From Pseudomonas bubulae (GTDB taxonomy: Bacteria; Pseudomonadota; Gammaproteobacteria; Pseudomonadales; Pseudomonadaceae), in contig NZ_CP146077.1 of assembly GCF_037023725.1 (NCBI RefSeq), forward strand, positions 1,773,001 to 1,837,000: DNA of 64,000 nt, written 5' to 3'. This document shows, one piece after another, positions 1-64,000 of the stretch. The translations under genes and the position numbers were made by a program. Position 1 is the first letter of the stretch; each line of letters starts with the position of its first letter. The notes beneath the pieces were generated by a model, which saw nothing but the letters and a program-made list of their open reading frames with translations, was not told the origin of the DNA and ran no database searches.

Positions 1-349
1 GGTCGACATGCGGCGCGACCCGCGACCATTTCCAGTCCGAGTGCCACTCGGTATCGACGTGAACGCCAAACAGGTCGAACGGGCCTTTGCGCCACGGTGA
101 CAGGCCCATCAGGGCTTCGCGCATCTGTGCACGGGTGGCGTCGTCGCAGTCGGTGTCCAGGGTCAGGCCGTTCAACAGGTCGATTTCGCTCGGCTTGACG
201 TCGGGCAAGGCATCCAGCGCGCTTTGCCAGCGCTCCAGGTCGCCGTGGCCTTTCTCCATCTTGACGTCGAGCTGGGCTTGCAGGGTGTTGGCCCATTCAG
301 CCAATGGAGTGCCGGCCAGACGCCGGGCAAGTGGGGACAGATCAATCAT
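1..349 (-). CDS. cmoB: tRNA U34 carboxymethyltransferase CmoB, N-terminal part (cut by window start)
   Basis: CmoB moves the carboxymethyl group of carboxy-S-adenosylmethionine onto 5-hydroxyuridine-34 of tRNAs, making the cmo5U wobble base. The visible N-terminus reads [19 protein letters not shown] and continues to [15 protein letters not shown], which matches the family's start and its conserved WxSDWKW segment. About 116 residues are seen; the rest lies beyond the window edge. The start codon overlaps the stop of cmoA as ATGA, so the two are translationally coupled, and CmoA supplies the cofactor CmoB uses. Identification is secure from the sequence and from the partner gene. Confidence 0.93.
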
Positions 350-1089
350 GGCAAGGCAATCAACGAGGCAAAGTTAAGACACTGGAACCACGGCACGACT
401 TTCGAGAACCCGGCCGCCAGCAGGCGTTCGCGGTGTTCTTCGAGGCTGTCGGGCTTCATGACGTTTTCGATGGCGCTGCGCTTTTGTGCGATCTCCAGAT
501 CGCTGTAGCCGTTGGCGCGCTTGAACGCCACATGCAGATCAGTCAGCAGCCCGTGCTCTTCGGGGTCGCTGAAACGCAGCTTTTCAGAAAGGATCAGGGC
601 ACCGCCAGGCAGCAGCGACTGGCGGATACGGCCCAGCAGCGCCAGGCGCTCTTCTGGAGCGATGAATTGCAGGGTGAAGTTCAGCGCCACCACCGAAGCC
701 GGCTCGAACGCCAGGGCCAGGATATCGCCTTCGATGACCTCGACCGGCAGCAGCTCCTGAAACATCGAGTTCTGCCCATTGAGGTACTCGCGGCAGCGCT
801 CGACCATTGCCGCCGAATTGTCCACCGCAATCACCTTGCAGCCTTCAGTGCGCACATGGCGGCGCAGGGCCTGGGTGACGGCGCCCAGTGAGCAACCCAG
901 GTCGTACAGTACGCTGTCGGGCCGGGCGAACTGGGCGGCGAGCACGCCAAGGTTCTCGACAATGGTCGGGTAGCCGGGCACCGAGCGTTTGATCATGTCC
1001 GGGAACACCCGCACAACGTCTTCGTTGAAGGCGAAGTCCGGCACCTGGGTCAGGGGCTGGGCGAAAATACGGTCGGGTTCTTTGCTCAC
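346..1089 (-). CDS. cmoA: Carboxy-S-adenosyl-L-methionine synthase CmoA
   Basis: CmoA converts S-adenosylmethionine plus prephenate into carboxy-SAM, the donor used by CmoB in tRNA wobble modification. The 247-residue protein is of family length. It starts [13 protein letters not shown] and has a class I methyltransferase Rossmann core: motif [15 protein letters not shown] near residue 60, then [15 protein letters not shown] and the VIEGDILAL strand. It is the first gene of a two-gene unit, with a 4-bp overlap into cmoB. An 84-bp gap separates it from the lysoplasmalogenase gene behind it. Nothing unusual is seen. Confidence 0.95.
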
Positions 1090-1173
1090 GGCGGTTCCGG
1101 CGGTGGAATTTTCAAAAGGGGCGGCATTTTAGCCAAGTTGGCGCCGGGATGCGCGGTCTGTCTGATAAAGCGT

Positions 1174-1809
1174 TCAGCGTTTGCCCTGGGAAAACACCGA
1201 GGCGGCAATGCCCCACTGGCCCAGCCAGTAACTGAGGATGATCAGGTAGGGCGCGGCGCTGAACGGTTGCACAAAGCGATCGATGCCGATCAGGCTGTCC
1301 GAGACCACAAACGCCAGCGCCCCGGCGGCTGCCAGCCAGGCCGAGTGTTTCGGTACGCCGCTGCCGAGGCGGGCGAGGGCGCGCCAGAGCATGGCGCTGA
1401 TGGCCAGGGCGTAGACGCCCACGGGCACCAGCAAATCGCCCAGGCCCTGGCTGGCCATGACACTCAACAAGCTGCCACCGGCAAGCAGTGCCAGGATCAA
1501 GGCCGGCACGGCTGCGCGGCGGCAGTCCACCAGGTAGGCCTTGAGATAGGCCAGGTGGGCAAACAAAAACGCCCCAAGGCCAAATACAAACAGGTCCTGT
1601 GGCCAGGCCAGCAGAATGTCGCCCAGCAGGGAAAACCCCAGGCCTATGCTGATCCAGTGTCGATAGGGGCTGACAGGCCCGCTGTGCAGCCAGCCGAGCA
1701 ATGCCAGTAGAGGTACGGGCTTGGTCAGCAGGCACAGCACCATGGCGTGCGTGCTGACGCCATAGAGGTAGGTGACAGCTCCCATGATCGCAAGGATCAG
1801 CCACGCCAT
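1174..1809 (-). CDS. Lysoplasmalogenase, YhhN/TMEM86 family membrane protein
   Basis: The 211-residue, highly hydrophobic protein has about eight predicted membrane segments. It carries family landmarks: the acidic SLLGDILLA segment near residue 60, GAFLFAHLAYL, and a C-terminal FVVSDSLIGIDRF. Members of the family hydrolyse the vinyl-ether bond of lysoplasmalogens or remain uncharacterised; substrate use in Pseudomonas is unknown to me. The start lies 1 bp after the stop of the upstream chagasin-like gene, so the two are probably cotranscribed, although no functional link is obvious. Membership of the family is fairly sure; the reaction is inferred from family knowledge only. Confidence 0.83.
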   Translation of the reverse strand: MAWLILAIMGAVTYLYGVSTHAMVLCLLTKPVPLLALLGWLHSGPVSPYRHWISIGLGFSLLGDILLAWPQDLFVFGLGAFLFAHLAYLKAYLVDCRRAAVPALILALLAGGSLLSVMASQGLGDLLVPVGVYALAISAMLWRALARLGSGVPKHSAWLAAAGALAFVVSDSLIGIDRFVQPFSAAPYLIILSYWLGQWGIAASVFSQGKR

Positions 1810-1810
1810 A

Positions 1811-2203
1811 TCAGTTCACCGTAATCGGGCAGTCGAACACCTGCGCGGGTTCGGCTTCGGGTTCCCACGGTTGCTGAGAGGTCAGGCGCAGGCGCCCGCT
1901 GCCAGGGGCAAATACCTGAAAGCGCCATGTCGATTGACCACCGCTGCCCAGCAACTGGCCATTATCGCTGCTGGTGTAGACCTCCGGGCCGAGGCTGCGC
2001 AGCACGCCGCCTGCGGAGTCCTGGATAGCCCAGCGGTAGCCGGTGGTGGGGTTGCTCGGCAACGACAGGATCAGTTGCTGGCCCACATGCAGTTGCTGGG
2101 GGCAGTCGCTTTGATCTTCGAGCGTAACGTTGTGTGCAGGCTGTTGGGCACAGGCCGTCAGCAGGCTGAGGCCAAGCAGGGGGATAAGGCGTACAGGGGG
2201 CAT
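1811..2203 (-). CDS. Chagasin-type (I42) cysteine protease inhibitor lipoprotein
   Basis: A 130-residue exported protein. Its N-terminus is a lipoprotein signal ending in the lipobox LLTAC, with the acylated Cys at residue 18. The mature part shows the hallmarks of the chagasin/I42 fold: the loop motif NPTTGYRW (about residues 51-58), a GSGG segment near residue 86, and the late TSQQPWEP loop corresponding to the RPW-type motif. These three loops insert into the active site of papain-like proteases in characterised members. Bacterial homologues are thought to protect the periplasm or target host or own proteases. It is followed after 1 bp by the lysoplasmalogenase gene. Confidence 0.85.
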   Translation of the reverse strand: MPPVRLIPLLGLSLLTACAQQPAHNVTLEDQSDCPQQLHVGQQLILSLPSNPTTGYRWAIQDSAGGVLRSLGPEVYTSSDNGQLLGSGGQSTWRFQVFAPGSGRLRLTSQQPWEPEAEPAQVFDCPITVN

Positions 2204-2278
2204 TGAAGGCTCCGGTCAGGCAAACACAAGGGCGCAGCATAACCCATGAAGGGAGCTGCGCCATTCGTCGCCTGCCGA

Positions 2279-2773
2279 TCAGAAAGAGGCGTGGGGCGGG
2301 CTGATGCTGAATTCGCCGCACATCTCCATGCTGTTGCTGTTGTGGTCCAGGCCTTCCATGGTGAACAGCCGGGCGCTGTAGCAACTTTCGACCACGCTCA
2401 GGTGCAGGGTGCCGACATCGGCCTGATTCAAGTGATACACCTGGCGGCCATCGATTTCAACGCACTCGATGTAGGACATGGACAGGATGGGGCCGTGTTC
2501 GTCTTTTTGGAACCGGTAGATACCCGACTGGATATTGATATCCAGGGTGAACGCAACCGCGCGATAAGCGGTTGAGCCAAAGTCATCGAACTCACCGGTA
2601 ATGACGATTTTTTTCTGGCTGCTGGCAAAGGTCATTTCCTGCGCGGTAAACGCGGGACGATCCAGCAGTTCGGCCTTGAGTTCTCCCCGGGTTCTGGGGT
2701 TGAAGATTTTTTGTCCTGACTCCTTGAGCCTCAGGACATCCGGGTTCTCATATACAGGATGATGAAGTGCCAT
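2279..2773 (-). CDS. Hypothetical protein, unknown function (164 aa)
   Basis: I do not recognise this protein. I start it at the internal Met (MALHHPVYENPD) because AGGA lies 7 nt upstream; a frame-compatible ATG 15 bp earlier has no ribosome site. The 164 residues are soluble-looking, without signal peptide or membrane segment. The middle (FGSTAYRAVAFTLDINIQSGIYRFQKDE) looks like alternating beta strands, suggesting a small beta-rich or lipocalin/C2-like sheet, but that is only an impression. It stands alone, preceded by a perfect inverted repeat about 60 bp upstream that could be its operator. Confidence 0.6.
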   Translation of the reverse strand: MALHHPVYENPDVLRLKESGQKIFNPRTRGELKAELLDRPAFTAQEMTFASSQKKIVITGEFDDFGSTAYRAVAFTLDINIQSGIYRFQKDEHGPILSMSYIECVEIDGRQVYHLNQADVGTLHLSVVESCYSARLFTMEGLDHNSNSMEMCGEFSISPPHASF

Positions 2774-2833
2774 ATTCTTTTCCTGCATTATTTTTGTGGG
2801 AATTAGCTCTATTAAGGATGGGAAATGAACAAC

Positions 2834-2861
2834 CGTCTACTGTCATAAATGACAGTAGACG
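2834..2861. repeat. Perfect 28-bp palindrome upstream of the 164-aa gene
   Basis: The arms CGTCTACTGTCAT and ATGACAGTAGACG are exact reverse complements of 13 bp with a 2-bp AA centre. The palindrome lies about 60 bp before the start codon of the unknown gene. Twelve bases of one arm (TGACAGTAGACG) recur at 5712-5723, in the non-coding stretch beyond the Lon gene. It could be a regulator operator, a footprint of a small mobile element, or a rho-independent hairpin lacking a T-run. Confidence 0.7.
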
Positions 2862-2924
2862 TGTCTAGTACGCGACTTGTGTGGAATTTTGGATCCAATA
2901 TTCGAACTGTGTTGCTTTAAGCCC

Positions 2925-2966
2925 GACTTGCCTGATTAGCCGCAGTGAGGCAATCGCAGGCAAGTC
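2925..2966 (-). terminator. Imperfect long hairpin downstream of the Lon-type gene
   Basis: GACTTGCCTG at 2925-2934 pairs with CAGGCAAGTC at 2957-2966, and inner bases ATTAGCC/GGCAAT extend the stem. It begins 18 bp after the stop of the protease gene. No T-run follows on the minus strand, so it may stabilise the 3' end rather than terminate by itself. Confidence 0.45.
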
Positions 2967-2983
2967 AGGGCCTACAAACAGTT

Positions 2984-5413
2984 TTAAAACAGCACCTTGG
3001 CCACATCGGTAAAGCGCTTGGCAAAGTGTACGGTGATGCCTTCCTTCAGATAATCGGGCAGCTCTTCGAAATGCCCGCGGTTCGGTTCGGGCAGAATCAG
3101 TTCGTTGATTTTTTGCCTGCGCGCCGCAATTACTTTTTCGCGCACGCCGCCAATCGGCAACACATGCCCGGTCAGGGTCAATTCGCCGGTCATGGCGATG
3201 CCTTTTTTCGGCGGCTGATTGCGAGCCAGCGACAGCAGGGCACTGGCCATGGTCACGCCTGCGCTAGGGCCATCTTTGGGCGTGGCCCCTTCAGGCACAT
3301 GCAGGTGGACAAAAGCTTCATCGAAGAACTTCGGATCGCCGCCAAATTGCTTCAGGTTTGAGCTGATGTAGCTGTAGGCGATTTCAGCCGACTCTTTCAT
3401 CACTTCACCCAGTTGCCCGGTCAGCTTGAAGCCGCGATTGAGGGTGTGAATGCGTGTTGCCTCGATCGGCAGCGTCGCTCCGCCCATGCTGGTCCAGGCC
3501 AGGCCGGTAATCACCCCGGTACCGCTGATGACCTGTTCGTTACGGAACACCGGCATGCCCAGTGAAGCTTCAAGGTCTTTGGGGCCGATCTTGATCACGG
3601 CTTTGCGGTCTGCCAGCAGCTTGACCACGGCCTTGCGTACCAGTTTGCCCAGTTGTTTTTCCAGCTGGCGCACCCCGGCTTCGCGGGCATAACCGTCAAT
3701 CACCGCGCGCAGGGCGCTGTCGCTGATGCTCAGTTTGTCTTTGGCCACGCCAGCTTTTTCGAGCTGTTTTGGCCATAGGTGACGCTTGGCGATCGCGACT
3801 TTCTCTTCCGTGATGTAACCCGAGAGGCGAATCACTTCCATACGATCGAGCAACGGGCCGGGGATCGAGTCCAGGGTGTTGGCGGTACATACAAACAGCA
3901 CTTTGGACAGATCGAGGCGCAGGTCGAGGTAATGGTCGAGGAAGTCGACGTTCTGTTCCGGGTCGAGGGTTTCCAGCAACGCCGAAGCGGGGTCGCCCTG
4001 GAAGCTCTGGCCCATCTTGTCGATTTCGTCGAGCATGATCACCGGGTTCATTACTTCAACATCTTTCAGTGCCTGCACCAGTTTGCCCGGCTGGGCGCCA
4101 ATGTAGGTGCGGCGATGGCCCTTGATCTCGGCCTCGTCGCGCATGCCGCCGACGCTGAAACGGTAGAACGGGCGGCCCAGGGACTCGGCGATCGACTTGC
4201 CGATACTGGTTTTGCCCACGCCCGGGGGGCCGACCAGCAGTACGATCGAACCGCTGACCGAGCCTTTGTAGGCTCCGACGGCGAGGAATTCGAGGATGCG
4301 ATCCTTGATGTCATCAAGGCCGGCATGATGGGCGTCGAGCACCTTGCGGGCGTGCTTGAGGTCGAGTTTGTCTTCACCCAGCACGCCCCAGGGCACCGAC
4401 GACGCCCAGTCCAGGTAGTTACGGGTCACGGCGTATTCCGGCGACCCGGTTTCCAGGATCGACAGTTTGTTGATCTCGTCATCAATGCGCTTTTGCGCCT
4501 GGGCCGGCAGGGTCTTGCCTTCAAGGCGCTGCTTGAACTGTTCGATATCGGCGCTGCGATCATCCTTGGTCAGCCCGAGCTCCTGCTGGATGACCTTGAG
4601 CTGTTCCTTGAGGAAGAATTCGCGCTGATGTTCGCCGATCTTAAGGTTAACTTCGGCTGAAATCTCTTTTTGCAGCCGCGCTACCTCGACCTCCTTGCGC
4701 AGCATGGGCAGCACTTTTTCCATGCGTTTGAGCATCGGCACGCAATCGAGCACCTGTTGCAGCTCGTTGCCGGTGGCAGACGTCAGGGCCGCTGCGAAAT
4801 CGGTCAGCGGCGACGGATCATTCGGGCTAAAACGATTGAGGTAGTTTTTCAGCTCTTCGCTGTACAGCGGGTTGAGCGGCAGCAGCTCCTTGATCGCATT
4901 GATCAGCGCCATGCCGTAGGCCTTCACCTCGTCGGTGGGCTCCTTGGGCTGCTGCGGGTACTCGACCTCAACCAGATACGGCGGACGGTGATGCTTGAGC
5001 CACATGCTGATACGCACGCGGCTCAGGCCCTGGGCCACAAACTGCAACTTGCCGTTTTCGCGGCTGGCGTGATGCACCTTCACCAGGGTGCCGTATTCCG
5101 GCAGGCTTTTGGTGTCGAAGTGGCGAGGGTCATCAGGGGGCGTGTCGACAAAAAACAGCGCCAGGGAGTGATGGGGGGATTTGCTGACCAGTTCCAGGGT
5201 CTCGGCCCAGGGTTCTTCATTGACGATGACCGGCAGCACTTGTGCCGGGAAGAACGGCCGATTGTGAATCGGAATGATGTAAACCTTGTCCGGCAGATTC
5301 TGCTCCGGCAATGCCAATTCAGTCCCTCCAGAATGTGGATGGTGTTCGGATTCAGTGTGTTCTACATCGGTGTACTCAGTGGTGTTGTCCGGAAACTCTT
5401 GCTGGTCGCTCAT
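2984..5413 (-). CDS. Lon-family ATP-dependent protease, second paralogue type (AsrA-like)
   Basis: An 809-residue Lon protease: N-terminal substrate-binding domain (about 40-250), AAA+ module with Walker A GPPGVGKT at 395-402 and Walker B VIMLDEID near 458-465, and a C-terminal S16 peptidase domain with the dyad Ser717 (DGPSAG) and Lys760. It unfolds and degrades cytoplasmic proteins. The acidic, His-rich N-terminal tail and the start of the LON domain differ from the canonical Pseudomonas Lon, so I place it with the second paralogue, AsrA (PA0779 type), described as a heat/aminoglycoside stress protease. The ATG at 5413 is preferred over an upstream TTG because AGG lies 7 nt before it. A sigma32-like promoter lies directly upstream. 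Confidence 0.92.
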   Translation of the reverse strand: MSDQQEFPDNTTEYTDVEHTESEHHPHSGGTELALPEQNLPDKVYIIPIHNRPFFPAQVLPVIVNEEPWAETLELVSKSPHHSLALFFVDTPPDDPRHFDTKSLPEYGTLVKVHHASRENGKLQFVAQGLSRVRISMWLKHHRPPYLVEVEYPQQPKEPTDEVKAYGMALINAIKELLPLNPLYSEELKNYLNRFSPNDPSPLTDFAAALTSATGNELQQVLDCVPMLKRMEKVLPMLRKEVEVARLQKEISAEVNLKIGEHQREFFLKEQLKVIQQELGLTKDDRSADIEQFKQRLEGKTLPAQAQKRIDDEINKLSILETGSPEYAVTRNYLDWASSVPWGVLGEDKLDLKHARKVLDAHHAGLDDIKDRILEFLAVGAYKGSVSGSIVLLVGPPGVGKTSIGKSIAESLGRPFYRFSVGGMRDEAEIKGHRRTYIGAQPGKLVQALKDVEVMNPVIMLDEIDKMGQSFQGDPASALLETLDPEQNVDFLDHYLDLRLDLSKVLFVCTANTLDSIPGPLLDRMEVIRLSGYITEEKVAIAKRHLWPKQLEKAGVAKDKLSISDSALRAVIDGYAREAGVRQLEKQLGKLVRKAVVKLLADRKAVIKIGPKDLEASLGMPVFRNEQVISGTGVITGLAWTSMGGATLPIEATRIHTLNRGFKLTGQLGEVMKESAEIAYSYISSNLKQFGGDPKFFDEAFVHLHVPEGATPKDGPSAGVTMASALLSLARNQPPKKGIAMTGELTLTGHVLPIGGVREKVIAARRQKINELILPEPNRGHFEELPDYLKEGITVHFAKRFTDVAKVLF

Positions 5414-5443
5414 GGGGCACCTGCGCAATTGGGTATGGATGTT

Positions 5444-5472
5444 AGATGGGGCGCGGTGCCAGTGGTTTCAAT
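5444..5472 (-). promoter_or_regulatory. Sigma32 (RpoH) heat-shock promoter of the Lon-type gene
   Basis: Read on the minus strand, ATTGAAA (6 of 7 to the CTTGAAA -35) is followed by a 14-bp spacer and CCCCATCT, an exact match to the CCCCATNT -10 consensus. The predicted start would give a leader of roughly 20-25 nt before the ATG at 5413. Confidence 0.72.
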
Positions 5473-5873
5473 GGTGAACAGATTTTCATGTGTAAGGAGA
5501 AGAAACCCCGTAGACGGATAGGCGGCTACAGGGAATATTCAACTGTGGGAGCTTGACCGACGATCAGGTCATTCTCGTGCCCGTATTTCATGGTCGCTTC
5601 GCAATCAAACCCAACCTCACGCCTTCCTCGGCGGCAGAACAACTGCTTGCACGTCGATTGAAGAAATAATCCGTCAAACCCCCGTGCGCTAGGCCTTTGT
5701 CGCCAACAACTTGACAGTAGACGGCCCGAAATTAATGGGTGATCTTCTGTCTGCAGCAGTTGGATCCATAACAACAAAGATGGATTGGAAGGCCACCGGT
5801 ATGGCTTTTTCAAGGAAGTCGCGGGAGCGCTTATGTGGCCATTGGCATTCACTCAATGGATTGAGGGCGCAGC
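5473..5873. other. Non-coding gap of about 400 bp between the Lon-type gene and the EAL gene
   Basis: No convincing gene is seen. A 108-codon open frame on the minus strand (5526-5852) has no ribosome site or recognisable domain and I treat it as chance. The gap contains TGACAGTAGACG (5712-5723), shared with the palindrome at 2834-2861, and a GTAGACGG fragment near 5510. The promoter of the downstream EAL gene should lie here. Confidence 0.4.
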
Positions 5874-8216
5874 ATGAAGTTGCGCAACAGTTTTCAGGCG
5901 CGTATCAGCCTGTTTCTTGCCTTGCTCCTGCTGTTGGTGATCGGTGCGGTGTACTTCGCCGTTAAAGCCGTGACCATTACCGTGGCCAGCGATCAGGCGC
6001 AAGAGCAGCTCAAGACCGGAACCCGGGTGTTCGAGCGCTTTATGGATCTGCGCTGGCGGCGTATCCAGTACGGCCTCAACTGGCTGACCAATGACTCGGA
6101 TTTCCGTGAGGCGACGATCAAAGGCAGCCCCTCGCTGATAGAGCACGCCCTGCAGGAGTTCGAGGCGAGCCTGCATGGCAGTGAGCTGTTTGTGCTGGAT
6201 CTGGACGGCAATATCATCACCAGCACCCTCAAGGGCCTGCCAGCGGGGCAGGCATTTCCTTATGCCAAGGCACTGCGGCTGGCCCGTCGCAACACCCAGA
6301 CCATGGTCATCGGCATCCTGGCAGGGCGCCCGTACATGCTGGTGCAAGGGGTGGTGCTGGGCCCTTTGCCTGTGGTGCGCGTGGTCTCGGGGATGCCGAT
6401 GGACGACGTGTTTGCCCATGAATTGAGCTCCCTGAGCAACCTTGAAGTGTCGTTTATGACGGTCAAGCCAGGCGAAAGCGGAATACTGAGCAGCACGCAG
6501 CCGGACTTCATGAGCGCCAGCATTATTGAATTCGTGCAGGAGCATACGCCGGGCTCGACAATCCATTTCAGCGAATTCCACGGCCGGCGCTTTCTTGGCC
6601 AGATGCTGCAACTCGCCAACTCCGGTGACCCGGGCAACGGCCAAGTCATGGCGGTGCTGCAAAGCCCGCTGGATCAGACGATGCAGGCATTCGACTCGCT
6701 GGATCGCAAGTTTCTGTGGATATCCCTGGGGGCTTTGCTGGCTTCATTGCTCGGTGCCTTGTGGCTGGCGCGGGCGGTTTCGCGGCCGGTCAGCCTGTTG
6801 GCGGAGGCTGCGCAGCGCATTGGCCGGGGCAACTACGAAACGCCGGTGGAGCTTACACGCAGGGACGAACTGGGGTTTCTGGCCAAGGCGATCAATGCCA
6901 TGCAAAGCGGGATTGCCGTGCGCGAGCAGCAACTGGCACATAACGCCCTGCACGACCCGCTTACCGGTTTGCCCAACCGCGCCCTGGCCATGGAACGCCT
7001 GGGCAGTGCCATCAGCGCAAGGCGCGGCGTGGTGCTGATTTACCTGGGGATCGAAAATTATCGTGTGATCAATGAGAGCTTCGGCCCCGAGGGTGGGGAG
7101 CGGATCATGCGTGAGTCCGCCCGCGTGATGCTCGACGCTCTGCGTGAACGCGATACGGCAGCACGCATCACCGGCAACGAGTTCTTGTTACTGCTTGAAA
7201 GCACCCAGGTCGATGTGGGTGTTGCGCTGGCTGACAGGTTGTACGCATTGCTCAAGCGTCCGCTGAGCATTGATGGGCACGAGGTGTTGCTGGAAGTCTG
7301 CATGGGCATTGCGATCTACCCGCTCAATGGGCGGAGCGCTGAAGAACTGATCAGCCGTGCTGCGATTGCATGCCGGGATGCTGCCGCCTTGCCGGGTTAT
7401 TTGCAGGTGTATCAGCAGGACCGTGACCTCGCCCACCAACGGCAAATCCAGCTGATCCGGGACTTGCGCAGTGCCGCCAGCGATGGCCAGTTGCAGCTGT
7501 ATTATCAGCCCAAAATGGATATCCGCAGTGGCCATGTGCGCCAGGCTGAAGCGCTGTTGCGCTGGCAACACCCGGAACTGGGCATGGTCTCGCCGGCGGA
7601 ATTTATTCCACTGGCTGAGCGCACGGGCAGCATGTTCCTGCTGACGGGCTGGGTCATCGAGGAAGGCATCCGTCAGTTGTCCGCGTGGAACCGCAAGGGC
7701 CTGCATATGCAGCTGTCGCTGAATATCTCGGCGGAGGATTTGCACGGTGAAAATCTGTTGATGACCGTCGAGCGCCTGCTCAAGCGTTATCAGTTGTCGG
7801 CTGAGCAACTGATATTCGAAATCACCGAAAGCACGGCCATGCGCGACCCCGAACACTCGCTCAACGTGCTGGAAAAGTTGCGTGATGGCGGCATCAGCTT
7901 GTCGGTGGATGACTTTGGCACCGGTTACTCGTCGCTGGCGCATCTCAAGCGCTTGCCGGTGCAAGAGCTGAAAATCGATCAATCGTTTATCCGCAACCTG
8001 GACGAAACCAGCGAGGACGCGGTGATCGTGCGTTCGACCATCGAAATGAGCCACAACCTGGGGCTCAAGGTGGTGGCTGAAGGCGTGGAGTATCAGCATA
8101 CCCTTGAACTGCTCGAGCGCTGGCACTGTGATACGGCCCAGGGCTATCTGATCAGTCGGCCAATGGAGGCCGTGGCGTTCGAGGCCTGGGTGTGGAAATT
8201 GCGGGCAACGGTGTAA
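5874..8216 (+). CDS. Membrane-anchored HAMP-GGDEF(degenerate)-EAL c-di-GMP phosphodiesterase
   Basis: 780 residues: an N-terminal membrane helix (about 13-35), a periplasmic sensory domain of roughly 240 residues, a second helix near 282-302, HAMP, a GGDEF domain and an EAL domain. The GGDEF signature has decayed to TGNEF at 433-437, so cyclase activity is not expected; such domains often bind GTP to regulate the neighbour. The EAL domain keeps E559-A-L-L-R, the NISAEDL and FEITES metal segments, DDFGTGYSSL and the late EGVE motif, so hydrolysis of c-di-GMP to pGpG is expected. The ligand of the periplasmic domain cannot be told. It is a single gene ending at a strong bidirectional terminator. 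Confidence 0.9.
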   Translation: MKLRNSFQARISLFLALLLLLVIGAVYFAVKAVTITVASDQAQEQLKTGTRVFERFMDLRWRRIQYGLNWLTNDSDFREATIKGSPSLIEHALQEFEASLHGSELFVLDLDGNIITSTLKGLPAGQAFPYAKALRLARRNTQTMVIGILAGRPYMLVQGVVLGPLPVVRVVSGMPMDDVFAHELSSLSNLEVSFMTVKPGESGILSSTQPDFMSASIIEFVQEHTPGSTIHFSEFHGRRFLGQMLQLANSGDPGNGQVMAVLQSPLDQTMQAFDSLDRKFLWISLGALLASLLGALWLARAVSRPVSLLAEAAQRIGRGNYETPVELTRRDELGFLAKAINAMQSGIAVREQQLAHNALHDPLTGLPNRALAMERLGSAISARRGVVLIYLGIENYRVINESFGPEGGERIMRESARVMLDALRERDTAARITGNEFLLLLESTQVDVGVALADRLYALLKRPLSIDGHEVLLEVCMGIAIYPLNGRSAEELISRAAIACRDAAALPGYLQVYQQDRDLAHQRQIQLIRDLRSAASDGQLQLYYQPKMDIRSGHVRQAEALLRWQHPELGMVSPAEFIPLAERTGSMFLLTGWVIEEGIRQLSAWNRKGLHMQLSLNISAEDLHGENLLMTVERLLKRYQLSAEQLIFEITESTAMRDPEHSLNVLEKLRDGGISLSVDDFGTGYSSLAHLKRLPVQELKIDQSFIRNLDETSEDAVIVRSTIEMSHNLGLKVVAEGVEYQHTLELLERWHCDTAQGYLISRPMEAVAFEAWVWKLRATV

Positions 8217-8234
8217 AACCGGGCTCACAAAAAA

Positions 8235-8263
8235 GGCGGCTATCTCTCGATAGCCGCCTTTTT
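8235..8263. terminator. Bidirectional rho-independent terminator
   Basis: GGCGGCTATC, loop TCTC, GATAGCCGCC then TTTTT on the plus strand; an A-run on the other side gives T-run function on the minus strand. It serves the convergent EAL gene and gcd. Confidence 0.92.
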
Positions 8264-8281
8264 CAATACCAGCTGTAAATC

Positions 8282-10699
8282 TTACTCAGCCAGTTTGAAC
8301 GCCATTACATAGTCACCTTTTTTGGTGCCCAGGCCGCCGTGACCGCCCGCCATGACCAGCACATATTGAGTGCCGTCCTTGCCGGTGTAGGTCATCGGGG
8401 TGGTCTGGCCGCCAGCAGGCAGGCGACCTTCCCACAGTACTTTACCGTTGCTTACGTCGTAAGCACGCAGGTACTGGTCAAGGGTACCGCTCAGGAAGGC
8501 CACACCACCTGCGGTGGTGAAGGTCCCGCCCAGGCTTGGAACACCCATGGACAACGGGATCGGTACCGGTGAGCTGTCACGCACGGTGCCGTTTTTGTGT
8601 TTCCAGATCACTTCGTTGTTGGTCAGGTCGACTGCAGCAACATAACCCCACGCCGGTGCCTGGCAAGGCAGGCCCAGTGGCGACAACAGTGGCTCCAGGA
8701 TCACGCCGTAAGGTGCGCCTTTGTTCGGTTGAACGCCGGAGGTTTCGCCTTTGCGCGGGCCCATTGCAGCCACGTCGGCCTGCGGAACCAGCTTGGAGGT
8801 GAACGCCATGTAGCTCGGGTTCAGGAAGGCAATCTGGCGAACCGGGTCAACCGAAATGCCACCCCAGTCAAACACGCCGAAGTTGCCTGGATACACGATC
8901 GAGCCTTGCAGCGATGGCGGGGTGTACATGCCGTCATAGCGCAGGGACTTGAAGTTGATCCGGCACAGCATCTGGTCGAATGGGGTTACGCCCCACATGT
9001 CGCGTTCGGTCAAGACCGGAGGAATCATGTTCAGGTCAGAACGTGGCTGTGTCGGTGCAGTGTGGTCACCTTCAACAGCGCCGCCCGGGGCCGGAACCTC
9101 GGTGATCGGCACAATGGCTTCGCCAGTGCGACGGTCCATCACGTAGATGCTGCCTTGTTTGGTGGAAGCCAGCAGGGCCGGTTTCACGCCATCGGCGGTT
9201 TTCAGGTCCATCAGGGTTGGTTGACCACCTACGTCCATGTCCCACAGGTCATGGTGAGTAAGCGGACGGTACCAGCGGACTTTACCGGTGTTGATGTCCA
9301 GGGCGGTGATGCCAGCGGCATAACGCTCGGAATCTTCGGTACGGTCGCCACCATATTGGTCAGGCGTCTGGTTGCCCATCGGCAGGTACAGCATGCCGAG
9401 GTCTTCGTCGACAGCGAACATCGACCACATGTTTGGCGAGTTACGGGTGTAGGTTTCGCCCTCAGCAATCGGAGTGGTTTTCTCCGGGTTGCCGCTGTCC
9501 CAGTTCCATACCAGCTTGCCGGTACGTACGTCGTACGCACGGATCACGCCCGATGGCTCGTCGTTGGAAATGTTGTCGGTCACGTGGCCGCCAATCACGA
9601 CCAGATCTTTGGTCACGGCAGGTGGCGAGGTGGAGTAGTAACCACCCGGAGCAAAGGTACCGATGTTGTGACGCAGGTCTACCGCGCCATTGGTGCCGAA
9701 GTCTTCGCACACTTTACCGGTGTCGGCGTTCAGGGCGATCAGACGGGTGTCGGCAGTCGGCAGGAACAGGCGGCGCGGGCACGAGTTGCTGGATGTAGCA
9801 GCAGCAGGCTCGGCAGCGCTTTGTTCAGTGCTGACTTTGGCGTAGGCGTTTTCGTCGTGATAAGTCACGCCGCGGCAGGTCATGTGTGCCCAGCCTTTGA
9901 AGTTTTCAGCGTTCTGAGTGCTGATCTTCGGATCGTAACGCCAGATTTCCTTACCGGTATCCGGGTCAAGGGCTATGACCTGGCTGTGCGGGGTACACAC
10001 ATACAGCATGCCGTTGACTTTCAGTGGGGTGTTCTCGGCGGTTGTTTCGCCGGGATCGCCTTCACCAGGGATGTCACCGGTGCGGAATGTCCAGGCTGGT
10101 ACCAGCTTGTGGGCATTTTGCGGGGTGATTTCTTTCAGCGGCGAGTAACGGTCACCAAAGGCGGTACGACCGTAGGACTGCCAGTCACCATCGGGCATGG
10201 CCGGTGCAGCGTTGGTCATGCCAGGTACGGCATCACGGTCCAGTTGGCCTTTGATTTCACCCGGGCTGGTGAACTGGCTGGCCAGTGCAGCCAGACCGGC
10301 CAGCACTACGGCAACGCTCAGTGCGCCGGTGGCAACCGGTGCCGACTGACCGCGCAGGACAGGGCGACGGAACCATGGCAGCAGCAGGACGATACCGATG
10401 GCGAACCACATGGCCAGGCGTGGCACCAGTTGCCACCAGTCCAGACCGACTTCCATCAGTGCCCATACGGTGCTGGCGAACAGTACCAGTGCGTACAGGG
10501 TCAGTGCTGCGCGGCGCCCGGCAATCAGCAGTGCGCCCGACAAGCCAAAACCGATCCCGGCCAGCAGGTAGTACCACGACCCGCCCAGCGTGACCAGTTT
10601 GATACCCCCGGCCAACATGGCCAGGCCCATTAGCAGCAGCAAGATACCGAGAAGGCTCGGTAGCAGGCGGCTTCGACTGAAAGCACCTTCAGTGCTCAT
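8282..10699 (-). CDS. gcd: Membrane-bound PQQ-dependent glucose dehydrogenase
   Basis: Oxidises periplasmic D-glucose to gluconolactone using PQQ and passes electrons to ubiquinone. The 805 residues show the expected order: five N-terminal membrane helices (about 1-140), then an eight-bladed PQQ propeller. Landmarks include WQSYGRTAFGDRYSPLKEITPQN at the propeller start, EIWRYDP, a TCRGVTYH segment, SPPAVTKDLVVIGGHV and MAGGHGGLGTKKGDY near the C-terminus. Family length is normal. It lies 130 bp behind oprB on the same strand, so uptake of sugar across the outer membrane and its oxidation are encoded side by side; a shared transcript is plausible. Confidence 0.95.
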   Translation of the reverse strand: MSTEGAFSRSRLLPSLLGILLLLMGLAMLAGGIKLVTLGGSWYYLLAGIGFGLSGALLIAGRRAALTLYALVLFASTVWALMEVGLDWWQLVPRLAMWFAIGIVLLLPWFRRPVLRGQSAPVATGALSVAVVLAGLAALASQFTSPGEIKGQLDRDAVPGMTNAAPAMPDGDWQSYGRTAFGDRYSPLKEITPQNAHKLVPAWTFRTGDIPGEGDPGETTAENTPLKVNGMLYVCTPHSQVIALDPDTGKEIWRYDPKISTQNAENFKGWAHMTCRGVTYHDENAYAKVSTEQSAAEPAAATSSNSCPRRLFLPTADTRLIALNADTGKVCEDFGTNGAVDLRHNIGTFAPGGYYSTSPPAVTKDLVVIGGHVTDNISNDEPSGVIRAYDVRTGKLVWNWDSGNPEKTTPIAEGETYTRNSPNMWSMFAVDEDLGMLYLPMGNQTPDQYGGDRTEDSERYAAGITALDINTGKVRWYRPLTHHDLWDMDVGGQPTLMDLKTADGVKPALLASTKQGSIYVMDRRTGEAIVPITEVPAPGGAVEGDHTAPTQPRSDLNMIPPVLTERDMWGVTPFDQMLCRINFKSLRYDGMYTPPSLQGSIVYPGNFGVFDWGGISVDPVRQIAFLNPSYMAFTSKLVPQADVAAMGPRKGETSGVQPNKGAPYGVILEPLLSPLGLPCQAPAWGYVAAVDLTNNEVIWKHKNGTVRDSSPVPIPLSMGVPSLGGTFTTAGGVAFLSGTLDQYLRAYDVSNGKVLWEGRLPAGGQTTPMTYTGKDGTQYVLVMAGGHGGLGTKKGDYVMAFKLAE

Positions 10700-10830
10700 A
10701 GTGTGGTTCTCCGTTGCGTTTGAGGTGTTCCCGCGAGGGTGGGGTCTTTAAGGGACGAACCGACGCGGGAGTGAATCAGCTAAATAGGTGTTCGATCACA
10801 ACCTTCAAGGTTGTTGTTGCAGTCCGTTTG

Positions 10831-12213
10831 TCAGAACGCACTTTGAATTTTCAGACCGCCAATCAGTGCGTCATCCAGCTGGCTGACGCCGCCCGGGTGG
10901 CGGATGTACTGCAGGTTCGGTCGAACGGTCAGCCAGTTGGTGACGTGGATGCCGTAGTACAGCTCGGCGCTGTATTCAGTGTCCTGGGGAGGCAGGTAGT
11001 CCGGGTTGTCGAAATCGTAGATGGCGCGGGCCTGGTTAGTGGCCTGGGCGTTCTTGCGATAAGCCGGGTTGACGTGAACGCGCGCCATGGCAAAGCCGAT
11101 ATCGTCCTTGGGACGGGCATCGAACACGCCTTTGTAGACGACGCCAGCCTGGACGTAGTTGTCCACGGCATTGGTTTTCTTGTCGTGCATGGTGGCATTG
11201 GCAAACACACTCAAGCCCCTCGACTGGTCGCTGGCGCGGGTAGTGAGCTGTTGTTGCACGCCCAGCCACATCCCTTGTTTGCTTGAACTGCTGCGATACG
11301 CTTCACCGGTCAAGGCTGCTGGCTGGCCGTTGGCATCTTTGTAAGCATCTGTTGCCTTGGCATTACTGTAGTAGTAACCCGCGCGGTATTCCCCTGGCAG
11401 GCCATTAATTTTTGGCGTCCACACCAGTTCGATCGGCAGTACTGCGCCCTGGGTGCCGCTGCCGCTGAGCTTGAAGCCGTTGCCGCGATCCAGGTTGGAC
11501 GGGTTTTGCTCATAGGCACCGACCTGTGCGTACAACTCGGGGGTCAGGTGATACTTGACCCGCAGGGCCCACTGGCTGACGGGCCAGTTGTACCAGATGC
11601 TGCCGGCCCAGTTGCCCACCTGTGAACCGCAGAACGCCAGGTTCTGGAAATCGCAAGGGAACGAGTTGAAATCTTCGCCCTGACCAAAGCGGCCGACTTT
11701 GATGTCGAGCTTCTGGTCAAAGAATTTCTGCTGGTACCACATTTGCGTCAGGCGCGTGGTCTGACCACGGCCCCAGACTTCCTGGGCCGAAGTGAAACCG
11801 CCCACCCGTGGATCGTTGATGCGGTCATTGCTGATGTTGTTGCCGCTGCGATGGGTGATGGTCAGCTGAAATTCAGCGTCGTCCCAGCCCAGGATCTTTT
11901 GCAGGTCCAGGTGCGTGCCCAGGCCGAACTGGTCGCTGTAGCGCGCCGTGCGGTCATGGTCATAGCCGCCGTGCAGGTTGGAGCCGACTTCGCCTACATA
12001 GTCGAGGGAAAAGGAGTAACCCTGCTTTTCCAGTTCGCTACGGGTACCACCCCAATCGCCGAGCATCCACTTGGAGTCAGCGTCAAAGGCGGGGGCCGCC
12101 TGCACGCAAGTAGCCAGGCCCAGAGCGGTAATGCCGCCGATCAAAGCCAGAGCTTTTTGCCCGGCAACAGGAAGCAGCGCGCTGTGTTTGCGCATATTCA
12201 GGAATGTGGACAT
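10831..12213 (-). CDS. oprB: OprB-family carbohydrate-selective porin
   Basis: An outer-membrane beta-barrel that admits glucose and related sugars. The 460 residues begin with a basic N-terminus and a hydrophobic signal ending at CVQAAPA (about residue 40). The mature start WMLGDWGGTRSELEKQGYSFSLDYVGEVGSN is the OprB family signature, and the protein ends in the aromatic barrel terminus IQSAF. Two starts are possible: the ATG at 12213, or the internal MRKHSALL six codons later, which would give a more usual signal length; neither has a strong ribosome site. Gcd follows on the same strand, consistent with direct glucose oxidation. An alternative sugar specificity cannot be excluded. Confidence 0.9.
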   Translation of the reverse strand: MSTFLNMRKHSALLPVAGQKALALIGGITALGLATCVQAAPAFDADSKWMLGDWGGTRSELEKQGYSFSLDYVGEVGSNLHGGYDHDRTARYSDQFGLGTHLDLQKILGWDDAEFQLTITHRSGNNISNDRINDPRVGGFTSAQEVWGRGQTTRLTQMWYQQKFFDQKLDIKVGRFGQGEDFNSFPCDFQNLAFCGSQVGNWAGSIWYNWPVSQWALRVKYHLTPELYAQVGAYEQNPSNLDRGNGFKLSGSGTQGAVLPIELVWTPKINGLPGEYRAGYYYSNAKATDAYKDANGQPAALTGEAYRSSSSKQGMWLGVQQQLTTRASDQSRGLSVFANATMHDKKTNAVDNYVQAGVVYKGVFDARPKDDIGFAMARVHVNPAYRKNAQATNQARAIYDFDNPDYLPPQDTEYSAELYYGIHVTNWLTVRPNLQYIRHPGGVSQLDDALIGGLKIQSAF

Positions 12214-12480
12214 AGGTCGAGATGCGAGTCTTTATAGGTATGGCTGTGGCAGTGGGTAGCGCTGTCTTTGAGGGCAGGGCTGACACTTCAGAGTTAAGGG
12301 CGGAATGAATCGTTTCAGCCCTTTATGCGGAAATGATAAAGCCCCGAAACGTTTAGAAACAGCACTTTAAGTGACATGGATCATTTCTGATTCAGTAACA
12401 GTGTGCTGCGACGGTTCGTCCCAGGGCTCTTTTGTCGCGCCCCGACTTGATTGGAGGCCGCGTATTTACTGCTGTGCAGC
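12214..12480. other. Intergenic region between znuD-like gene and oprB
   Basis: About 270 bp that must carry the oprB promoter (minus strand) and the 3' flank of the TonB-receptor gene. I see AT-rich stretches (for example ATCATTTCTGATTCAG near 12380) but no operator I can name and no terminator with a T-run. Confidence 0.35.
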
Positions 12481-14517
12481 TTAGAACGTGGTGCGCAGGC
12501 CTACCTCGATACCGCGCCCCGGTGCGGGGGCGATGTCACGTAAAATAGAACTGGCATAACGCACGGTCTGGTTGGTCAGGTTGTCGCCTTTGACAAACGC
12601 CAGCCACTGGCTGCTGCCCACATCGAAGTGATAACCGGCACTGGCGCCCAGAGTGGTGTAGCCATCAGTGCCCGATTCGTTGGCCGGCACACGGCCCTGA
12701 TTGCTGGCATGTTCGACGTCAACCCGCGCTTGCCAGCGGTCCATTTCCCACAGCAAGCCGCTGCTCAGGCGCAGCGGGGCAATCCGCGGCAAGGCTTCGC
12801 CGGTGTCGAGGTTGGTGGCGCGGGTGTAGTCGCCCGACAGTTCCAGTGCAAACTTGCCATAGGCACTTTCTCCGAGCTTCCAGTGATCCTTGGCCTCAAA
12901 GCCGGTGAAACGCGCCCTAACCCCGGAATAGGTGTATTCCGGAATGCCGTCGGCGTCTGGCTCGCCTTCGTCGTTCAGTGTACGACCTGTACCCAGCAGA
13001 CCGATGTAATTGGAGAAGTGGCTGTAGAACACCCCGATGCTGCCATTGTGGGTGCCATTGTCGAAGCGCAGAGCCAGGTCGCTGGATACGGCTTTTTCCT
13101 TCGACAGATTGGCGTTACCTACTTCATAGGTGCCGGTAGCGACGTGGGCGCCATTGGCGTACAGCTCGTAGAACGTTGGTGCGCGTTCGGTGTAGCCCAG
13201 GGTGGCCGCCAGCGACCAGATCGGGGTGAGGGTGAACACGGCGCCTGAAGACAGGCTGCCCGCCGTGAAGCTCCTTGAACGGTCCGCCGCAGCAAAGCGC
13301 TCATTGCCCTTGGCGTCCGGGTCGACCACGGTGCGCTCAAGGCGCCCGCCGAGGCTCAGTTTGAGGCGCTCGGTGGCCTGCAGTTCTTCAAGCACAAACA
13401 GGGCGCCGCTGTTGGTGTCGGTTTGCGGTACGAAAGCTTCTTCACCAAGGGCCGAAAATTCGTTGCGATTGACCTGTGCGCCAATGACACCCTCAACCGG
13501 GCCGATCGGTACATGGCGGGCTTCAACGCGGGCTTCGTAGCCCTTGTTCTTGAACGTGGTGCCGACTTCGCCGCCCTCGATTTCGCGGTGCTCGTAATCG
13601 GTGTAGCCGGCATCTATTTTCAGCGAGCTGAACGGGCCTTGCAGGTTGCGGATTTCGGAGGCAAAGGCGTAGTGATCCTGCTTCATGCGGATGCGTACGT
13701 CCTGCTCGGCCGGTGAGCCGTAGTTGGCGTCGTAAGTGCTGTACGACAAGCCTGCGTAACCATCTTCCCAGGTGTAGGAACCGCCCACGGCACCGCCGTC
13801 CTGCCGGCCATTGCTGTTACCCAGACGGCCTTTTTTCTCGTCACCGTCTTCGCTTTCGGGGGCATGACGGCTGCGGGCATAGCCGGGGATTTTCAGGTCG
13901 TTGAACTCGCGGGCGTTGGCATCCAGATGCAGGGCGAAGGTGCCATCACCGGCTTCCAGCTTGCCCGCGCTGCTGCGGGTGGTGTCGGCACCGCCGTAGC
14001 GCAGTTCGCCTGCCCCGTGAATGCCGTCGATGGCGGTGGTGGGGATACGGTTGTCGAAGGTGTTGACCACGCCGCCGATGGCGTTGCCGCCGTACAACAG
14101 GGCGGCAGGGCCGCGAACAATTTCGATTCGTTCAACGTTGACCGGGTCCAGCGGTACCGCGTGGTCATAAGACAGCGATGAGGCATCCAGAGCGCCGACG
14201 CCGTTGCGCAAGATGCGAATACGGTCGCCATCCAGGCCGCGAATGATCGGTCGGCTAGCGCCCGGGCCGAAGTAGGACGAAGACACGCCGGGTTGTTTGT
14301 TGAGGGTTTCGCCCAGGCTGCCTTGCTGATTAAGGGTCAGGTCGTCGCCTTCCAGTACCGTTGTGGGTGAGGCCAGCTGGGTGTTGCCCAAGGGGTTCCC
14401 GGTAATGACTTGCTGGGGCAGATCGAGGGCGTAGGCCGGGGAGGCGAGCAGCAGTGCGGTGGCGAGCGGCGTTAGACGAAGGCGACGCAAGTGACGCGGG
14501 AGTGCAGGGGAGGACAT
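12481..14517 (-). CDS. znuD: TonB-dependent outer-membrane receptor, zinc-uptake ZnuD type
   Basis: 678 residues: signal peptide ending near ASPAYA (about 30), a plug domain with the TonB-box-proximal LPQQVITGNPLG, SRPIIRGLDGDRIRILRNGVGALDASSLSYDHAVPLDPVNVERIEIVRGPAALLYGGNAIGGVVN, and a 22-strand barrel ending in GLRTTF. This plug is typical of the ZnuD/PA0781 group that imports zinc (in some species also haem). The sequence has an acidic extracellular loop (ESEDGDEKK) that could bind metal. A Zur-type inverted repeat lies about 65 bp before the start, which supports zinc over iron. It is a single gene, divergent from the VF530 gene. Confidence 0.88.
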   Translation of the reverse strand: MSSPALPRHLRRLRLTPLATALLLASPAYALDLPQQVITGNPLGNTQLASPTTVLEGDDLTLNQQGSLGETLNKQPGVSSSYFGPGASRPIIRGLDGDRIRILRNGVGALDASSLSYDHAVPLDPVNVERIEIVRGPAALLYGGNAIGGVVNTFDNRIPTTAIDGIHGAGELRYGGADTTRSSAGKLEAGDGTFALHLDANAREFNDLKIPGYARSRHAPESEDGDEKKGRLGNSNGRQDGGAVGGSYTWEDGYAGLSYSTYDANYGSPAEQDVRIRMKQDHYAFASEIRNLQGPFSSLKIDAGYTDYEHREIEGGEVGTTFKNKGYEARVEARHVPIGPVEGVIGAQVNRNEFSALGEEAFVPQTDTNSGALFVLEELQATERLKLSLGGRLERTVVDPDAKGNERFAAADRSRSFTAGSLSSGAVFTLTPIWSLAATLGYTERAPTFYELYANGAHVATGTYEVGNANLSKEKAVSSDLALRFDNGTHNGSIGVFYSHFSNYIGLLGTGRTLNDEGEPDADGIPEYTYSGVRARFTGFEAKDHWKLGESAYGKFALELSGDYTRATNLDTGEALPRIAPLRLSSGLLWEMDRWQARVDVEHASNQGRVPANESGTDGYTTLGASAGYHFDVGSSQWLAFVKGDNLTNQTVRYASSILRDIAPAPGRGIEVGLRTTF

Positions 14518-14581
14518 TACAAGTTCCTTGGCAGGGTGACGAAAGAAAGCGGCGCTGAGCGCTCTTTGACTGGATAGGTAT

Positions 14582-14597
14582 AGTTACAATATAACAT
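14582..14597 (-). promoter_or_regulatory. Zur box upstream of the ZnuD-type receptor
   Basis: The core GTTACAATATAAC at 14583-14595 is an inverted repeat (GTTAC/ATAAC, one mismatch) matching the GTTATNNTATAAC-like Zur motif of Pseudomonas. It is embedded in AT-rich DNA that probably holds the promoter. Derepression in zinc shortage is inferred. Confidence 0.7.
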
Positions 14598-14735
14598 CAC
14601 TTTAATCTGTCAAAGCGGAACTTTCATTTCTGCCCCGGGACACGGCTAGACTGGTTGCTTGGCGAATGCACTTCCCCCTGAGCAGGTGCTCGGCTAAGGT
14701 GCGCGGCTTTCTCTCTTTTGCTTTAAAGGCCCGGC

Positions 14736-14966
14736 ATGACTGAACCCAACAACAACCCATTGCACGGCGTGACGCTGGAACAGATCCTCACTGCGCTGGT
14801 GGCGCATTACCAGTGGCAGGGGCTGGCCGAGCGCATTGATATTCGCTGCTTCAAGAGCGACCCGAGTATCAAGTCGAGTTTGACGTTCCTGCGCAAAACC
14901 CCTTGGGCGCGGGAAAAGGTCGAAAAGCTCTATGTGAAATACGCCCGTACCAAGCGCGAGCTTTGA
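14736..14966 (+). CDS. VF530-family (DUF2132) small DNA-binding-like protein
   Basis: A 76-residue protein of family length, running [61 protein letters not shown], the signature of the VF530/DUF2132 group. Structural work on the family founder suggests a small helical nucleic-acid-binding fold; the cellular role is not known to me. It sits 7 bp before the Pr6Pr membrane protein gene and the two probably form one transcript. Coding is certain from the conserved sequence; function is not. Confidence 0.88.
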
Positions 14967-14973
14967 TCGGCAC

Positions 14974-15615
14974 ATGAGTGCGTTGTCCAGGCACAGGCTC
15001 TGCCTGCTGCTGGCGATCCTGGGCTGGAGCGGCCTGGCGATTCAGCTTGAACTGGTGCTGCTGGCCCGCTGGGAGAGCGGTGCGAGTGTGGTGGGTGGGC
15101 TGGTGAGTTACTTCAGCTTTTTCACCATTTTGAGCAACACCCTGGCCGCCAGTGTTCTGACCTATGCGGCAGACAGTCGCCCCTCAAAGGGCAGGTCTTT
15201 TTTCTTGCAGCCCTGGGTCAGCAGCGGCATTGCCGTCAGCATTATCGTGGTGGGAGTGGCGTATAGCCTGTTGCTGCGTCAGCTCTGGCAGCCCCAGGGG
15301 GTGCAATGGCTGGCCAATGAAATACTCCATGACGTGATGCCGGTGCTGTTTACGCTGTACTGGTGGTTTTGTGTGCCCAAGGGATTGTTGCGCGTGAGCC
15401 ATATCGGACTCTGGATGCTGTATCCGCTGCTGTATTTCGCCTACATCCTGTTGCGTGGGCACCTGCTGGGTGTGTACCCGTATCCGTTTGTCGATGTCGA
15501 AAAACTGGGCTATTGGCAGACGTTTATCAATGCTGGCGGAATTCTGGCGGGGTTTGTGGCGGTGGCATTGGGGGTGGTGGCGGTGGATCGTCTCAGGGGG
15601 CGCAAGTACTTGTAG
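14974..15615 (+). CDS. Pr6Pr-family integral membrane protein
   Basis: 213 residues with six predicted membrane helices. Diagnostic pieces are YFSFFTILSNTLAA (about 47-60), a HDVMPVLFTLYWWFCVPKG segment and WMLYPLLYFAYILLRGHLLGVYPYPFVDVEKLGY, all characteristic of the Pr6Pr/androgen-induced-gene-like family. No biochemical role is established for bacterial members to my knowledge. It follows the VF530 gene by 7 bp. A REP-like hairpin immediately after the stop may end the transcript. Confidence 0.85.
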   Translation: MSALSRHRLCLLLAILGWSGLAIQLELVLLARWESGASVVGGLVSYFSFFTILSNTLAASVLTYAADSRPSKGRSFFLQPWVSSGIAVSIIVVGVAYSLLLRQLWQPQGVQWLANEILHDVMPVLFTLYWWFCVPKGLLRVSHIGLWMLYPLLYFAYILLRGHLLGVYPYPFVDVEKLGYWQTFINAGGILAGFVAVALGVVAVDRLRGRKYL

Positions 15616-15645
15616 CAGCAGCCTCGTTCCTTCGGCAGCTGCTAC
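15612..15645. repeat. REP-like hairpin (GTAGCAGC type)
   Basis: GTAGCAGC at the left pairs with GCTGCTAC at the right around a core containing CCTCGTTCCTTCGG. This is a second REP class of Pseudomonas, different from the GGGAGCGGGC class elsewhere in the window. It begins two bases before the Pr6Pr stop ends. Confidence 0.65.
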
Positions 15646-15661
15646 GGAGTGTAGGGAGCAA

Positions 15662-16444
15662 TTACTCTTCGGTACTGCCATCCAGGCGCCAGTAGCCCAC
15701 AGCCTTGACGAATTCTTCGCTCAGGCCATGGGTGTCCAGCAGCACTCGGCGCACTTTGCGCGACAGCGCGCTTTCGGTGGCCACCCAGGTGTACAGCGCA
15801 CCTTCGGGGATGCTCAATACTTCGACGGTTTTAAGCAGGTCCTCGCCCGGCACATCACGGTGTACCCAGATCACGTCAACCGCTGCGGCGCTGTGCAGGG
15901 GTTGTTCTTCAAGCGCGTTTTCGACCTCGATCACCACCAGGGCACGGCGGTTGGCAAGCAGCTCTTCAAGGCGCCGGGCAATGGCCGGCAGCGCGGTTTC
16001 GTCACCGATCAGCAGGTAGCTGTCAAAGATGTCCGGTACTACCATCGAACCGCGCGGCCCGCCGATATGCAGATACTGCCCGGGCGTGGCCTGGGCGGCC
16101 CAAGTGGCTGCCGGGCCGTCACCGTGCAGGACAAAATCGATGTCCAGCTCAAAGGTGTTCAAGTCAAAACGGCGTGGGGTGTAGTCGCGCATCGGCGGCA
16201 TTCCACCTTTTTGCCCGGCGCTCAGTTCCAGGGTTTCCAGCGCTGCCTGTTCTTCGGCGGTCTGCGGAAAAAACAGCTTTACATGGTCATCGCTGCCCAG
16301 GCTGACAAACCCCGCCAGCTGTGGGCCTCCCACGGTAATTCGGCGCATGCGCGGGGTCAGGTCGACCACGCGCAGCACTTCGAGTTTACGACGTTTGATT
16401 TCATGCATGACCCGGTGAATGGTCTGGGGTGTGGCAGCATTCAT
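15662..16444 (-). CDS. NADPH-dependent ferric-siderophore reductase (SIP/YqjH type)
   Basis: 260 residues of the siderophore-interacting FAD-binding family. It releases iron from ferric siderophores in the cytoplasm by reduction to Fe(II). The FAD-binding RDYTPRRF motif lies near residue 85, the nicotinamide-binding region includes YLLIGDETALPAIARRLEEL (about 140-160), and the C-terminal FVKAVGYWRLDGS matches family ends. It overlaps the PadR gene by ATGA, reproducing the YqjI/YqjH arrangement of enterobacteria, where the regulator responds to nickel and protects iron homeostasis. A Fur-like box near 17096 fits iron control. Confidence 0.9.
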   Translation of the reverse strand: MNAATPQTIHRVMHEIKRRKLEVLRVVDLTPRMRRITVGGPQLAGFVSLGSDDHVKLFFPQTAEEQAALETLELSAGQKGGMPPMRDYTPRRFDLNTFELDIDFVLHGDGPAATWAAQATPGQYLHIGGPRGSMVVPDIFDSYLLIGDETALPAIARRLEELLANRRALVVIEVENALEEQPLHSAAAVDVIWVHRDVPGEDLLKTVEVLSIPEGALYTWVATESALSRKVRRVLLDTHGLSEEFVKAVGYWRLDGSTEE

Positions 16445-17019
16445 TCAGCGTTCTCCTGCGCAGGCTGGGCAGATACAGGGCCATCGACGATGGCTTTGGC
16501 GGTGTTGTTGAGCAAGTCGCGTACACGCAGGATTTCTGCCGGGCTCCAGCGACCGTGGTGCATTTGCAGGGCATGGCGCAGGTTGTGCACCGCCTCGTGA
16601 ATCTCGGCCGGGCGATCATGGCCGCGCAGTGAGCGCTTGCTGACGTCGATGCGCATCCGCACGCCATCGAGTGCTACCGCCTGATCGGTCAGGTACTGGC
16701 GACCGGCATCGGTCACGGTATAGCGTTTTTTTCCGCCTTCGGCGTCGCCCTGAATCAGCTCGCTCTCTTCAAGGAAGGTCAGCGTGGGGTAGATCACGCC
16801 AGGGCTGGGGCTGTAGGCACCGTCGAATAAACCTTCGATCTGGCGGATCAGGTCGTAGCCGTGGCAGGGCTGCTCGGCGATCAGCGCCAACAGCAATAAT
16901 TTCAGATCGCCCGGGGCAAAAACCCGGGGGCCGCGGCCACCGCGTTCGCGACCGGGGCGTTTCTCGAAGCCGTCTTGACCCGCGCCATGTTCGCGGTGAT
17001 GGGGATGATGGTCTCTCAT
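16441..17019 (-). CDS. PadR-family repressor with His-rich N-terminus (YqjI-like)
   Basis: 192 residues. The N-terminus RDHHPHHREHG is His-rich, as in E. coli YqjI, where it binds Ni/Fe; then a PadR winged helix (KLLLLALIAEQPCHGYDLIRQIEGLFDGAYSPSPGVIYPTLTFLEE, about 39-85) and a helical dimerisation tail. It is predicted to repress itself and the downstream reductase and to let go when metal binds. Two overlapping perfect inverted repeats 20-50 bp upstream of the start are strong operator candidates. The reductase gene overlaps by 4 bp. Nickel specificity is inferred by analogy only. Confidence 0.88.
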   Translation of the reverse strand: MRDHHPHHREHGAGQDGFEKRPGRERGGRGPRVFAPGDLKLLLLALIAEQPCHGYDLIRQIEGLFDGAYSPSPGVIYPTLTFLEESELIQGDAEGGKKRYTVTDAGRQYLTDQAVALDGVRMRIDVSKRSLRGHDRPAEIHEAVHNLRHALQMHHGRWSPAEILRVRDLLNNTAKAIVDGPVSAQPAQENAE

Positions 17020-17037
17020 TGTCTTTTCGCTCTCTCA

Positions 17038-17070
17038 TTAAGTTAGACATAACTTAAGATATATCTTAAG
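17038..17070 (-). promoter_or_regulatory. Two overlapping operator palindromes of the PadR gene
   Basis: TTAAGTTA-GACA-TAACTTAA (17038-17057) and CTTAAGATATATCTTAAG (17053-17070, perfect 18 bp) share the central CTTAA. Their position just upstream of the PadR start suits autorepression. PadR dimers commonly bind such AT-rich dyads. Confidence 0.75.
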
Positions 17071-17095
17071 GAATGTAAAAACCCAGTCGACGAAC

Positions 17096-17114
17096 GGTAA
17101 TGATTCTCAATGGG
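17096..17114. promoter_or_regulatory. Possible Fur box near the PadR/siderophore-reductase promoter
   Basis: GGTAATGATTCTCAATGGG matches about 12 of 19 positions of GATAATGATAATCATTATC. It lies 77 bp upstream of the PadR start and would suit a siderophore reductase. It is close to the 3' end of the neighbouring PBP-like gene. Confidence 0.45.
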
Positions 17115-17132
17115 AGCGCTCCCACAGCTTGG

Positions 17133-20100
17133 CTATTTCGCTGCGGTGTGTACTGGCGCAGGTGCCAGGCACAAGGTGTTGGTGCCTGGTTGCAGATACG
17201 GCGTAAGGATCGGTGCCATGCCCTTGAGCACTTGCACCGGCAGTGCCGAGGTGAATTTGAAAGCCTCGGCCGAGCGTCCGGGAACGAACGCAGTCAAGGT
17301 GCCGAAGTGATGCTCGCCGATATAAAACACGAAGGTCGCCGTGCGATTGATCGACTTGGAGCTAAGGATACGTCCGCCAGCACCCATGCTTTCGATGCGG
17401 TTGTCGCCGGTGCCGGTCTTGCCGCCCATGGCCAGGGGTGTGCCGTCGTCGAGCTTGAAACTGCCCGATACCCGTCGCGCCGTACCGGCATCCACCACTT
17501 GCGACAGGGCTTCGCGCAGTGCCGTGGCCACTTCGCTGGGCATGACCCTTACGCCTGCGTCAGGGTCGTTGACCAGGCGGGTTTCATAGGGAGTATCTGC
17601 GGCGAAATGCAGGGTATCAATGCGTAATACCGGCAAACGTACGCCATCGTTAAGGATAATGCCCATCAGCTCGGAAAGTGCCGCCGGGCGATCCCCCGAA
17701 CTGCCCAGTGCGGTGGCGAGAGACGGCACCAGGTGGTCGAAGGGGTAGCCGACTTTTTGCCAGCGCTGATGGATATCAAGGAAGGCTTCGATCTCCAGCA
17801 TGGTGCGGATGCGGCTGTCGCGGGCGCTCTTGTGCCTGCTTTTAAACAGCCAGCTGTAAACTTCCTGACGCTCATGTTCGCTGGCGTCGACAGCTTGCTG
17901 GAAGGTGGCCTGCGGGTTATTGAGCAAATACCCCAGTAACCACAGATCCAGCGGATGGACTTTGGCGATATAGCCTTGGTCAGGCAGGTTGTAAGCGCCG
18001 GGGCCATAGCCTTGGTACAACTTGTCCAGACGCTCGTCGGTGATCTTGTCGTTAGTCAGATGCGAGCGCACGAAGCGGTTGAAGGTAGCCTGATCGGCAT
18101 GGGGGAACAGGTAACGATGCACTGCCGACATGCGAATGGCGGTGGGGTGCATGCTGTCCAAGAAGGTATCAAGGCGGGCCTTTGAGTCTTTCCCGCGGTA
18201 TTTTTTCCAGAACTTAAGCATGAAGGTGGTGCCTTCGCGGTCGGCGAAACGACTGAGGTATTCCTGGCGCATCGGGTTGCTGTCGTCACTGAGCAGGTCC
18301 GCGTTATTGCTCGGCGACTGATAGCTGGTGTAGCGCACCACGTCGCGCATCAGGCGCACAAAGGGGAGGTTGATCGACTCACGGATCGAATCGCGCAGCG
18401 TCGCGATGCGGTTGTTGTCCTGGCTGCGAAAGTTGTGGAAGTGATGCATACCGCCACCGGTAAAAAAGCCTTCGCCGGGGTTGGCCGAGTACTGACGGTT
18501 GAGTGCGGCATCCAGCATGGGTGTCAGTTGTGCACCAGGATTTTCGATCAGGTACGCCAGTGCCCAGCGGGTCAGCGGATCCTGGTGGGTGATGGGGATT
18601 TTTTTCAGCGTCGTGCCAGGCTGGCCGCCGTAACGGTCATGCAGCTCGGCAATGATCTGCAGATAGGTGGTCAACACCCGCAGTTTGGCGGTGGAGCCCA
18701 GTTCCAGTTTGCTGCCTTCATTTATATCGAAGGGCTGGTCGGTGCTGTCGGTCTGCACCCGGGCGCGGGCGCCGTCCGGCGTAAGTTCAAACAGGGTGAA
18801 GCTGTAGCGCACTTGCGCGGTACTGGTGGGCGTTAGCAGGTAGGGGCCGAGCAGGCCTATTTTGCCGGCAAATGCAGGGTTTGCCAGCTGGCGCAGGTAG
18901 TCACTGACCTGGCCCTGCAAGTCGCCCTGCAAGGTGCTGGTGGCAGACAGGTCCAGGCGATCGAGGTCATACAGCGGGCGTTTGAGCAGCACCGAAAGGC
19001 GGCTGCGGGCTACGCTGATGCCCTTGTTGGTTTCATTGGGTTGCAGGGTTGGCGCCTGCGCCCAGTCGCGGTAAGTCACGCGGCTGGCCAGCGCGGCGGC
19101 GGTCAGGGCCGGGTCGATCACATTGTTCTGCGCCAGCAGGCGGATATGGCTGTCGGTCAGTTGCGCGAGCTCATCACGGCCCTTGGCCAGGTAGTGTGAG
19201 GGCCGACGTTGGGCGATCATCAGCGACAGCACTTCACGCAGGGCCAGGCCTCTTGATGCGAGGCTTTTTGGGTCAGTGGCGGTACTGCTCAGTTGCTGGT
19301 TGATCTGATTGAAGTCGGCGCCGTACCACACCCGCAACCCTTCGGCCATGCCGTGAACCTCGCCGTGGCCAGGCACCGCCGACAGTGGCACGCTGTTGAG
19401 GTAATCACGCACCACCTTTTGCCGGGCTGGCAGGGTTTGCGGGCCGTTCTGATAGGCACGCACGCTGGCAGAAACCATCTGGCGCAATTTTTCGCCGCCT
19501 GAGAGCGTCAGCCCATCGGGAGAGTGCCGATACTTTTCCAGTTGGGTGGCCAGGGTACTGCCGCCCGCAGATTGCCCCGGCAAGTGCAGCAGTTTTGCAG
19601 CCTGGGAGTAGGCCGCCATGGCAAAGCGCGGCCAGTCCACGGCAGGGTTGGCCTGGGGTTCATCAGGGTTGAGCAGGTTGCGGTTTTCGATAAACAGCAA
19701 ACTGTGAACCACCAGCGGGGGGATGCTTGCAAAGCTGGGATACAACTGTTGCGGGTACTTGTACTGATAAAGCGAACTGCCAGCGCAGTCGGTGATCGAG
19801 AGTCCGGTCTGAATTTTTTCTGAATAGGGTACGAAAAACCCTTTCTCGCTATAGCTCAAGAGCGCTGGTGAAAAGCGGCTTTGTTGAGTAATGACGTAAT
19901 CACGTTTTTGAAGGCGTGCCAGAAAGTCGCCCAGTGCGCTGTAACCCAAGCGTTTATCGAAAGGGCCTGCGCCGGGATAAAGCATCGCGTTGCTGGGCCC
20001 TTCGTGCATCGAATAGCTGAGCGACGCAGCAAAACGGCTGAACTCGCGGGCTTGCAACTTGGAACTGCGCACCTCCTGGGCCATCACAAACCACAGCACA

Positions 20101-20243
20101 ACCAGGACGGCCAGCACCCCAAGCCCGAGCACAAACCATCCATAACGCCTGGGCTCAGGAGGTTGTGGCGCAGGTGCGGCATCGTCCGTTACAGCTGATG
20201 ACACCCTCGTCTTGCTGGAGTTGGAGTTCCACAGTACGCCCAT
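17133..20243 (-). CDS. Atypical class A penicillin-binding-protein-like transglycosylase/transpeptidase
   Basis: 1036 residues with one N-terminal membrane helix (36-54) and a periplasmic body. The GT51-like part (about 170-320) keeps GGSTLATQLEK (227-237), but the first catalytic motif reads IENRNLLNPDE instead of EDxxFxxH and the later segment is RDYLNSVPL instead of ExYLNxxxxG. The transpeptidase part keeps all three motifs: S517-TA-K520, S623-I-N625 and K942-TG. A long helical insertion (about 630-820) separates SxN and KTG. I infer a cell-wall enzyme whose glycosyltransferase half may have altered activity. It is a single gene, longer than PBP1a or PBP1b. Confidence 0.8.
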   Translation of the reverse strand: MGVLWNSNSSKTRVSSAVTDDAAPAPQPPEPRRYGWFVLGLGVLAVLVVLWFVMAQEVRSSKLQAREFSRFAASLSYSMHEGPSNAMLYPGAGPFDKRLGYSALGDFLARLQKRDYVITQQSRFSPALLSYSEKGFFVPYSEKIQTGLSITDCAGSSLYQYKYPQQLYPSFASIPPLVVHSLLFIENRNLLNPDEPQANPAVDWPRFAMAAYSQAAKLLHLPGQSAGGSTLATQLEKYRHSPDGLTLSGGEKLRQMVSASVRAYQNGPQTLPARQKVVRDYLNSVPLSAVPGHGEVHGMAEGLRVWYGADFNQINQQLSSTATDPKSLASRGLALREVLSLMIAQRRPSHYLAKGRDELAQLTDSHIRLLAQNNVIDPALTAAALASRVTYRDWAQAPTLQPNETNKGISVARSRLSVLLKRPLYDLDRLDLSATSTLQGDLQGQVSDYLRQLANPAFAGKIGLLGPYLLTPTSTAQVRYSFTLFELTPDGARARVQTDSTDQPFDINEGSKLELGSTAKLRVLTTYLQIIAELHDRYGGQPGTTLKKIPITHQDPLTRWALAYLIENPGAQLTPMLDAALNRQYSANPGEGFFTGGGMHHFHNFRSQDNNRIATLRDSIRESINLPFVRLMRDVVRYTSYQSPSNNADLLSDDSNPMRQEYLSRFADREGTTFMLKFWKKYRGKDSKARLDTFLDSMHPTAIRMSAVHRYLFPHADQATFNRFVRSHLTNDKITDERLDKLYQGYGPGAYNLPDQGYIAKVHPLDLWLLGYLLNNPQATFQQAVDASEHERQEVYSWLFKSRHKSARDSRIRTMLEIEAFLDIHQRWQKVGYPFDHLVPSLATALGSSGDRPAALSELMGIILNDGVRLPVLRIDTLHFAADTPYETRLVNDPDAGVRVMPSEVATALREALSQVVDAGTARRVSGSFKLDDGTPLAMGGKTGTGDNRIESMGAGGRILSSKSINRTATFVFYIGEHHFGTLTAFVPGRSAEAFKFTSALPVQVLKGMAPILTPYLQPGTNTLCLAPAPVHTAAK

Positions 20244-20638
20244 AGTCGACAGATCCAGGTACGCATATTGGTTGCGCTTGATAGAAGCGTAGACGCTGGC
20301 AGATTCGGGTGAAAAATTTGTGAGGCTTATCTGGTGTTTCTATAGGCACGGTCTGCTGAGTGGCTCTCATAAATCCAGGATCGGGATGCATCCACAACGT
20401 GGCTTACCCATGTAAGTGCAGGAATAGAGCCTTTGCGGCAGGTAAATAGGTCCTAGGTAGGGGCATGACTGTGCACCAACGCTGTGCAATACTCGCCGCC
20501 GATCTCAGCAGGGCATTTCTCTTTTGACCTACCGACCTACAAGGTCCAGGCCGGTCAGGGGGGCAAGACAGGTAACCCGCCCGTCTTTTCGAACGCTCTG
20601 TTGATGGATACCCAATAACAATACGAGGTTGTACTTTT
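20244..20638. other. Intergenic region between PBP-like gene and permease gene
   Basis: About 395 bp holding two divergent promoters. I see no gene. A sequence TGCACCAACGCTGTGCA at 20472-20488 loosely resembles an NtrC site, but no sigma54 promoter follows it. Confidence 0.35.
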
Positions 20639-22045
20639 ATGCCCGTCGGCAACCACCAGCCCCACGTAGATAGCGTGCAGGGCGGTCCACTCAAACGCGA
20701 ACTGGGCGAGCGCCACATTCGCCTGATGGCGCTTGGTGCCTGTATCGGCGTAGGCCTGTTCCTGGGCTCGGCCAAAGCAATCGAAATGGCCGGACCGGCC
20801 ATCATGCTGTCCTACATCATCGGCGGCCTGGCCATTTTGGTGATCATGCGTGCACTGGGCGAAATGGCCGTGCACAACCCGGTAGCCGGTTCGTTCAGCC
20901 GCTACGCGCAGGACTACCTCGGCCCGTTGGCCGGGTTTCTGACCGGCTGGAACTACTGGTTCCTGTGGCTGGTGACCTGTGTCGCGGAAATCACCGCCGT
21001 GGCGGTGTACATGGGCATCTGGTTCCCCGATGTACCGCGCTGGATCTGGGCCCTGGCGGCGCTGATCAGCATGGGCTCGATCAACCTGATCGCGGTCAAG
21101 GCGTTTGGCGAGTTCGAGTTCTGGTTTGCCCTGATCAAGATCGTCACCATCATTGCGATGGTCTTCGGCGGTATCGGCATTATCGCGTTCGGCTTCGGCA
21201 ATAACGGAGTCGCTCTGGGTATTTCCAACCTCTGGGCTCACGGTGGTTTTTTGCCCAACGGGATCCAGGGCGTATTGATGTCCTTGCAGATGGTGATGTT
21301 CGCCTACCTGGGCGTCGAGATGATCGGCCTGACTGCCGGCGAAGCCAAGAACCCGCAAAAGACCATTCCGAGTGCGATTGGCTCGGTGTTCTGGCGCATT
21401 CTGCTGTTCTACGTCGGCGCACTGTTCGTGATTCTGTCCATCTACCCATGGAACGAAATCGGCACCTCGGGCAGCCCGTTTGTAATGACCTTTGAACGTC
21501 TGGGCATAAAGACGGCAGCAGGCATTATCAACTTTGTGGTGATTACCGCGGCATTGTCGTCGTGCAACGGCGGCATTTTCAGCACCGGTCGCATGCTCTA
21601 CAGCCTGGCGCAAAACGGCCAGGCCCCGGCCAACTTCGCCACCACTGCGAAAAACGGTGTGCCGCGTCAGGCGTTGCTGCTGTCGATTGCCGTGCTGCTG
21701 CTGGGGGTTGTGCTCAACTATATGGCGCCGGAGAAGGTGTTTGTCTGGGTGACGGCCATTGCCACCTTTGGCGCAATCTGGACCTGGTTGATGATCCTGC
21801 TGGCGCAACTGCGCTTCCGCAAGAGCCTGAGCCCGCAGGAAGCGGCAGCCCTGAAGTACCGTATGTGGTTGTACCCGTACAGCTCTTACGCGGCATTGGG
21901 GTTCTTGTTTATGGTGGTCGGGTTGATGGCCTACTTCGAAGAAACCCGAATCGCACTGTTTGTAGGCCCAGCCTTCCTGATCCTGCTGACCGTGCTGTTC
22001 TATGTGTTCAAGCTGCAGCCTACGCAGCGCACGCAGACTCACTGA
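20639..22045 (+). CDS. APC-family amino-acid permease (ProY/GabP-like)
   Basis: 468 residues with 12 membrane helices. The start LKRELGERHIRLMALGACIGVGLFLGSAKAIEMAGPAIMLSYIIGG is the AAT subfamily signature of proton-coupled permeases for proline, GABA, histidine or aromatic amino acids. ALGEMAVHNPVAGSFSRYAQDYLGPLAGFLTGWNYW and GVEMIGLTAGEAKNPQKTIPSAI are also present. It most resembles the proline-specific ProY group, but substrate cannot be assigned from sequence alone. It is a single gene followed by a REP pair. The ATG at 20639 follows a GAGG at a rather long distance. Confidence 0.88.
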   Translation: MPVGNHQPHVDSVQGGPLKRELGERHIRLMALGACIGVGLFLGSAKAIEMAGPAIMLSYIIGGLAILVIMRALGEMAVHNPVAGSFSRYAQDYLGPLAGFLTGWNYWFLWLVTCVAEITAVAVYMGIWFPDVPRWIWALAALISMGSINLIAVKAFGEFEFWFALIKIVTIIAMVFGGIGIIAFGFGNNGVALGISNLWAHGGFLPNGIQGVLMSLQMVMFAYLGVEMIGLTAGEAKNPQKTIPSAIGSVFWRILLFYVGALFVILSIYPWNEIGTSGSPFVMTFERLGIKTAAGIINFVVITAALSSCNGGIFSTGRMLYSLAQNGQAPANFATTAKNGVPRQALLLSIAVLLLGVVLNYMAPEKVFVWVTAIATFGAIWTWLMILLAQLRFRKSLSPQEAAALKYRMWLYPYSSYAALGFLFMVVGLMAYFEETRIALFVGPAFLILLTVLFYVFKLQPTQRTQTH

Positions 22046-22049
22046 CAAT

Positions 22050-22134
22050 GTGGGGGCGGGCTTGCTCGCGATAAAAGCACCTCGGTTGGTCAGACCAACC
22101 GCGGCGTTCCCATCGCGAGCAAGCCCGCTCCCAC
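22050..22134. repeat. Inverted REP pair
   Basis: TGGGGGCGGGCTTGCTCGCG (22051-22070) and its near reverse complement at 22113-22133 form a long hairpin. A small inner dyad GGTTGGTCAGACCAACC lies within. It separates the convergent permease and opgC genes. Confidence 0.88.
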
Positions 22135-22145
22135 AACAGCTTTCG

Positions 22146-23249
22146 CTACTTGCGGTTCAGACGCTTGTTCCAGTCCAGCCAGGCCGCCAGCACGGCCATG
22201 ATCCCCACGCCCATCAGGGCGCTGAATACCTTTACGACAAACCCGTCACCGCCCAGCGCATTGAGCATGTCAGCCAACGGCGCCAGGATCACTCCCAGAC
22301 AGAACACTTCCAGCGAATAGCGGCCCATGCGGCATGCCTGGCGGGCCACCCGGTTATTCAGCCAGTTGCCGTGGGGCACCACTTTGGCCGCCACATAAGC
22401 CAGGGCCAGAAAATGCAGCAGGCGTACCGGTGAAAGGTTGGTCTTGCTGATCGGGTACAGGTACTCGCCCAGCCAGAGCGGCATGAGCGCATCGTGAAAC
22501 TGCGGCCATCGCCATGACAGTGCCAGCAGGCCGGTCACCAGCAGATAGAGTACTGCTCCCACAAACACCGGTTGACGCGACAGGGGACGGTTTTGCGCAG
22601 CCTTGGGTTGCTGCCCGTGGATCGCCGCTGCACCGCCCAGAATAAACAGAAACTGCCAGGCCATAGGGTTGAAAAACCACACGCCGCCTTCCTGAGCCGC
22701 GAGGTTCCACACCGGCGCCAGCAAGTACAGGGCCAGGGACGCGGCAACCACATAGCCTGCCTTGCGCAGCAGCATCGGCAGCACCAGCGGCAAACCCAGC
22801 AACAGCACGATATACAGCGGCAGCGGGTCCATCAGGTTGGGTTTGAAGCGCAGCAGCAGTTCGTCGGTGAGGGCCTGTTGCGGATTGCTCAGGAAGTACT
22901 GCAGGCCCATTTCCTGCACCAGGTCACGGGTTTCGACATGGTTGTTGGCAAAAAACACGATGCCCATCAGCACCGCCAGCAGGAAGATATGCACCACATA
23001 CAGCACCCAGGCGCGGCGCAGGATCTTCACGCTGGCGACCAACAAACCGTCACGTTGAGCGATTTTGCCGTAGGCCAGCACGGCGGCATAACCGGCCAGG
23101 AACACAAAAATCTCCGCAGCATCGCTGAAGCCGAAATTGCGCACCGTAAATTCGGCCAGCGGGTTGTGCGGGATGTGGTCCCAAAAAATAAAAATCAGCG
23201 CCAGCCCGCGAAAAAAATCGATGCGGTGGTCGCGTCCGTTCAGCGTCAC
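22146..23249 (-). CDS. opgC: OpgC-family membrane acyltransferase/succinyltransferase-like protein
   Basis: 367 residues with about ten membrane helices, starting RDHRIDFFRGLALIFIFWDHIPHNPLAEFTVRNFGFSDAAEIFVFLAGYAA, the OpgC signature. OpgC proteins add succinyl groups to osmoregulated periplasmic glucans; other acyltransferase-3 members modify different glycans. The candidate catalytic His is in FWDHIPHNP near residue 24. No opgGH genes are in view, so the target glycan is unproven. It is a single gene lying between a REP pair and a GC-rich dyad. Confidence 0.83.
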   Translation of the reverse strand: MTLNGRDHRIDFFRGLALIFIFWDHIPHNPLAEFTVRNFGFSDAAEIFVFLAGYAAVLAYGKIAQRDGLLVASVKILRRAWVLYVVHIFLLAVLMGIVFFANNHVETRDLVQEMGLQYFLSNPQQALTDELLLRFKPNLMDPLPLYIVLLLGLPLVLPMLLRKAGYVVAASLALYLLAPVWNLAAQEGGVWFFNPMAWQFLFILGGAAAIHGQQPKAAQNRPLSRQPVFVGAVLYLLVTGLLALSWRWPQFHDALMPLWLGEYLYPISKTNLSPVRLLHFLALAYVAAKVVPHGNWLNNRVARQACRMGRYSLEVFCLGVILAPLADMLNALGGDGFVVKVFSALMGVGIMAVLAAWLDWNKRLNRK

Positions 23250-23301
23250 GGCGAGTACTCAAACAAAGGGTTTAATTAAGACCGACGGGCGCAGCGGAGG
23301 T

Positions 23302-23327
23302 TGCGCGCCGCGTATCGGCGGCGCGCA
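23302..23327. repeat. Perfect GC-rich inverted repeat
   Basis: TGCGCGCCGC, 6-nt loop GTATCG, GCGGCGCGCA. It lies between two same-strand genes, downstream of the glutamate-synthase-like gene, without a T-run. A factor-independent stop or mRNA-stabilising hairpin is possible. Confidence 0.55.
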
Positions 23328-23439
23328 GGGTGATGGTATTACGGGTTAAATGCAAAGGTTGGATATTACTGAATGTCTCGAGCTACTGCGCGAACACACC
23401 CGCCAGCGCCTTATTTCAGCGCGGCCTGCTGGTGGACCG

Positions 23440-25059
23440 TCAGGCCGCCGCTATTTCGTTGGCCTCAAAGCTGTCCGAACGGGCCATTTGCCACATGCGC
23501 GAATAGAACTCGCCATTGACCTCGCCGGTGAGCAGTTCGCCGGGCTTGAGGAACACATGCAACTGTGAGAACAGTTTGATTTCGGTGGCGGACATGCGTC
23601 GTACCAGGTGCTTGGCCTTGAGCTGCGCCGGATGCTCCAGACCAGCCGCAGCCAGCATTTCGGCCAGGGCCTTGAGGGTGTTCTGGTGGAACTGCACAAC
23701 CCGTTGGGCCTTGTCCGGCACTACAAGCGCTCGCTGGCGCAAGGTGTCCTGGGTGGCCACGCCGGTGGGGCATTTGTTGGTATGGCAGGACTGCGACTGA
23801 ATGCAGCCAATGGCAAACATGAAGCCTCGCGCCGAGTTGGCCCAGTCGGCACCGATGGCCAGCACGCTGGCAATATCGAATGCGCTGACAATCTTGCCGC
23901 TGGCGCCGAGCTTGATCTTGTCACGCAGGTTCAGGCCCACCAGGGTGTTGTGGACGAACAACAAGCCTTCGCGCAGCGGTGCGCCAATATGGTCGGTGAA
24001 TTCTACGGGCGCCGCGCCGGTGCCGCCTTCCTTGCCATCAATCACGATAAAGTCCGGCAGGATACCGGTTTCCAGCATGGCCTTGGCAATGCCCATAAAC
24101 TCCCACGGGTGACCCAGGCAAAACTTGAAGCCCACGGGCTTGCCGCCGGACAGCTCACGCAACTGCGCGATAAATTGCATCAGCTCGATAGGCGTTGAAA
24201 AGGCGCTGTGGCGCGAAGGCGAGATGCAGTCTTCACCCATGGGCACACCGCGGGTTTCGGCGATTTCCGCGGTCACTTTATGCTTGGGCAGGATACCGCC
24301 ATGGCCTGGTTTGGCGCCCTGGCTCATTTTGATTTCAATCATCCGCACTTGTGGCGTGCGAGCCTGGGCGGCAAAACGCTCAGGGTCGAAACGCCCGTCC
24401 GAAGTGCGGCAACCGAAGTAGCCACTGCCCAGTTCCCAGGTCAGGTCACCACCATGCTCACGGTGATAGGAGCTGATACTGCCTTCACCCGTGTCGTGGG
24501 CAAAGTTACCGAGCTTGGCACCCTGATTGAGGGCGCGGATGGCGTTGGCGCTCAGTGAGCCAAAGCTCATGGCTGAAATATTGAAGATCGACGCCGAGTA
24601 CGGCTGGCTGCATTGCGGGCCGCCCACCACGATGCGAAAGCTGCTGGGGTCGGTCAACGGGGCCGGGCGCATGGAGTGACCGATAAATTCAAAACCGGGC
24701 TGGTAAACGTCAACCAGAGTGCCGAAAGGCTTGTCGGCACTCTCATTCTTGGCTCGTGAGTACACCAGCGAACGTTGCGCCCGTGAGAAGGGCAGCGCAT
24801 CGCTGTCAGATTCCAGCAGGTATTGGCGAATCTCTGGGCGGATGGCTTCCACCAGATAGCGAATATTGCCCAGGATCGGGTAGTTGCGACGCACGGCGTG
24901 GGGGCTTTGCAGCAAATCGAAAATCCCCAGCAGGCTCAAGGCCAGTGACACGGCCGTGAAGGGCCACAGCCACTCATGGTGCATAAAGGGCAGGCTGGCG
25001 AGGGTGAAGATGACGCAGAATGCAAAAAACGCATAACGGCTTAACAGTGACAGGCTCAT
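23440..25059 (-). CDS. Stand-alone FMN/Fe-S glutamate-synthase-like protein, membrane anchored
   Basis: 539 residues related to the FMN-binding synthase domain of GltB, without amidotransferase or GltD partners nearby. Two N-terminal hydrophobic helices (about 8-50) anchor it. The FMN barrel shows ISAMSFGSLSANAIRALNQGAK, TGEGSISSYHREHGGDLTWELGSGYFG, GKEGGTGAAPVEF and IKLGASGKIVSAFDIAS. The [3Fe-4S] motif C-x5-C-x4-C (CIQSQSCHTNKC) followed by PTGVATQ is intact. It probably carries out flavin-dependent electron transfer on an unknown substrate; glutamate synthesis itself is doubtful because the glutaminase domain is absent. It is a single gene. Confidence 0.82.
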   Translation of the reverse strand: MSLSLLSRYAFFAFCVIFTLASLPFMHHEWLWPFTAVSLALSLLGIFDLLQSPHAVRRNYPILGNIRYLVEAIRPEIRQYLLESDSDALPFSRAQRSLVYSRAKNESADKPFGTLVDVYQPGFEFIGHSMRPAPLTDPSSFRIVVGGPQCSQPYSASIFNISAMSFGSLSANAIRALNQGAKLGNFAHDTGEGSISSYHREHGGDLTWELGSGYFGCRTSDGRFDPERFAAQARTPQVRMIEIKMSQGAKPGHGGILPKHKVTAEIAETRGVPMGEDCISPSRHSAFSTPIELMQFIAQLRELSGGKPVGFKFCLGHPWEFMGIAKAMLETGILPDFIVIDGKEGGTGAAPVEFTDHIGAPLREGLLFVHNTLVGLNLRDKIKLGASGKIVSAFDIASVLAIGADWANSARGFMFAIGCIQSQSCHTNKCPTGVATQDTLRQRALVVPDKAQRVVQFHQNTLKALAEMLAAAGLEHPAQLKAKHLVRRMSATEIKLFSQLHVFLKPGELLTGEVNGEFYSRMWQMARSDSFEANEIAAA

Positions 25060-25366
25060 ACGGTTTCCTGTTTCAGGCTGGTCTGTTCCGCCGGGCGGTG
25101 ATGCCTGGCGTGGTCAAGAACAGAAAAAGGACAATAGAACCCTCTCTTTGAGTCGGAGGTTTGCTGGGGGGAGTGTTGGTCATCTATCAAGCAAATGCCA
25201 ACTCCCTGTCAGATTATTCATTGAACGGGATTTCATCTGTGGCAGCATCCCGACCAAAGTCGGGCACTTCATACAGAAGGCTCGGGTAAAAGTGACATCT
25301 GTGTATTTTCAGGGGCGTTGGGTCGTGCAATCCTTCTTGACCTTACTGTTTTGTTGGCCGAATTCC
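25060..25366. other. Intergenic region before the Nudix gene
   Basis: About 300 bp between divergent genes. The reading frame of the Nudix gene stays open back to 25148, but the extra 73 residues look non-homologous and lack a ribosome site, so I regard this as promoter DNA. No named element is seen. Confidence 0.35.
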
Positions 25367-25804
25367 GTGACCTCATTTGAACCCGCAACCTCCAGAATCA
25401 TTCGTATTGCCGCTGCCGTAGTGATTGGCCTCGATGGGCGGACCCTGCTGGTGCGCAAGCGCGGCACCCAGGCCTTTATGCAACCCGGCGGCAAGATCGA
25501 TGCCGGTGAGCAGCCGGTCGACGCCCTGGCCCGTGAGCTGGAAGAGGAGCTGGCTTTGGTGATCGACCCGGCCAGCGCGACCTGGCTGGGCCATTTCGCT
25601 GCCCCTGCGGTCAACGAACCGGGTTTTGAGGTACAGGCCGAGCTGTTCCTGGTGCATATCAGTCAGCCCGTGGTGGCAGCGGCAGAAATTGAAGAAGTGC
25701 AGTGGATCGACCCCGAGGGCGATGGCGGCCTGGTACTGGCGCCGTTGACCCGGGATCTGGTCCTGCCGTTTTATCGCAATGCCTTGCAGTCCCGGACGGC
25801 CTGA
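25367..25804 (+). CDS. Nudix hydrolase
   Basis: I place the start at the GTG giving VTSFEPATSRIIRIAAAVVIG (145 residues), because the family domain begins there; there is no strong ribosome site. The Nudix box GGKIDAGEQPVDALARELEEELAL keeps Gx5Ex7REUxEE, with the usual final Gly replaced by Ala. Nudix enzymes hydrolyse nucleoside diphosphates linked to another group, such as oxidised nucleotides, ADP-ribose or coenzymes; substrate unknown. Its TGA overlaps the ATG of the LysE-type exporter by one base, and a GNAT gene follows, forming a probable three-gene unit. Confidence 0.82.
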   Translation: MTSFEPATSRIIRIAAAVVIGLDGRTLLVRKRGTQAFMQPGGKIDAGEQPVDALARELEEELALVIDPASATWLGHFAAPAVNEPGFEVQAELFLVHISQPVVAAAEIEEVQWIDPEGDGGLVLAPLTRDLVLPFYRNALQSRTA

Positions 25805-26442
25805 TGATTCCAGCCCATGAATTGCTGATTTTTGCTGCGGCCTGCCTGCTGTTGGTGCTGACGCCAGGGCCGAACATGATCTACCTGATCTCGCGCTCCA
25901 TCTGCCAGGGGCGCAAGGCAGGCGTCACATCGTTGCTCGGGGTGGTGGCGGGTTTTTTCGTGCACATGTTTGCCGCCGCTGCGGGTTTGACGGCGGTATT
26001 TATGGCTGTACCGATGGCCTATGAGGCACTCAAGTGGGCGGGCGCCCTGTATCTGCTGTGGATGGCCTGGCAAGCTGTACGCCCGGGTGCCAGCTCACCG
26101 TTCGAAGCCCGGGACCTGGCGCCGGATGCCATGCCGAAGCTACTGACGATGGGCTTTATGACCAGCGTACTCAACCCCAAGGTGGCGGTGTTCTATTTGT
26201 CGGTTTTCCCGCAATTCATCAACCCGGAACACGGTTCGATGTTCACTCAGAGTATTGTATTGGGCCTGACTCAAATCAGCGTCAGCTTCACGGTTAACCT
26301 GCTGATCGCGCTGTTTGCCAGCGGTATTGCCGTGTGGTTTGTACGCAACCCGCTATGGCTGGCCGTGCAGCGCTATGTGATGGGCGGTGTGCTGGCCGCA
26401 CTGGCGGTGAGGCTGATGCTGGAACAACGTAAAACCGTATGA
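25804..26442 (+). CDS. LysE/RhtB-family amino-acid exporter
   Basis: 212 residues with about six membrane helices: FAAACLLLVLTPGPNMIYLISRSICQGRKAGVTSLLGVVAGFF is the family N-terminal signature, and GFMTSVLNPKVAVFYLSVFPQFI the middle one. Such proteins export amino acids or homoserine lactones with proton antiport. The start ATG overlaps the Nudix TGA (TGATG), so an upstream-extended frame from 25702 is not used. The substrate cannot be predicted. A GNAT gene follows 12 bp on. Confidence 0.87.
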   Translation: MIPAHELLIFAAACLLLVLTPGPNMIYLISRSICQGRKAGVTSLLGVVAGFFVHMFAAAAGLTAVFMAVPMAYEALKWAGALYLLWMAWQAVRPGASSPFEARDLAPDAMPKLLTMGFMTSVLNPKVAVFYLSVFPQFINPEHGSMFTQSIVLGLTQISVSFTVNLLIALFASGIAVWFVRNPLWLAVQRYVMGGVLAALAVRLMLEQRKTV

Positions 26443-26454
26443 CCTGGACCCGTA

Positions 26455-26967
26455 ATGGCTATAGAACTGCTTGAACCCGCAAACGCCAAGGCTTATCGCC
26501 AACTGATGCTTGAGGCTTATGCGCAGCACCCCGAGGCTTTTGTATCCTCCATAACCCAACGTGAGAAGTTACCGCTGAGCTGGTGGGAAGCAAAACTGGA
26601 CGATGAACTGAGCGCCCTGTTCGGTGCATTTGTCGATTCCCGACTGGTGGGCATTGTCGGCCTGGCATTCGAACCCTGGGAAGATGCCCGGCACAAGACC
26701 ACGTTGTTTGGTTTGTATGTGTCGCAGGCTTTTCGTGGGCAAGGGCTGGGGGAGCATCTGGTGCAGGCGGTGGTTTCACTGGCTGAGCAAGAGCCCGAAA
26801 CCAAGGTGATCGAACTGACGGTCAGCGCTAACAGCGATGCTGCACTGGCGTTGTACCAGCGCTGCGGTTTTGCACAGTCTGGGCTGGAAGACTGCGCAAT
26901 TCGGGTGGGGGAGGCCTATTACGACCGGGTACATATGCGCCGGTTGGTCAATATAGAAGAGAACTGA
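26455..26967 (+). CDS. GNAT-family N-acetyltransferase
   Basis: 170 residues. Acetyl-CoA-binding motif A is visible as LYVSQAFRGQGLGEHLVQAVVSLA (about 84-107: V-x-x-x-x-R-G-x-G-x-G), followed by IELTVSANSDAALALYQRCGFAQSG, the usual motif B. Target could be a small amine, an amino acid or a protein terminus; nothing decides it. It is the last gene of the Nudix-LysE-GNAT run and is ended by a compact REP hairpin. Acetylation plus export of an amino compound by the neighbour is a possible but untested link. Confidence 0.87.
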   Translation: MAIELLEPANAKAYRQLMLEAYAQHPEAFVSSITQREKLPLSWWEAKLDDELSALFGAFVDSRLVGIVGLAFEPWEDARHKTTLFGLYVSQAFRGQGLGEHLVQAVVSLAEQEPETKVIELTVSANSDAALALYQRCGFAQSGLEDCAIRVGEAYYDRVHMRRLVNIEEN

Positions 26968-26980
26968 CCGGGCTCTGGGT

Positions 26981-27002
26981 GGGAGCGGGCAAGCCCGCTC
27001 CC
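26981..27002. repeat. Compact REP hairpin
   Basis: GGGAGCGGGC, AA, GCCCGCTCCC, perfect 10-bp arms. It is placed between the convergent GNAT gene and metR. Confidence 0.85.
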
Positions 27003-27019
27003 AAACTGCCTTGCCGTTG

Positions 27020-27937
27020 TCAGCGAACCGCACTCACGCCATCCAGCGTCGAAAATGACGTGTCCTTGGCTGTCAGCAAAAAGTCGCGCATATAAGGTGC
27101 ATCCAGCATGTCGGCGCGAATCGCGGCGTAGAGTGTCGCAAACAGGCCTTTCTCGCCCAGGCGTTTGGCCTTCACATAACCCCGTGAGCTGTATTCATGC
27201 AGCGCCCAGTGCGGCATCCCGCAGACTCCCCGGCCGCTGGCTACCAGCTGCATCATCATCACTGTCAGCTCCGAGGTGCGAACCTGCGCAGGTTCTACAT
27301 CGGCCGGCTCCAGGAAGCGGGTAAAGATGTCGAGGCGATCGCGCTCCACCGGGTAAGTGATCAGAATTTCGCTGCTCAAATCCTCAGGCACGATAAATGG
27401 CTTGCTGGCCAATGGATGCTGATTGGCCACTGCTAGCATGGCTTCATAGGTAAATAGCGGCACATAGGTCAGCCCGGCGATTTCCTGCGGGTCGGACGTG
27501 ACCACCAGATCCAGATCGCCCCGGGCCAGTGCCGGCAATGGTGCGAAGGCAAAACCGGATGCCAGATCCAGCTCGACCTCGGGCCAGGCATCGCGGAACT
27601 GGTCAATGGTCGGCATCAACCACTGGAAGCAGCTGTGGCATTCAATCGCCATATGCAGACGACCGGCCGTTCCGCCAACCAGACGTGCGATATCGCGCTC
27701 GGCACCGCGCAGCAGGGGCAGCATGGCATCGGCCAGTTGCAGCAGGCGCAAGCCGCCGCTGGTGAAGCGAACCGGTTTGGTTTTGCGCACAAAGAGGGGC
27801 ATGCCCATGCGCTCTTCAAGCTCTTTGAACTGGTGGGATAAAGCGGACTGGGTCAGGTGCAGGCGTTCGGCTGCTTCGACCAGACTGTCTGACTCGCGCA
27901 ACGCGTGCAGGGTTTTGAGGTGACGAATTTCCAGCAC
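27020..27937 (-). CDS. metR: LysR-type regulator of methionine synthesis, MetR
   Basis: 305 residues from a GTG start (VLEIRHLKTLHALRESDSLVEAAERLHLTQSALSHQFKELEERMG), chosen because GGAG lies 5 nt upstream and the family starts MLEIRHLK; an upstream in-frame ATG adds 11 unlikely residues. The N-terminal winged helix is followed by the LysR effector domain (about 90-290) that binds homocysteine in MetR. It is divergent from metE with about 107 bp between, and a MetR-like dyad lies in that gap. It activates metE and usually represses itself. Confidence 0.92.
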   Translation of the reverse strand: MLEIRHLKTLHALRESDSLVEAAERLHLTQSALSHQFKELEERMGMPLFVRKTKPVRFTSGGLRLLQLADAMLPLLRGAERDIARLVGGTAGRLHMAIECHSCFQWLMPTIDQFRDAWPEVELDLASGFAFAPLPALARGDLDLVVTSDPQEIAGLTYVPLFTYEAMLAVANQHPLASKPFIVPEDLSSEILITYPVERDRLDIFTRFLEPADVEPAQVRTSELTVMMMQLVASGRGVCGMPHWALHEYSSRGYVKAKRLGEKGLFATLYAAIRADMLDAPYMRDFLLTAKDTSFSTLDGVSAVR

Positions 27938-27977
27938 AGTGGCTCCATGAGTAACTTTGATGATCAACACGAAAACG

Positions 27978-27990
27978 TTGAGTTTGTCTC
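27978..27990. promoter_or_regulatory. Putative MetR binding site in the metR-metE gap
   Basis: TGAGTTTGTCTCA fits the TGAANNWNNTTCA consensus with one change in each half. It lies 55 bp before the metE start. A second looser dyad, TCAAC at 27963 with GTTGA at 27976, overlaps the site. Confidence 0.55.
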
Positions 27991-28044
27991 ATGTTGTAGC
28001 GGGTGTCGATAATAGTGCCATTACTTACACGAAGGAATGTTGTT

Positions 28045-30357
28045 ATGGCCCTGGCACACAATCTTGGTTTCCCCCGCATCGGCGCAGACCGCGAGCTGAA
28101 AAAAGCACTCGAAGCCTATTGGAAGGGTGATATTGACCAGGCCGCGCTGAAAGACGTTGGCCGCCAATTGCGTGCCACCCACTGGCAGTTGCAAAAAGAC
28201 GCAGGCATCGATTTGTTGCCGGTCGGTGACTTTGCCTGGTACGACCAGGTGCTGACCCACTCATTGACGTTCGGCGTGATCCCCCCGCGTTTTTCCAGCA
28301 CCCTGGACGAGCAGCGCCAGCCAACCCTGGATACCCTGTTTGGCATGGCTCGCGGTGCCAGTCAGAGCTGCTGCGGTGCTGAGCACGGCAAAGGCCAGTA
28401 TGCCCAGGAACTGACCAAATGGTTCGATACCAACTACCACTATCTGGTACCGGAATTCAGTCAGGACCAGCGCTTTGATCTGAGCTGGAACGAGCTGTTT
28501 GAAGAAACGGCAGAAGCACAGGCGCTGGGCCATAAGGTCAAACCCGTGATCATTGGCCCGTTGACCTACTTGTGGCTGGGCAAGGCCAAAGGCAACGAAT
28601 TCAACAAGCTCGACCTGCTGGAAAACCTGCTGCCGGTTTACGCTCAAATCCTGTCCCGCCTGGCTGAGCAGGGCGTGGAATGGGTACAGATCGACGAGCC
28701 GATCCTGTCGCTCGACCTGCCACAGGAATGGAAAAACGCCTTTGAACGCGCGTATCACATTCTTCAATACTCGCCACTCAAGAAGCTGGTTGCCACCTAC
28801 TTCAGCGGCCTGGAAGACAACCTCGGCCTGGCGGTCGGCCTGCCGGTGGATGGCCTGCACGTGGATCTGGTGCGTGCTCCCGACCAGTTGCATGCCATTC
28901 TGGACCGTCTGCCGACTTACAAAGTGTTGTCCCTGGGCCTGGTCAATGGCCGCAACGTGTGGCGCTGCGATCTGGAAAACGCCCTGGCGCAACTGCAGGA
29001 AGCCGAAGAGCGTTTTGGCGATAACCTGTGGGTAGCCGGTTCCTGCTCGCTGTTGCACAGCCCGGTGGATCTGGACCGCGAAACCAAACTGGATGCCGAA
29101 CTGAAAAGCTGGTTGGCCTTCGCCAAGCAAAAGTGCGCTGAAATTGCAGTGCTGCGTGATGCGCTGAATATCCCGCAAGACCCCAAGGTACAAGAAGCCC
29201 TGGCCCAAAGTCGCGCCTTACAACAAAGCCGGGCCAGCTCGCCACGTATTCACAAGGCCGCCGTACAAGCCCGTATTGCAGCGATCACCGACGCCGACAG
29301 CCAGCGCCAGTCACCCTTTGCTGCACGGATCGAAGTGCAGCGTGCCCGCTTGAATCTGCCGGCATTCCCGACCACCACCATCGGCTCGTTCCCGCAGACT
29401 GCTTCGATTCGTCTGGCGCGTCAGTCTTACAAACAAGGCAAGTTGTCGACCAGCGAATACACCGACGCGATGCACAGCGAAATCCGCAACGCTGTACTGG
29501 TCCAGGAACGTTTGGGTCTGGACGTACTGGTACACGGCGAGGCCGAGCGCAATGACATGGTCGAGTATTTCGCCGAGCAACTGGACGGCTATGTGTTCAC
29601 CCAATACGGCTGGGTACAGAGCTACGGTTCACGTTGCGTAAAACCGGCCATCATCTTCGGCGACCTGAGCCGCCCGCAGGCCATGACCGTTGAGTGGATC
29701 AAATACGCTCAGGGCCTGACCGACAAGGTGATGAAAGGCATGCTGACAGGCCCGGTGACCATGCTGATGTGGTCCTTCCCCCGCGAAGACGTATCGCGCA
29801 AAGTACAGGCGCAACAACTGGCTCTGGCGATCCGCGATGAAGTGGTGGATCTGGAACAGGCAGGGATCAAAATCGTGCAGATCGACGAAGCCGCGTTCCG
29901 TGAAGGTTTGCCGTTGCGCCGTGCACAGTGGCAGGAATACCTGGACTGGGCGGTGGAAGCCTTCCGTCTGTGTGCCTCGGGTGTGGGGGATGAAACCCAG
30001 ATCCACACCCATATGTGCTACAGCGAGTTCAATGATGTGATCAAGTCGATTGCCGCGATGGACGCGGACGTGATCACCATCGAAACCTCGCGCTCGGACA
30101 TGGAACTGCTTGATGCATTTGAAGCGTTCGACTATCCGAACGACATCGGCCCGGGTGTGTATGACATCCACTCGCCACGGGTGCCGGAAACGGCCGAGAT
30201 GATCAAGTTACTGAGCAAGGCAGCGCAGCGTATTCCCGCTGAGCGGCTATGGGTCAACCCCGACTGCGGCCTTAAAACCCGGGCCTGGGCCGAGACTGAA
30301 GCGGCACTGATCAACATGGTGGCGGCAGCACGGCAACTACGCTTGCAAGCCGCTTGA
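28045..30357 (+). CDS. metE: Cobalamin-independent methionine synthase MetE
   Basis: Transfers a methyl group from 5-methyltetrahydropteroyltri-glutamate to homocysteine, the last step of methionine synthesis without B12. The protein is 770 residues from [29 protein letters not shown] use the ATG at 28045, which has AGGA 8 nt before it, instead of a frame-open codon 42 bp earlier. Zinc ligands are visible in HTHMCYSEF (His and Cys), a Glu in the following ITIETSRSD segment, and NPDCGLKTR (Cys). Length is normal. No cobalamin riboswitch is seen; control through MetR is likely. Confidence 0.96.
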
Positions 30358-30365
30358 GATCAATA

Positions 30366-30393
30366 GCCCCTCTCCCTCCGGGTGAGGGGCTTT
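30366..30393 (+). terminator. Terminator-like hairpin after metE
   Basis: GCCCCTC pairs with GAGGGGC around TCCCTCCGGGT, followed by TTTG. The T-run is weak. It separates the convergent metE and response-regulator genes. Confidence 0.6.
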
Positions 30394-30399
30394 GAGGTG

Positions 30400-31791
30400 T
30401 TACCTGACAATTTTATCGACATGAATATCCAGCTTTTTCAGGCGGTACCAGAAGCTGCGCTCGGATATGCCGATTAACTGCGCCGCCGCAGCCTGTACGC
30501 CATTGGCCTGTTGCAGGGCACTTAGAATGTAGGCTTTTTCGACTTCGGCCAAGGCGGCTTCCAGGTCGGGGGGCACGCTCGGTCCGGGGGCAAGCAAGGC
30601 ACTGCTCTGGCCGGGTTGGGCACTGAACAGGTAGGGCGGCAGGTCACTGTCCTGGATAGTGCTGCTATTGGCCACAATGGTGGCGCGCTCCACGCAGTTT
30701 TGCAGTTCGCGAATATTGCCCGGCCAACTGTACTGGGCCATCGCCTGCAAGGCGCTGGGGCTGAAACCGGTGATGCGTTTGCCTGCGGTAGCACCCAGGT
30801 TATGGGCAAAGTGCCGCGCCAGCGAGGCGATGTCTTCAACGCGTTCGCGCAACGCGGGCAACGGAATCGGGAAGACGTTCAGGCGGTAATACAAGTCTTC
30901 GCGAAACTCCTTGTTGGCTACGGCTTGCAGCAGGTTTTTGTTGGTCGCGGCGATGACCCGCACATCCACCTTGCGCTCTCGCGGATCCCCCACTGGCTCG
31001 ATCACCCGTTCTTGCAGCGCCCGCAGGATTTTTGCCTGCAAGGCCAGGGGCATATCGCCCACTTCATCGAGAAACAGGGTGCCCTTGTCGGCCTGCATAA
31101 AGCGCCCGACCCTGTCTGCTACGGCGCCGGTAAACGCGCCTTTGCGGTGGCCGAACATCTCGCTTTCAAGCAGCCCCTCAGGAATCGCCGCACAGTTGAC
31201 CGCGACAAAGGGTTTGTCGGCGCGGCTGCCGTGTTTGTGGATGGCGCGGGCGACCATCTCTTTGCCGGTACCGCTTTCGCCAGTCAGCAGGATCGTGGCG
31301 TTGCTCTCGCGTACCGAGTCGATGGCCTGCAGCACCCGGCGAAAGCTTGGGCTGTCGCCAATCAGGCTGTCGATGTGCTGGTGCTCGTCCAGCTCGGCGC
31401 GCATGCGCGCGTTGTCGCGCAAAATGTCGCGAAACTGCAGGGCTTTGCTGACCGTAATATCCAGCTCGTCGATATCAAAGGGCTTGGCGATGTAATCGTA
31501 GGCGCCGTTACGTATGGACTGTACGGCGTTTTTTACCGTGCTGTAGGCAGTCATTACAATCACTGGCAGGTTCGGGTAACGCTGTTTGATCTCGGCCAGT
31601 AACTGCGGGCCGTCCATGCCGGGCATGCGCCAGTCGCTGATCACCAGGTCGATATCTTCCTGCTCCAGAACTTCAAGTGCCTGCAGGCCGTTGCTGGCAG
31701 TGAAGACCTGAATCCGGTTCTGGCTCAGTGCCGAGCTGAGCAAGTCGCAGAGTTTGGGCTCATCGTCGACCACCAGCACGTTATGACTCAT
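30400..31791 (-). CDS. Sigma54-dependent response regulator (NtrC class, MifR-like)
   Basis: 463 residues: receiver domain with phospho-acceptor Asp53 (VISDWRMPGMDG), AAA+ domain with Walker A GESGTGKE at 171-178 and an intact GAFTGA loop at 218-223 for sigma54 contact, and a Fis-type helix-turn-helix C-terminus (QAAAAQLIGISERSFWYRLKKL). It should activate sigma54 promoters when phosphorylated by the kinase encoded just upstream, whose stop overlaps its start as ATGA. From memory it resembles MifR of P. aeruginosa, but I am not sure. It is the last gene of a six-gene unit whose own promoter is sigma54-type, so autoregulation is likely. Confidence 0.9.
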   Translation of the reverse strand: MSHNVLVVDDEPKLCDLLSSALSQNRIQVFTASNGLQALEVLEQEDIDLVISDWRMPGMDGPQLLAEIKQRYPNLPVIVMTAYSTVKNAVQSIRNGAYDYIAKPFDIDELDITVSKALQFRDILRDNARMRAELDEHQHIDSLIGDSPSFRRVLQAIDSVRESNATILLTGESGTGKEMVARAIHKHGSRADKPFVAVNCAAIPEGLLESEMFGHRKGAFTGAVADRVGRFMQADKGTLFLDEVGDMPLALQAKILRALQERVIEPVGDPRERKVDVRVIAATNKNLLQAVANKEFREDLYYRLNVFPIPLPALRERVEDIASLARHFAHNLGATAGKRITGFSPSALQAMAQYSWPGNIRELQNCVERATIVANSSTIQDSDLPPYLFSAQPGQSSALLAPGPSVPPDLEAALAEVEKAYILSALQQANGVQAAAAQLIGISERSFWYRLKKLDIHVDKIVR

Positions 31792-33548
31792 GTTTCATCC
31801 CCTCCGTGGGCCGGAATGTACAGGTTGAAGGTGGCTCCGACGTCTTTCTCGCTGATGCATTCGATGCGTCCGTCGTGGCTGTCCATGATGGAGAACACTT
31901 TGGCCAGGCCCAGCCCCGTGCCTGAGGCTTTGGTCGTCACAAAGGGCGTGAAAATACGCTCAAGCATATCGGGTGCGATTCCTTCTCCGGTATCAGCAAT
32001 GCCTATTACTGTGTAGTCCTCTTCGCGGGAAATGCGTACGGTCAGGCATCCGCCCTCAGGCATGGCGTCGATGGCGTTGATGATCAGGTTCAGGCACGCC
32101 TGTTTGAGTTGTCCGGCATCGGCGTACAGGGTCGCACCGGGCGCCTGATCGTCGATGTGGGCATCAATAGTGTGGCTTTCCAGCTCCGGTTCGCAGAAAC
32201 CCAGAATGTCTTCGACCAGAGGCCGCGCCAGCTGCGGCGCACGCACGGGGGCGCTGGGCTTGGCGAATTCGAGAAACTCGGTGATCAGGTCATTGATGCG
32301 GGTCACTTCGCTGACCACATACTCCAGATGGCGCTTGTCGGTTTCACCCAGATCGGCCCGGCGGTGCAACAGTTGGGTCGCGGTTTTGATAATGCCCAGC
32401 GGATTGCGGATTTCGTGGGCCAGGCCCATGGCCACCTCGCCCAGGGCATGCAGGCGGTCGCGGCGACGCAATTGGGCTTCGAGATGATGCAGCTCGCCCA
32501 GTCGTGCGGTCATATGGTTGAAGGTGCTGCTCAGCTCGGCCAGTTCGTCGTTGCCCGACACCGCCACGCGTTGGTTGTAGTCCCCGGCAGTGACGGCGCG
32601 TACCCCTTCGGAGAGGTCGCGCAACGGCCGGGTAAGGCGTTCGGAAACCAGCCAGCCGACGGTCAGCGACAGTACCGAGCCGACCAGGAAGATCAACGCG
32701 AACAGGTTGCTCTGGTTGACCAGCCCCACCAGGCTGCTATGGCGCAGCAGGCCACTGTAGATCACCCCTTGCAGCTCACCGGTGTCGTTGAGGATGGGCC
32801 AGTACAAGCCGCTGTAGCGGCTGGTGAATTGTTCGCTGGGCTGACGGGTTTCCCGCAGGGTTTGTTCGATGGCGCCGGGCACCATCAGCTGGCGGTCTTC
32901 GAAACGCTGGCTGGAGAATATCTCGGCAAAGCCTGCCGTATTGGACAGGTACAAACGCAAGTCGAGGGAGTGCACGTCGGCCACGCTGGTCAGAAAGCTG
33001 CTGTCCATATAGGTAGCCACCAGCAGCTGATAGTTCACTCCATCCTGGCTGGTGGCAAAGGTCGAGACTACGGTGCCGGTTGGCACACCGCCGACATTGA
33101 TAGTTTGCAGTACAGCGTTGGGGCTCAGGCTGATCTGGTCGACAATGGTGTCGCTGGCGGTACTGAAAATCACTTTGTGGTCGCTGTCACGGATCAGCGC
33201 GACCACGTCTATGCCCATGGCTTCGGCGATATCGGCAGTCAGCCGGTCATGGCGGATGGCCTTGCTGGAGGACGGCGGGTGGGCGTGTTGCAGAAGCAGC
33301 TTGGCGGCGCGGGCGTTGTCCGCGAGGATTTCGCTGATCTCGTCCTTGACGATTTTGGTCGACTCCTGCAGCCAGACCCGTACGTTACTGTCGAAAATCT
33401 GCGACAGGGTGGTCGCTGCCAGTTCGGCAGCAATCATGGTCGGGATCACGCTGACCAGCCAGAACGCCAGCACCAGTTTGCGCTGTACGGTCCAGCGCGA
33501 CACTTTGAAGGGTTGTGGCTGGCGCGGTGTTTTGGGCGTGGTGGGCAT
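31788..33548 (-). CDS. Membrane sensor histidine kinase partnered with the sigma54 regulator
   Basis: 586 residues: membrane helix near 25-50, a periplasmic dCache/PAS-like sensor of about 230 residues, a second helix (about 283-303, LFALIFLVGSVLSLTVGWLVS), HAMP, a HisKA helix with the phospho-His in GLAHEIRNPLG (near residue 385), and an HATPase domain (NLIINAIDAMPEGG, IADTGEGIAPDM, SGTGLGLAKV). The ligand is unknown. Its start overlaps the stop of the acyltransferase gene by one base (TAATG), and its stop overlaps the regulator, so the sensor is produced with the enzymes it probably controls. It resembles the MifS class from memory. Confidence 0.9.
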   Translation of the reverse strand: MPTTPKTPRQPQPFKVSRWTVQRKLVLAFWLVSVIPTMIAAELAATTLSQIFDSNVRVWLQESTKIVKDEISEILADNARAAKLLLQHAHPPSSSKAIRHDRLTADIAEAMGIDVVALIRDSDHKVIFSTASDTIVDQISLSPNAVLQTINVGGVPTGTVVSTFATSQDGVNYQLLVATYMDSSFLTSVADVHSLDLRLYLSNTAGFAEIFSSQRFEDRQLMVPGAIEQTLRETRQPSEQFTSRYSGLYWPILNDTGELQGVIYSGLLRHSSLVGLVNQSNLFALIFLVGSVLSLTVGWLVSERLTRPLRDLSEGVRAVTAGDYNQRVAVSGNDELAELSSTFNHMTARLGELHHLEAQLRRRDRLHALGEVAMGLAHEIRNPLGIIKTATQLLHRRADLGETDKRHLEYVVSEVTRINDLITEFLEFAKPSAPVRAPQLARPLVEDILGFCEPELESHTIDAHIDDQAPGATLYADAGQLKQACLNLIINAIDAMPEGGCLTVRISREEDYTVIGIADTGEGIAPDMLERIFTPFVTTKASGTGLGLAKVFSIMDSHDGRIECISEKDVGATFNLYIPAHGGDET

Positions 33549-34672
33549 TAGTACTCGCTTATCGCAGCCGCCAGTGCCGGGTCGTGGCGGTCAGGGCGAA
33601 TGAACAGTTTGACCAGTTTGAGTGCGTTATTGATCAGCCAGTTGCGATGCCGGAAAAACAGCGTATTGCTTTGAAAGGTGCAGCCCAGACGAATCTTGCT
33701 CGCGTAGCCGGCCTGACCGCATTCGTACAGGGCAATATTGTGACGTATGCAGTAATCGACATTCACCAGCCAACTCCTGAAGTACAGATTGTAGTCACGG
33801 GTGAGCTCAAGGTCGTGACCAAAAAACTTGTCGATCAGACGGTGTTCGTCAATCAACACCAGATTGAACGCCACCAGTTGATCGTCGAGCCAGTACAAAA
33901 CGCACACTGCCCGGTCGCCGAGTTGTTGGAGGATACCGGTGAAATAGGTCGCTGGTAAGCGCTCCAGTTGCAGATCACTGCGCGCCAGGCTGGCCTCGTA
34001 CAGGCGCATGATTTCAGGCAAGACGTCGTCAATTGCGTTGCGCCATTCCACCCGTGGGCCAGGCGTACGCAGTTTGCGGCGCATGTCTTTGCGGGTGGAC
34101 TTGCCCAGCGAGCCAAGGTAGCCGTCCACTGACCCAAAGGGCACGGGCAGCGTCGCACTGGGCAAGCCGGGCATGGCCTGAAAGTCCGCCGCCTTGCAAC
34201 TGTGCGCCCAGTCAGCGTCATGGCTGGGGACGTCCTTGACGGCAATCAGGCCGATACCCAGGCGGGCCGCATCGGTCTGGGCCAGGGTCAGCAACCGGGC
34301 GAGCAGGGCAGGGCGCTGCGCCGCCTGTACATGACTGGCCGTTCCCGCACTGCATTGTTCGGTCACCGGTGAGCCGATGGCGTAAAGCTTTAGCTGCACC
34401 AACCCCGGGAGTGCGCGATTGAGTTTTTCGGTAAAGCGTTTGCCGATGCCCTGGACCGTGGTGTCGAGGCGATAGCACGTGGTGAACGCAGTCGCTGCGG
34501 CAATCAGGGTGGAACCTTCGAACAGCGTCAGGTAACGCCATGCAAAGCCTTCAATCCCGGCTTTTTCGACGGCCATAATGTAATCCCAATCCTCCAGGGC
34601 ATCTGGAAAACAGTCATTCCAGGCTTCACGGTCGATTGCCTGAATGGATGAAAAGGCTTGGGCTGTAATCAT
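33548..34672 (-). CDS. FemAB-like (GNAT fold) acyltransferase, DUF482-type
   Basis: 374 residues, no signal peptide or membrane segment. The sequence pattern (WDYIMAVEKAGIEGFAWRYLTLFEGSTLIAAATAF, then SLGKSTRKDMRRKLRTPGPRVEW, VLYWLDDQLVAFNLVLIDEHRLIDKFFGHD, LYFRSWLVNVDYCIRHNIALYECGQAGYASKIRLGCTF) is that of the FemAB-like/DUF482 tandem-GNAT proteins annotated as peptidoglycan biosynthesis/recognition. Acyl donor and acceptor are not known; related enzymes use aminoacyl-tRNA or acyl-CoA/ACP. The location between a hydrolase and a kinase gene suggests N-acylation of an amine made by the aminotransferase of the same operon, which is inference. Confidence 0.78.
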   Translation of the reverse strand: MITAQAFSSIQAIDREAWNDCFPDALEDWDYIMAVEKAGIEGFAWRYLTLFEGSTLIAAATAFTTCYRLDTTVQGIGKRFTEKLNRALPGLVQLKLYAIGSPVTEQCSAGTASHVQAAQRPALLARLLTLAQTDAARLGIGLIAVKDVPSHDADWAHSCKAADFQAMPGLPSATLPVPFGSVDGYLGSLGKSTRKDMRRKLRTPGPRVEWRNAIDDVLPEIMRLYEASLARSDLQLERLPATYFTGILQQLGDRAVCVLYWLDDQLVAFNLVLIDEHRLIDKFFGHDLELTRDYNLYFRSWLVNVDYCIRHNIALYECGQAGYASKIRLGCTFQSNTLFFRHRNWLINNALKLVKLFIRPDRHDPALAAAISEY

Positions 34673-34687
34673 GGGGCGTCCTTGGGC

Positions 34688-35554
34688 TCAGGCCTGCTTG
34701 AGGTACTCGACAGGGACCGGTGCCGTGCGGCTGTTTTTCTTGATAAAGGCGTCACTCAGTTCGATCACGCGGCGGTATTGCAGGTCGACGGTGATCATGT
34801 GATAGCAGTTGTCGAGCAGCACCTTGGTCACCGGCCCGCCCAGATGGCGTTCGACGTAATCGGCGTTCCAGCGGCTGGTGATATCGTCTTCAATGGAGTG
34901 CAGCACCAGAGCTTTGGTGGTGATCGAAGGCATGCGTTTTTTCACCACGGCATTCATCCGGTGCAGTTCACGCACGGTGATCCCTTCCATCGTCAACAAC
35001 CCGGCATTGCTGCTCTCGCCGGCTTTCATCTGGCGCTCGACAATGGCCCTCAGGCGCTGGTTTTTAATACCGTAGGGCGGCTTTTCCTCAAAGCTGCACA
35101 GGTGCACACCAAAGGGGATCTTCATCAGCAGCGGGGTCATAAAGGCCAGCTTGTTGATGCTCCAGCCGTCATAGCGCAAGGTCGTGGAGTACATCAACAG
35201 CCCGGCGACCTGGCCCGGGTGTTCGGAGGCCAGGTACATCGACATTACCGCACCCATCGACAGCCCGCCGACGAACACCTGCTGGTGGCGCTGGCGGATC
35301 CCGGCAAAGGTCTTGCGCACGCCTTCATACCAGTCCAGCCAGCCGGTGGCCTGCAGGTCGCTGTTGTCACCGCAGTGCCCGGCCAGGGTGGGGACGTACA
35401 CCGTGCACGTCCCGTCTTTTGCCAGCCCCTGGGCAACCCGACGCAACTCCGTCGGGGTGCCGGTAAGGCCGTGGATCAACAAGACCCCGACCTCACCCGT
35501 GCCGAGAACGAAACCGGTGTTGCCTTCGCCCAGATCGATCTCTGCCCCGTTCAC
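34688..35554 (-). CDS. Alpha/beta hydrolase, carboxylesterase/monoglyceride-lipase type
   Basis: 288 residues with a clear alpha/beta-hydrolase core: oxyanion segment LLIHGLTGTP (25-34), nucleophile Ser99 in GGLSMGA, acid Asp223/224 (HSIEDDITS) and His252 (NCYHMITVD). The lid and the spacing are like Est30-type carboxylesterases. It could cleave an ester, thioester or amide of a pathway intermediate, or act as an editing thioesterase. The stop of the aminotransferase overlaps its start by 4 bp, and the acyltransferase starts 15 bp after its stop. Confidence 0.85.
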   Translation of the reverse strand: MNGAEIDLGEGNTGFVLGTGEVGVLLIHGLTGTPTELRRVAQGLAKDGTCTVYVPTLAGHCGDNSDLQATGWLDWYEGVRKTFAGIRQRHQQVFVGGLSMGAVMSMYLASEHPGQVAGLLMYSTTLRYDGWSINKLAFMTPLLMKIPFGVHLCSFEEKPPYGIKNQRLRAIVERQMKAGESSNAGLLTMEGITVRELHRMNAVVKKRMPSITTKALVLHSIEDDITSRWNADYVERHLGGPVTKVLLDNCYHMITVDLQYRRVIELSDAFIKKNSRTAPVPVEYLKQA

Positions 35555-36945
35555 CGTTTCATGGCCCGAGCCAGCAGGCGATCGAGCAGGGCGATGCCCA
35601 GGTCGATTTCGGCGTAGCTGATTTCCAGCGACGGCGCCAGGGTGATAACGTTCTTGTAGTAGCCGCCCACGTCGAGAATCAGACCCAGACGTTTGCCGTC
35701 GATTTCGATATCCCCCTTGATGCCTTCCTCAACCATGAAGTCGAGAGTGGCCTTGTCCGGGGTAAAACCGTCCGGGCCGCAGATTTCGCAGCGCAGGGCC
35801 AGGCCCAGGCCATCGACGTCACCGATGATCGGGTAGCGTTTTTGCAGATCTTGCAGGCCGTCGAGGAAGTACTTGCCCTTGGCCATGACCATCGCGCCAT
35901 AGTCGACTTCGCTGGTCATCTTGAACATTTCCAGGCCCACCGCAGTACCCAGCGGGTTGGAGGCGAAGGTGGAGTGGGTCGAGCCCGGCGGGAATACCTT
36001 GGGGTTGATCAGCTCTTCACGGGCCCAGATGCCGCCCAGCGGGTTGAGGCCGTTGGTCAGTGCCTTGCCGAACACGATGACGTCGGGTTTGACGTCGAAG
36101 TGTTCGATCGACCACAGCTTGCCAGTGCGCCAAAAGCCCATCTGGATTTCGTCAACCACCATGAGAATGCCGTGCTGATCCAGTACGTGCTTGAGCTCGC
36201 TGTAGAAGTTCATCGGCGGGATTACATAGCCGCCGGTGCCCTGGATCGGCTCGACGTAGAACGCGGCATATTCGCTCTGGCCGACTTTCGGGTCCCACAC
36301 GCCGTTGTATTCGGTCTCGAAAAGACGGGCGAACTGTTGCACGCAGTGGCTGCCGTACTCTTCCTTGGTCATGCCTTTTGGCCCGCGGAAGTGGTACGGG
36401 AACGGGATGAAGTTGGCGCGTTCGCCAAAGTGGCCGTAACGGCGACGGTAGCGGTAGCTCGAGGTGATCGATGAGGCGCCCAGGGTGCGGCCGTGGTAAC
36501 CGCCCTCGAAGGCGAACATCAGGCTTTTGCCGTTGCTGGCGTTACGCACCACCTTCAGCGAGTCTTCGATGGATTGCGAGCCGCCGACGTTGAAGTGCAC
36601 ACGACCGTCGAGGCCGAACTTGTTTTTGGCGTCGACTGCAATGCGCTCCGACAGCTCGATCTTGCCCTTGTGCAGATACTGGCTGGCGATCTGCGGCAGG
36701 GTGTCGATCTGTTGCTTGAGGGCGTTGTTCAGGCGCGGGTTGGAATAACCGAAGTTGACTGCCGAGTACCACATTTGCAGGTCGAGGTAGGCCTGGTCTT
36801 CGGTGTCCCACACGTAGGAGCCTTCGCAGCGGCTAAAAATGCGCGGTGGTTCGATGTAGTGAACGGTGTCGCCGTACGAGCAGTACTTGGCTTCTTTTTC
36901 CAGAAGAATCTGGTCTTCAGGGGTAGCGATTCGAATATCAGACAT
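35551..36945 (-). CDS. Class III PLP-dependent aminotransferase
   Basis: 464 residues from MSDIRIATPEDQILLEKEAKYC. Fold-type I landmarks are present: GGSQSIEDSLKVVR and FEGGYHGRTLGAS in the phosphate-binding region, Asp265-Glu266-Ile-Gln (VVDEIQMGFWRTGK) and the PLP Schiff-base Lys294 (VFGKALTNGLNPLGG). The family interconverts an aldehyde or keto group and an amine at a terminal carbon (omega-amino acids, diamines, amino sugars), usually with glutamate, alanine or 2-oxoglutarate. The substrate here is unknown. Its start lies within the last codons of the HAD phosphatase gene (8-bp overlap), tying the two enzymes together. Confidence 0.88.
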   Translation of the reverse strand: MSDIRIATPEDQILLEKEAKYCSYGDTVHYIEPPRIFSRCEGSYVWDTEDQAYLDLQMWYSAVNFGYSNPRLNNALKQQIDTLPQIASQYLHKGKIELSERIAVDAKNKFGLDGRVHFNVGGSQSIEDSLKVVRNASNGKSLMFAFEGGYHGRTLGASSITSSYRYRRRYGHFGERANFIPFPYHFRGPKGMTKEEYGSHCVQQFARLFETEYNGVWDPKVGQSEYAAFYVEPIQGTGGYVIPPMNFYSELKHVLDQHGILMVVDEIQMGFWRTGKLWSIEHFDVKPDVIVFGKALTNGLNPLGGIWAREELINPKVFPPGSTHSTFASNPLGTAVGLEMFKMTSEVDYGAMVMAKGKYFLDGLQDLQKRYPIIGDVDGLGLALRCEICGPDGFTPDKATLDFMVEEGIKGDIEIDGKRLGLILDVGGYYKNVITLAPSLEISYAEIDLGIALLDRLLARAMKR

Positions 36946-37633
36946 GATTGAAGAGTTCCTGCTGTTCACGAGAATAGTGGGGCGCGTTGGCGGCATGGCT
37001 CGGCAGTTTGGCGAGCAGGGCCGGGAGTTCGGCAAAGGAGTCAAATTGTGCGTACGGGATACCGTTGCGCTCGCAGTGTTCGGCCAGGCCGTCCCTGGCA
37101 AAGACGAAATCGGCGCCAGAGGCCACGCACATGTCGGAGCGGCCATCGCCAATCACCAGCACGCGTTTGCCGTCGGGGGCGGATTTGCACTTGCAGTTGC
37201 CCGAGGCGGCACGGCAGGCGTCGCTGGAATAAGGGAAGTCGATGCGCCAGCTGTTCTGGTCGACCTGACGCAGGCGGTTGGCCAGGATCGGCAACAGGCT
37301 TACGTAGTTACGGGCCAGAATGCGGGCGATGGCTTGTTCGATGCCGTCACTGACGACCTCGATGGAGGCGCCAAGACCGATGACGTGGTCGACGAAGTCG
37401 GGGAAGTCAGGGTCAATCTCAACGCTGTCGAAATAGGCCAGCAGCTCGGCAGGCGTGGCTTTGACCAGCGACAGCTGGCGGCTCAGGCATTCACGCGAAC
37501 CGATGTCACCCTGCAACCATTGGTCTTCGATCGCTTCCCAGCTGGGGTCGGCGAAACGTTGAAGAATGTTGTCGATGACGTCGGTACGGGTAATGGTCCC
37601 GTCGAAATCACACACGATATGCCATTGCATCAT
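36938..37633 (-). CDS. HAD-IB phosphatase, MtnX/SerB-like, first gene of the operon
   Basis: 231 residues; I start at the Met that has AGGA 8 nt upstream (two codons after the first ATG). HAD motif I is HIVCDFDGTITRTD (two catalytic Asp), motif II/III VVSDGIEQAIAR and motif IV VLVIGDGRSDMCVASGADFVFARDGL. A CKCKSAPDG cysteine pair sits in the cap-proximal region, as in MtnX-like enzymes. It should remove phosphate from a small phosphorylated metabolite in the cytoplasm; methionine salvage is unlikely because no other mtn gene is nearby. It is preceded by a sigma54 promoter and begins the six-gene transcript. Confidence 0.85.
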   Translation of the reverse strand: MMQWHIVCDFDGTITRTDVIDNILQRFADPSWEAIEDQWLQGDIGSRECLSRQLSLVKATPAELLAYFDSVEIDPDFPDFVDHVIGLGASIEVVSDGIEQAIARILARNYVSLLPILANRLRQVDQNSWRIDFPYSSDACRAASGNCKCKSAPDGKRVLVIGDGRSDMCVASGADFVFARDGLAEHCERNGIPYAQFDSFAELPALLAKLPSHAANAPHYSREQQELFNHV

Positions 37634-37683
37634 CTGCATTGTCCTGTCGAAAAGGCGCGCTTTTTGCGCTTGCCAGAGGACAT

Positions 37684-37699
37684 AGCATTGACTGTGCCA
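37684..37699 (-). promoter_or_regulatory. Sigma54 (-24/-12) promoter of the six-gene operon
   Basis: Minus strand TGGCACAGTCAATGCT: -24 GG and -12 GC with exactly 10 bases between, 2 mismatches to TGGCACGNNNNTTGCW. Predicted start near 37673, about 40 nt before the HAD start codon. It fits the sigma54 activator encoded in the same operon. Confidence 0.75.
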
Positions 37700-37762
37700 A
37701 CTATTGAAAGCCCCGTGGGCTGGGGGTTTGCGCGGATTTGACGGTGACTTTCGGGTTTGGAA

Positions 37763-37788
37763 CTACAATTTTTGTAGCTTGCTACAAA
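37763..37788. promoter_or_regulatory. Palindromic activator (UAS) candidate upstream of the sigma54 promoter
   Basis: TTTGTAGCTTGCTACAAA (37771-37788) is a perfect dyad with 8-bp arms, and a third half-site CTACAA at 37763-37768 pairs with TTGTAG. It lies about 75 bp upstream of the -24 element, a usual enhancer distance. It also lies 75-100 bp before the divergent mipA-like gene. Confidence 0.65.
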
Positions 37789-37861
37789 CAACATGAGTGC
37801 TTGCGCAGGCCGCGCTAAAAAGGGATTGATGCGCGCATAGAACCTCTATGGAACCCTCGTG

Positions 37862-38626
37862 ATGAAAACTCCGGTCTGTGCTTTTTTGCTGCTCACTTTG
37901 TTGGGCGTCAGCGCGGCTGCCCATGCCGCAGACGGCCCCAGTGGGGAAGTGGGCATGGGGATTGGCTATCAGCCGTATGATCCAAGCGCCAGCCGCTACC
38001 AGACAGTGCCATTGCCGTATTTTGATGTGGACTGGGGCGATGTCAGCCTCAATACCGATGACGGCCTGACCTGGAGTGCTTTCAAGGCCAACGGCTGGAG
38101 CGCCGGGCCCTTGCTCAATTATGTGCCGGGGCGCAATGCCAATGGTTCGCTGCGGGGCCTGCGCGATGTTTCAGACATGGCCATGTTCGGCGGCTTTGTG
38201 CAGTACAGCCCGGCTGACTTCTGGCGTGTCTACGCACAGCTCGGGCAGGCGGTGGGTGGTGCAGGCGGTCAAGGCGGGGTGCTGGGTCAGGTCGGGGGCG
38301 AGTTGGGTTACCCGCTGGGGCTGGGGATTATCGGCAGCAGCCAGTTGGCGGTGCACTTTGCTGATGGTCGGCAGATGTCGACCTTTTTTGGCGTAAGTGA
38401 CAGCGAGGCGCAGGCGTCAGGGATTTCCGCGTACAAGGCCAGTGGCGGCCTCCAGAATGTTACCTTGACCCAGAATTTCGAGTTTCCGCTGACCGCGAAC
38501 TGGTCGCTGGTGACCAGTGCCAGCTGGACACGCCTGCTGAGGGCGGCGGCGGACAGCAGCATCGTACGCGAGCAGGGCAATGTGAATCAGGGCGCGGTGC
38601 AGACGGCGGTAAGTTACAAATTCTGA
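37862..38626 (+). CDS. MipA/OmpV-family outer-membrane protein
   Basis: 254 residues. Signal peptide MKTPVCAFLLLTLLGVSAAAHA (cleaved near 23), then the barrel pattern EVGMGIGYQPYDPSASRYQTVPLPYFDVDWGDVSLNTDDGLTW, typical of MipA/OmpV, ending in VSYKF with terminal aromatic. MipA proteins scaffold murein enzymes or act as small barrels; the Pseudomonas role is unclear. I use the ATG at 37862, one codon after a GTG. It is divergent from the six-gene operon and shares its 220-bp control region, so it could be under the same activator. Confidence 0.85.
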   Translation: MKTPVCAFLLLTLLGVSAAAHAADGPSGEVGMGIGYQPYDPSASRYQTVPLPYFDVDWGDVSLNTDDGLTWSAFKANGWSAGPLLNYVPGRNANGSLRGLRDVSDMAMFGGFVQYSPADFWRVYAQLGQAVGGAGGQGGVLGQVGGELGYPLGLGIIGSSQLAVHFADGRQMSTFFGVSDSEAQASGISAYKASGGLQNVTLTQNFEFPLTANWSLVTSASWTRLLRAAADSSIVREQGNVNQGAVQTAVSYKF

Positions 38627-38637
38627 AGCGGCCCTCT

Positions 38638-38664
38638 CAACCCTCTCCCGGAAAGAGAGGGTTG
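38638..38664. terminator. Hairpin between the mipA-like gene and the SMR-like gene
   Basis: CAACCCTCTC, loop CCGGAAA, GAGAGGGTTG: perfect 10-bp stem between convergent genes. There is no T-run, so its termination strength is uncertain. Confidence 0.55.
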
Positions 38665-38688
38665 GGCTAAGGGAAAGCAGGCAGTGAC

Positions 38689-39108
38689 TCAATGTTCCGG
38701 TTCACCATCGGCCAGCAGCGCAATCCCGCCGACAATCACCGCCACGCCTGCCCAGTGCAGTGCGCTGATTTGCTCGCCAAGGCCCAGCCAGGAGCCCATC
38801 AGCACCCCGACAAATACCAGTGAACTCAAGGGAAACGCCAGCGACAGGCTGCTGCGGCGCAATATCAGCATCCAGACAAAAAACGCGCCGAAATAACAGG
38901 CAATGGCCACCCATACTCCCGGGTTGAGCAGCACGGCCTGGAGCCACTGCAGGGTGAAGTCCATCTGTCCCAATTGATCGCCACCGATTTTGGTGGCTAT
39001 TTGCCCTGCGCTCTCGAGAGCAATCAACAAGGCCCACAGCACAATCGTGCCCAAACGCCCGTGCAGCCAGCCGTTATCCGGGGCTTTTAACCCGTCAGTG
39101 TTTGCCAT
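38689..39108 (-). CDS. Four-helix SMR/EamA-type transporter subunit A
   Basis: 139 residues with four predicted membrane helices: WALLIALESAGQIATKIG, VWVAIACYFGAFFVWMLILRR, SLAFPLSSLVFVGVLMGSWLGLGE, WAGVAVIVGGIALLA. The pattern is that of half-size DMT proteins such as ArnE/ArnF or paired SMR subunits. It is preceded by a second, non-identical four-helix gene 11 bp upstream, suggesting a heterodimer. With the arginase-fold gene at the head of the operon, a guanidino or polyamine-like substrate is imaginable but not shown. Confidence 0.78.
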   Translation of the reverse strand: MANTDGLKAPDNGWLHGRLGTIVLWALLIALESAGQIATKIGGDQLGQMDFTLQWLQAVLLNPGVWVAIACYFGAFFVWMLILRRSSLSLAFPLSSLVFVGVLMGSWLGLGEQISALHWAGVAVIVGGIALLADGEPEH

Positions 39109-39119
39109 TGCTCAACTCC

Positions 39120-39494
39120 TCAAGCTGCGGTGATGCAGACCAGCATCACTCCAAGGGTAATAACCAGGGTGCCCATCCAGCGCCGACGGCTGACGTGTTC
39201 GCCCAGGAACACCTTGCCGGCGAATACCACACCGCAATACGCCAGCGCAGCGGCCGGGAATAGCAAGCTCAAGGGTGCCCTCGACAGGGCCTCCAGCCAG
39301 ACGAAGAACTCAATCACGTAAGCGCCGACCCCAGCCCACAGCATCGGTGCACTAAATACCTGACCCCAGAAGGCATTCAGGCGAAAACCACCCTCCAGTT
39401 CCGGCAAGCGGTCCAGGCCGATTTTGAAACACAGCTGGCCGATAACATCGAGCACAATGGAAAACGCCACCAGCGCAATTACGATCAAGGACAT
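39120..39494 (-). CDS. Four-helix SMR/EamA-type transporter subunit B
   Basis: 124 residues, four helices: LIVIALVAFSIVLDVIGQLCFKIGLDRLP with a conserved acidic residue in helix 1, APMLWAGVGAYVIEFFVWLEAL with a Glu in helix 2, PLSLLFPAAALAYCGVVFAGKVFLGE and MGTLVITLGVMLVCI. The pieces FPAAALAY and GKVFLGE are classic for the EamA/SMR superfamily. It overlaps the end of the arginase-fold gene by 10 bp and lies 11 bp before subunit A. Function as an antiparallel heterodimer with its neighbour is inferred from the pairing. Confidence 0.78.
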   Translation of the reverse strand: MSLIVIALVAFSIVLDVIGQLCFKIGLDRLPELEGGFRLNAFWGQVFSAPMLWAGVGAYVIEFFVWLEALSRAPLSLLFPAAALAYCGVVFAGKVFLGEHVSRRRWMGTLVITLGVMLVCITAA

Positions 39495-40411
39495 GGGAAC
39501 AGCTCCTCGAATAAATGGATCAGCGCTTCATTGGTGGTTGAGTTGCGCAGCAGATCGCTTTCACTCCAGCGCCCAGGTGCTGGCTGGTCCGATCGGGCCT
39601 CCCAGCGTTTGAGCACATTGCGGTGCGCAGCCTTGGCAAACTCACCGCAAACATCAATACCCAATACCCGCTTGCTGGTGGCCAGGGCACGAAGGGCGTG
39701 AAGCAAGTGGGTCAGGCGCATACCACCCTGATCCCAGTTGGTGGCGGCGTCTTCGCTGGCGAGTACGTCTTTGTCCACGGTTATCCAGATCGCTTCGGTA
39801 GGCAGACTGCGGATCAACTCGTCGAGAAAGGTCGGCCAGTCCTGATCGGCGAGGTTGCGCCAGTGCAACAGGTTCTCGTGCTGCTCGTGCCCTGCGCCGT
39901 CGCCGATTCGGCCCCAGACCTTGGTGGGGGCATGCTGCCAGGGGAATAGTTGCAAATCGCCACGGCACAGGGCTCCGAGATTTGCGCCCTTGAACTGCGG
40001 GTTTTGCAGGTCGTCACTGCAGGGGCCGAGGGTGACTATGCGTTTGATGTTCGGCAGCTTCAAGGCGCGGTTGACCCACGAACCGCAATGGCGGCGGGGG
40101 GCAAAGCGTACCCAGTCAGGATGGTTGTCGAAGTGGATCAGGGTGATCGGTTCGGGCAAGTCCGCGAGCAAGGCCGGGGTCAGGTGGTGATAGTCGCCGG
40201 AGCCTATAAAAAAGATTTCTGGCCGCTGCGTGGAGCGTTTCGGCCGTTGTTGCAGGCGTTCAGCGAAGCGCCGGTAATTGCGTTCGGTGGACCACAGACG
40301 CAGTTGCGGCCCCAGTTCCAGCAAGTCCATGCGTGTGGCACGACCGTCGGTCAGACGTTGCTTAATCGGTGCTTGTGAGGTCAGGCTGTGATCAAGATCG
40401 AGAATATTCAA
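39485..40411 (-). CDS. Arginase/ureohydrolase-fold (UPF0489-like) protein
   Basis: 308 residues from a TTG start (NILDLDHSL), the only sensible start, with GGGG about 12 nt upstream. Metal-binding elements of the ureohydrolase fold can be seen: GSGDYHHLTPALL, LIHFDNHPDWV (near 95-105), WITVDKDVL (near 205) and GIDVCGEF (near 250). Known relatives cleave guanidino compounds or are uncharacterised (UPF0489). As first gene before two small transporter subunits, it may act on a substrate that these export or import. An 11-bp dyad directly upstream may be its operator. Confidence 0.75.
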   Translation of the reverse strand: MNILDLDHSLTSQAPIKQRLTDGRATRMDLLELGPQLRLWSTERNYRRFAERLQQRPKRSTQRPEIFFIGSGDYHHLTPALLADLPEPITLIHFDNHPDWVRFAPRRHCGSWVNRALKLPNIKRIVTLGPCSDDLQNPQFKGANLGALCRGDLQLFPWQHAPTKVWGRIGDGAGHEQHENLLHWRNLADQDWPTFLDELIRSLPTEAIWITVDKDVLASEDAATNWDQGGMRLTHLLHALRALATSKRVLGIDVCGEFAKAAHRNVLKRWEARSDQPAPGRWSESDLLRNSTTNEALIHLFEELFPCP

Positions 40412-40417
40412 AGTGTG

Positions 40418-40472
40418 ATTTACCCCATGTCATCGCCGCCGATCCAAGCAGGGCGGGCTTTATGGGGTAAAT
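40418..40472 (-). promoter_or_regulatory. Long-spaced dyad upstream of the arginase-fold operon
   Basis: ATTTACCCCAT (40418-40428) and ATGGGGTAAAT (40462-40472) are exact reverse complements separated by 33 bp. The near arm starts 7 bp before the TTG start codon. It could be a looping operator or the stem of a leader RNA. Confidence 0.55.
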
Positions 40473-40564
40473 GCAAGGGGCGGGCCAAACAACTTGGCCA
40501 GTGGGGGCCGGGGTTGCCAGCGAGGTTGTCACTGCTGTTTATCTGGCAAACCGCGTCATGTGTA

Positions 40565-40585
40565 TTGCGAGCAAGCCCGCTCCCA
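40565..40585. repeat. Single REP unit
   Basis: TTGCGAGCAAGCCCGCTCCCA, one arm of the REP pair seen complete at 22050 and 44208. It lies directly after the glpM stop. Confidence 0.75.
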
Positions 40586-40590
40586 TCGTT

Positions 40591-40926
40591 TCAGTGCAGG
40601 CGTACCCAAACGCTGACCAACACGGTCGCGGCCATCAGCCAGGCTACGGCGGCCAGCGCCAGCGAGGCTTCAAGGCGCATGCGATCGACCAGCACGTACA
40701 GGGCAGCGAGGTACACGAAGTAAGGAATGATCGACCACATGCCGAACACAATGGTGGTTTTCAGGTCGTCCACCGAGCGGCCTTTGCCGACGATGTAGTG
40801 GGCGATAAGGGCAAATGTTGGAAACAGCGGCACAAGCCCTGCGATGTAGTAGTTTTTGGTTTTGGCCAGCATGGCCAGAATGATCACCACTCCAGCGCCC
40901 AGTGCAGCTTTGAGAATCAGATCCAT
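40591..40926 (-). CDS. glpM: GlpM-family small membrane protein
   Basis: 111 residues with about four helices: MDLILKAALGAGVVIILAMLAKTKNYYIAGLVPLFPTFALIAHYIVGKGRS matches the GlpM family described in P. aeruginosa next to the glycerol genes and linked there to alginate production. The start overlaps the stop of aauR by one base (TGATG), so here it is the last gene of the aauS-aauR transcript instead of being next to glpD. The mechanism is unknown to me. Confidence 0.85.
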   Translation of the reverse strand: MDLILKAALGAGVVIILAMLAKTKNYYIAGLVPLFPTFALIAHYIVGKGRSVDDLKTTIVFGMWSIIPYFVYLAALYVLVDRMRLEASLALAAVAWLMAATVLVSVWVRLH

Positions 40927-42251
40927 CAGTGCGCGAGCCCGTATTTTTTGACTTTATCAAAGAGGGTGGTCTTGGCCATGCCCAGTTCCTGGCTGGCCTG
41001 GGTCAGGTTGCCGCCGCTGCGTTGCAGGGCATCGTTGAGCAGGTTGCGTTCGAACGCTTCCACCGCCTCGGAAAACCCCAGCCCCTGCGCTGCATTGCTC
41101 CCCGGCTTTTTGAACGCCGGAAGGCCCAGGGCAAAACGTTCGGCCACGTTGCGCAGTTCCCGCACATTGCCCGGCCAGTCATGGCTCATCAGGCTGGACA
41201 GGGTCTGGTTATCCAGCTCCGGGGCCGCACGGTCGAAACGCAGTGATGATTGCTGCAGGAAGTATTCAAACAATTGCAGGATGTCTTCGCGGCGTTCGCG
41301 CAAAGGAGGCAGCTCAAGTGTGACCACGTTCAGGCGGTAGTACAGGTCGCTGCGAAACTGGCTGGCCTTGCTCAGTTGGTCGAGGTCGGATTTGGTCGCC
41401 GCGATAACCCGGCAGTCCACATCGATGCTCTGGTTGGAGCCCAGGCGCTCCAGAGTGCGCTCCTGCAAAACCCGCAGCAGTTTGATCTGCAGGTTGAGCG
41501 GCATGCTTTCCACTTCGTCGAGAAACAGCGTGCCGCCATGGGCGTGTTCGATTTTGCCGATGCGGCGTTTGCCTGCCCCGGTAAAGGCGTTGGCTTCGTG
41601 GCCGAAAATTTCGCTTTCAAACAGGTTTTCCGGCAGACCACCGCAGTTGAGGGCAACAAACTGCTGGGGCTGGCGGCGGCTGAAGTCGTGCAGGCAGCGG
41701 GCGACCAGCTCCTTGCCGGTACCGGTTTCACCTTCAATCAGCACGTTGGCTGAAGTATCGGCGACGTTGGCTATCAGTTCGCGCAACTGCTGCATGGCCG
41801 GCGAGCGGCCGATGATGCGTCCTTCAAGTGAATCACGCTCGGCAAGCTGACGGCGCAACGACCAGACTTCCCGCGCCAGGCTGCGCTGCTCCAGCGCACG
41901 ACGGGCCACATCAACCAGGCGTTCGGGGGAGAAGGGTTTCTCCATAAAGTCATAGGCACCGTCACGCATGGCGCCCACGGCCATGGAAATATCGCCATGC
42001 CCGGTAATCAATACCACCGGCAGGGTGCGGTCGCGGGCCTTGAGGTGCTTGAGCAGTTCAAGACCATCCATTCCGGGCAGGCGGATATCACTGATGACGA
42101 TACCCGGGAAGTTGTCGCCTACCAGCGCCAGCGCCTGTTCGGCACTGCTGACGCCTTCGCTGCGAATATCTTCGAGCGCCAGCGCCTGCTGGCAGCCGAG
42201 CAGAACATGGGGATCGTCTTCAACAATCAGGACCGTCAGGTCGTTATTCAT
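40926..42251 (-). CDS. aauR: Sigma54 response regulator AauR (acidic amino-acid utilisation)
   Basis: 441 residues: receiver with Asp55 (IVISDIRLPGMDG), AAA+ domain with GETGTGKE and the sigma54-contact loop in the form NAFTGAGKRRIG, and a Fis-type helix-turn-helix ending NLTQASQELGMAKTTLFDKVKKYGL. This DctD-like type in Pseudomonas controls aspartate and glutamate uptake and catabolism. The AauR inverted repeat and a sigma54 promoter are present upstream of aatJ in this window. It overlaps aauS by ATGA and glpM by one base. Confidence 0.9.
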   Translation of the reverse strand: MNNDLTVLIVEDDPHVLLGCQQALALEDIRSEGVSSAEQALALVGDNFPGIVISDIRLPGMDGLELLKHLKARDRTLPVVLITGHGDISMAVGAMRDGAYDFMEKPFSPERLVDVARRALEQRSLAREVWSLRRQLAERDSLEGRIIGRSPAMQQLRELIANVADTSANVLIEGETGTGKELVARCLHDFSRRQPQQFVALNCGGLPENLFESEIFGHEANAFTGAGKRRIGKIEHAHGGTLFLDEVESMPLNLQIKLLRVLQERTLERLGSNQSIDVDCRVIAATKSDLDQLSKASQFRSDLYYRLNVVTLELPPLRERREDILQLFEYFLQQSSLRFDRAAPELDNQTLSSLMSHDWPGNVRELRNVAERFALGLPAFKKPGSNAAQGLGFSEAVEAFERNLLNDALQRSGGNLTQASQELGMAKTTLFDKVKKYGLAH

Positions 42252-44155
42252 GGCGTGTCGGCCTTAGCAGGTTGTACCAGCGGCAAAAGAAGGACAAATG
42301 CGACACCACCGGTGACCGGGAACTCGACACTGAGGCTGCCGCCGGCAGCAGCGGCCAGGCTGGCTGACAGGGTCAGGCCAAGGCCTAGACCCTGTTCGCC
42401 GGGTTTGGTGGTGAAGAAGGGTTCAAAGAGATGTTTGCGTGCTTCTGGCTCGATCCCGGGACCGTTATCGCGCACGCACAGACGGTATTTGGCGTCGTTG
42501 GGCTCGCCCGTCAGCCACAGTTGCGGTTGTGTCGCCTGACCTTGCATGGCGTCCAGCGCATTGCCGATCAGGTTGACCAGAATTTGCTCAAGTCGGGTTT
42601 GATCAATCTTGAGCGCCACCTCCGTGAAGTCTCGATGCAGTTGCACCCCTGATTCTTCCATGCGGCTGGCGAGCAGTTGCAGGGCGGCGTCAACGGCCTT
42701 GCCCAGGCAGGCCTGGCCATGATCGTCACCGCGGCGGGCGAAGGAGCGCAGGTTAGCGGTGATGCGGCCCATTCGGTCGACCAGATTGTTGATGGTGCCG
42801 AGGTTGTCCGCGGCGACCTTGAGATCACCGCGTTCAAGAAAGCGCACGGTATTGCCCGACAGCGTGCGCAAGGCCGCCAGCGGCTGGTTCAGTTCATGGG
42901 CGATGCTGGTGGACATCTGCCCGATGGCCGCCAGCTTGCCCGCCTGTACCAGTTCATCCTGGGCGCGGCGCAGGGTGTCTTCGGCCTGGCGCCGCTCGCG
43001 TATCTGGCCTTTGAGCCGTTCGTTGCTGGCCCGCAGGTGGGTGGTGCGCTCGGTGATCTTGCGCTCCAGCTGGTTGTTGGCCTCTTGCAGGGCTTCCCGT
43101 GCAGCCAGTCGGGTGGCTATCACTTTGCGTCGCTCATTCCAGGCAATCAGCAAAAAGGCCAGCAAGGCAAATGCCACCGCCACCAGCATTCCCTGGTTCG
43201 CCGCTTCACGGCGCAGGTCTTGCAATGGCGTGAGCAGGGTGATGTCCCAGGGGGTGTCGTTAAGCCTGCGGGTTTGCGCCAGGTAGCTGACTTCCTGGTG
43301 GTCGGTCACCACATCGTTACTGCTGGCGAAGGTGACTTTTTCTACGCCTTCGGCGAGGTTTTCCCGCTCCAGCGGTTCCAGCTCGTTAAGCGGCCACCAG
43401 TAGTACTGCAGGCTGCGGGCCAGGCGCTCCTTGGTGTCGGCACTGAGCGGGTGGATTGACTTGAGCCGCCGGGTAGGGTCGCTGGACAGGATGATAATGC
43501 CGTTCTCGTCGCTGACGTAGGCTTCGAGGCGGGCGCGTTGCCAGCGCTCCTCAAGGGCTTCGAGGCGGACTTTGATCACGGCCACGCCAATGATCTTGCC
43601 CTGCTCTTCCAGGCCGTGGGCGAGGTAGTAGCCGGGTTCACCCGAGGTACTGCCAATGCCGTAGAAGCGGCCGGGCTGGCCGCGTACGGCATCCTGAAAG
43701 TAGGCGCGAAATGACAGGTCCTCGCCCAGATAACTGTCGGTATCCCGCCAGTTGCTGGTGGCCATCACGCGGCCGGTGGTGTCGAGCACATAGATGGCCC
43801 GGCTGCGGCTGCGGCGGTTCAGGCCTTCGAGGTATTGATTGACGGTGACCCGGTTCTGCACGGAGGGATCGGCGAGCAATCGCGAAACGCTGGACTCCAG
43901 CTCCAGCAGGCTGGGCAGGTAAGTGTATTTGCCCAGCTCACTTTCAACGGTACGGGCATGCAGTTCCAGTTGGCGTTCGCCGGTTTCGCTCAGGGTACGA
44001 ATACCGAAGTGTTCGCTGATGCGATAGCCCGCGTAGCCCAGGCCGATCGTCAACAGGATGATCAGCAGAGGCAGCAGGAAATGACGGAGCAGGCGAGGTT
44101 TCACGGCAAGTGAGGGCGGAGCACCGCGATAAATAGTGGGGTCGCATTTCATCAC
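42248..44155 (-). CDS. aauS: Sensor histidine kinase AauS
   Basis: 635 residues of the DctB type: helix near 28-48, a large periplasmic double-PAS sensor (about 50-305), a second helix (MLVAVAFALLAFLLIAW), a coiled coil (QEANNQLERKITERTTHLRASNERLKGQIRERRQAEDTL), the HisKA His in STSIAHELNQPLAAL and an HATPase domain (NLIGNALDAM, RDNGPGIEPEA, QGLGLGLTLSASLA). In P. putida and P. aeruginosa this kinase senses acidic amino acids. It overlaps aauR and stands next to the aat transporter genes. Confidence 0.88.
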   Translation of the reverse strand: MMKCDPTIYRGAPPSLAVKPRLLRHFLLPLLIILLTIGLGYAGYRISEHFGIRTLSETGERQLELHARTVESELGKYTYLPSLLELESSVSRLLADPSVQNRVTVNQYLEGLNRRSRSRAIYVLDTTGRVMATSNWRDTDSYLGEDLSFRAYFQDAVRGQPGRFYGIGSTSGEPGYYLAHGLEEQGKIIGVAVIKVRLEALEERWQRARLEAYVSDENGIIILSSDPTRRLKSIHPLSADTKERLARSLQYYWWPLNELEPLERENLAEGVEKVTFASSNDVVTDHQEVSYLAQTRRLNDTPWDITLLTPLQDLRREAANQGMLVAVAFALLAFLLIAWNERRKVIATRLAAREALQEANNQLERKITERTTHLRASNERLKGQIRERRQAEDTLRRAQDELVQAGKLAAIGQMSTSIAHELNQPLAALRTLSGNTVRFLERGDLKVAADNLGTINNLVDRMGRITANLRSFARRGDDHGQACLGKAVDAALQLLASRMEESGVQLHRDFTEVALKIDQTRLEQILVNLIGNALDAMQGQATQPQLWLTGEPNDAKYRLCVRDNGPGIEPEARKHLFEPFFTTKPGEQGLGLGLTLSASLAAAAGGSLSVEFPVTGGVAFVLLLPLVQPAKADTP

Positions 44156-44166
44156 AGATGCCTTGG

Positions 44167-44190
44167 GTCAACCACTGTGCAGTGGTTGAC
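44167..44190. terminator. Perfect hairpin upstream of aauS / downstream of the aat operon
   Basis: GTCAACCACTG, TG, CAGTGGTTGAC: 11-bp arms without T-run, 12 bp before the aauS start. It may be an operator as easily as a terminator. Confidence 0.5.
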
Positions 44191-44207
44191 CGTTCACGTA
44201 GATCCAC

Positions 44208-44293
44208 TGTGGGAGCGGGATTGCTCGCGATGGGAGCGGCGCGGTTCATCAGTTAACCAGGATCGCTGCCATCGCGAGCAAGCCCGCTCCCAC
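44208..44293. repeat. Inverted REP pair
   Basis: GTGGGAGCGGGATTGCTCGCGA and, about 40 bp on, its reverse complement ATCGCGAGCAAGCCCGCTCCC, forming a stable cruciform between aatP and aauS. Confidence 0.88.
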
Positions 44294-44320
44294 CCAAGCC
44301 GGTGGGAGCTGAACGGGTGT

Positions 44321-45055
44321 TTAGTGCTGCAGGATCTTGGCGAGGAAGTGCTGGGCACGCTCGGAGCGGGCCGATACATCACCGAAAAACTCTTCTTTCT
44401 CACAGTCTTCGACGATTTTGCCCTGATCCATAAAGATCACCCGATTGGCGACCTTGCGGGCAAAACCCATTTCGTGGGTCACGCACATCATGGTCATGCC
44501 TTCGTTGGCCAACTGCACCATGACGTCGAGCACTTCGTTGACCATTTCCGGGTCAAGGGCCGAGGTCGGTTCATCAAACAGCATGACGATCGGGTCCATG
44601 GCCAGGGCGCGGGCAATCGCCACACGTTGTTGTTGCCCGCCGGAAAGCTGGCCGGGGTGCTTGTGGGCATGGGCCGACAGGCCTACGCGTTCCAGAAGCT
44701 CAAGGCCTTTTTTGGTGGCTTCAGCCTTGCTGCGGCCCAATACCTTGACCTGGGCAATGGTCAGGTTTTCGGTGATGGTCATGTGCGGGAACAGTTCGAA
44801 GTGCTGGAACACCATGCCAACCCGCGAACGCAGCTTCGGCAGGTTGGTCTTCGGGTCGGCAATGGAGGTGCCGTCAACCACGATGTCGCCTTTCTGGAAC
44901 GGTTCAAGGGCGTTGACGCACTTGATCAGGGTCGACTTGCCCGAGCCCGACGGGCCACAGACAACGACCACTTCGCCTTTTTTGACTTCAGTACTGCAAT
45001 CGGTCAGTACCTGGAAGTCCCCGTACCACTTGTTGATGTTCTTGATCGAGATCAT
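44321..45055 (-). CDS. aatP: Glutamate/aspartate ABC transporter ATPase AatP
   Basis: 244 residues: Walker [11 protein letters not shown]-loop [12 protein letters not shown], signature [15 protein letters not shown], Walker [16 protein letters not shown] and switch His in [16 protein letters not shown]. It is of polar amino-acid (GltL/GlnQ) type and powers uptake through AatQ/AatM. Its start overlaps the stop of aatM by 4 bp. It is the last gene of the transporter operon, followed by a REP pair. Substrate assignment rests on the complete operon and the AauR site. Confidence 0.92.
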
Positions 45056-45726
45056 ACGGCAAACCTTTTTTGCAGACGCTTGACCAGCAGCGAGGCGGAA
45101 AAGCTGATGATGAAATACACCAGACCGGCGAAGATCAGGAACTCATTGGAGCGGCCGATGATGTCGCCACTGGAACGCGAGGCATTGAGGAAATCCACCA
45201 GGCCAACCGTGTAGACCAGAGAGGTGTCCTGGAACAGGATAATGCTCTGTTGCAGCAGCAGCGGGGTCATTTTACGAAAGGCCTGGGGCAGGATGATCAG
45301 GCGCATGGCCTGGCCGTAGCTCATGCCCAGGGCCTTGGCTGCACCCATTTGCCCCTTGGGGATGGCCTGCACGCCTGCTCGCACGATTTCGCAGAAGTAG
45401 GCTGCTTCGAACATGACGAAGGCTACCAGGCACGACTCGAACGCCCCGATCGGGGTGTCCTTGCCGGTGATCCAGCGCAGCACGAACGGCACCGCCAGGT
45501 AGAACCAGGTAATCACCAGCAGTAGCGGGATGGAGCGGAAATAGTTCACGTAAGCGCCGGCCAGGTTGGCCATCCACTTGCTTGACGATAAACGCATCAG
45601 GGCCAGCACGGTGCCCAGGGCCACACCACCGACAACGCCCATGACCATCAGCTTGAGGGTCATGATCATGCCGTTCCACAGGCCCGGCAGGGCGGGGACA
45701 ATCCCGCTGAAATCGAAGAAGTCCAT
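45052..45726 (-). CDS. aatM: Glutamate/aspartate ABC transporter permease AatM
   Basis: 224 residues with about five helices of the HisM/GltK type. The EAA loop [43 protein letters not shown] is intact. Its start shares one base with the stop of aatQ (TAATG) and its stop overlaps aatP, so all three are translationally coupled. The N-terminus [27 protein letters not shown] matches family starts. Confidence 0.92.
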
Positions 45727-46472
45727 TATTTGCCCCCCAGAGACATGAGACCGGGTACGGCTACTTTTTTCTCGATCAGGCGCATCAACAGCATCAGGCT
45801 CATGTTCAGGGTGAAGTAGATCAACGTGGCCAGGGTGAAGGCTTCAAACAGGTTGGCGGAAAACTCGGCCGTCTGTTTGGTTTGTGCCAGCAGTTCCATC
45901 AAACCGATCAGCGAGGCCACGGACGAGTTCTTGAACACGTTGAGGAATTCGGAGGTGAGCGGTGGAATGATGATTCGGTAGGCCTGTGGCAGCAGCACGT
46001 TCCAGTAGATCTGCGCCATGCTGAAACCCATGGCGCGGGCCGCTGCTTCCTGGCCCCGTGGCAGGGCTTCGATACCGGTACGTACCTGTTCGCAAACACG
46101 TGCGGCGGTAAACAGGCCCAGACACACGACAACGCTCAGATAAGCCGAAGTGGTCGGGTTGAGGTCCTGCTTGTACCATTCCTGCAGGTTGGGTGGCAGC
46201 AGATCGGGCACCAGGAAGTACCAGATAAACAGCTGCACCAGCAGCGGAACATTACGGAAGATTTCTACGTATACCGTGGCAATGCCCGCGATAAAGCGGT
46301 TCGGCAGGGTGCGCATCACGCCCAGCAGCGAACCCAGGATCAGCGCGACAATCCAGGCGACAACAGCGATAGCGATGGTCCAGCCCAAGCCGGAAATAAA
46401 CCAGTCGAGATATGTCTCGCTGCCTACGCCGGTGGACTTGAAGAACACGCTCCAGTCCCAATTGTAATTCAT
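45726..46472 (-). CDS. aatQ: Glutamate/aspartate ABC transporter permease AatQ
   Basis: 248 residues from MNYNWDWSVFFKSTGVGSETYLDWFISGLGWT, the GltJ-type start; a GGGGAG ribosome site lies 9 nt before this ATG, so an 11-codon upstream extension is not used. The EAA loop is VRTGIEALPRGQEAAARAMGFSMAQIYWNVLLPQAYRIIIPPL. It forms the membrane channel together with AatM. A GC-rich hairpin precedes it after aatJ and probably lowers its expression relative to the binding protein. Confidence 0.92.
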   Translation of the reverse strand: MNYNWDWSVFFKSTGVGSETYLDWFISGLGWTIAIAVVAWIVALILGSLLGVMRTLPNRFIAGIATVYVEIFRNVPLLVQLFIWYFLVPDLLPPNLQEWYKQDLNPTTSAYLSVVVCLGLFTAARVCEQVRTGIEALPRGQEAAARAMGFSMAQIYWNVLLPQAYRIIIPPLTSEFLNVFKNSSVASLIGLMELLAQTKQTAEFSANLFEAFTLATLIYFTLNMSLMLLMRLIEKKVAVPGLMSLGGK

Positions 46473-46628
46473 GCAGGGTCTCCCCTCAGATGGGTCTATA
46501 AACAAGCACTTGCTTCAGGGAATCCGTTCTCACCCGGCAGGGTCGCCGGGCACACTTAGCCCGCTCGATAACCGGCGGGTCGAGTGCTCTCTAATGCAAT
46601 AAGAAGCTTAGTCCAAAGGTGGTCGACA

Positions 46629-46658
46629 CCCCCGGGCGCAATGGCTTGCGCCCGGGGG
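46629..46658 (-). terminator. GC-rich hairpin between aatJ and aatQ
   Basis: CCCCCGGGCGCA, ATGGCT, TGCGCCCGGGGG: perfect 12-bp stem without T-run. It is in the usual place for an mRNA-stabilising or attenuating hairpin behind a highly expressed binding-protein gene. Confidence 0.72.
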
Positions 46659-46674
46659 GTTCAGCCGGCTGAAA

Positions 46675-47604
46675 TCAGGATTTCTTTTCTTCAGCCGGTT
46701 TGTCGTCTGCTGCCTTGTCGGTAGGGGTGGCAATCAACGCTTTGAGCTCATCGCTCATCGGGAACATCAGGTTCAGGCCTTTTGGTGGAATCGGCGACTC
46801 GAACCAGGTTTTGTAGGTGTCGTTGATCTTGCCCGACTTGTAGTAGGCAACGATGGCGTCATCCACGGCCTTTTTGAATTCCGGATCGCCTTTACGCAGC
46901 ATGCAGCCGTAGATTTCGTAGGACTGTGGAGTGCCGGTCACGGCCCAGTCTGTAGGCTTCTTGGCTTTGGCCATTTCACCGGCCAGCAGGGCGTCGTCCA
47001 TCATGAAAGCAACAGCACGGCCCGACTCCAGCATGTTGAAGGCTTCGCCGTGGTCTTTTGCCGAGATCACGTTCATGCCCATCTGCTTGTCGGCGTTCAT
47101 CGCCTTGAGGATGCGCTCGGAGGTGGTACCAGCAGTGGTCACGACGTTTTTGCCTTTCAGGTCAGCGAAGTCCTTGTAAGGTGAGTCCTTTTTGGACAGC
47201 AGGCGCGTACCGATTTCGAAGATGCCGACCGAGAAGTCGACCTGCTGTTGGCGTTCAACGTTGTTGGTGGTGGAACCACACTCAACGTCAACGGTGCCGT
47301 TCTGCACCAGCGGGATACGGGTCTGGGAGGTAACGAGGTTGTACTTGACCTTCAGGTCCGGCATGTCGAGCTGTTTTTTCAGCCCTTCAACGATAGCCAG
47401 TTGCACATCATGGGAGTAGCCAACCGGTTTGCCGGAAGCGTCCGCGATGTAGGAGAACGGAATGGAGGAGTCACGATGCCCAAGGGTGATGGTGCCGGAT
47501 TCTTTGATTTTCTTCAGTGTGCCGGTCAATTCGGCTGCAAAAACTGGAGTGCTAATCAGAGCTGCAGCAATTGCTGCGCCCAAAAGTTGCGGAACGATGC
47601 GCAT
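46675..47604 (-). CDS. aatJ: Periplasmic glutamate/aspartate-binding protein AatJ
   Basis: 309 residues: signal peptide MRIVPQLLGAAIAAALISTPVFAAEL (cleavage near 24), then the polar-amino-acid binding fold: LKKIKESGTITLGHRDSSIPFSYIADASGKPVGYSHDVQLAIVEGL, CGSTTNNVERQQQVDFSVGIFE, TAGTTSERIL and VAFMMDDALLAGEMAKA, all characteristic of GltI/AatJ. It captures glutamate and aspartate for AatQMP. It has a sigma54 promoter about 110 bp upstream and AauR sites beyond, so AauR~P should turn it on. Confidence 0.93.
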   Translation of the reverse strand: MRIVPQLLGAAIAAALISTPVFAAELTGTLKKIKESGTITLGHRDSSIPFSYIADASGKPVGYSHDVQLAIVEGLKKQLDMPDLKVKYNLVTSQTRIPLVQNGTVDVECGSTTNNVERQQQVDFSVGIFEIGTRLLSKKDSPYKDFADLKGKNVVTTAGTTSERILKAMNADKQMGMNVISAKDHGEAFNMLESGRAVAFMMDDALLAGEMAKAKKPTDWAVTGTPQSYEIYGCMLRKGDPEFKKAVDDAIVAYYKSGKINDTYKTWFESPIPPKGLNLMFPMSDELKALIATPTDKAADDKPAEEKKS

Positions 47605-47715
47605 CGATGTTTCCTCGACATTGTTTTTTTTATTGAGCCCGTTTGCAGGCCCTTTTTTACTCAGAACGTCTCAACAGGCTAAACGCTCTGTTTAAGCATT
47701 CGGCATAGAGTGTAG

Positions 47716-47731
47716 AGCATGAGTCGTGCCA
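47716..47731 (-). promoter_or_regulatory. Sigma54 promoter of aatJQMP
   Basis: Minus strand TGGCACGACTCATGCT: full -24 TGGCACG and -12 ATGC with correct 10-base GG-to-GC spacing. The predicted leader is about 100 nt. Confidence 0.82.
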
Positions 47732-47808
47732 GCCCTGGCATTAAAGTCTAACCTGCTGATTTATAACGAATTAAAGTTTTATGTCGGGACTTCGGTGGCA
47801 TGCAGATG

Positions 47809-47854
47809 CCCGGAAAGCCGAATCATTGGGGGGGAGTGCGTTCGGAAAACCGAA
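47809..47854. promoter_or_regulatory. AauR upstream activating sites
   Basis: TTCGGAAAACCGAA (47841-47854) is an exact TTCGGNNNNCCGAA inverted repeat, the AauR motif I recall. A weaker copy, CCCGGAAAGCCGAA, lies at 47809-47822. Both are 80-125 bp upstream of the sigma54 element of aatJ. Confidence 0.78.
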
Positions 47855-47888
47855 TGAAAGGCAGGCAGTGCGGGGGGGGAGGAGCGAA

Positions 47889-47920
47889 GGCCCGTGCAAG
47901 CGGACTCGCTCCCACGGGCC
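47889..47920 (-). terminator. Hairpin after glpD, REP-like
   Basis: GGCCCGTG pairs with CACGGGCC around CAAGCGGACTCGCTCC. The core resembles a REP unit. It lies 14 bp behind the glpD stop codon. Confidence 0.55.
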
Positions 47921-47933
47921 ATCTAAACGCGAA

Positions 47934-49472
47934 TTAAGCGGCCTGAACCTTGCGGTGTTTCAGGCCAAGGGTGGTCATGTACTGGCTCAGGTGGGCCTGT
48001 TCCTCGGCCGTGGTGAACAACCCAAGCTTGGTGCGGCGCCACAGGATGTCCTGTGCCTCCAGTGCCCATTCCTGGTTGCACAGGTAATCAACCTCACGGC
48101 TGTAAAGGCCGCTGCCGATATGCTCGCCCATGTCGCTCAGGCCTTGTGCACCTTCGAGCAAGCTCCAGGAGCGGTTGCCATAGGTGATTGCCCAGCGCTT
48201 GGCAATTGCGGCATCCAGCCAGCTGTATTTGCTGACCAGGGCCTCGCTCAGGGCTTTTGGCGTGGTCATGCCTTCGCCGCCGGGTAATGTCGCGCTGGCG
48301 GTCCAGCTCGGCTTGATCTGGGTGAAGTAGGGTGTCAGCTGTGCCATGGCCGATTCGGCCAGCTTGCGATAGGTGGTCAGTTTGCCGCCAAATACCGATA
48401 GAAGCGGGGCTTCGCCCGCTGCGCCAGACAATGCCAGGGTGTAGTCGCGGGTCACGGCCGAAGGGTTGTCGGACTCGTCATTGCACAGCGGGCGCACGCC
48501 GGAGTAGGTGCGCAGAATGTCGCTGCGGCTCACTTGCTGCTTGAAGTGGGCGTTGACCACATTAAGCAGGTAGTCGGTTTCTTCTTCGGTAATGCTGACC
48601 TTGGCCGGATCGCCGGTGTATTCGCGGTCAGTGGTGCCGATGATGGTGAACTGGTCCATGTACGGAATGGTGAACACAATCCGCTGGTCTTCGTTCTGCA
48701 GGATGAAGGCATTTGGCGCGTCATACAGCTTGGGCACAATCAGGTGGCTACCCTGGATCAGGCGGATGCCGTAAGGCGAGTCCAGCTTGAGGTCGTCCTT
48801 GATGAATTTGGCGACCCAGGGGCCGGCGGCATTGACCAGGGCCTTGCTGCGGATCGAAAACAGGCTGCCATCTGCACGTTCCAGGTTCAACTCCCACAAA
48901 CCCTTGTTACGGCGCGCGCCGACGCAACGGGTCTGGGTGTGAACATGGGCGCCTTTTTCCCGCGCGGCCATGGCGTTGAGCACTACCAGGCGCGCGTCAT
49001 CGACCCAGCAATCGGAGTATTCAAAACCTTTGGTGATTTCTGCTTTAAGGGGGCTGTTGGCACCGAACTTGAGGCTGGTTGAACCAGCCAGCTTTTCACG
49101 CTTGCCCAAATGGTCATACAGGAACAGGCCGGCACGGATCATCCACGCCGGGCGCAGGTGCGGTCGGTGCGGCAATACGAAACGCATCGGTTTAACGATA
49201 TGCGGGGCTTTGGCCAGCAGCACTTCGCGTTCGGCCAGCGCTTCGCGCACCAGGCGGAACTCGTAATGTTCGAGGTAGCGCAGGCCACCGTGGATCAGCT
49301 TGCTGCTGGCAGAGGACGTGTGGCTGGCCAGATCGTCCTTTTCGCAAAGGAACACCGAGAGGCCGCGCCCGGCTGCATCTGCCGCAATCCCGACACCATT
49401 GATTCCACCACCAATAACGGCGACGTCGTAAACCTCAGCGAGGGGAGTGGCAGGCAAAGTGGTCAGGGGCAT
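47934..49472 (-). CDS. glpD: Aerobic glycerol-3-phosphate dehydrogenase GlpD
   Basis: 512 residues. Oxidises sn-glycerol-3-phosphate to dihydroxyacetone phosphate at the inner membrane, feeding electrons to the quinone pool. The FAD-binding Rossmann motif DVAVIGGGINGVGIAADAAGRGLSVFLCEKDDLASHTSSASSKLIHGGLRYLEHYEF is at the N-terminus, followed by FTIPYMDQFTIIGTTDREYTGDP and SVFGGKLTTYRKLAE. Length is normal. It is separated from glpR by 290 bp containing a REP pair and a palindrome that may be the GlpR operator. Confidence 0.95.
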   Translation of the reverse strand: MPLTTLPATPLAEVYDVAVIGGGINGVGIAADAAGRGLSVFLCEKDDLASHTSSASSKLIHGGLRYLEHYEFRLVREALAEREVLLAKAPHIVKPMRFVLPHRPHLRPAWMIRAGLFLYDHLGKREKLAGSTSLKFGANSPLKAEITKGFEYSDCWVDDARLVVLNAMAAREKGAHVHTQTRCVGARRNKGLWELNLERADGSLFSIRSKALVNAAGPWVAKFIKDDLKLDSPYGIRLIQGSHLIVPKLYDAPNAFILQNEDQRIVFTIPYMDQFTIIGTTDREYTGDPAKVSITEEETDYLLNVVNAHFKQQVSRSDILRTYSGVRPLCNDESDNPSAVTRDYTLALSGAAGEAPLLSVFGGKLTTYRKLAESAMAQLTPYFTQIKPSWTASATLPGGEGMTTPKALSEALVSKYSWLDAAIAKRWAITYGNRSWSLLEGAQGLSDMGEHIGSGLYSREVDYLCNQEWALEAQDILWRRTKLGLFTTAEEQAHLSQYMTTLGLKHRKVQAA

Positions 49473-49508
49473 GGGTTGGCCTCGCGTTCTTTACGCATAT
49501 TTGAATTC

Positions 49509-49522
49509 GAACATTAATGTTC
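49509..49522 (-). promoter_or_regulatory. Palindrome upstream of glpD, candidate GlpR operator
   Basis: GAACATTAATGTTC is a perfect 14-bp dyad 37 bp before the glpD start, flanked by TTC and ATTTGCGAA. A further CGAACATTTT half-site occurs near 49612. Similar TTCGAA-type half-sites lie before glpF. Confidence 0.6.
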
Positions 49523-49639
49523 ATTTGCGAAAATATTAGCGGATAAAGGCGCGCGCAGCCAGCACCCTTCGATTGAAAAAACTCATCGAAGGGCGTCGAA
49601 AGGAAGAATTTCGAACATTTTAGTGTAGGGCAATGATTC

Positions 49640-49728
49640 TGCGGGAGCAGGCATTGCTCGCAATGCAGGCGCTGCGGCTCACCTGTCAGGTTGCGGTGAT
49701 GCCATCGCGAGCAAGCCCGCCCCACAGC
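49640..49728. repeat. Inverted REP pair between glpR and glpD
   Basis: GCGGGAGCAGGCATTGCTCGCAAT at the left pairs with ATCGCGAGCAAGCCCGCCCCAC at the right, more diverged than the other pairs. It probably separates the glpR and glpD transcripts. Confidence 0.8.
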
Positions 49729-49758
49729 ATCTGAACCCGCATCACTATCTGAGTGCGG

Positions 49759-50514
49759 TTACACCACTTCCAGACGAATTTTGTTCTGGGCCAGCAGTTG
49801 CGCCAGCTCCGGCACGGGCGGCTGGTCGGTGACCAGGCAATCGATCAAGGTGATCGGGCCCAAGCGGACCATTGCATTGCGGCCGAACTTGCTGGAGTCC
49901 GCTGCCAGGATAGTTTGTCGGGCATTGGCGATAATCGCCTGGGATACGCGTACTTCCTGATAGTCAAAGTCCAGCAAGCTGCCGTCAGAATCGATACCGC
50001 TGATACCAACCAAGGCGAAGTCGAACTTGAACTGGTTGATAAAGTCGACGCTGGCCTGACCGACGATGCCACCATCGCGGCGCACATTGCCGCCGGCGAT
50101 CAGTACTTCGAAGTCGTCTTTTGCGCTCAGGATCGACGCAACATGCAGGTTGTTGGTGATGATTTTCAGGTGATTGTGGTTGAGCAGCGCCCGGGCAATC
50201 GACTCGGTGGTGGTGCCGATATTGATGAAAATCGAGGCGTGATCGGGAATCTGGGCGGCAATGGCTTCGCCAATGCGGCGCTTTTCATCGCGCATCTGGT
50301 CGGCCCGCATGGCGTAGGCGGTGTTCTCTACACTGGAGTCATAGGCGGCGCCACCGTGGTAGCGGCGCAACAGGTCGGCTTCTGCCAACTGGTTGATGTC
50401 ACGGCGAATGGTCTGCGGCGTGACGACGAACAACTGAGCCATTTCCTCGATGCTGACATAACCGCGCTCGCGTACGAGTTCGAGGATCTGCTGTTGGCGT
50501 GGAGGCAGATTCAT
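49759..50514 (-). CDS. glpR: DeoR-family glycerol regulon repressor GlpR
   Basis: 251 residues from [56 protein letters not shown], the DeoR helix-turn-helix. AAGGAAA lies 6-7 nt before this ATG, so a longer frame from 50550 is rejected. The C-terminal sugar-isomerase-like domain ([44 protein letters not shown]) binds glycerol-3-phosphate. It represses glpFK and glpD until that inducer accumulates. It lies between glpK and glpD on the same strand. Confidence 0.94.
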
Positions 50515-50597
50515 GGAGTTTCCTTTGGGCGGCGAAGCAAATTCACCCATGATGCCGCAGGAAAGCGTCGTCTGCTACTCGCAGGTGCCTCAAGCAA

Positions 50598-50622
50598 CTG
50601 CGGGCGCCATAGGCGCCCGCAG
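50598..50622 (-). terminator. Strong hairpin between glpK and glpR
   Basis: CTGCGGGCGCC, ATA, GGCGCCCGCAG: perfect 11-bp stem 17 bp behind the glpK stop. It lacks a clear T-run and may attenuate read-through into glpR. Confidence 0.72.
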
Positions 50623-50638
50623 ATGTAATTGCCCGTAC

Positions 50639-52147
<1,509 letters not shown>

Positions 52148-52233
52148 TTAGTGCCTTGCAGAATGAGGGAGGTTGCGGGCGCGAGACAGGTAACGGGCAG
52201 TAGGTCTCGTGCGCCCCGTTTCATCAGTCGGTA

Positions 52234-53085
52234 TCAGGATGCCTGGGTCTTTGCAGGCGCAGCGGCTTGGGTAACCGCATCTGCCGGGGCAATGTCAGGC
52301 AAGTGCCGGGCAATCATCCCGCGATAAATGGCAGCACCCAGACAGGCACCTACGATGGGTGCAAAAATGGGAATCAGGAAATACGGGATATCGCGCCCGC
52401 CGGTGAACGAGACGTCCCCCCAACCAGCGAAGAAAGTCATCAGCTTGGGCCCGAAATCACGCGCAGGGTTCATCGCAAAACCGGTCAATGGGCCCATCGA
52501 GCTGCCAATGACGGCGATCAGCAAGCCGATCAGCAGGGGGGCCAATGGGCCACGGGGCAAGCCGTTTTTGTCGTCGGTCAGGGCCATGATTACGCCCATA
52601 AGGATAGCGGTTATCACAAGCTCGACGAGGAAGGCCTGCAGCGTTGTCAGCGAAGGGTGCGGGTAGGTCGAGAATACCGAGGCCAATTCCAGGCTGGCCT
52701 GGCTGCCACGTACCATCTGGTGGGCTTGTTCGTAATCGAAGAACAGGTTGCTGTAGAGCGTGTAAACCAACGCCGCTGCGCAAAAGGCCCCTGCGATCTG
52801 GGCGAGGATATAGAAAGGCAGTTTACGTTTTTCAAAATCGGTGAACAGGCACAGCGCAATGCTGACCGCCGGGTTCAGGTGTGCGCCGGAAACGCCCGCC
52901 GTCAGATAAATCGCCATGCTGACGCCAATGCCCCAGATGATGCTGATTTCCCATAGGCCAAAACTTGCGCCCGCGACCTTGAGAGCCGCAACACAGCCGG
53001 TACCGAAGAATATCAAAAGTGCGGTGCCGAGAAACTCGGCCAGGCACTGGCCTGAAAGTGTGGGGTGCTGCGATGCAGTCGACAT
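52234..53085 (-). CDS. glpF: Glycerol facilitator aquaglyceroporin GlpF
   Basis: 283 residues with six full helices and two half-helices. The two NPA motifs are HLNPAVSIAL (after AGVSGAHL) and FAMNPARDFGPKL, the latter with the Arg/Asp pair typical of aquaglyceroporins. It allows glycerol to diffuse through the inner membrane and be trapped by GlpK. GAGG 6 nt before the ATG supports the start. It heads the glpFK unit. Confidence 0.95.
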   Translation of the reverse strand: MSTASQHPTLSGQCLAEFLGTALLIFFGTGCVAALKVAGASFGLWEISIIWGIGVSMAIYLTAGVSGAHLNPAVSIALCLFTDFEKRKLPFYILAQIAGAFCAAALVYTLYSNLFFDYEQAHQMVRGSQASLELASVFSTYPHPSLTTLQAFLVELVITAILMGVIMALTDDKNGLPRGPLAPLLIGLLIAVIGSSMGPLTGFAMNPARDFGPKLMTFFAGWGDVSFTGGRDIPYFLIPIFAPIVGACLGAAIYRGMIARHLPDIAPADAVTQAAAPAKTQAS

Positions 53086-53455
53086 GTAAAACCTCGTTAT
53101 TGTTTTTTTTTGACGTCGTCAATCAGGGTGGCAGTGCGCCTGAGCCTGGACCGGGAACTGCGTATTTGTGTTTTACGCTGTCAGGCTGAGTCGTGTGAGT
53201 ATATTCAGATTCGAAAAAATATAGACAAGAAACACTGCTGTCAAAGGTCGAAAGTGAACGGGTATTCACATTCTGACTTCAGATGAGTGCTTTGGTATTG
53301 GTTTTTATGTAAACAAAGACTACGAATTGAGAGGGGTAAAGGTAACTTTTTAGCTACATGCAGGGTCTGTAACCTCGGTTTCAGCGCCTTTTTACGGGGT
53401 AATAGCCTAAAATCGGCCATCGTATTTCTTTCTCCTCTGCAAAACTGGAGCTGTC
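53086..53455. other. Divergent control region glpF / ybaK
   Basis: About 370 bp, AT-richer than the genes. It contains TTCGAA-like half-sites (ATTCAGATTCGAAAAAATA near 53204-53222, GGTCGAAAGTGAAC near 53246) that resemble GlpR half-sites, but no clean dyad. No gene is seen. Confidence 0.4.
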
Positions 53456-53926
53456 ATGACGCCTGCACTGGACCTGCTGAAAAAAGTTCGCGCCGAACAT
53501 CGGGTACACAGCTATGAACACGACCCCAAGGCGGCATCCTACGGCCTGGAGGCCGCAGAAAAGCTTGGCCTGGAGCCTGCGCAAGTGTTCAAGACGCTGT
53601 TGGCCAGCAGTGAAAAGGGCGAGTTGCTGGTTGCCGTCGTACCGGTCGTCGGAAGTCTTGATTTGAAAGCGCTGGCTCAGGCAGCGGGGGTGAAAAAAGT
53701 CGAAATGGCGGACCCGGCGGCGGCTCAGCGCTCCACAGGTTATCTGCTTGGCGGGATCAGCCCGTTGGGGCAAAAGAAGCGCCTGCGTACTTTTATTGAT
53801 AAAAGTGCCGAGGGTTTTTCGACTATTTTTGTCAGCGCCGGACGACGCGGCCTGGAGGTGGAACTGGCGCCTGCGGTGCTGGCAGAGCACACGCAAGCGA
53901 AGTTCGCAGAAGTAGGCAGGGCGTAA
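53456..53926 (+). CDS. ybaK: Cys-tRNA(Pro)/Cys-tRNA(Cys) deacylase YbaK
   Basis: 156 residues, family length. It hydrolyses cysteine mischarged on tRNA-Pro as a trans editing factor. The protein reads TPALDLLKKVRAEHRVHSYEHDPKAASYGLEAAEKLGLEPAQVFKTLLA, then the catalytic-core segments VVPVVGSLDLKALAQAAGVKKVEMADPAAAQRSTGYLLGGISPLGQKKRLRTFIDKSA. The conserved Lys near residue 46 and the GGISPxG motif are in place. It is a single gene. Confidence 0.92.
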   Translation: MTPALDLLKKVRAEHRVHSYEHDPKAASYGLEAAEKLGLEPAQVFKTLLASSEKGELLVAVVPVVGSLDLKALAQAAGVKKVEMADPAAAQRSTGYLLGGISPLGQKKRLRTFIDKSAEGFSTIFVSAGRRGLEVELAPAVLAEHTQAKFAEVGRA

Positions 53927-53942
53927 GCGCTGCCACAGGTTT

Positions 53943-55048
<1,106 letters not shown>

Positions 55049-55052
<4 letters not shown>

Positions 55053-55972
55053 GCGGATTGGTACGCCGGTTGGACAAGGAATTCGAGCAGCGCTTTTTGC
55101 GCATGCAGGCGGTTTTCGGCCTGATCCCAGGCCACGGAGCGAGGGTCGTCCAGCAGGTCGACGCTGATCTCTTCGCCGCGATGAGCTGGCAGGCAGTGCA
55201 TGAACAGTACGTCATCGGCCGCCAGGTCGAGCAGGGCACGGTTGACCTGATACGGGGCAAACAGTTCGAGGCGCTTGGCCGTTTCGTCTTCCTGACCCAT
55301 TGATGTCCATACGTCGGTGCTCACCAGGTGGGCGCCAATCACGGCATCACGCGGGTCGCGAACGATGGTAACGCGTTCGCCTGCCAGCGCCACGAACTCG
55401 GGGTTGGGCTCATAGCCTTGCGGGCAGGCAACACGCAGGTGGAAGTCAAACTGGATAGCCGCTTCTATATAGCTGTTGCACATGTTGTTGCCGTCACCAA
55501 TCCAGGCCACGGTCTTGCCCTTGATCGATCCGCGATGCTCAAGGAAGGTCTGCATGTCAGCCAGCAGCTGGCATGGGTGCAGGTCGTCCGACAGGCCATT
55601 GATAACCGGTACGCGGGAATTGGCCGCAAACTCGGTCAGGGTGCTGTGGGCGAAGGTGCGGATCATGACGGCGTCAAGCATGCGTGACATGACGATGGCG
55701 CAGTCGCCTATCGGTTCGCCACGACCCAGTTGGGTATCTCGTGGTGACAGAAAAATGGCCTGGCCACCGAGCTGGATCATGCCAGCTTCAAATGACAGGC
55801 GGGTGCGGGTCGATGATTTTTCGAAAATCATGCCCAGTACGCGACCTTTCAAGGGTTCGAACAGAACGCTGCGCTGGCGCAGGTCCTTAAGCTCGATGCC
55901 GCGGCGAATCACGCTGACTAGCTCTTCGGGAGTGCAATCCATCAGGGAGAGAAAGTGCCTTGCGCTCATCAT
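55049..55972 (-). CDS. argF: Ornithine carbamoyltransferase, anabolic ArgF
   Basis: Makes citrulline from ornithine and carbamoyl phosphate. The carbamoyl-phosphate loop [13 protein letters not shown], the HPCQLLAD motif and the ornithine/catalytic [10 protein letters not shown] motif are intact in 306-307 residues. Two adjacent ATG codons offer a start: the first has AGG 6 nt upstream, the second gives the usual family start MSARHFLS. It overlaps the ABC ATPase gene. ArgG for the next step is in the same block at 61.7 kb. Confidence 0.95.
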
Positions 55973-56480
55973 TAACTACCTTTTTTTGCAACGATCGCAG
56001 ATGCTCAAGGCCGGGGTTTTCGGAAAAACGGGCGAGACCTGCGGCGAAAGCCGCACGGGGCGACGAAATAGGGGAAGGCGCGATCTTATAAGGAAATGTC
56101 GCGTCTTGCCAATAAGGGTCATATGTATAGAGGTTTGAGCGGGTCTTGCGCTGCATGAGCCACATCAGGCGGTTTGCCTCACCTCAGCTGCCCATTTGTA
56201 CACTGCCGTGGCGTAGCTTGGCAATTGCGAGGGGGGGCGAGGTCGTCGTATTTGTCATCGCTGGCGAGGAGCGACGGCTGCGATGGCGTTGTCAGCATTC
56301 CTGTCATGAGGCGGGGTTTAACTGCTCGCAGCCATCGTTTCTCGGCAGGGACAACAAGCTTTGTGGAGGGAGCAGGGGCATACTATTGTCTGTCGGGGAG
56401 ACCGAGCGTCGCGCTCGGCTTTCCGTTACAATGCGCCACCGTGCCGACATCTGCGTCGGAAAGTTCAGCCGAGGTGCTCC
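55973..56480. other. 508-bp gap between argF and grxD
   Basis: No gene recognised. It contains an imperfect dyad (CGACGGCTGCGA at 56272-56283 and TCGCAGCCATCG at 56326-56337, 11 of 12 pairing). The two divergent promoters should lie here; a small RNA is possible but unsupported. Confidence 0.4.
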
Positions 56481-56822
56481 ATGGATATCATCGAAACTAT
56501 TAAAGACCAGATTGCCAACAACACCATTCTGCTCTACATGAAAGGCTCCCCGAATGCCCCGCAGTGCGGCTTTTCGGCTAAAGCTGCTCAGGCAGTCATG
56601 GGGTGTGGCGAGAAGTTCGCTTACGTGGACATCCTCCAGAATCCTGAAATTCGTGCCAATCTGCCAAAGTACGCCAACTGGCCAACTTTCCCGCAATTGT
56701 GGGTAGGTGGCGAGCTGGTTGGCGGTAGCGACATCATGGCTGAAATGGCCGCTGATGGTTCTTTGCAGGCTTTGATCAAAGAAGCTGTCGAGAAAGCCGC
56801 AGCAAACAAGACTGAAGCGTGA
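56481..56822 (+). CDS. grxD: Monothiol CGFS glutaredoxin (Grx4/GrxD)
   Basis: 113 residues from MDIIETIKDQIANNTILLYMKGSPNAPQCGFSAKAAQAV; active-site C29-G-F-S32. GAGG lies 7 nt before this ATG. CGFS glutaredoxins carry a glutathione-ligated [2Fe-2S] cluster and serve Fe-S cluster transfer and iron sensing with BolA partners. WPTFPQLWVGGELVGGSDIMAEM is the glutathione-binding C-terminal part. It stands convergent with bfrB, another iron gene, sharing a terminator. Confidence 0.94.
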   Translation: MDIIETIKDQIANNTILLYMKGSPNAPQCGFSAKAAQAVMGCGEKFAYVDILQNPEIRANLPKYANWPTFPQLWVGGELVGGSDIMAEMAADGSLQALIKEAVEKAAANKTEA

Positions 56823-56861
56823 TATCAGTCGCGTCGTGACAGTTGTTTTGTCGCACGCATA

Positions 56862-56901
56862 AAAAAGCCCCGCCTCTGTGATAAACAAGGCGGGGCTTTT
56901 T
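56862..56901. terminator. Bidirectional terminator between grxD and bfrB
   Basis: AAAAAGCCCCGCCT and AGGCGGGGCTTTTT pair perfectly around a 12-nt loop; T-runs exist in both directions. Confidence 0.93.
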
Positions 56902-56913
56902 AATGGGTGTTAG

Positions 56914-57384
56914 TTACTCACCCATTTGCGATTGCAGGTAATTCTCAATACCCACTTTGTCGATCAGGCCCAACTGAGTTTCCAGCCAGTCGATATGTTC
57001 TTCTTCCGACTCAAGAATATCTTCGAGCATTTCCCGGCTGCCAAAGTCACCAACTACTTCACAATGGGCAATGGCGGCCTTGAGGTCGGCGTGGCCAGTC
57101 TTCTCGATGCGCAGGTCACACTCCAGCATTTCCTTGGTGTGCTCGCCGATATGCAGCTTGCCCAAGTCCTGTACGTTTGGCAGGCCTTCCAGGAACAGGA
57201 TGCGTTTAATCAGTTTGTCCGCGTGTTTCATCTCGTCGATGGACTCGTGGTACTCATGCGCGCCCAACTTCTCCAGGCCCCAATCCTGATACATGCGTGC
57301 ATGCAGGAAGTATTGGTTGATTGCGACCAGTTCGTTGCCGAGAATTTTGTTGAGGTGCTGAATAACCGAAATGTCGCCTTTCAT
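56914..57384 (-). CDS. bfrB: Haem-containing bacterioferritin BfrB
   Basis: 156 residues forming a 24-mer iron-storage shell. Ferroxidase ligands are in place: Glu18, Glu51, His54, Glu94, Glu127, His130; haem axial Met52 is present, so this is the haem-binding type. It oxidises and stores Fe(II), and iron is released through Bfd. The bfd gene lies 198 bp upstream on the same strand, with a terminator between them, so the two are separately transcribed, allowing opposite responses to iron. Confidence 0.96.
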
Positions 57385-57540
57385 GGCTGGGGCCTGCCTT
57401 AATTAACTGTATATAGGGCAGAGTTTGATCCGCACCTTGCAGACTGTCAAACCTAAGTATTTGAATAATAAATGAAAATTAATCGGAATAAGAATGTTTG
57501 TGTTCCGCGTCTTGGGCCTAAGCACTTGAATTCTGGGCAT

Positions 57541-57566
57541 AAAAAAACCGGACGCTATGTCCGGTT
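57541..57566 (-). terminator. Terminator of bfd
   Basis: AACCGGAC, GCTAT, GTCCGGTT, with seven T on the minus strand after the stem. It stops bfd transcription before bfrB. Confidence 0.88.
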
Positions 57567-57582
57567 CTTTGGAATTGGTTAA

Positions 57583-57801
57583 TCAGGCGACTGAAAATTC
57601 TGCCGGGAAACTCATGACAGCCTGGCTGGCTTGCAGCGAGGAAAGGGTTTCGCGAACCACTTGCTTGGCCAGACAGGCACATTTGCCACATTGGCTGGCA
57701 ACACCTGTCGCTTCACGCACTTCACGGTAACTGCAGCAACCGTCGTAGATTGCGTCGCGGATTTTTCCATCGGTGACGCCAGTGCAAAGGCAAACGTACA
57801 T
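57583..57801 (-). CDS. bfd: Bacterioferritin-associated ferredoxin Bfd
   Basis: 72 residues from MYVCLCTGVTDGKIRDAIYDG; the longer frame from 57837 is not homologous. Cys4, Cys6, Cys38 and Cys41 bind a [2Fe-2S] cluster. Bfd docks on BfrB at the haem and passes electrons to release Fe(II). A Fur-like box about 55 bp before the start fits derepression under iron starvation. The ribosome site is weak. Confidence 0.95.
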   Translation of the reverse strand: MYVCLCTGVTDGKIRDAIYDGCCSYREVREATGVASQCGKCACLAKQVVRETLSSLQASQAVMSFPAEFSVA

Positions 57802-57853
57802 AAATAAGAACCATCGCTGGTTGGGATTCAATGCCAAGGATCTTAATGTTAAC

Positions 57854-57870
57854 GAGAATGATTGTCAAAG
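57854..57870 (-). promoter_or_regulatory. Fur-like box upstream of bfd
   Basis: GAGAATGATTGTCAAAG aligns with GATAATGATAATCATTATC at most positions, within AT-rich promoter DNA of bfd. Confidence 0.6.
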
Positions 57871-58079
57871 TACCTTGAGTCTCAATTGAGGGTCTCAGGC
57901 ACTGTGCTGACGAACGGTTCTTTTGAGCGCTTTCGGGCGGGTGAAAAAGGGTGCCTGCCAGTTCCGACGAGCGGTGTATGATGACCGGTCTTTTTACCCG
58001 GGAGCTGATTGCCTGGCGTCGTTTTCAACGGCTGCCCAATCAGGTTCTGTTTTTCACGCTGCACACCAGGAGATATCCA

Positions 58080-58682
58080 ATGAGCGTACTCGTAGGCAAA
58101 CAAGCCCCTGACTTCACCGTCGCCGCCGTACTTGGCACTGGCGAAATCGTTGACAGCTTCACGCTGTCCTCCGCCATCAAAGGCAAATATGGCCTGGTGT
58201 TCTTCTACCCACTGGACTTCACTTTCGTATGCCCGTCCGAGCTGATCGCACTGGATCACCGTATTCCTGAGTTCCAGGCGCGCAATGTTGAAGTGGTTGC
58301 GGTGTCCATTGACTCCCATTTCACCCACAACGCATGGCGCAACACGCCAGTGAACAATGGCGGCATCGGCCAGGTGAAATACACCATGGCTGCCGACATC
58401 AATCACGCCATCTGCAAGGCCTACGACGTTGAAACCGAAGGCGGCGTGGCTCTGCGCGGCGCGTTCCTGATCGACGACAAAGGCGTTGTGCGCTCGCAGA
58501 TCGTCAACGACCTGCCACTGGGCCGCAACATGGACGAGCTGCTGCGTCTGGTTGACGCCCTGCAATTCCACGAAGAGCACGGCGAAGTTTGCCCGGCCAA
58601 CTGGAAAAAAGGCGACAAGGGCATGACCGCTTCGACTGCAGGTGTTGCGGCTTACCTGACTGAAAATGCTGACCAGCTGTAA
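58080..58682 (+). CDS. 2-Cys peroxiredoxin (AhpC/Tsa)
   Basis: 200 residues from MSVLVGKQAPDFTVAAVLG, with AGGAG 7-8 nt upstream of the ATG; an upstream frame extension to 57951 is ignored. Peroxidatic Cys51 (FTFVCPSELIAL) and resolving Cys171 (EVCPANW) mark a typical 2-Cys enzyme that reduces H2O2 and organic peroxides, recycled by thioredoxin or AhpF-like reductase. Arg in GGVALRGAFL completes the active site. It is divergent from bfd, coupling peroxide defence with iron release. Confidence 0.93.
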   Translation: MSVLVGKQAPDFTVAAVLGTGEIVDSFTLSSAIKGKYGLVFFYPLDFTFVCPSELIALDHRIPEFQARNVEVVAVSIDSHFTHNAWRNTPVNNGGIGQVKYTMAADINHAICKAYDVETEGGVALRGAFLIDDKGVVRSQIVNDLPLGRNMDELLRLVDALQFHEEHGEVCPANWKKGDKGMTASTAGVAAYLTENADQL

Positions 58683-58699
58683 TCGTCAGTTTCAGGCAT

Positions 58700-58730
58700 A
58701 AAAAAACCGGACCCAGTGTCCGGTTTTTTT
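58700..58730. terminator. Bidirectional terminator after the peroxiredoxin gene
   Basis: AAAAAAACCGGAC, CCAGT, GTCCGGTTTTTTT. The stem AACCGGAC/GTCCGGTT is the same as that of the bfd terminator at 57541-57566. Confidence 0.93.
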
Positions 58731-58759
58731 ATGGTGCGCTGTAAGCCTTTACGACAGGA

Positions 58760-59434
58760 TCAGTCGTTGAAGTCTTTCCAGCCGCCCATTTGTTTCCAGC
58801 TGTTTACGATGCCACAGAACAACTCGGCGGTTTTCTCGGTGTCGTAACGGGCCGAGTGTGCTTCACGCCCATCAAAGTCGATGTCGGCGGCCTGGCAGGC
58901 TTTTGCCAGGACGGTCTGGCCATAGGCCAGGCCAGCAAGGGTCGCGGTGTCAAAGCTCGAGAACGGGTGGAAAGGGTTGCGCTTCATGTCCAGGCGCGCG
59001 ACAGCGGCGTTGAGGAAGCCCAGGTCGAAGCTGCTGTTATGCCCCACCAGAATGGCGCGTTTGCAGCCATTGGCCTTCAGGGCCTTGCGCACACCGCGGA
59101 AGATATCGGTCAGGGCTGTCTCTTCACTGACGGCCATGCGCAGTGGGTGATCGAGCTTGATACCGGTGAATTCCAGTGCAGCGGCTTCGATATTGGCGCC
59201 TTCAAACGGCTCGACACGGTGGAAATAGGTGTGTTCGGGGAACACAAAGCCTCTTTCGTCCATGCCGATCGTTACGGCAGCAATTTCCAGCAATGCATCA
59301 GTAGCACTGTTGAAACCGCCGGTTTCAACATCGATTACGACCGGCAGATAACCGCGAAAGCGCTCTGCCATCGGGTGGCGTGGACCGCCGCCATGGCCGC
59401 CTTCGTGTTCGTCATCATAATGGTCGTCACTCAC
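58760..59434 (-). CDS. rnt: Ribonuclease T
   Basis: 224 residues of the DEDDh exonuclease family. It trims 3' ends of tRNA and other stable RNAs. Exo [10 protein letters not shown] (Asp, Glu); Exo [14 protein letters not shown] (Asp); Exo [16 protein letters not shown] (His, Asp). The N-terminus is acidic and His-rich ([14 protein letters not shown]), longer than in E. coli. It overlaps pyrC by ATGA and is the second gene of that unit. Confidence 0.95.
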
Positions 59435-60477
59435 AGCTGTTCCTCCAGCAGGCGCCAGCGCAGTGTTTCACCGGCGCGCAGCGGAATTACGGTCAGCTCG
59501 CCGAAAGGCAGGCTGGTTGGGGCGGTCCACTCCTGGCGAACCAGGGTGATCTGTTCGTTGCTGGCGGGCAAGCCGTAGAAGCGCGGGCCGTTAAGGCTGG
59601 CAAAGGCTTCCAGCTTGTCGAGCGCATTGCGCTGTTCGAACGCTTCGGCGTACATCTCGATGGCCGCATAGGCGGTATAACACCCGGCGCAACCGCACGC
59701 CGCTTCCTTGGCGTGCTGGGCGTGAGGTGCCGAGTCAGTGCCCAGGAAAAACTTCTCGCTGCCGCTGGTGGCCGCATCCAGCAGGGCTTCCTGATGGGTG
59801 TTGCGCTTGAGGATCGGCAGGCAATAAAAGTGCGGGCGAATGCCGCCAACCAGCATGTGATTGCGGTTGTACAGCAGGTGATGAGCGGTAATGGTTGCGC
59901 CGACGTTGGCCGAAGCCTCGTTGACGAACTGCACCGCGTCGGCGGTGGTGATGTGCTCAAACACGACTTTCAGCGTCGGGAAACGATCTACGACGCGGCG
60001 CATATGCTCGTCGATGAAGATCTTTTCGCGGTCAAAGACGTCTACGCCGGCTCGGGTGACTTCACCGTGGATCAGCAAAGGCATGCCGACTTCGGCCATG
60101 ACTTCCAGAACCGGGAAGATCGCGTCGATACTGGTTACACCGGAGTCGGAGTTGGTCGTTGCCCCGGCCGGATACAGCTTGGCTGCATGGACGAATCCGC
60201 TGGCCTTGGCCGTGCGAATGTCTTCTGGCTGGGTACGATCGGTGAGGTACAGCACCATCAGCGGCTCGAAGCGGCTGCCAGCGGGGCGTGCAGCCAGGAT
60301 GCGCTGGCGATAGGCGTCGGCCTCGGCGGCATTGCGCACCGGGGGTACCAGGTTGGGCATGATGATGGCGCGGCCAAAAGTGCGCGCTACATCCGCGACA
60401 GTGTGAGGCAACACAGCACCATCGCGAAGATGTATATGCCAGTCGTCGGGACGCAGCAGGGTCAGGCGGTCAGACAT
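59431..60477 (-). CDS. pyrC: Dihydroorotase PyrC
   Basis: 348 residues from [27 protein letters not shown], chosen over a 20-codon-longer frame because the family starts here. It closes carbamoyl-aspartate to dihydroorotate in pyrimidine synthesis. Metal ligands: HIHLRDG, the carboxylated Lys in [33 protein letters not shown] and GTDSAPH. It is of the short, homodimeric (E. coli-like) type and is followed by rnt. Confidence 0.95.
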
Positions 60478-60632
60478 TGGGGATTCCAGGCGGGTCGAAC
60501 TGAGGTGAATGCTACCGGAAAAGACTCTGGCAGGCACTCGCTATCAAGTTTTGTGATTGCTGACCGATATCTGATGAGCATGCCGTAAATCTGTGGCCTG
60601 TTTTTTTGCCGTACAAGCCTGTGGAGCCTCCC

Positions 60633-61538
60633 GTGCGCCAGCGTTATTTCATCCTGCTCAGTATGTTTGCCAGCCTGCCAGCCATGGCTCTGACTTTTCA
60701 GACGCGGCTGGAGAATATCGAGTGGAAAGTGGAAGGTGACAAATTCGAATGCCGTCTGATTCAGCCGATTACCGATTTTGGTTCGGGTGCTTTTGTAAGG
60801 CGTGCAGGAGAACAGGCTGTATTTCGTCTTAATGCTTACAACTCAATGTTGGGCGAGGGCTCTGCCAAGCTGTTGGCCGCCGCTGCGCCCTGGCAACCGG
60901 GCCGTGGTGATATTGACCTGGGCTCGGTGCGTATTGGCCGTGGGCAGGTGCTTTTCAACAGTTCCCAGGCGCAGGCCGCCAACTTGTTTCGAGGCTTGAT
61001 TGAGGGGCGCAGCCCCTTGATAAGGCATTATTCTCGTGAGGGCAATGTCTCGGAAGTACGCCTGCTCCCTGTCAGGTTTCGCCAGGCTTACGGCGACTAC
61101 GAGGCCTGTACCGCAAAGCTTTTACCGAAAAACTTTGAGCAGGTCAGACAAAGCCAGATCGGTTTCCCTGGCGGGGGGACCGAACTGGACGCGGTGGCCC
61201 GGGTCAACTTGCAAGTCATGGTCGAATACTTGAAGGCAGACCCTACAGTCAATCACGTCATCCTCGACGGTTATTCCGATAATCAGGGCAATCGCTTGAC
61301 CAATCGTGAGCTGTCGCGGCGCCGGGCATTGGCGGTAATGGAGTATTTCAAGCAGAACGGCCTGCAGGAGTCGCAGATCACGGTGCGATTCCATGGTGAG
61401 CAATACCCCTTGGCGGCGAATACCAGTCGGGTAAACCGGGCGAAAAATCGCCGGGTAAGCGTCCGCCTGGAACGGCTCCCTGTGCCTGAAAAAGCTGCGC
61501 CATCTGTAGGTCCCAGCAATCCAGCGGCTATTTCCTGA
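60633..61538 (+). CDS. motY: Flagellar stator-associated protein MotY
   Basis: 301 residues from a GTG preceded by GGAG 7 nt upstream; the longer frame from 60606 is unlikely. A signal peptide (VRQRYFILLSMFASLPAMA) leads to an N-terminal MotY domain (about 20-160, LTFQTRLENIEWKVEGDKFECRLIQPITDFGSG) and a C-terminal OmpA-like peptidoglycan-binding domain (VILDGYSDNQGNRLTNRELSRRRALAVMEYFKQNG, NRAKNRRVSV). MotY forms the T-ring below the outer membrane and holds stators in polar flagella. It lies between divergent pyrC and argG as in P. aeruginosa. Confidence 0.92.
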   Translation: MRQRYFILLSMFASLPAMALTFQTRLENIEWKVEGDKFECRLIQPITDFGSGAFVRRAGEQAVFRLNAYNSMLGEGSAKLLAAAAPWQPGRGDIDLGSVRIGRGQVLFNSSQAQAANLFRGLIEGRSPLIRHYSREGNVSEVRLLPVRFRQAYGDYEACTAKLLPKNFEQVRQSQIGFPGGGTELDAVARVNLQVMVEYLKADPTVNHVILDGYSDNQGNRLTNRELSRRRALAVMEYFKQNGLQESQITVRFHGEQYPLAANTSRVNRAKNRRVSVRLERLPVPEKAAPSVGPSNPAAIS

Positions 61539-61665
61539 AGCAACGGTCTCGTCGCGTCTTTGATATAAACTGTCGCTTTGTCGTCTTAAGCTGTCGCGCC
61601 TCTGTAAATTCATGGCTGTGGGCGGTAGACTGTTCGGCTTTTCGAACAACCCGTGGAGTGATGGC

Positions 61666-62883
61666 ATGGCGGACGTAAACAAGGTCGTTCTGGCTTATTC
61701 GGGCGGCCTGGACACTTCGGTGATCCTGAAGTGGCTGCAGGATACTTATAACTGTGAAGTCGTAACCTTTACCGCTGACCTGGGTCAGGGTGAAGAGGTC
61801 GAACCTGCACGTGCCAAGGCGCAAGCCATGGGCGTCAAGGAAATCTACATTGATGACCTGCGCGAAGAGTTTGTTCGTGACTTCGTTTTCCCGATGTTCC
61901 GCGCCAACACCGTTTACGAAGGCGAGTACCTGCTGGGTACTTCCATTGCTCGTCCGCTGATTGCCAAACGCCTGATTGAAATCGCCAATGAAACGGGCGC
62001 CGATGCCATTTCCCACGGTGCAACGGGTAAAGGTAATGACCAGGTTCGCTTTGAACTGGGTGCCTATGCCTTGAAGCCAGGGGTGAAGGTTATTGCTCCT
62101 TGGCGTGAGTGGGACTTGCTCTCCCGTGAAAAGCTGATGGATTACGCTGAAAAGCATGCAATCCCGATCGAGCGTCACGGCAAGAAAAAATCCCCGTACT
62201 CGATGGATGCCAACTTGCTGCATATCTCCTACGAAGGTGGTGTGCTCGAAGATACCTGGACTGAGCACGAAGAAGACATGTGGAAGTGGACCGTCTCTCC
62301 GGAGAACGCTCCTGACAAGCCGCAGTACCTAGAACTGACCTACCGTAATGGCGACATCGTTGCGCTGGACGGTGTTGAGATGACACCTGCGACTGTTCTG
62401 GCAACGTTGAACCGCATTGGTGGCGAACACGGTATCGGCCGTCTGGATATCGTCGAAAACCGTTATGTTGGCATGAAGTCCCGTGGTTGCTATGAAACCC
62501 CGGGCGGCACCATCATGTTGCGTGCTCACCGCGCCATTGAGTCGATTACTCTGGATCGTGAAGTCGCTCACTTGAAAGACGAGTTGATGCCAAAGTACGC
62601 CAGCCTGATCTACACCGGCTACTGGTGGAGCCCTGAGCGCATCATGCTGCAACAGATGATTGATGCTTCGCAGGTTCACGTTAACGGTGTTGTTCGCCTC
62701 AAGCTGTACAAAGGCAACGTGATTGTTACCGGTCGCAAGTCTGACGAGTCGTTGTTTGATGCCAACATCGCAACCTTTGAAGAGGATGGCGGTGCTTACA
62801 ATCAGGCCGATGCTGCCGGCTTCATCAAGTTGAATGCATTGCGCATGCGTATTGCTGCAAATAAAGGGCGCAAGTTGTTCTAA
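61666..62883 (+). CDS. argG: Argininosuccinate synthase ArgG
   Basis: 405 residues from [30 protein letters not shown] lies 7 nt before the ATG. The ATP-binding SGGLDTS motif is at 12-18, followed by [32 protein letters not shown] and [10 protein letters not shown]. It joins citrulline with aspartate using ATP. Length and motifs are normal. It is a single gene with a strong terminator; argF for the preceding step is 5.7 kb away. Confidence 0.97.
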
Positions 62884-62898
62884 TACAGCTCGCCTGGT

Positions 62899-62931
62899 AA
62901 AGCCCCAGCCAATTGGCTGGGGCTTTTTTTT
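62899..62931 (+). terminator. Rho-independent terminator of argG
   Basis: AAAGCCCCAGCC, AATT, GGCTGGGGCTTT then further T to 62931; perfect stem. Confidence 0.95.
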
Positions 62932-62940
62932 GCCTGCAAT

Positions 62941-63732
62941 TCAGGTATTTGTTTGGGGGCGGGGTGAGTTAAGCAGGGTGAATCTGTGTGCGTCGGTGTT
63001 GTAGCTGATAATGGTTGTATGGTTGATGGATGACGTATGTTTGAAGTTGTCGATGGCCCGTCGAATAGTTTCCTGAGGAATACTGGAGTGCTGGTTGGTA
63101 AGCAGTAGCAGTACAGCATGTCTGGGGGGCGTGTTTTTATATTTGCGGGTTGCTTTGTAATAGATATGTAATACCTCTTCGGCAGTGCCTTTATGAGGGG
63201 AGAGCAAGTGCAGGTAGTTCAGGTCCATAAGATAAAGTGTTTTTAACTCTGAGCCCTCTCTCCATGCATGACTCTTGGCAAAGAATGTTGCGTGCGCTCT
63301 TTCGGGGGGTGGAAACGGGGGAGGGTCTACGTGGTGGACTCTTTGGCCTTGAAGGAAGATGTTATGGGGTCTGTATAAGCTGTACGGGGAGCCTGAAGGG
63401 CAGGCGGGTATAAATAGTTGTGCGGATGTACTTGTGCTTGCAAATGAATTGCCTTGCTTCAGGCAAGGGCCAGTCGGCTGAGAGAACCCTTCCGGAGTAT
63501 TCTCGGCTTTGGATAAGTCAGCGGGGGTATAAAGTGTTTTGTTATTGAAGTTTAAGGTCAGGAAAAACAACGTGATCAGAAGTGATGGGAACACAATCAG
63601 GAACCATACGTATATTTTTTGATGCTCACTGTCGATATAAGGGAGAGAGACTGCAGCGGACGCTTCCGTCAGCATTGAAAAAACAGCGATAACGGTAAGT
63701 GGATGGTTGATTTTTATGGTGTTTTTTATCAT
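62941..63732 (-). CDS. Orphan two-TM membrane protein, unknown (263 aa)
   Basis: I do not recognise a named family. The start at MIKNTIKINHPLTVIAVF is chosen because AGG lies 7 nt upstream; a longer frame to 63822 lacks support. Two membrane helices (about 8-27 and 40-60: VWFLIVFPSLLITLFFLTLNF) with a short loop SLPYIDSEHQ are followed by NNKTLYTPADL and a soluble cytoplasmic part of about 190 residues, including a proline-rich stretch (VDPPPFPPPERAH). Base composition is more AT-rich and codon use looser than in argG next door, suggesting recent acquisition. Confidence 0.62.
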   Translation of the reverse strand: MIKNTIKINHPLTVIAVFSMLTEASAAVSLPYIDSEHQKIYVWFLIVFPSLLITLFFLTLNFNNKTLYTPADLSKAENTPEGFSQPTGPCLKQGNSFASTSTSAQLFIPACPSGSPYSLYRPHNIFLQGQRVHHVDPPPFPPPERAHATFFAKSHAWREGSELKTLYLMDLNYLHLLSPHKGTAEEVLHIYYKATRKYKNTPPRHAVLLLLTNQHSSIPQETIRRAIDNFKHTSSINHTTIISYNTDAHRFTLLNSPRPQTNT

Positions 63733-64000
63733 GAAAGTGCCTTTTGGTAAAAGTCGGAATGATAAGGAAGAAGGCGCTTCTTGGCGGTGTATGGCCAGCT
63801 TGGAGTATCTGTGCAGGGTCAATGTAAGTCGGGTGATTGGTTCAGCGCTTTCTTCAGGGAGTTGCTAGCGTTTTTTAAAATTAGTCGTGTTTTTTTTTAA
63901 GGCGCAAATCAATTGCATGAGATTGTGTCGCGCCCGGCTGGCGGAATTTATCGATTTCTTGAATAAGAGGTTTGTTTTTGTAGGGGGGCTGTCGTTATCA
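63733..64000. other. Right-hand edge, no gene recognised
   Basis: About 270 bp upstream of the orphan membrane protein gene, AT-rich with a long T-run near 63890. The promoter of that gene is expected here. No RNA gene or coding start is evident before the window ends. Confidence 0.35.

Follow-up and report, generated by a model that had tools for sequence, protein, structure and literature searches.

A sigma54-controlled gene cassette of Pseudomonas and other Proteobacteria apparently for an amine-bearing, probably lipid-like envelope compound

Results

Layout of the locus

The window analysed is a stretch of 64,000 nucleotides from Pseudomonas bubulae (contig NZ_CP146077.1). Six open reading frames, transcribed in the order HAD-AT3-ABH-FEM-HK-RR, are joined by an 8-bp overlap, a 4-bp overlap, a 15-bp gap, TAATG and ATGA (Table 1). 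All six were confirmed in place on the minus strand, as in a preliminary description of the sequence, and their family assignments are borne out by domain and profile matches; the AT3-ABH junction reads GTGA, not ATGA as described there, ABH starting with GTG. The limits of the unit, formerly drawn at 30400..37639, proved too narrow, since a divergent MipA gene adjoins it in all 38 Pseudomonas loci examined and in many genomes Arg-EamA2-EamA1 (38689-40411, minus strand) go with it as well.

Table 1. Genes and regulatory sites of the cassette, in positions of the window
Feature	Position	Strand	Basis
RR, NtrC-type sigma54 activator: receiver, AAA+ with GAFTGA, Fis HTH	30400-31791	-	domain matches
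HK, sensor kinase: periplasmic, possibly Cache-like sensor, HAMP, HisKA, HATPase	31788-33548	-	domain matches
FEM, FemAB_like/Acetyltransf_6 transferase, optional tailoring enzyme	33548-34672	-	Pfam gathering scores
ABH, alpha/beta hydrolase, monoacylglycerol-lipase-like	34688-35554	-	PF12146; nearest PDB sequence 4lhe, a monoacylglycerol lipase
AT3, class III aminotransferase	35551-36945	-	Pfam PF00202
HAD, MtnX-like HAD-IB phosphatase, first operon gene	36938-37639	-	TIGR01489; nearest PDB sequence 2fea
sigma54-type (-24/-12) promoter TTGGCACAGTCAATGCT upstream of HAD	37684-37700	-	score; 38/38 Pseudomonas loci
Putative RR operator, overlapping palindromes TTTGTAGCAAGCTACAAAAATTGTAG	37763-37788	-	conserved block to ~37804; 38/38
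MipA/OmpV-family protein, divergent from HAD	37859-38626	+	PF06629
EamA1, small EamA/SMR-like membrane protein, ArnE/ArnF-like below cut-off	38689-39108	-	25/38 loci
EamA2, small EamA/SMR-like membrane protein, partner of EamA1	39120-39494	-	25/38 loci
Arg, arginase-superfamily metal hydrolase, TTG start	39485-40411	-	PF00491; 16/38 loci
sigma54-type (-24/-12) promoter TTGGCCCGCCCCTTGCA upstream of Arg-EamA2-EamA1	40472-40488	-	promoter score

Core enzymes

HAD falls into the MtnX-like HAD-IB subfamily (83.2 bits, cut-off 81.55) but stays far below the MtnX equivalog model TIGR03333 (99.0 bits, cut-off 303.2); its motif residues are conserved in at least 95% of 21 aligned sequences. Methionine salvage, considered for an MtnX-like HAD beside MetE and MetR, was rejected: the equivalog cut-off is missed, MetE and MetR matches occur in 8 and 24 of the 38 Pseudomonas loci, and neither gene was seen adjoining the core in the plasmid regions read.

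AT3 is a class III aminotransferase (245.9 bits) in which Lys-294, presumably the PLP-lysine, is invariant in 25 aligned sequences. Ornithine and GABA aminotransferases carry a gate glutamate in a QGE motif. AT3 forms a distinct, highly conserved subfamily without this glutamate, having QGTGG and Thr-237 in 25/25 aligned sequences, and the position is occupied by Glu, Asp or Ala in the five PDB homologues listed (Glu in 7vno and 2eo5). The nucleophile of ABH is serine in 18 and cysteine in 3 of 21 aligned sequences. Judged by eye, the ABH frame runs into a FEM-like stretch in two loci (L085 and L086). None of the PADLOC models matched HAD, AT3, ABH, FEM or Arg at E 0.001, and a known anti-phage defence system was rejected as a reading.

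FEM and Arg

FEM exceeds the Pfam gathering scores of FemAB_like (43.4 bits, cut-off 27) and Acetyltransf_6 (35.6 bits, cut-off 22). Sequence searches against the PDB returned weak, unrelated matches only. The predicted model has the fold of the aminoacyl-tRNA-dependent Fem ligases, amino-acid-transferring Fem ligases being its closest matches; it is also close to streptothricin-type amino-acid ligases, and N-acyltransferases match too. The FemAB-like family proposed earlier is thus retained, but the function of an acyltransferase is not established, because the nearest matches transfer amino acids.

Arg belongs to the arginase/ureohydrolase superfamily (34.7 bits, cut-off 22). Its DNHPD and DKD sequences (DxHxD and DxD motifs), which we take to hold the metal-binding residues, are invariant in 16 aligned sequences, and its profile matches agmatinase and arginase structures weakly (best E 3.3e-05). 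Arg without FEM was found in one of 24 FEM-less loci, where the contig ends short of the position that FEM occupies in L077.

Two-component system, promoters and operator

The domains of HK and RR, with GAFTGA at residue 218 of the latter, are those of an NtrC-type system. The best NCBIfam matches are AtoS for the kinase (221 bits, cut-off 646) and AtoC for the regulator (483 bits, cut-off 714). In Pfam, the sensor of HK in this locus comes closest to DUF1959 (E 0.0028), followed by sCache_3_3 (E 0.11), all matches being below the Pfam cut-offs. Among 19 HK sensors, sCache_3_3 matches 17, all weakly (best E 0.0011); a PDB profile search was likewise weak (best E 0.017), and inspection of the kinase by eye revealed no amino-acid-type Cache motif.

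Sigma54 promoters were scored with a consensus and weights of our own choosing. A site scoring at least 13.2 lies upstream of HAD in 38/38 Pseudomonas loci, as does the operator pattern, which occurs 38 times in all in those loci and nowhere else in them. A -24/-12 promoter with upstream palindromes at the target operon, as expected for an NtrC-type regulator, is therefore present in every one. Sites of at least 13.2 also precede Arg in 16/16 Arg-bearing Pseudomonas loci and are found in 8/9 with EamA2 but without Arg; no operator was found at the Arg promoter. A genome-wide operator search allowing up to two mismatches gave 20 places versus 31 for the reversed control; in view of this lack of enrichment, a genome-wide regulon derived from the operator was rejected. 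Among five loci returned by the operator search, a site of at least 14 lies downstream of the palindrome only in the locus of this window.

Outside Pseudomonas, a HAD promoter scoring at least 13.9, a cut-off picked after the scores had been seen, is present in 3/3 loci with an orthologous RR versus 1/17 without. The exception, L078, resembles the RR-bearing L077 and has a cut contig. Between cut-offs of 12.9 and 14.1 the RR-less loci with a promoter go from 3 to 0 of 17 (Fisher p 0.0175 to 0.0009). Weaker or farther sigma54-like sites precede HAD in the RR-less L086 (13.6) and L085 (12.9); in L075, which also lacks RR, such a site (14.2) precedes Arg.

Conservation in Pseudomonas

AT3 was detected in 60 of 199 Pseudomonas genomes (E 1e-150), and neighbourhoods were counted in 38 loci. 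The order MipA (divergent)-HAD-AT3-ABH-HK-RR is retained in all 38, so it is not due to chance. MipA, HAD, AT3, ABH, HK and RR are the fixed core; FEM (27/38), the EamA pair (25/38) and Arg (16/38) are optional. FEM is absent from 11 of the 60 AT3-bearing genomes, where the other core genes stay.

The preliminary description had read the locus as a single compact operon joined to a two-component system of its own. This holds, the link resting on the 38/38 co-conservation, the conserved sigma54 promoter and operator before HAD, and the tracking of the promoter with RR outside Pseudomonas (3/3 loci with the orthologous RR, one or two of 17 without it, depending on the cut-off). Co-conservation of all six genes across Pseudomonas, proposed as a check, was found for HAD, AT3, ABH, HK and RR but not for FEM. 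A self-contained six-gene pathway is not supported: FEM can be missing, and the cassette extends to MipA, Arg, EamA, desaturase, ketosynthase/ACP and exporters.

Occurrence and neighbours outside Pseudomonas

Beyond the genus, the cassette enzymes are found in further Proteobacteria and on plasmids of rhizobia, agrobacteria and Xanthomonas, 34 plasmid records carrying them; 24 chromosomal and nine plasmid loci were sampled. Their partners include in part a ketosynthase with an acyl carrier protein (ACP), a desaturase, a cyclopropane (CFA) synthase and a DevBCA-like exporter. A ketosynthase lies beside the core in 6/24 chromosomal loci, with ACP genes read next to it; the other 18, some of them on short contigs, have no ketosynthase nearby. 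FA_desaturase relatives, two of them confirmed by Pfam, occur in 5/9 plasmid and 6/38 Pseudomonas loci, with no match in the other 32 of the latter. A CFA synthase is annotated in 4/9 plasmid loci.

Two EamA genes are annotated in 8/9 plasmid loci. In the window, EamA1 scores 38.3 bits against ArnE and 34.2 against ArnF, and EamA2 32.2 and 50.2, versus equivalog cut-offs of 92 and 99. A DevC-like permease is found in 7/24 chromosomal and 3/9 plasmid loci. Neither ketosynthase, ACP nor DevC was matched in any of the 38 Pseudomonas loci. The extra ABC genes were first read as a polyamine importer, an idea abandoned once they proved to match models for DevC, adaptor and NodT proteins. The two Agrobacterium regions also carry multidrug efflux genes at a greater distance upstream, perhaps without connection to the cassette. 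Co-occurrence with acyl carrier or export genes was also proposed earlier as a check; ACP and DevC-type genes are seen in part of the loci outside Pseudomonas and in none of the 38 within it.

Discussion

The cassette appears to make an amine-bearing, probably lipid-like envelope compound under its own sensor system. More specifically, we put at about even the chances that it is a horizontally mobile, sigma54-controlled cassette that makes an aminated, lipid-like compound and places it in or beyond the envelope. The kinase would sense a periplasmic cue and phosphorylate RR, which would bind the conserved palindromes and fire the observed sigma54 promoter of the HAD operon. HAD and AT3 may draw a phosphorylated keto precursor from central metabolism and turn it into an amino alcohol or a related amine, and ABH may act on an acyl ester or thioester. 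Where present, FEM, judging from its fold, would transfer an amino acid or acyl group onto the amine. Since the only case of Arg without FEM lies on a cut contig, and in view of the FEM fold, Arg may trim the FEM product by hydrolysing a C-N bond, for example of a guanidino group. The EamA pairs would flip the product over the inner membrane, with MipA or DevBCA/TolC-type exporters serving outer steps; in other lineages, the acyl part would be assembled or altered by ketosynthase/ACP, desaturase and cyclopropane synthase. The lipid part is read mainly from those lineages, because in Pseudomonas ketosynthase, ACP and DevC are absent from the loci and a desaturase from most of them. An amine modified by a transferase and linked to lipids, among the options first proposed, agrees with this reading.

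Several points stand against an aminated lipid. MtnX-type enzymes, the relatives of HAD, act on a soluble phosphate compound; the EamA scores are well below the ArnE/ArnF cut-offs, and FEM is dispensable. The operator has no genome-wide enrichment and is not found at the Arg promoter, and sigma54-like sites occur in RR-less loci.

Instead of an envelope lipid, the product could be a small amphiphilic molecule that is secreted as a signal or an antibiotic-like metabolite, exported by EamA and DevBCA/TolC-type pumps with MipA as outer-membrane partner and sensed by the kinase. The DevC-like permeases of chromosomal and plasmid loci, the patchy and plasmid-borne distribution, the ketosynthase and ACP of some lineages and the modelled fold of FEM, near streptothricin-type ligases, are consistent with such a molecule. 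However, a reading of the loci, short of a full scan, brought up neither an NRPS nor a modular PKS gene, the CFA synthase and lipase-like ABH suit lipids at least equally well, and the Agrobacterium efflux genes, farther upstream, may be unrelated; we consider this explanation rather unlikely.

A catabolic or salvage role is less probable still. HAD and AT3 would then degrade a phosphorylated or amino compound that ABH frees from a lipid and that induces the NtrC-type system. The conserved set has neither importer nor dehydrogenase, and its neighbours ketosynthase, ACP, desaturase and CFA synthase are biosynthetic, although MtnX-like HAD, lipase-like ABH, arginase-family hydrolases and NtrC/AtoC-type regulators are all common in catabolism. 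Ectoine-type logic combines an aminotransferase with a GNAT-fold enzyme; a soluble osmolyte or signal amine that FEM would N-acylate, an option of the preliminary description, resembles it in outline and accords with the N-acyltransferases among the model matches, but fits poorly with the 11 FEM-less genomes and the recurring lipid and export modules and is very improbable.

Within the aminated-lipid reading, the cassette might define a new proteobacterial class of aminolipids, a speculative proposal that we hold to be unlikely. AT3 and HAD would provide an unusual amino-alcohol head group, FEM would use charged tRNA to add an amino acid, possibly arginine, and Arg would make a trimmed cationic form; lineage-specific lipid and transport modules would place the aminolipid in the envelope, with a separate two-component sensor in each lineage.

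A description of the cassette was not found in the openly licensed literature searched, by which absence from print is not implied. That Pseudomonas, other Proteobacteria and rhizobial plasmids have one enzyme core in common, in part with a sensor dedicated to it, suggests that they share an envelope or export compound to which, as far as this search reached, no genes have been assigned. Through the conserved operator and promoter, the conditions that turn the cassette on can be studied directly, and its nesting into core, FEM, Arg and lipid enzymes lends itself to genetic dissection of the product.

Among known systems, HK and RR share domain order and the GAFTGA motif with AtoS/AtoC and other NtrC-type systems, but score below the AtoS/AtoC equivalog cut-offs and have their own conserved operator at the locus. 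HAD shares its HAD-IB subfamily with MtnX, the methionine salvage phosphatase represented by 2fea, and differs from it in equivalog score and gene partners. Fem-type ligases (FemA, FemX and the aminoacyl-tRNA-dependent Sbb17/Sba18) and MprF are among the closest known systems, FEM being Fem-ligase-like in fold. The aminoarabinose-lipid flippase ArnE/ArnF likewise consists of two short EamA-type membrane proteins with neighbouring genes, from which EamA1 and EamA2 differ in score (32-50 bits versus cut-offs of 92-99). In some lineages, adaptor, ATPase, DevC-like permease and NodT-type outer-membrane protein adjoin the core as in a DevBCA/TolC exporter, although the DevC match of a core neighbour reaches 93 bits against a cut-off of 290. 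In the RtxA serinol-phosphate pathway of rhizobitoxine, an aminotransferase reaction on dihydroxyacetone phosphate and subsequent dephosphorylation yield an amino alcohol (PMC3222319). The likeness to HAD and AT3 is one of reaction type; here the two are separate proteins accompanied by lipid and export partners.

Composition and junctions of the gene cluster

All six genes that the preliminary description had joined into one self-contained pathway were found, densely packed on the minus strand. Pfam and NCBIfam identified them as an MtnX-like HAD-IB phosphatase (HAD), a class III aminotransferase (AT3), an alpha/beta hydrolase (ABH), a FemAB_like/Acetyltransf_6 protein (FEM), a HAMP-HisKA kinase (HK) and an NtrC-type activator in which GAFTGA is present (RR). 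The described 8-bp overlap, 15-bp gap, TAATG and ATGA junctions were recovered; the second junction, given as ATGA, is a GTGA overlap. The FEM protein is 99% identical to that of P. bubulae, its nearest named relative, which places the window in the P. fragi/bubulae group. Cache-like matches to the HK sensor are weak, as is the window's own top match, DUF1959. Genes at 40591-42251 (-), adjoining that for an arginase-superfamily hydrolase (Arg), encode a small membrane protein, presumably GlpM-like, and a second NtrC-type regulator; this pair also neighbours the cassette in many Pseudomonas loci.

Conservation within Pseudomonas

AT3 is present in 60 of 199 Pseudomonas genomes (E 1e-150), a count that includes one partial match (G140), and FEM in 49 of the same 199 (E 1e-60), all among the AT3-bearing 60. 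The 38 loci read comprise the window, 26 loci reached via FEM, which bias the sample to FEM and include one nearly identical to the window (L022), and 11 from AT3-bearing genomes without FEM. The order MipA-HAD-AT3-ABH-HK-RR, with the MipA/OmpV-family gene divergent, is kept in all 38, so MipA is as constant as the genes previously proposed as the core. FEM occurs in 27 of the 38, Arg in 16 and a fatty-acid desaturase in six; each of the small EamA/SMR-like membrane proteins EamA1 and EamA2 is encoded in 25. Because HK directly follows ABH in the 11 FEM-less loci, FEM is a predicted tailoring module. In one of these (L097) a stretch resembling the start of Arg remains, by eye, upstream of EamA2, and this remnant suggests possible decay of Arg upon FEM loss.

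Sigma54 promoters and a putative operator

Candidate sites were scored with a sigma54 consensus and our own weights. Over the two strands of the 64-kb window together, five sites score at least 13.9, two of them being the HAD and Arg promoters.

Predicted regulatory features of the cassette
Feature	Position	Location
Sigma54-type -24/-12 promoter	37684-37700	44 bp upstream of HAD
Second sigma54-type -24/-12 promoter	40472-40488	upstream of Arg
Putative operator TTTGTAGCAAGCTACAAAAATTGTAG	37763-37788	upstream of HAD promoter

A site of at least 13.2 lies upstream of HAD in 38/38 Pseudomonas loci, upstream of Arg in all 16 that carry it, and upstream of EamA2 in eight of nine without Arg. A loose TTTGTAGCAAGCTACAAAAATTGTAG pattern occurs in all 38 HAD upstream regions, with 38 matches in total in 1.37 Mb (both strands of the Pseudomonas loci); these loci are related, and the operator and promoter occurrences are not 38 independent events. 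Genome-wide the operator is not enriched (20 places versus 31 for the reversed control), and no operator of this type was found at the Arg promoter. The top-scoring sigma54-like site of the window, CTGGCACGACTCATGCT at 47716-47732 (-), is outside the cassette. REP-like repeats (GTGGGAGCGGGCTTGCTCGC and similar) stand upstream of the Arg promoter in several Pseudomonas loci and, by eye, differ by species.

The cassette outside Pseudomonas

In three overlapping samples AT3 was matched in 6/369, 26/398 and 7/293 genomes, Pseudomonas included, giving 25 non-Pseudomonas genomes. Twenty-four loci were read, several on short contigs; a partial match with a stop (G712) was left out. HAD and ABH are each found in 20 of the 24, Arg in 12, FEM in 11, DegT in eight, a DevC-like permease in seven, a FabF-like ketosynthase in six and an orthologous RR in three; EamA1 and EamA2 are found in 12 each at a looser cut. 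ACP-like genes adjoin the ketosynthases in five loci (L053, L057, L074, L083 and L088; Pfam on that of L074). By eye, the ABH reading frame of L085 and L086 runs on into a stretch like the FEM N terminus. Among the best 120 of 3751 matches, Arg relatives also occur in Xylophilus, Paracidovorax, Comamonas, Rhodanobacter and Dyella. A sulfotransferase-family gene comes after the most distant AT3 (L090, 55% identity), near which neither HAD nor ABH was found.

AT3 was also found in 34 of 72,556 plasmid records: Rhizobium (16), Agrobacterium (10), Bartonella (5), and Xanthomonas, Sinorhizobium and Phyllobacterium (1 each). Among nine plasmid regions read, HAD and ABH are present in eight, FEM and Arg in all. 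In its most complete rhizobial form the cassette reads HAD-AT3-arginase-EamA-desaturase-ABH-FEM-EamA-CFA synthase, followed by a convergent MipA gene; rhizobial and Pseudomonas desaturases share 55-57% identity. Two plasmids of R. acidisoli FH23 (L115, L116) carry one cassette copy each. A midpoint-rooted tree of 40 AT3 sequences places Pseudomonas as the sister group of Rhizobiaceae, and the Bartonella sequence among gammaproteobacterial ones. Together with the plasmid locations, these placements point to probable spread of the cassette by horizontal transfer.

Regulation was compared in the 20 loci outside the genus in which HAD was called. A site of at least 13.9 precedes HAD in 3/3 loci with an orthologous RR (L053, L077, L087) versus 1/17 others (L078; Fisher p 0.0035), a cut picked after the scores were seen; at 13.2, two of the 17 have one (L078, L086; p 0.0088). 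L078 resembles the RR-bearing L077, and its contig stops before the place of the L077 HK and RR. In L075, which lacks RR, a site scoring 14.2 lies upstream of Arg. A CTACA...TGTAG palindrome is present in L077 and L078; that of L087 differs, and L053 has none like it. In four of five Rhizobium/Sinorhizobium plasmid loci, genes for a kinase and a short response regulator lie upstream of HAD, the gene table of the fifth giving a regulator only; the sensor module therefore appears to be exchangeable.

Proposed product and comparison with known systems

We take the product to be a putative aminated lipid-like compound. An acyl part is suggested by the ketosynthase/ACP, desaturase, cyclopropane synthase and lipase-like hydrolase, an amine part by AT3, FEM and Arg, and a link to the envelope by the EamA pairs, DevBCA-like exporters and MipA. 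HAD, AT3 and ABH would build the core, FEM would decorate it and Arg would trim the decorated product. Against the lipid reading, no ketosynthase or ACP match was found in the 38 Pseudomonas loci, most of which also lack a desaturase.

All the cassette proteins fall into known families, and regulated cassettes for biosynthesis and export have precedents. This gene combination is not one that we recognise. It was not found in the openly licensed papers searched. RtxA (PMC3222319) offers an analogy by which one concrete option for the pathway would be a serinol-type start from dihydroxyacetone-phosphate.
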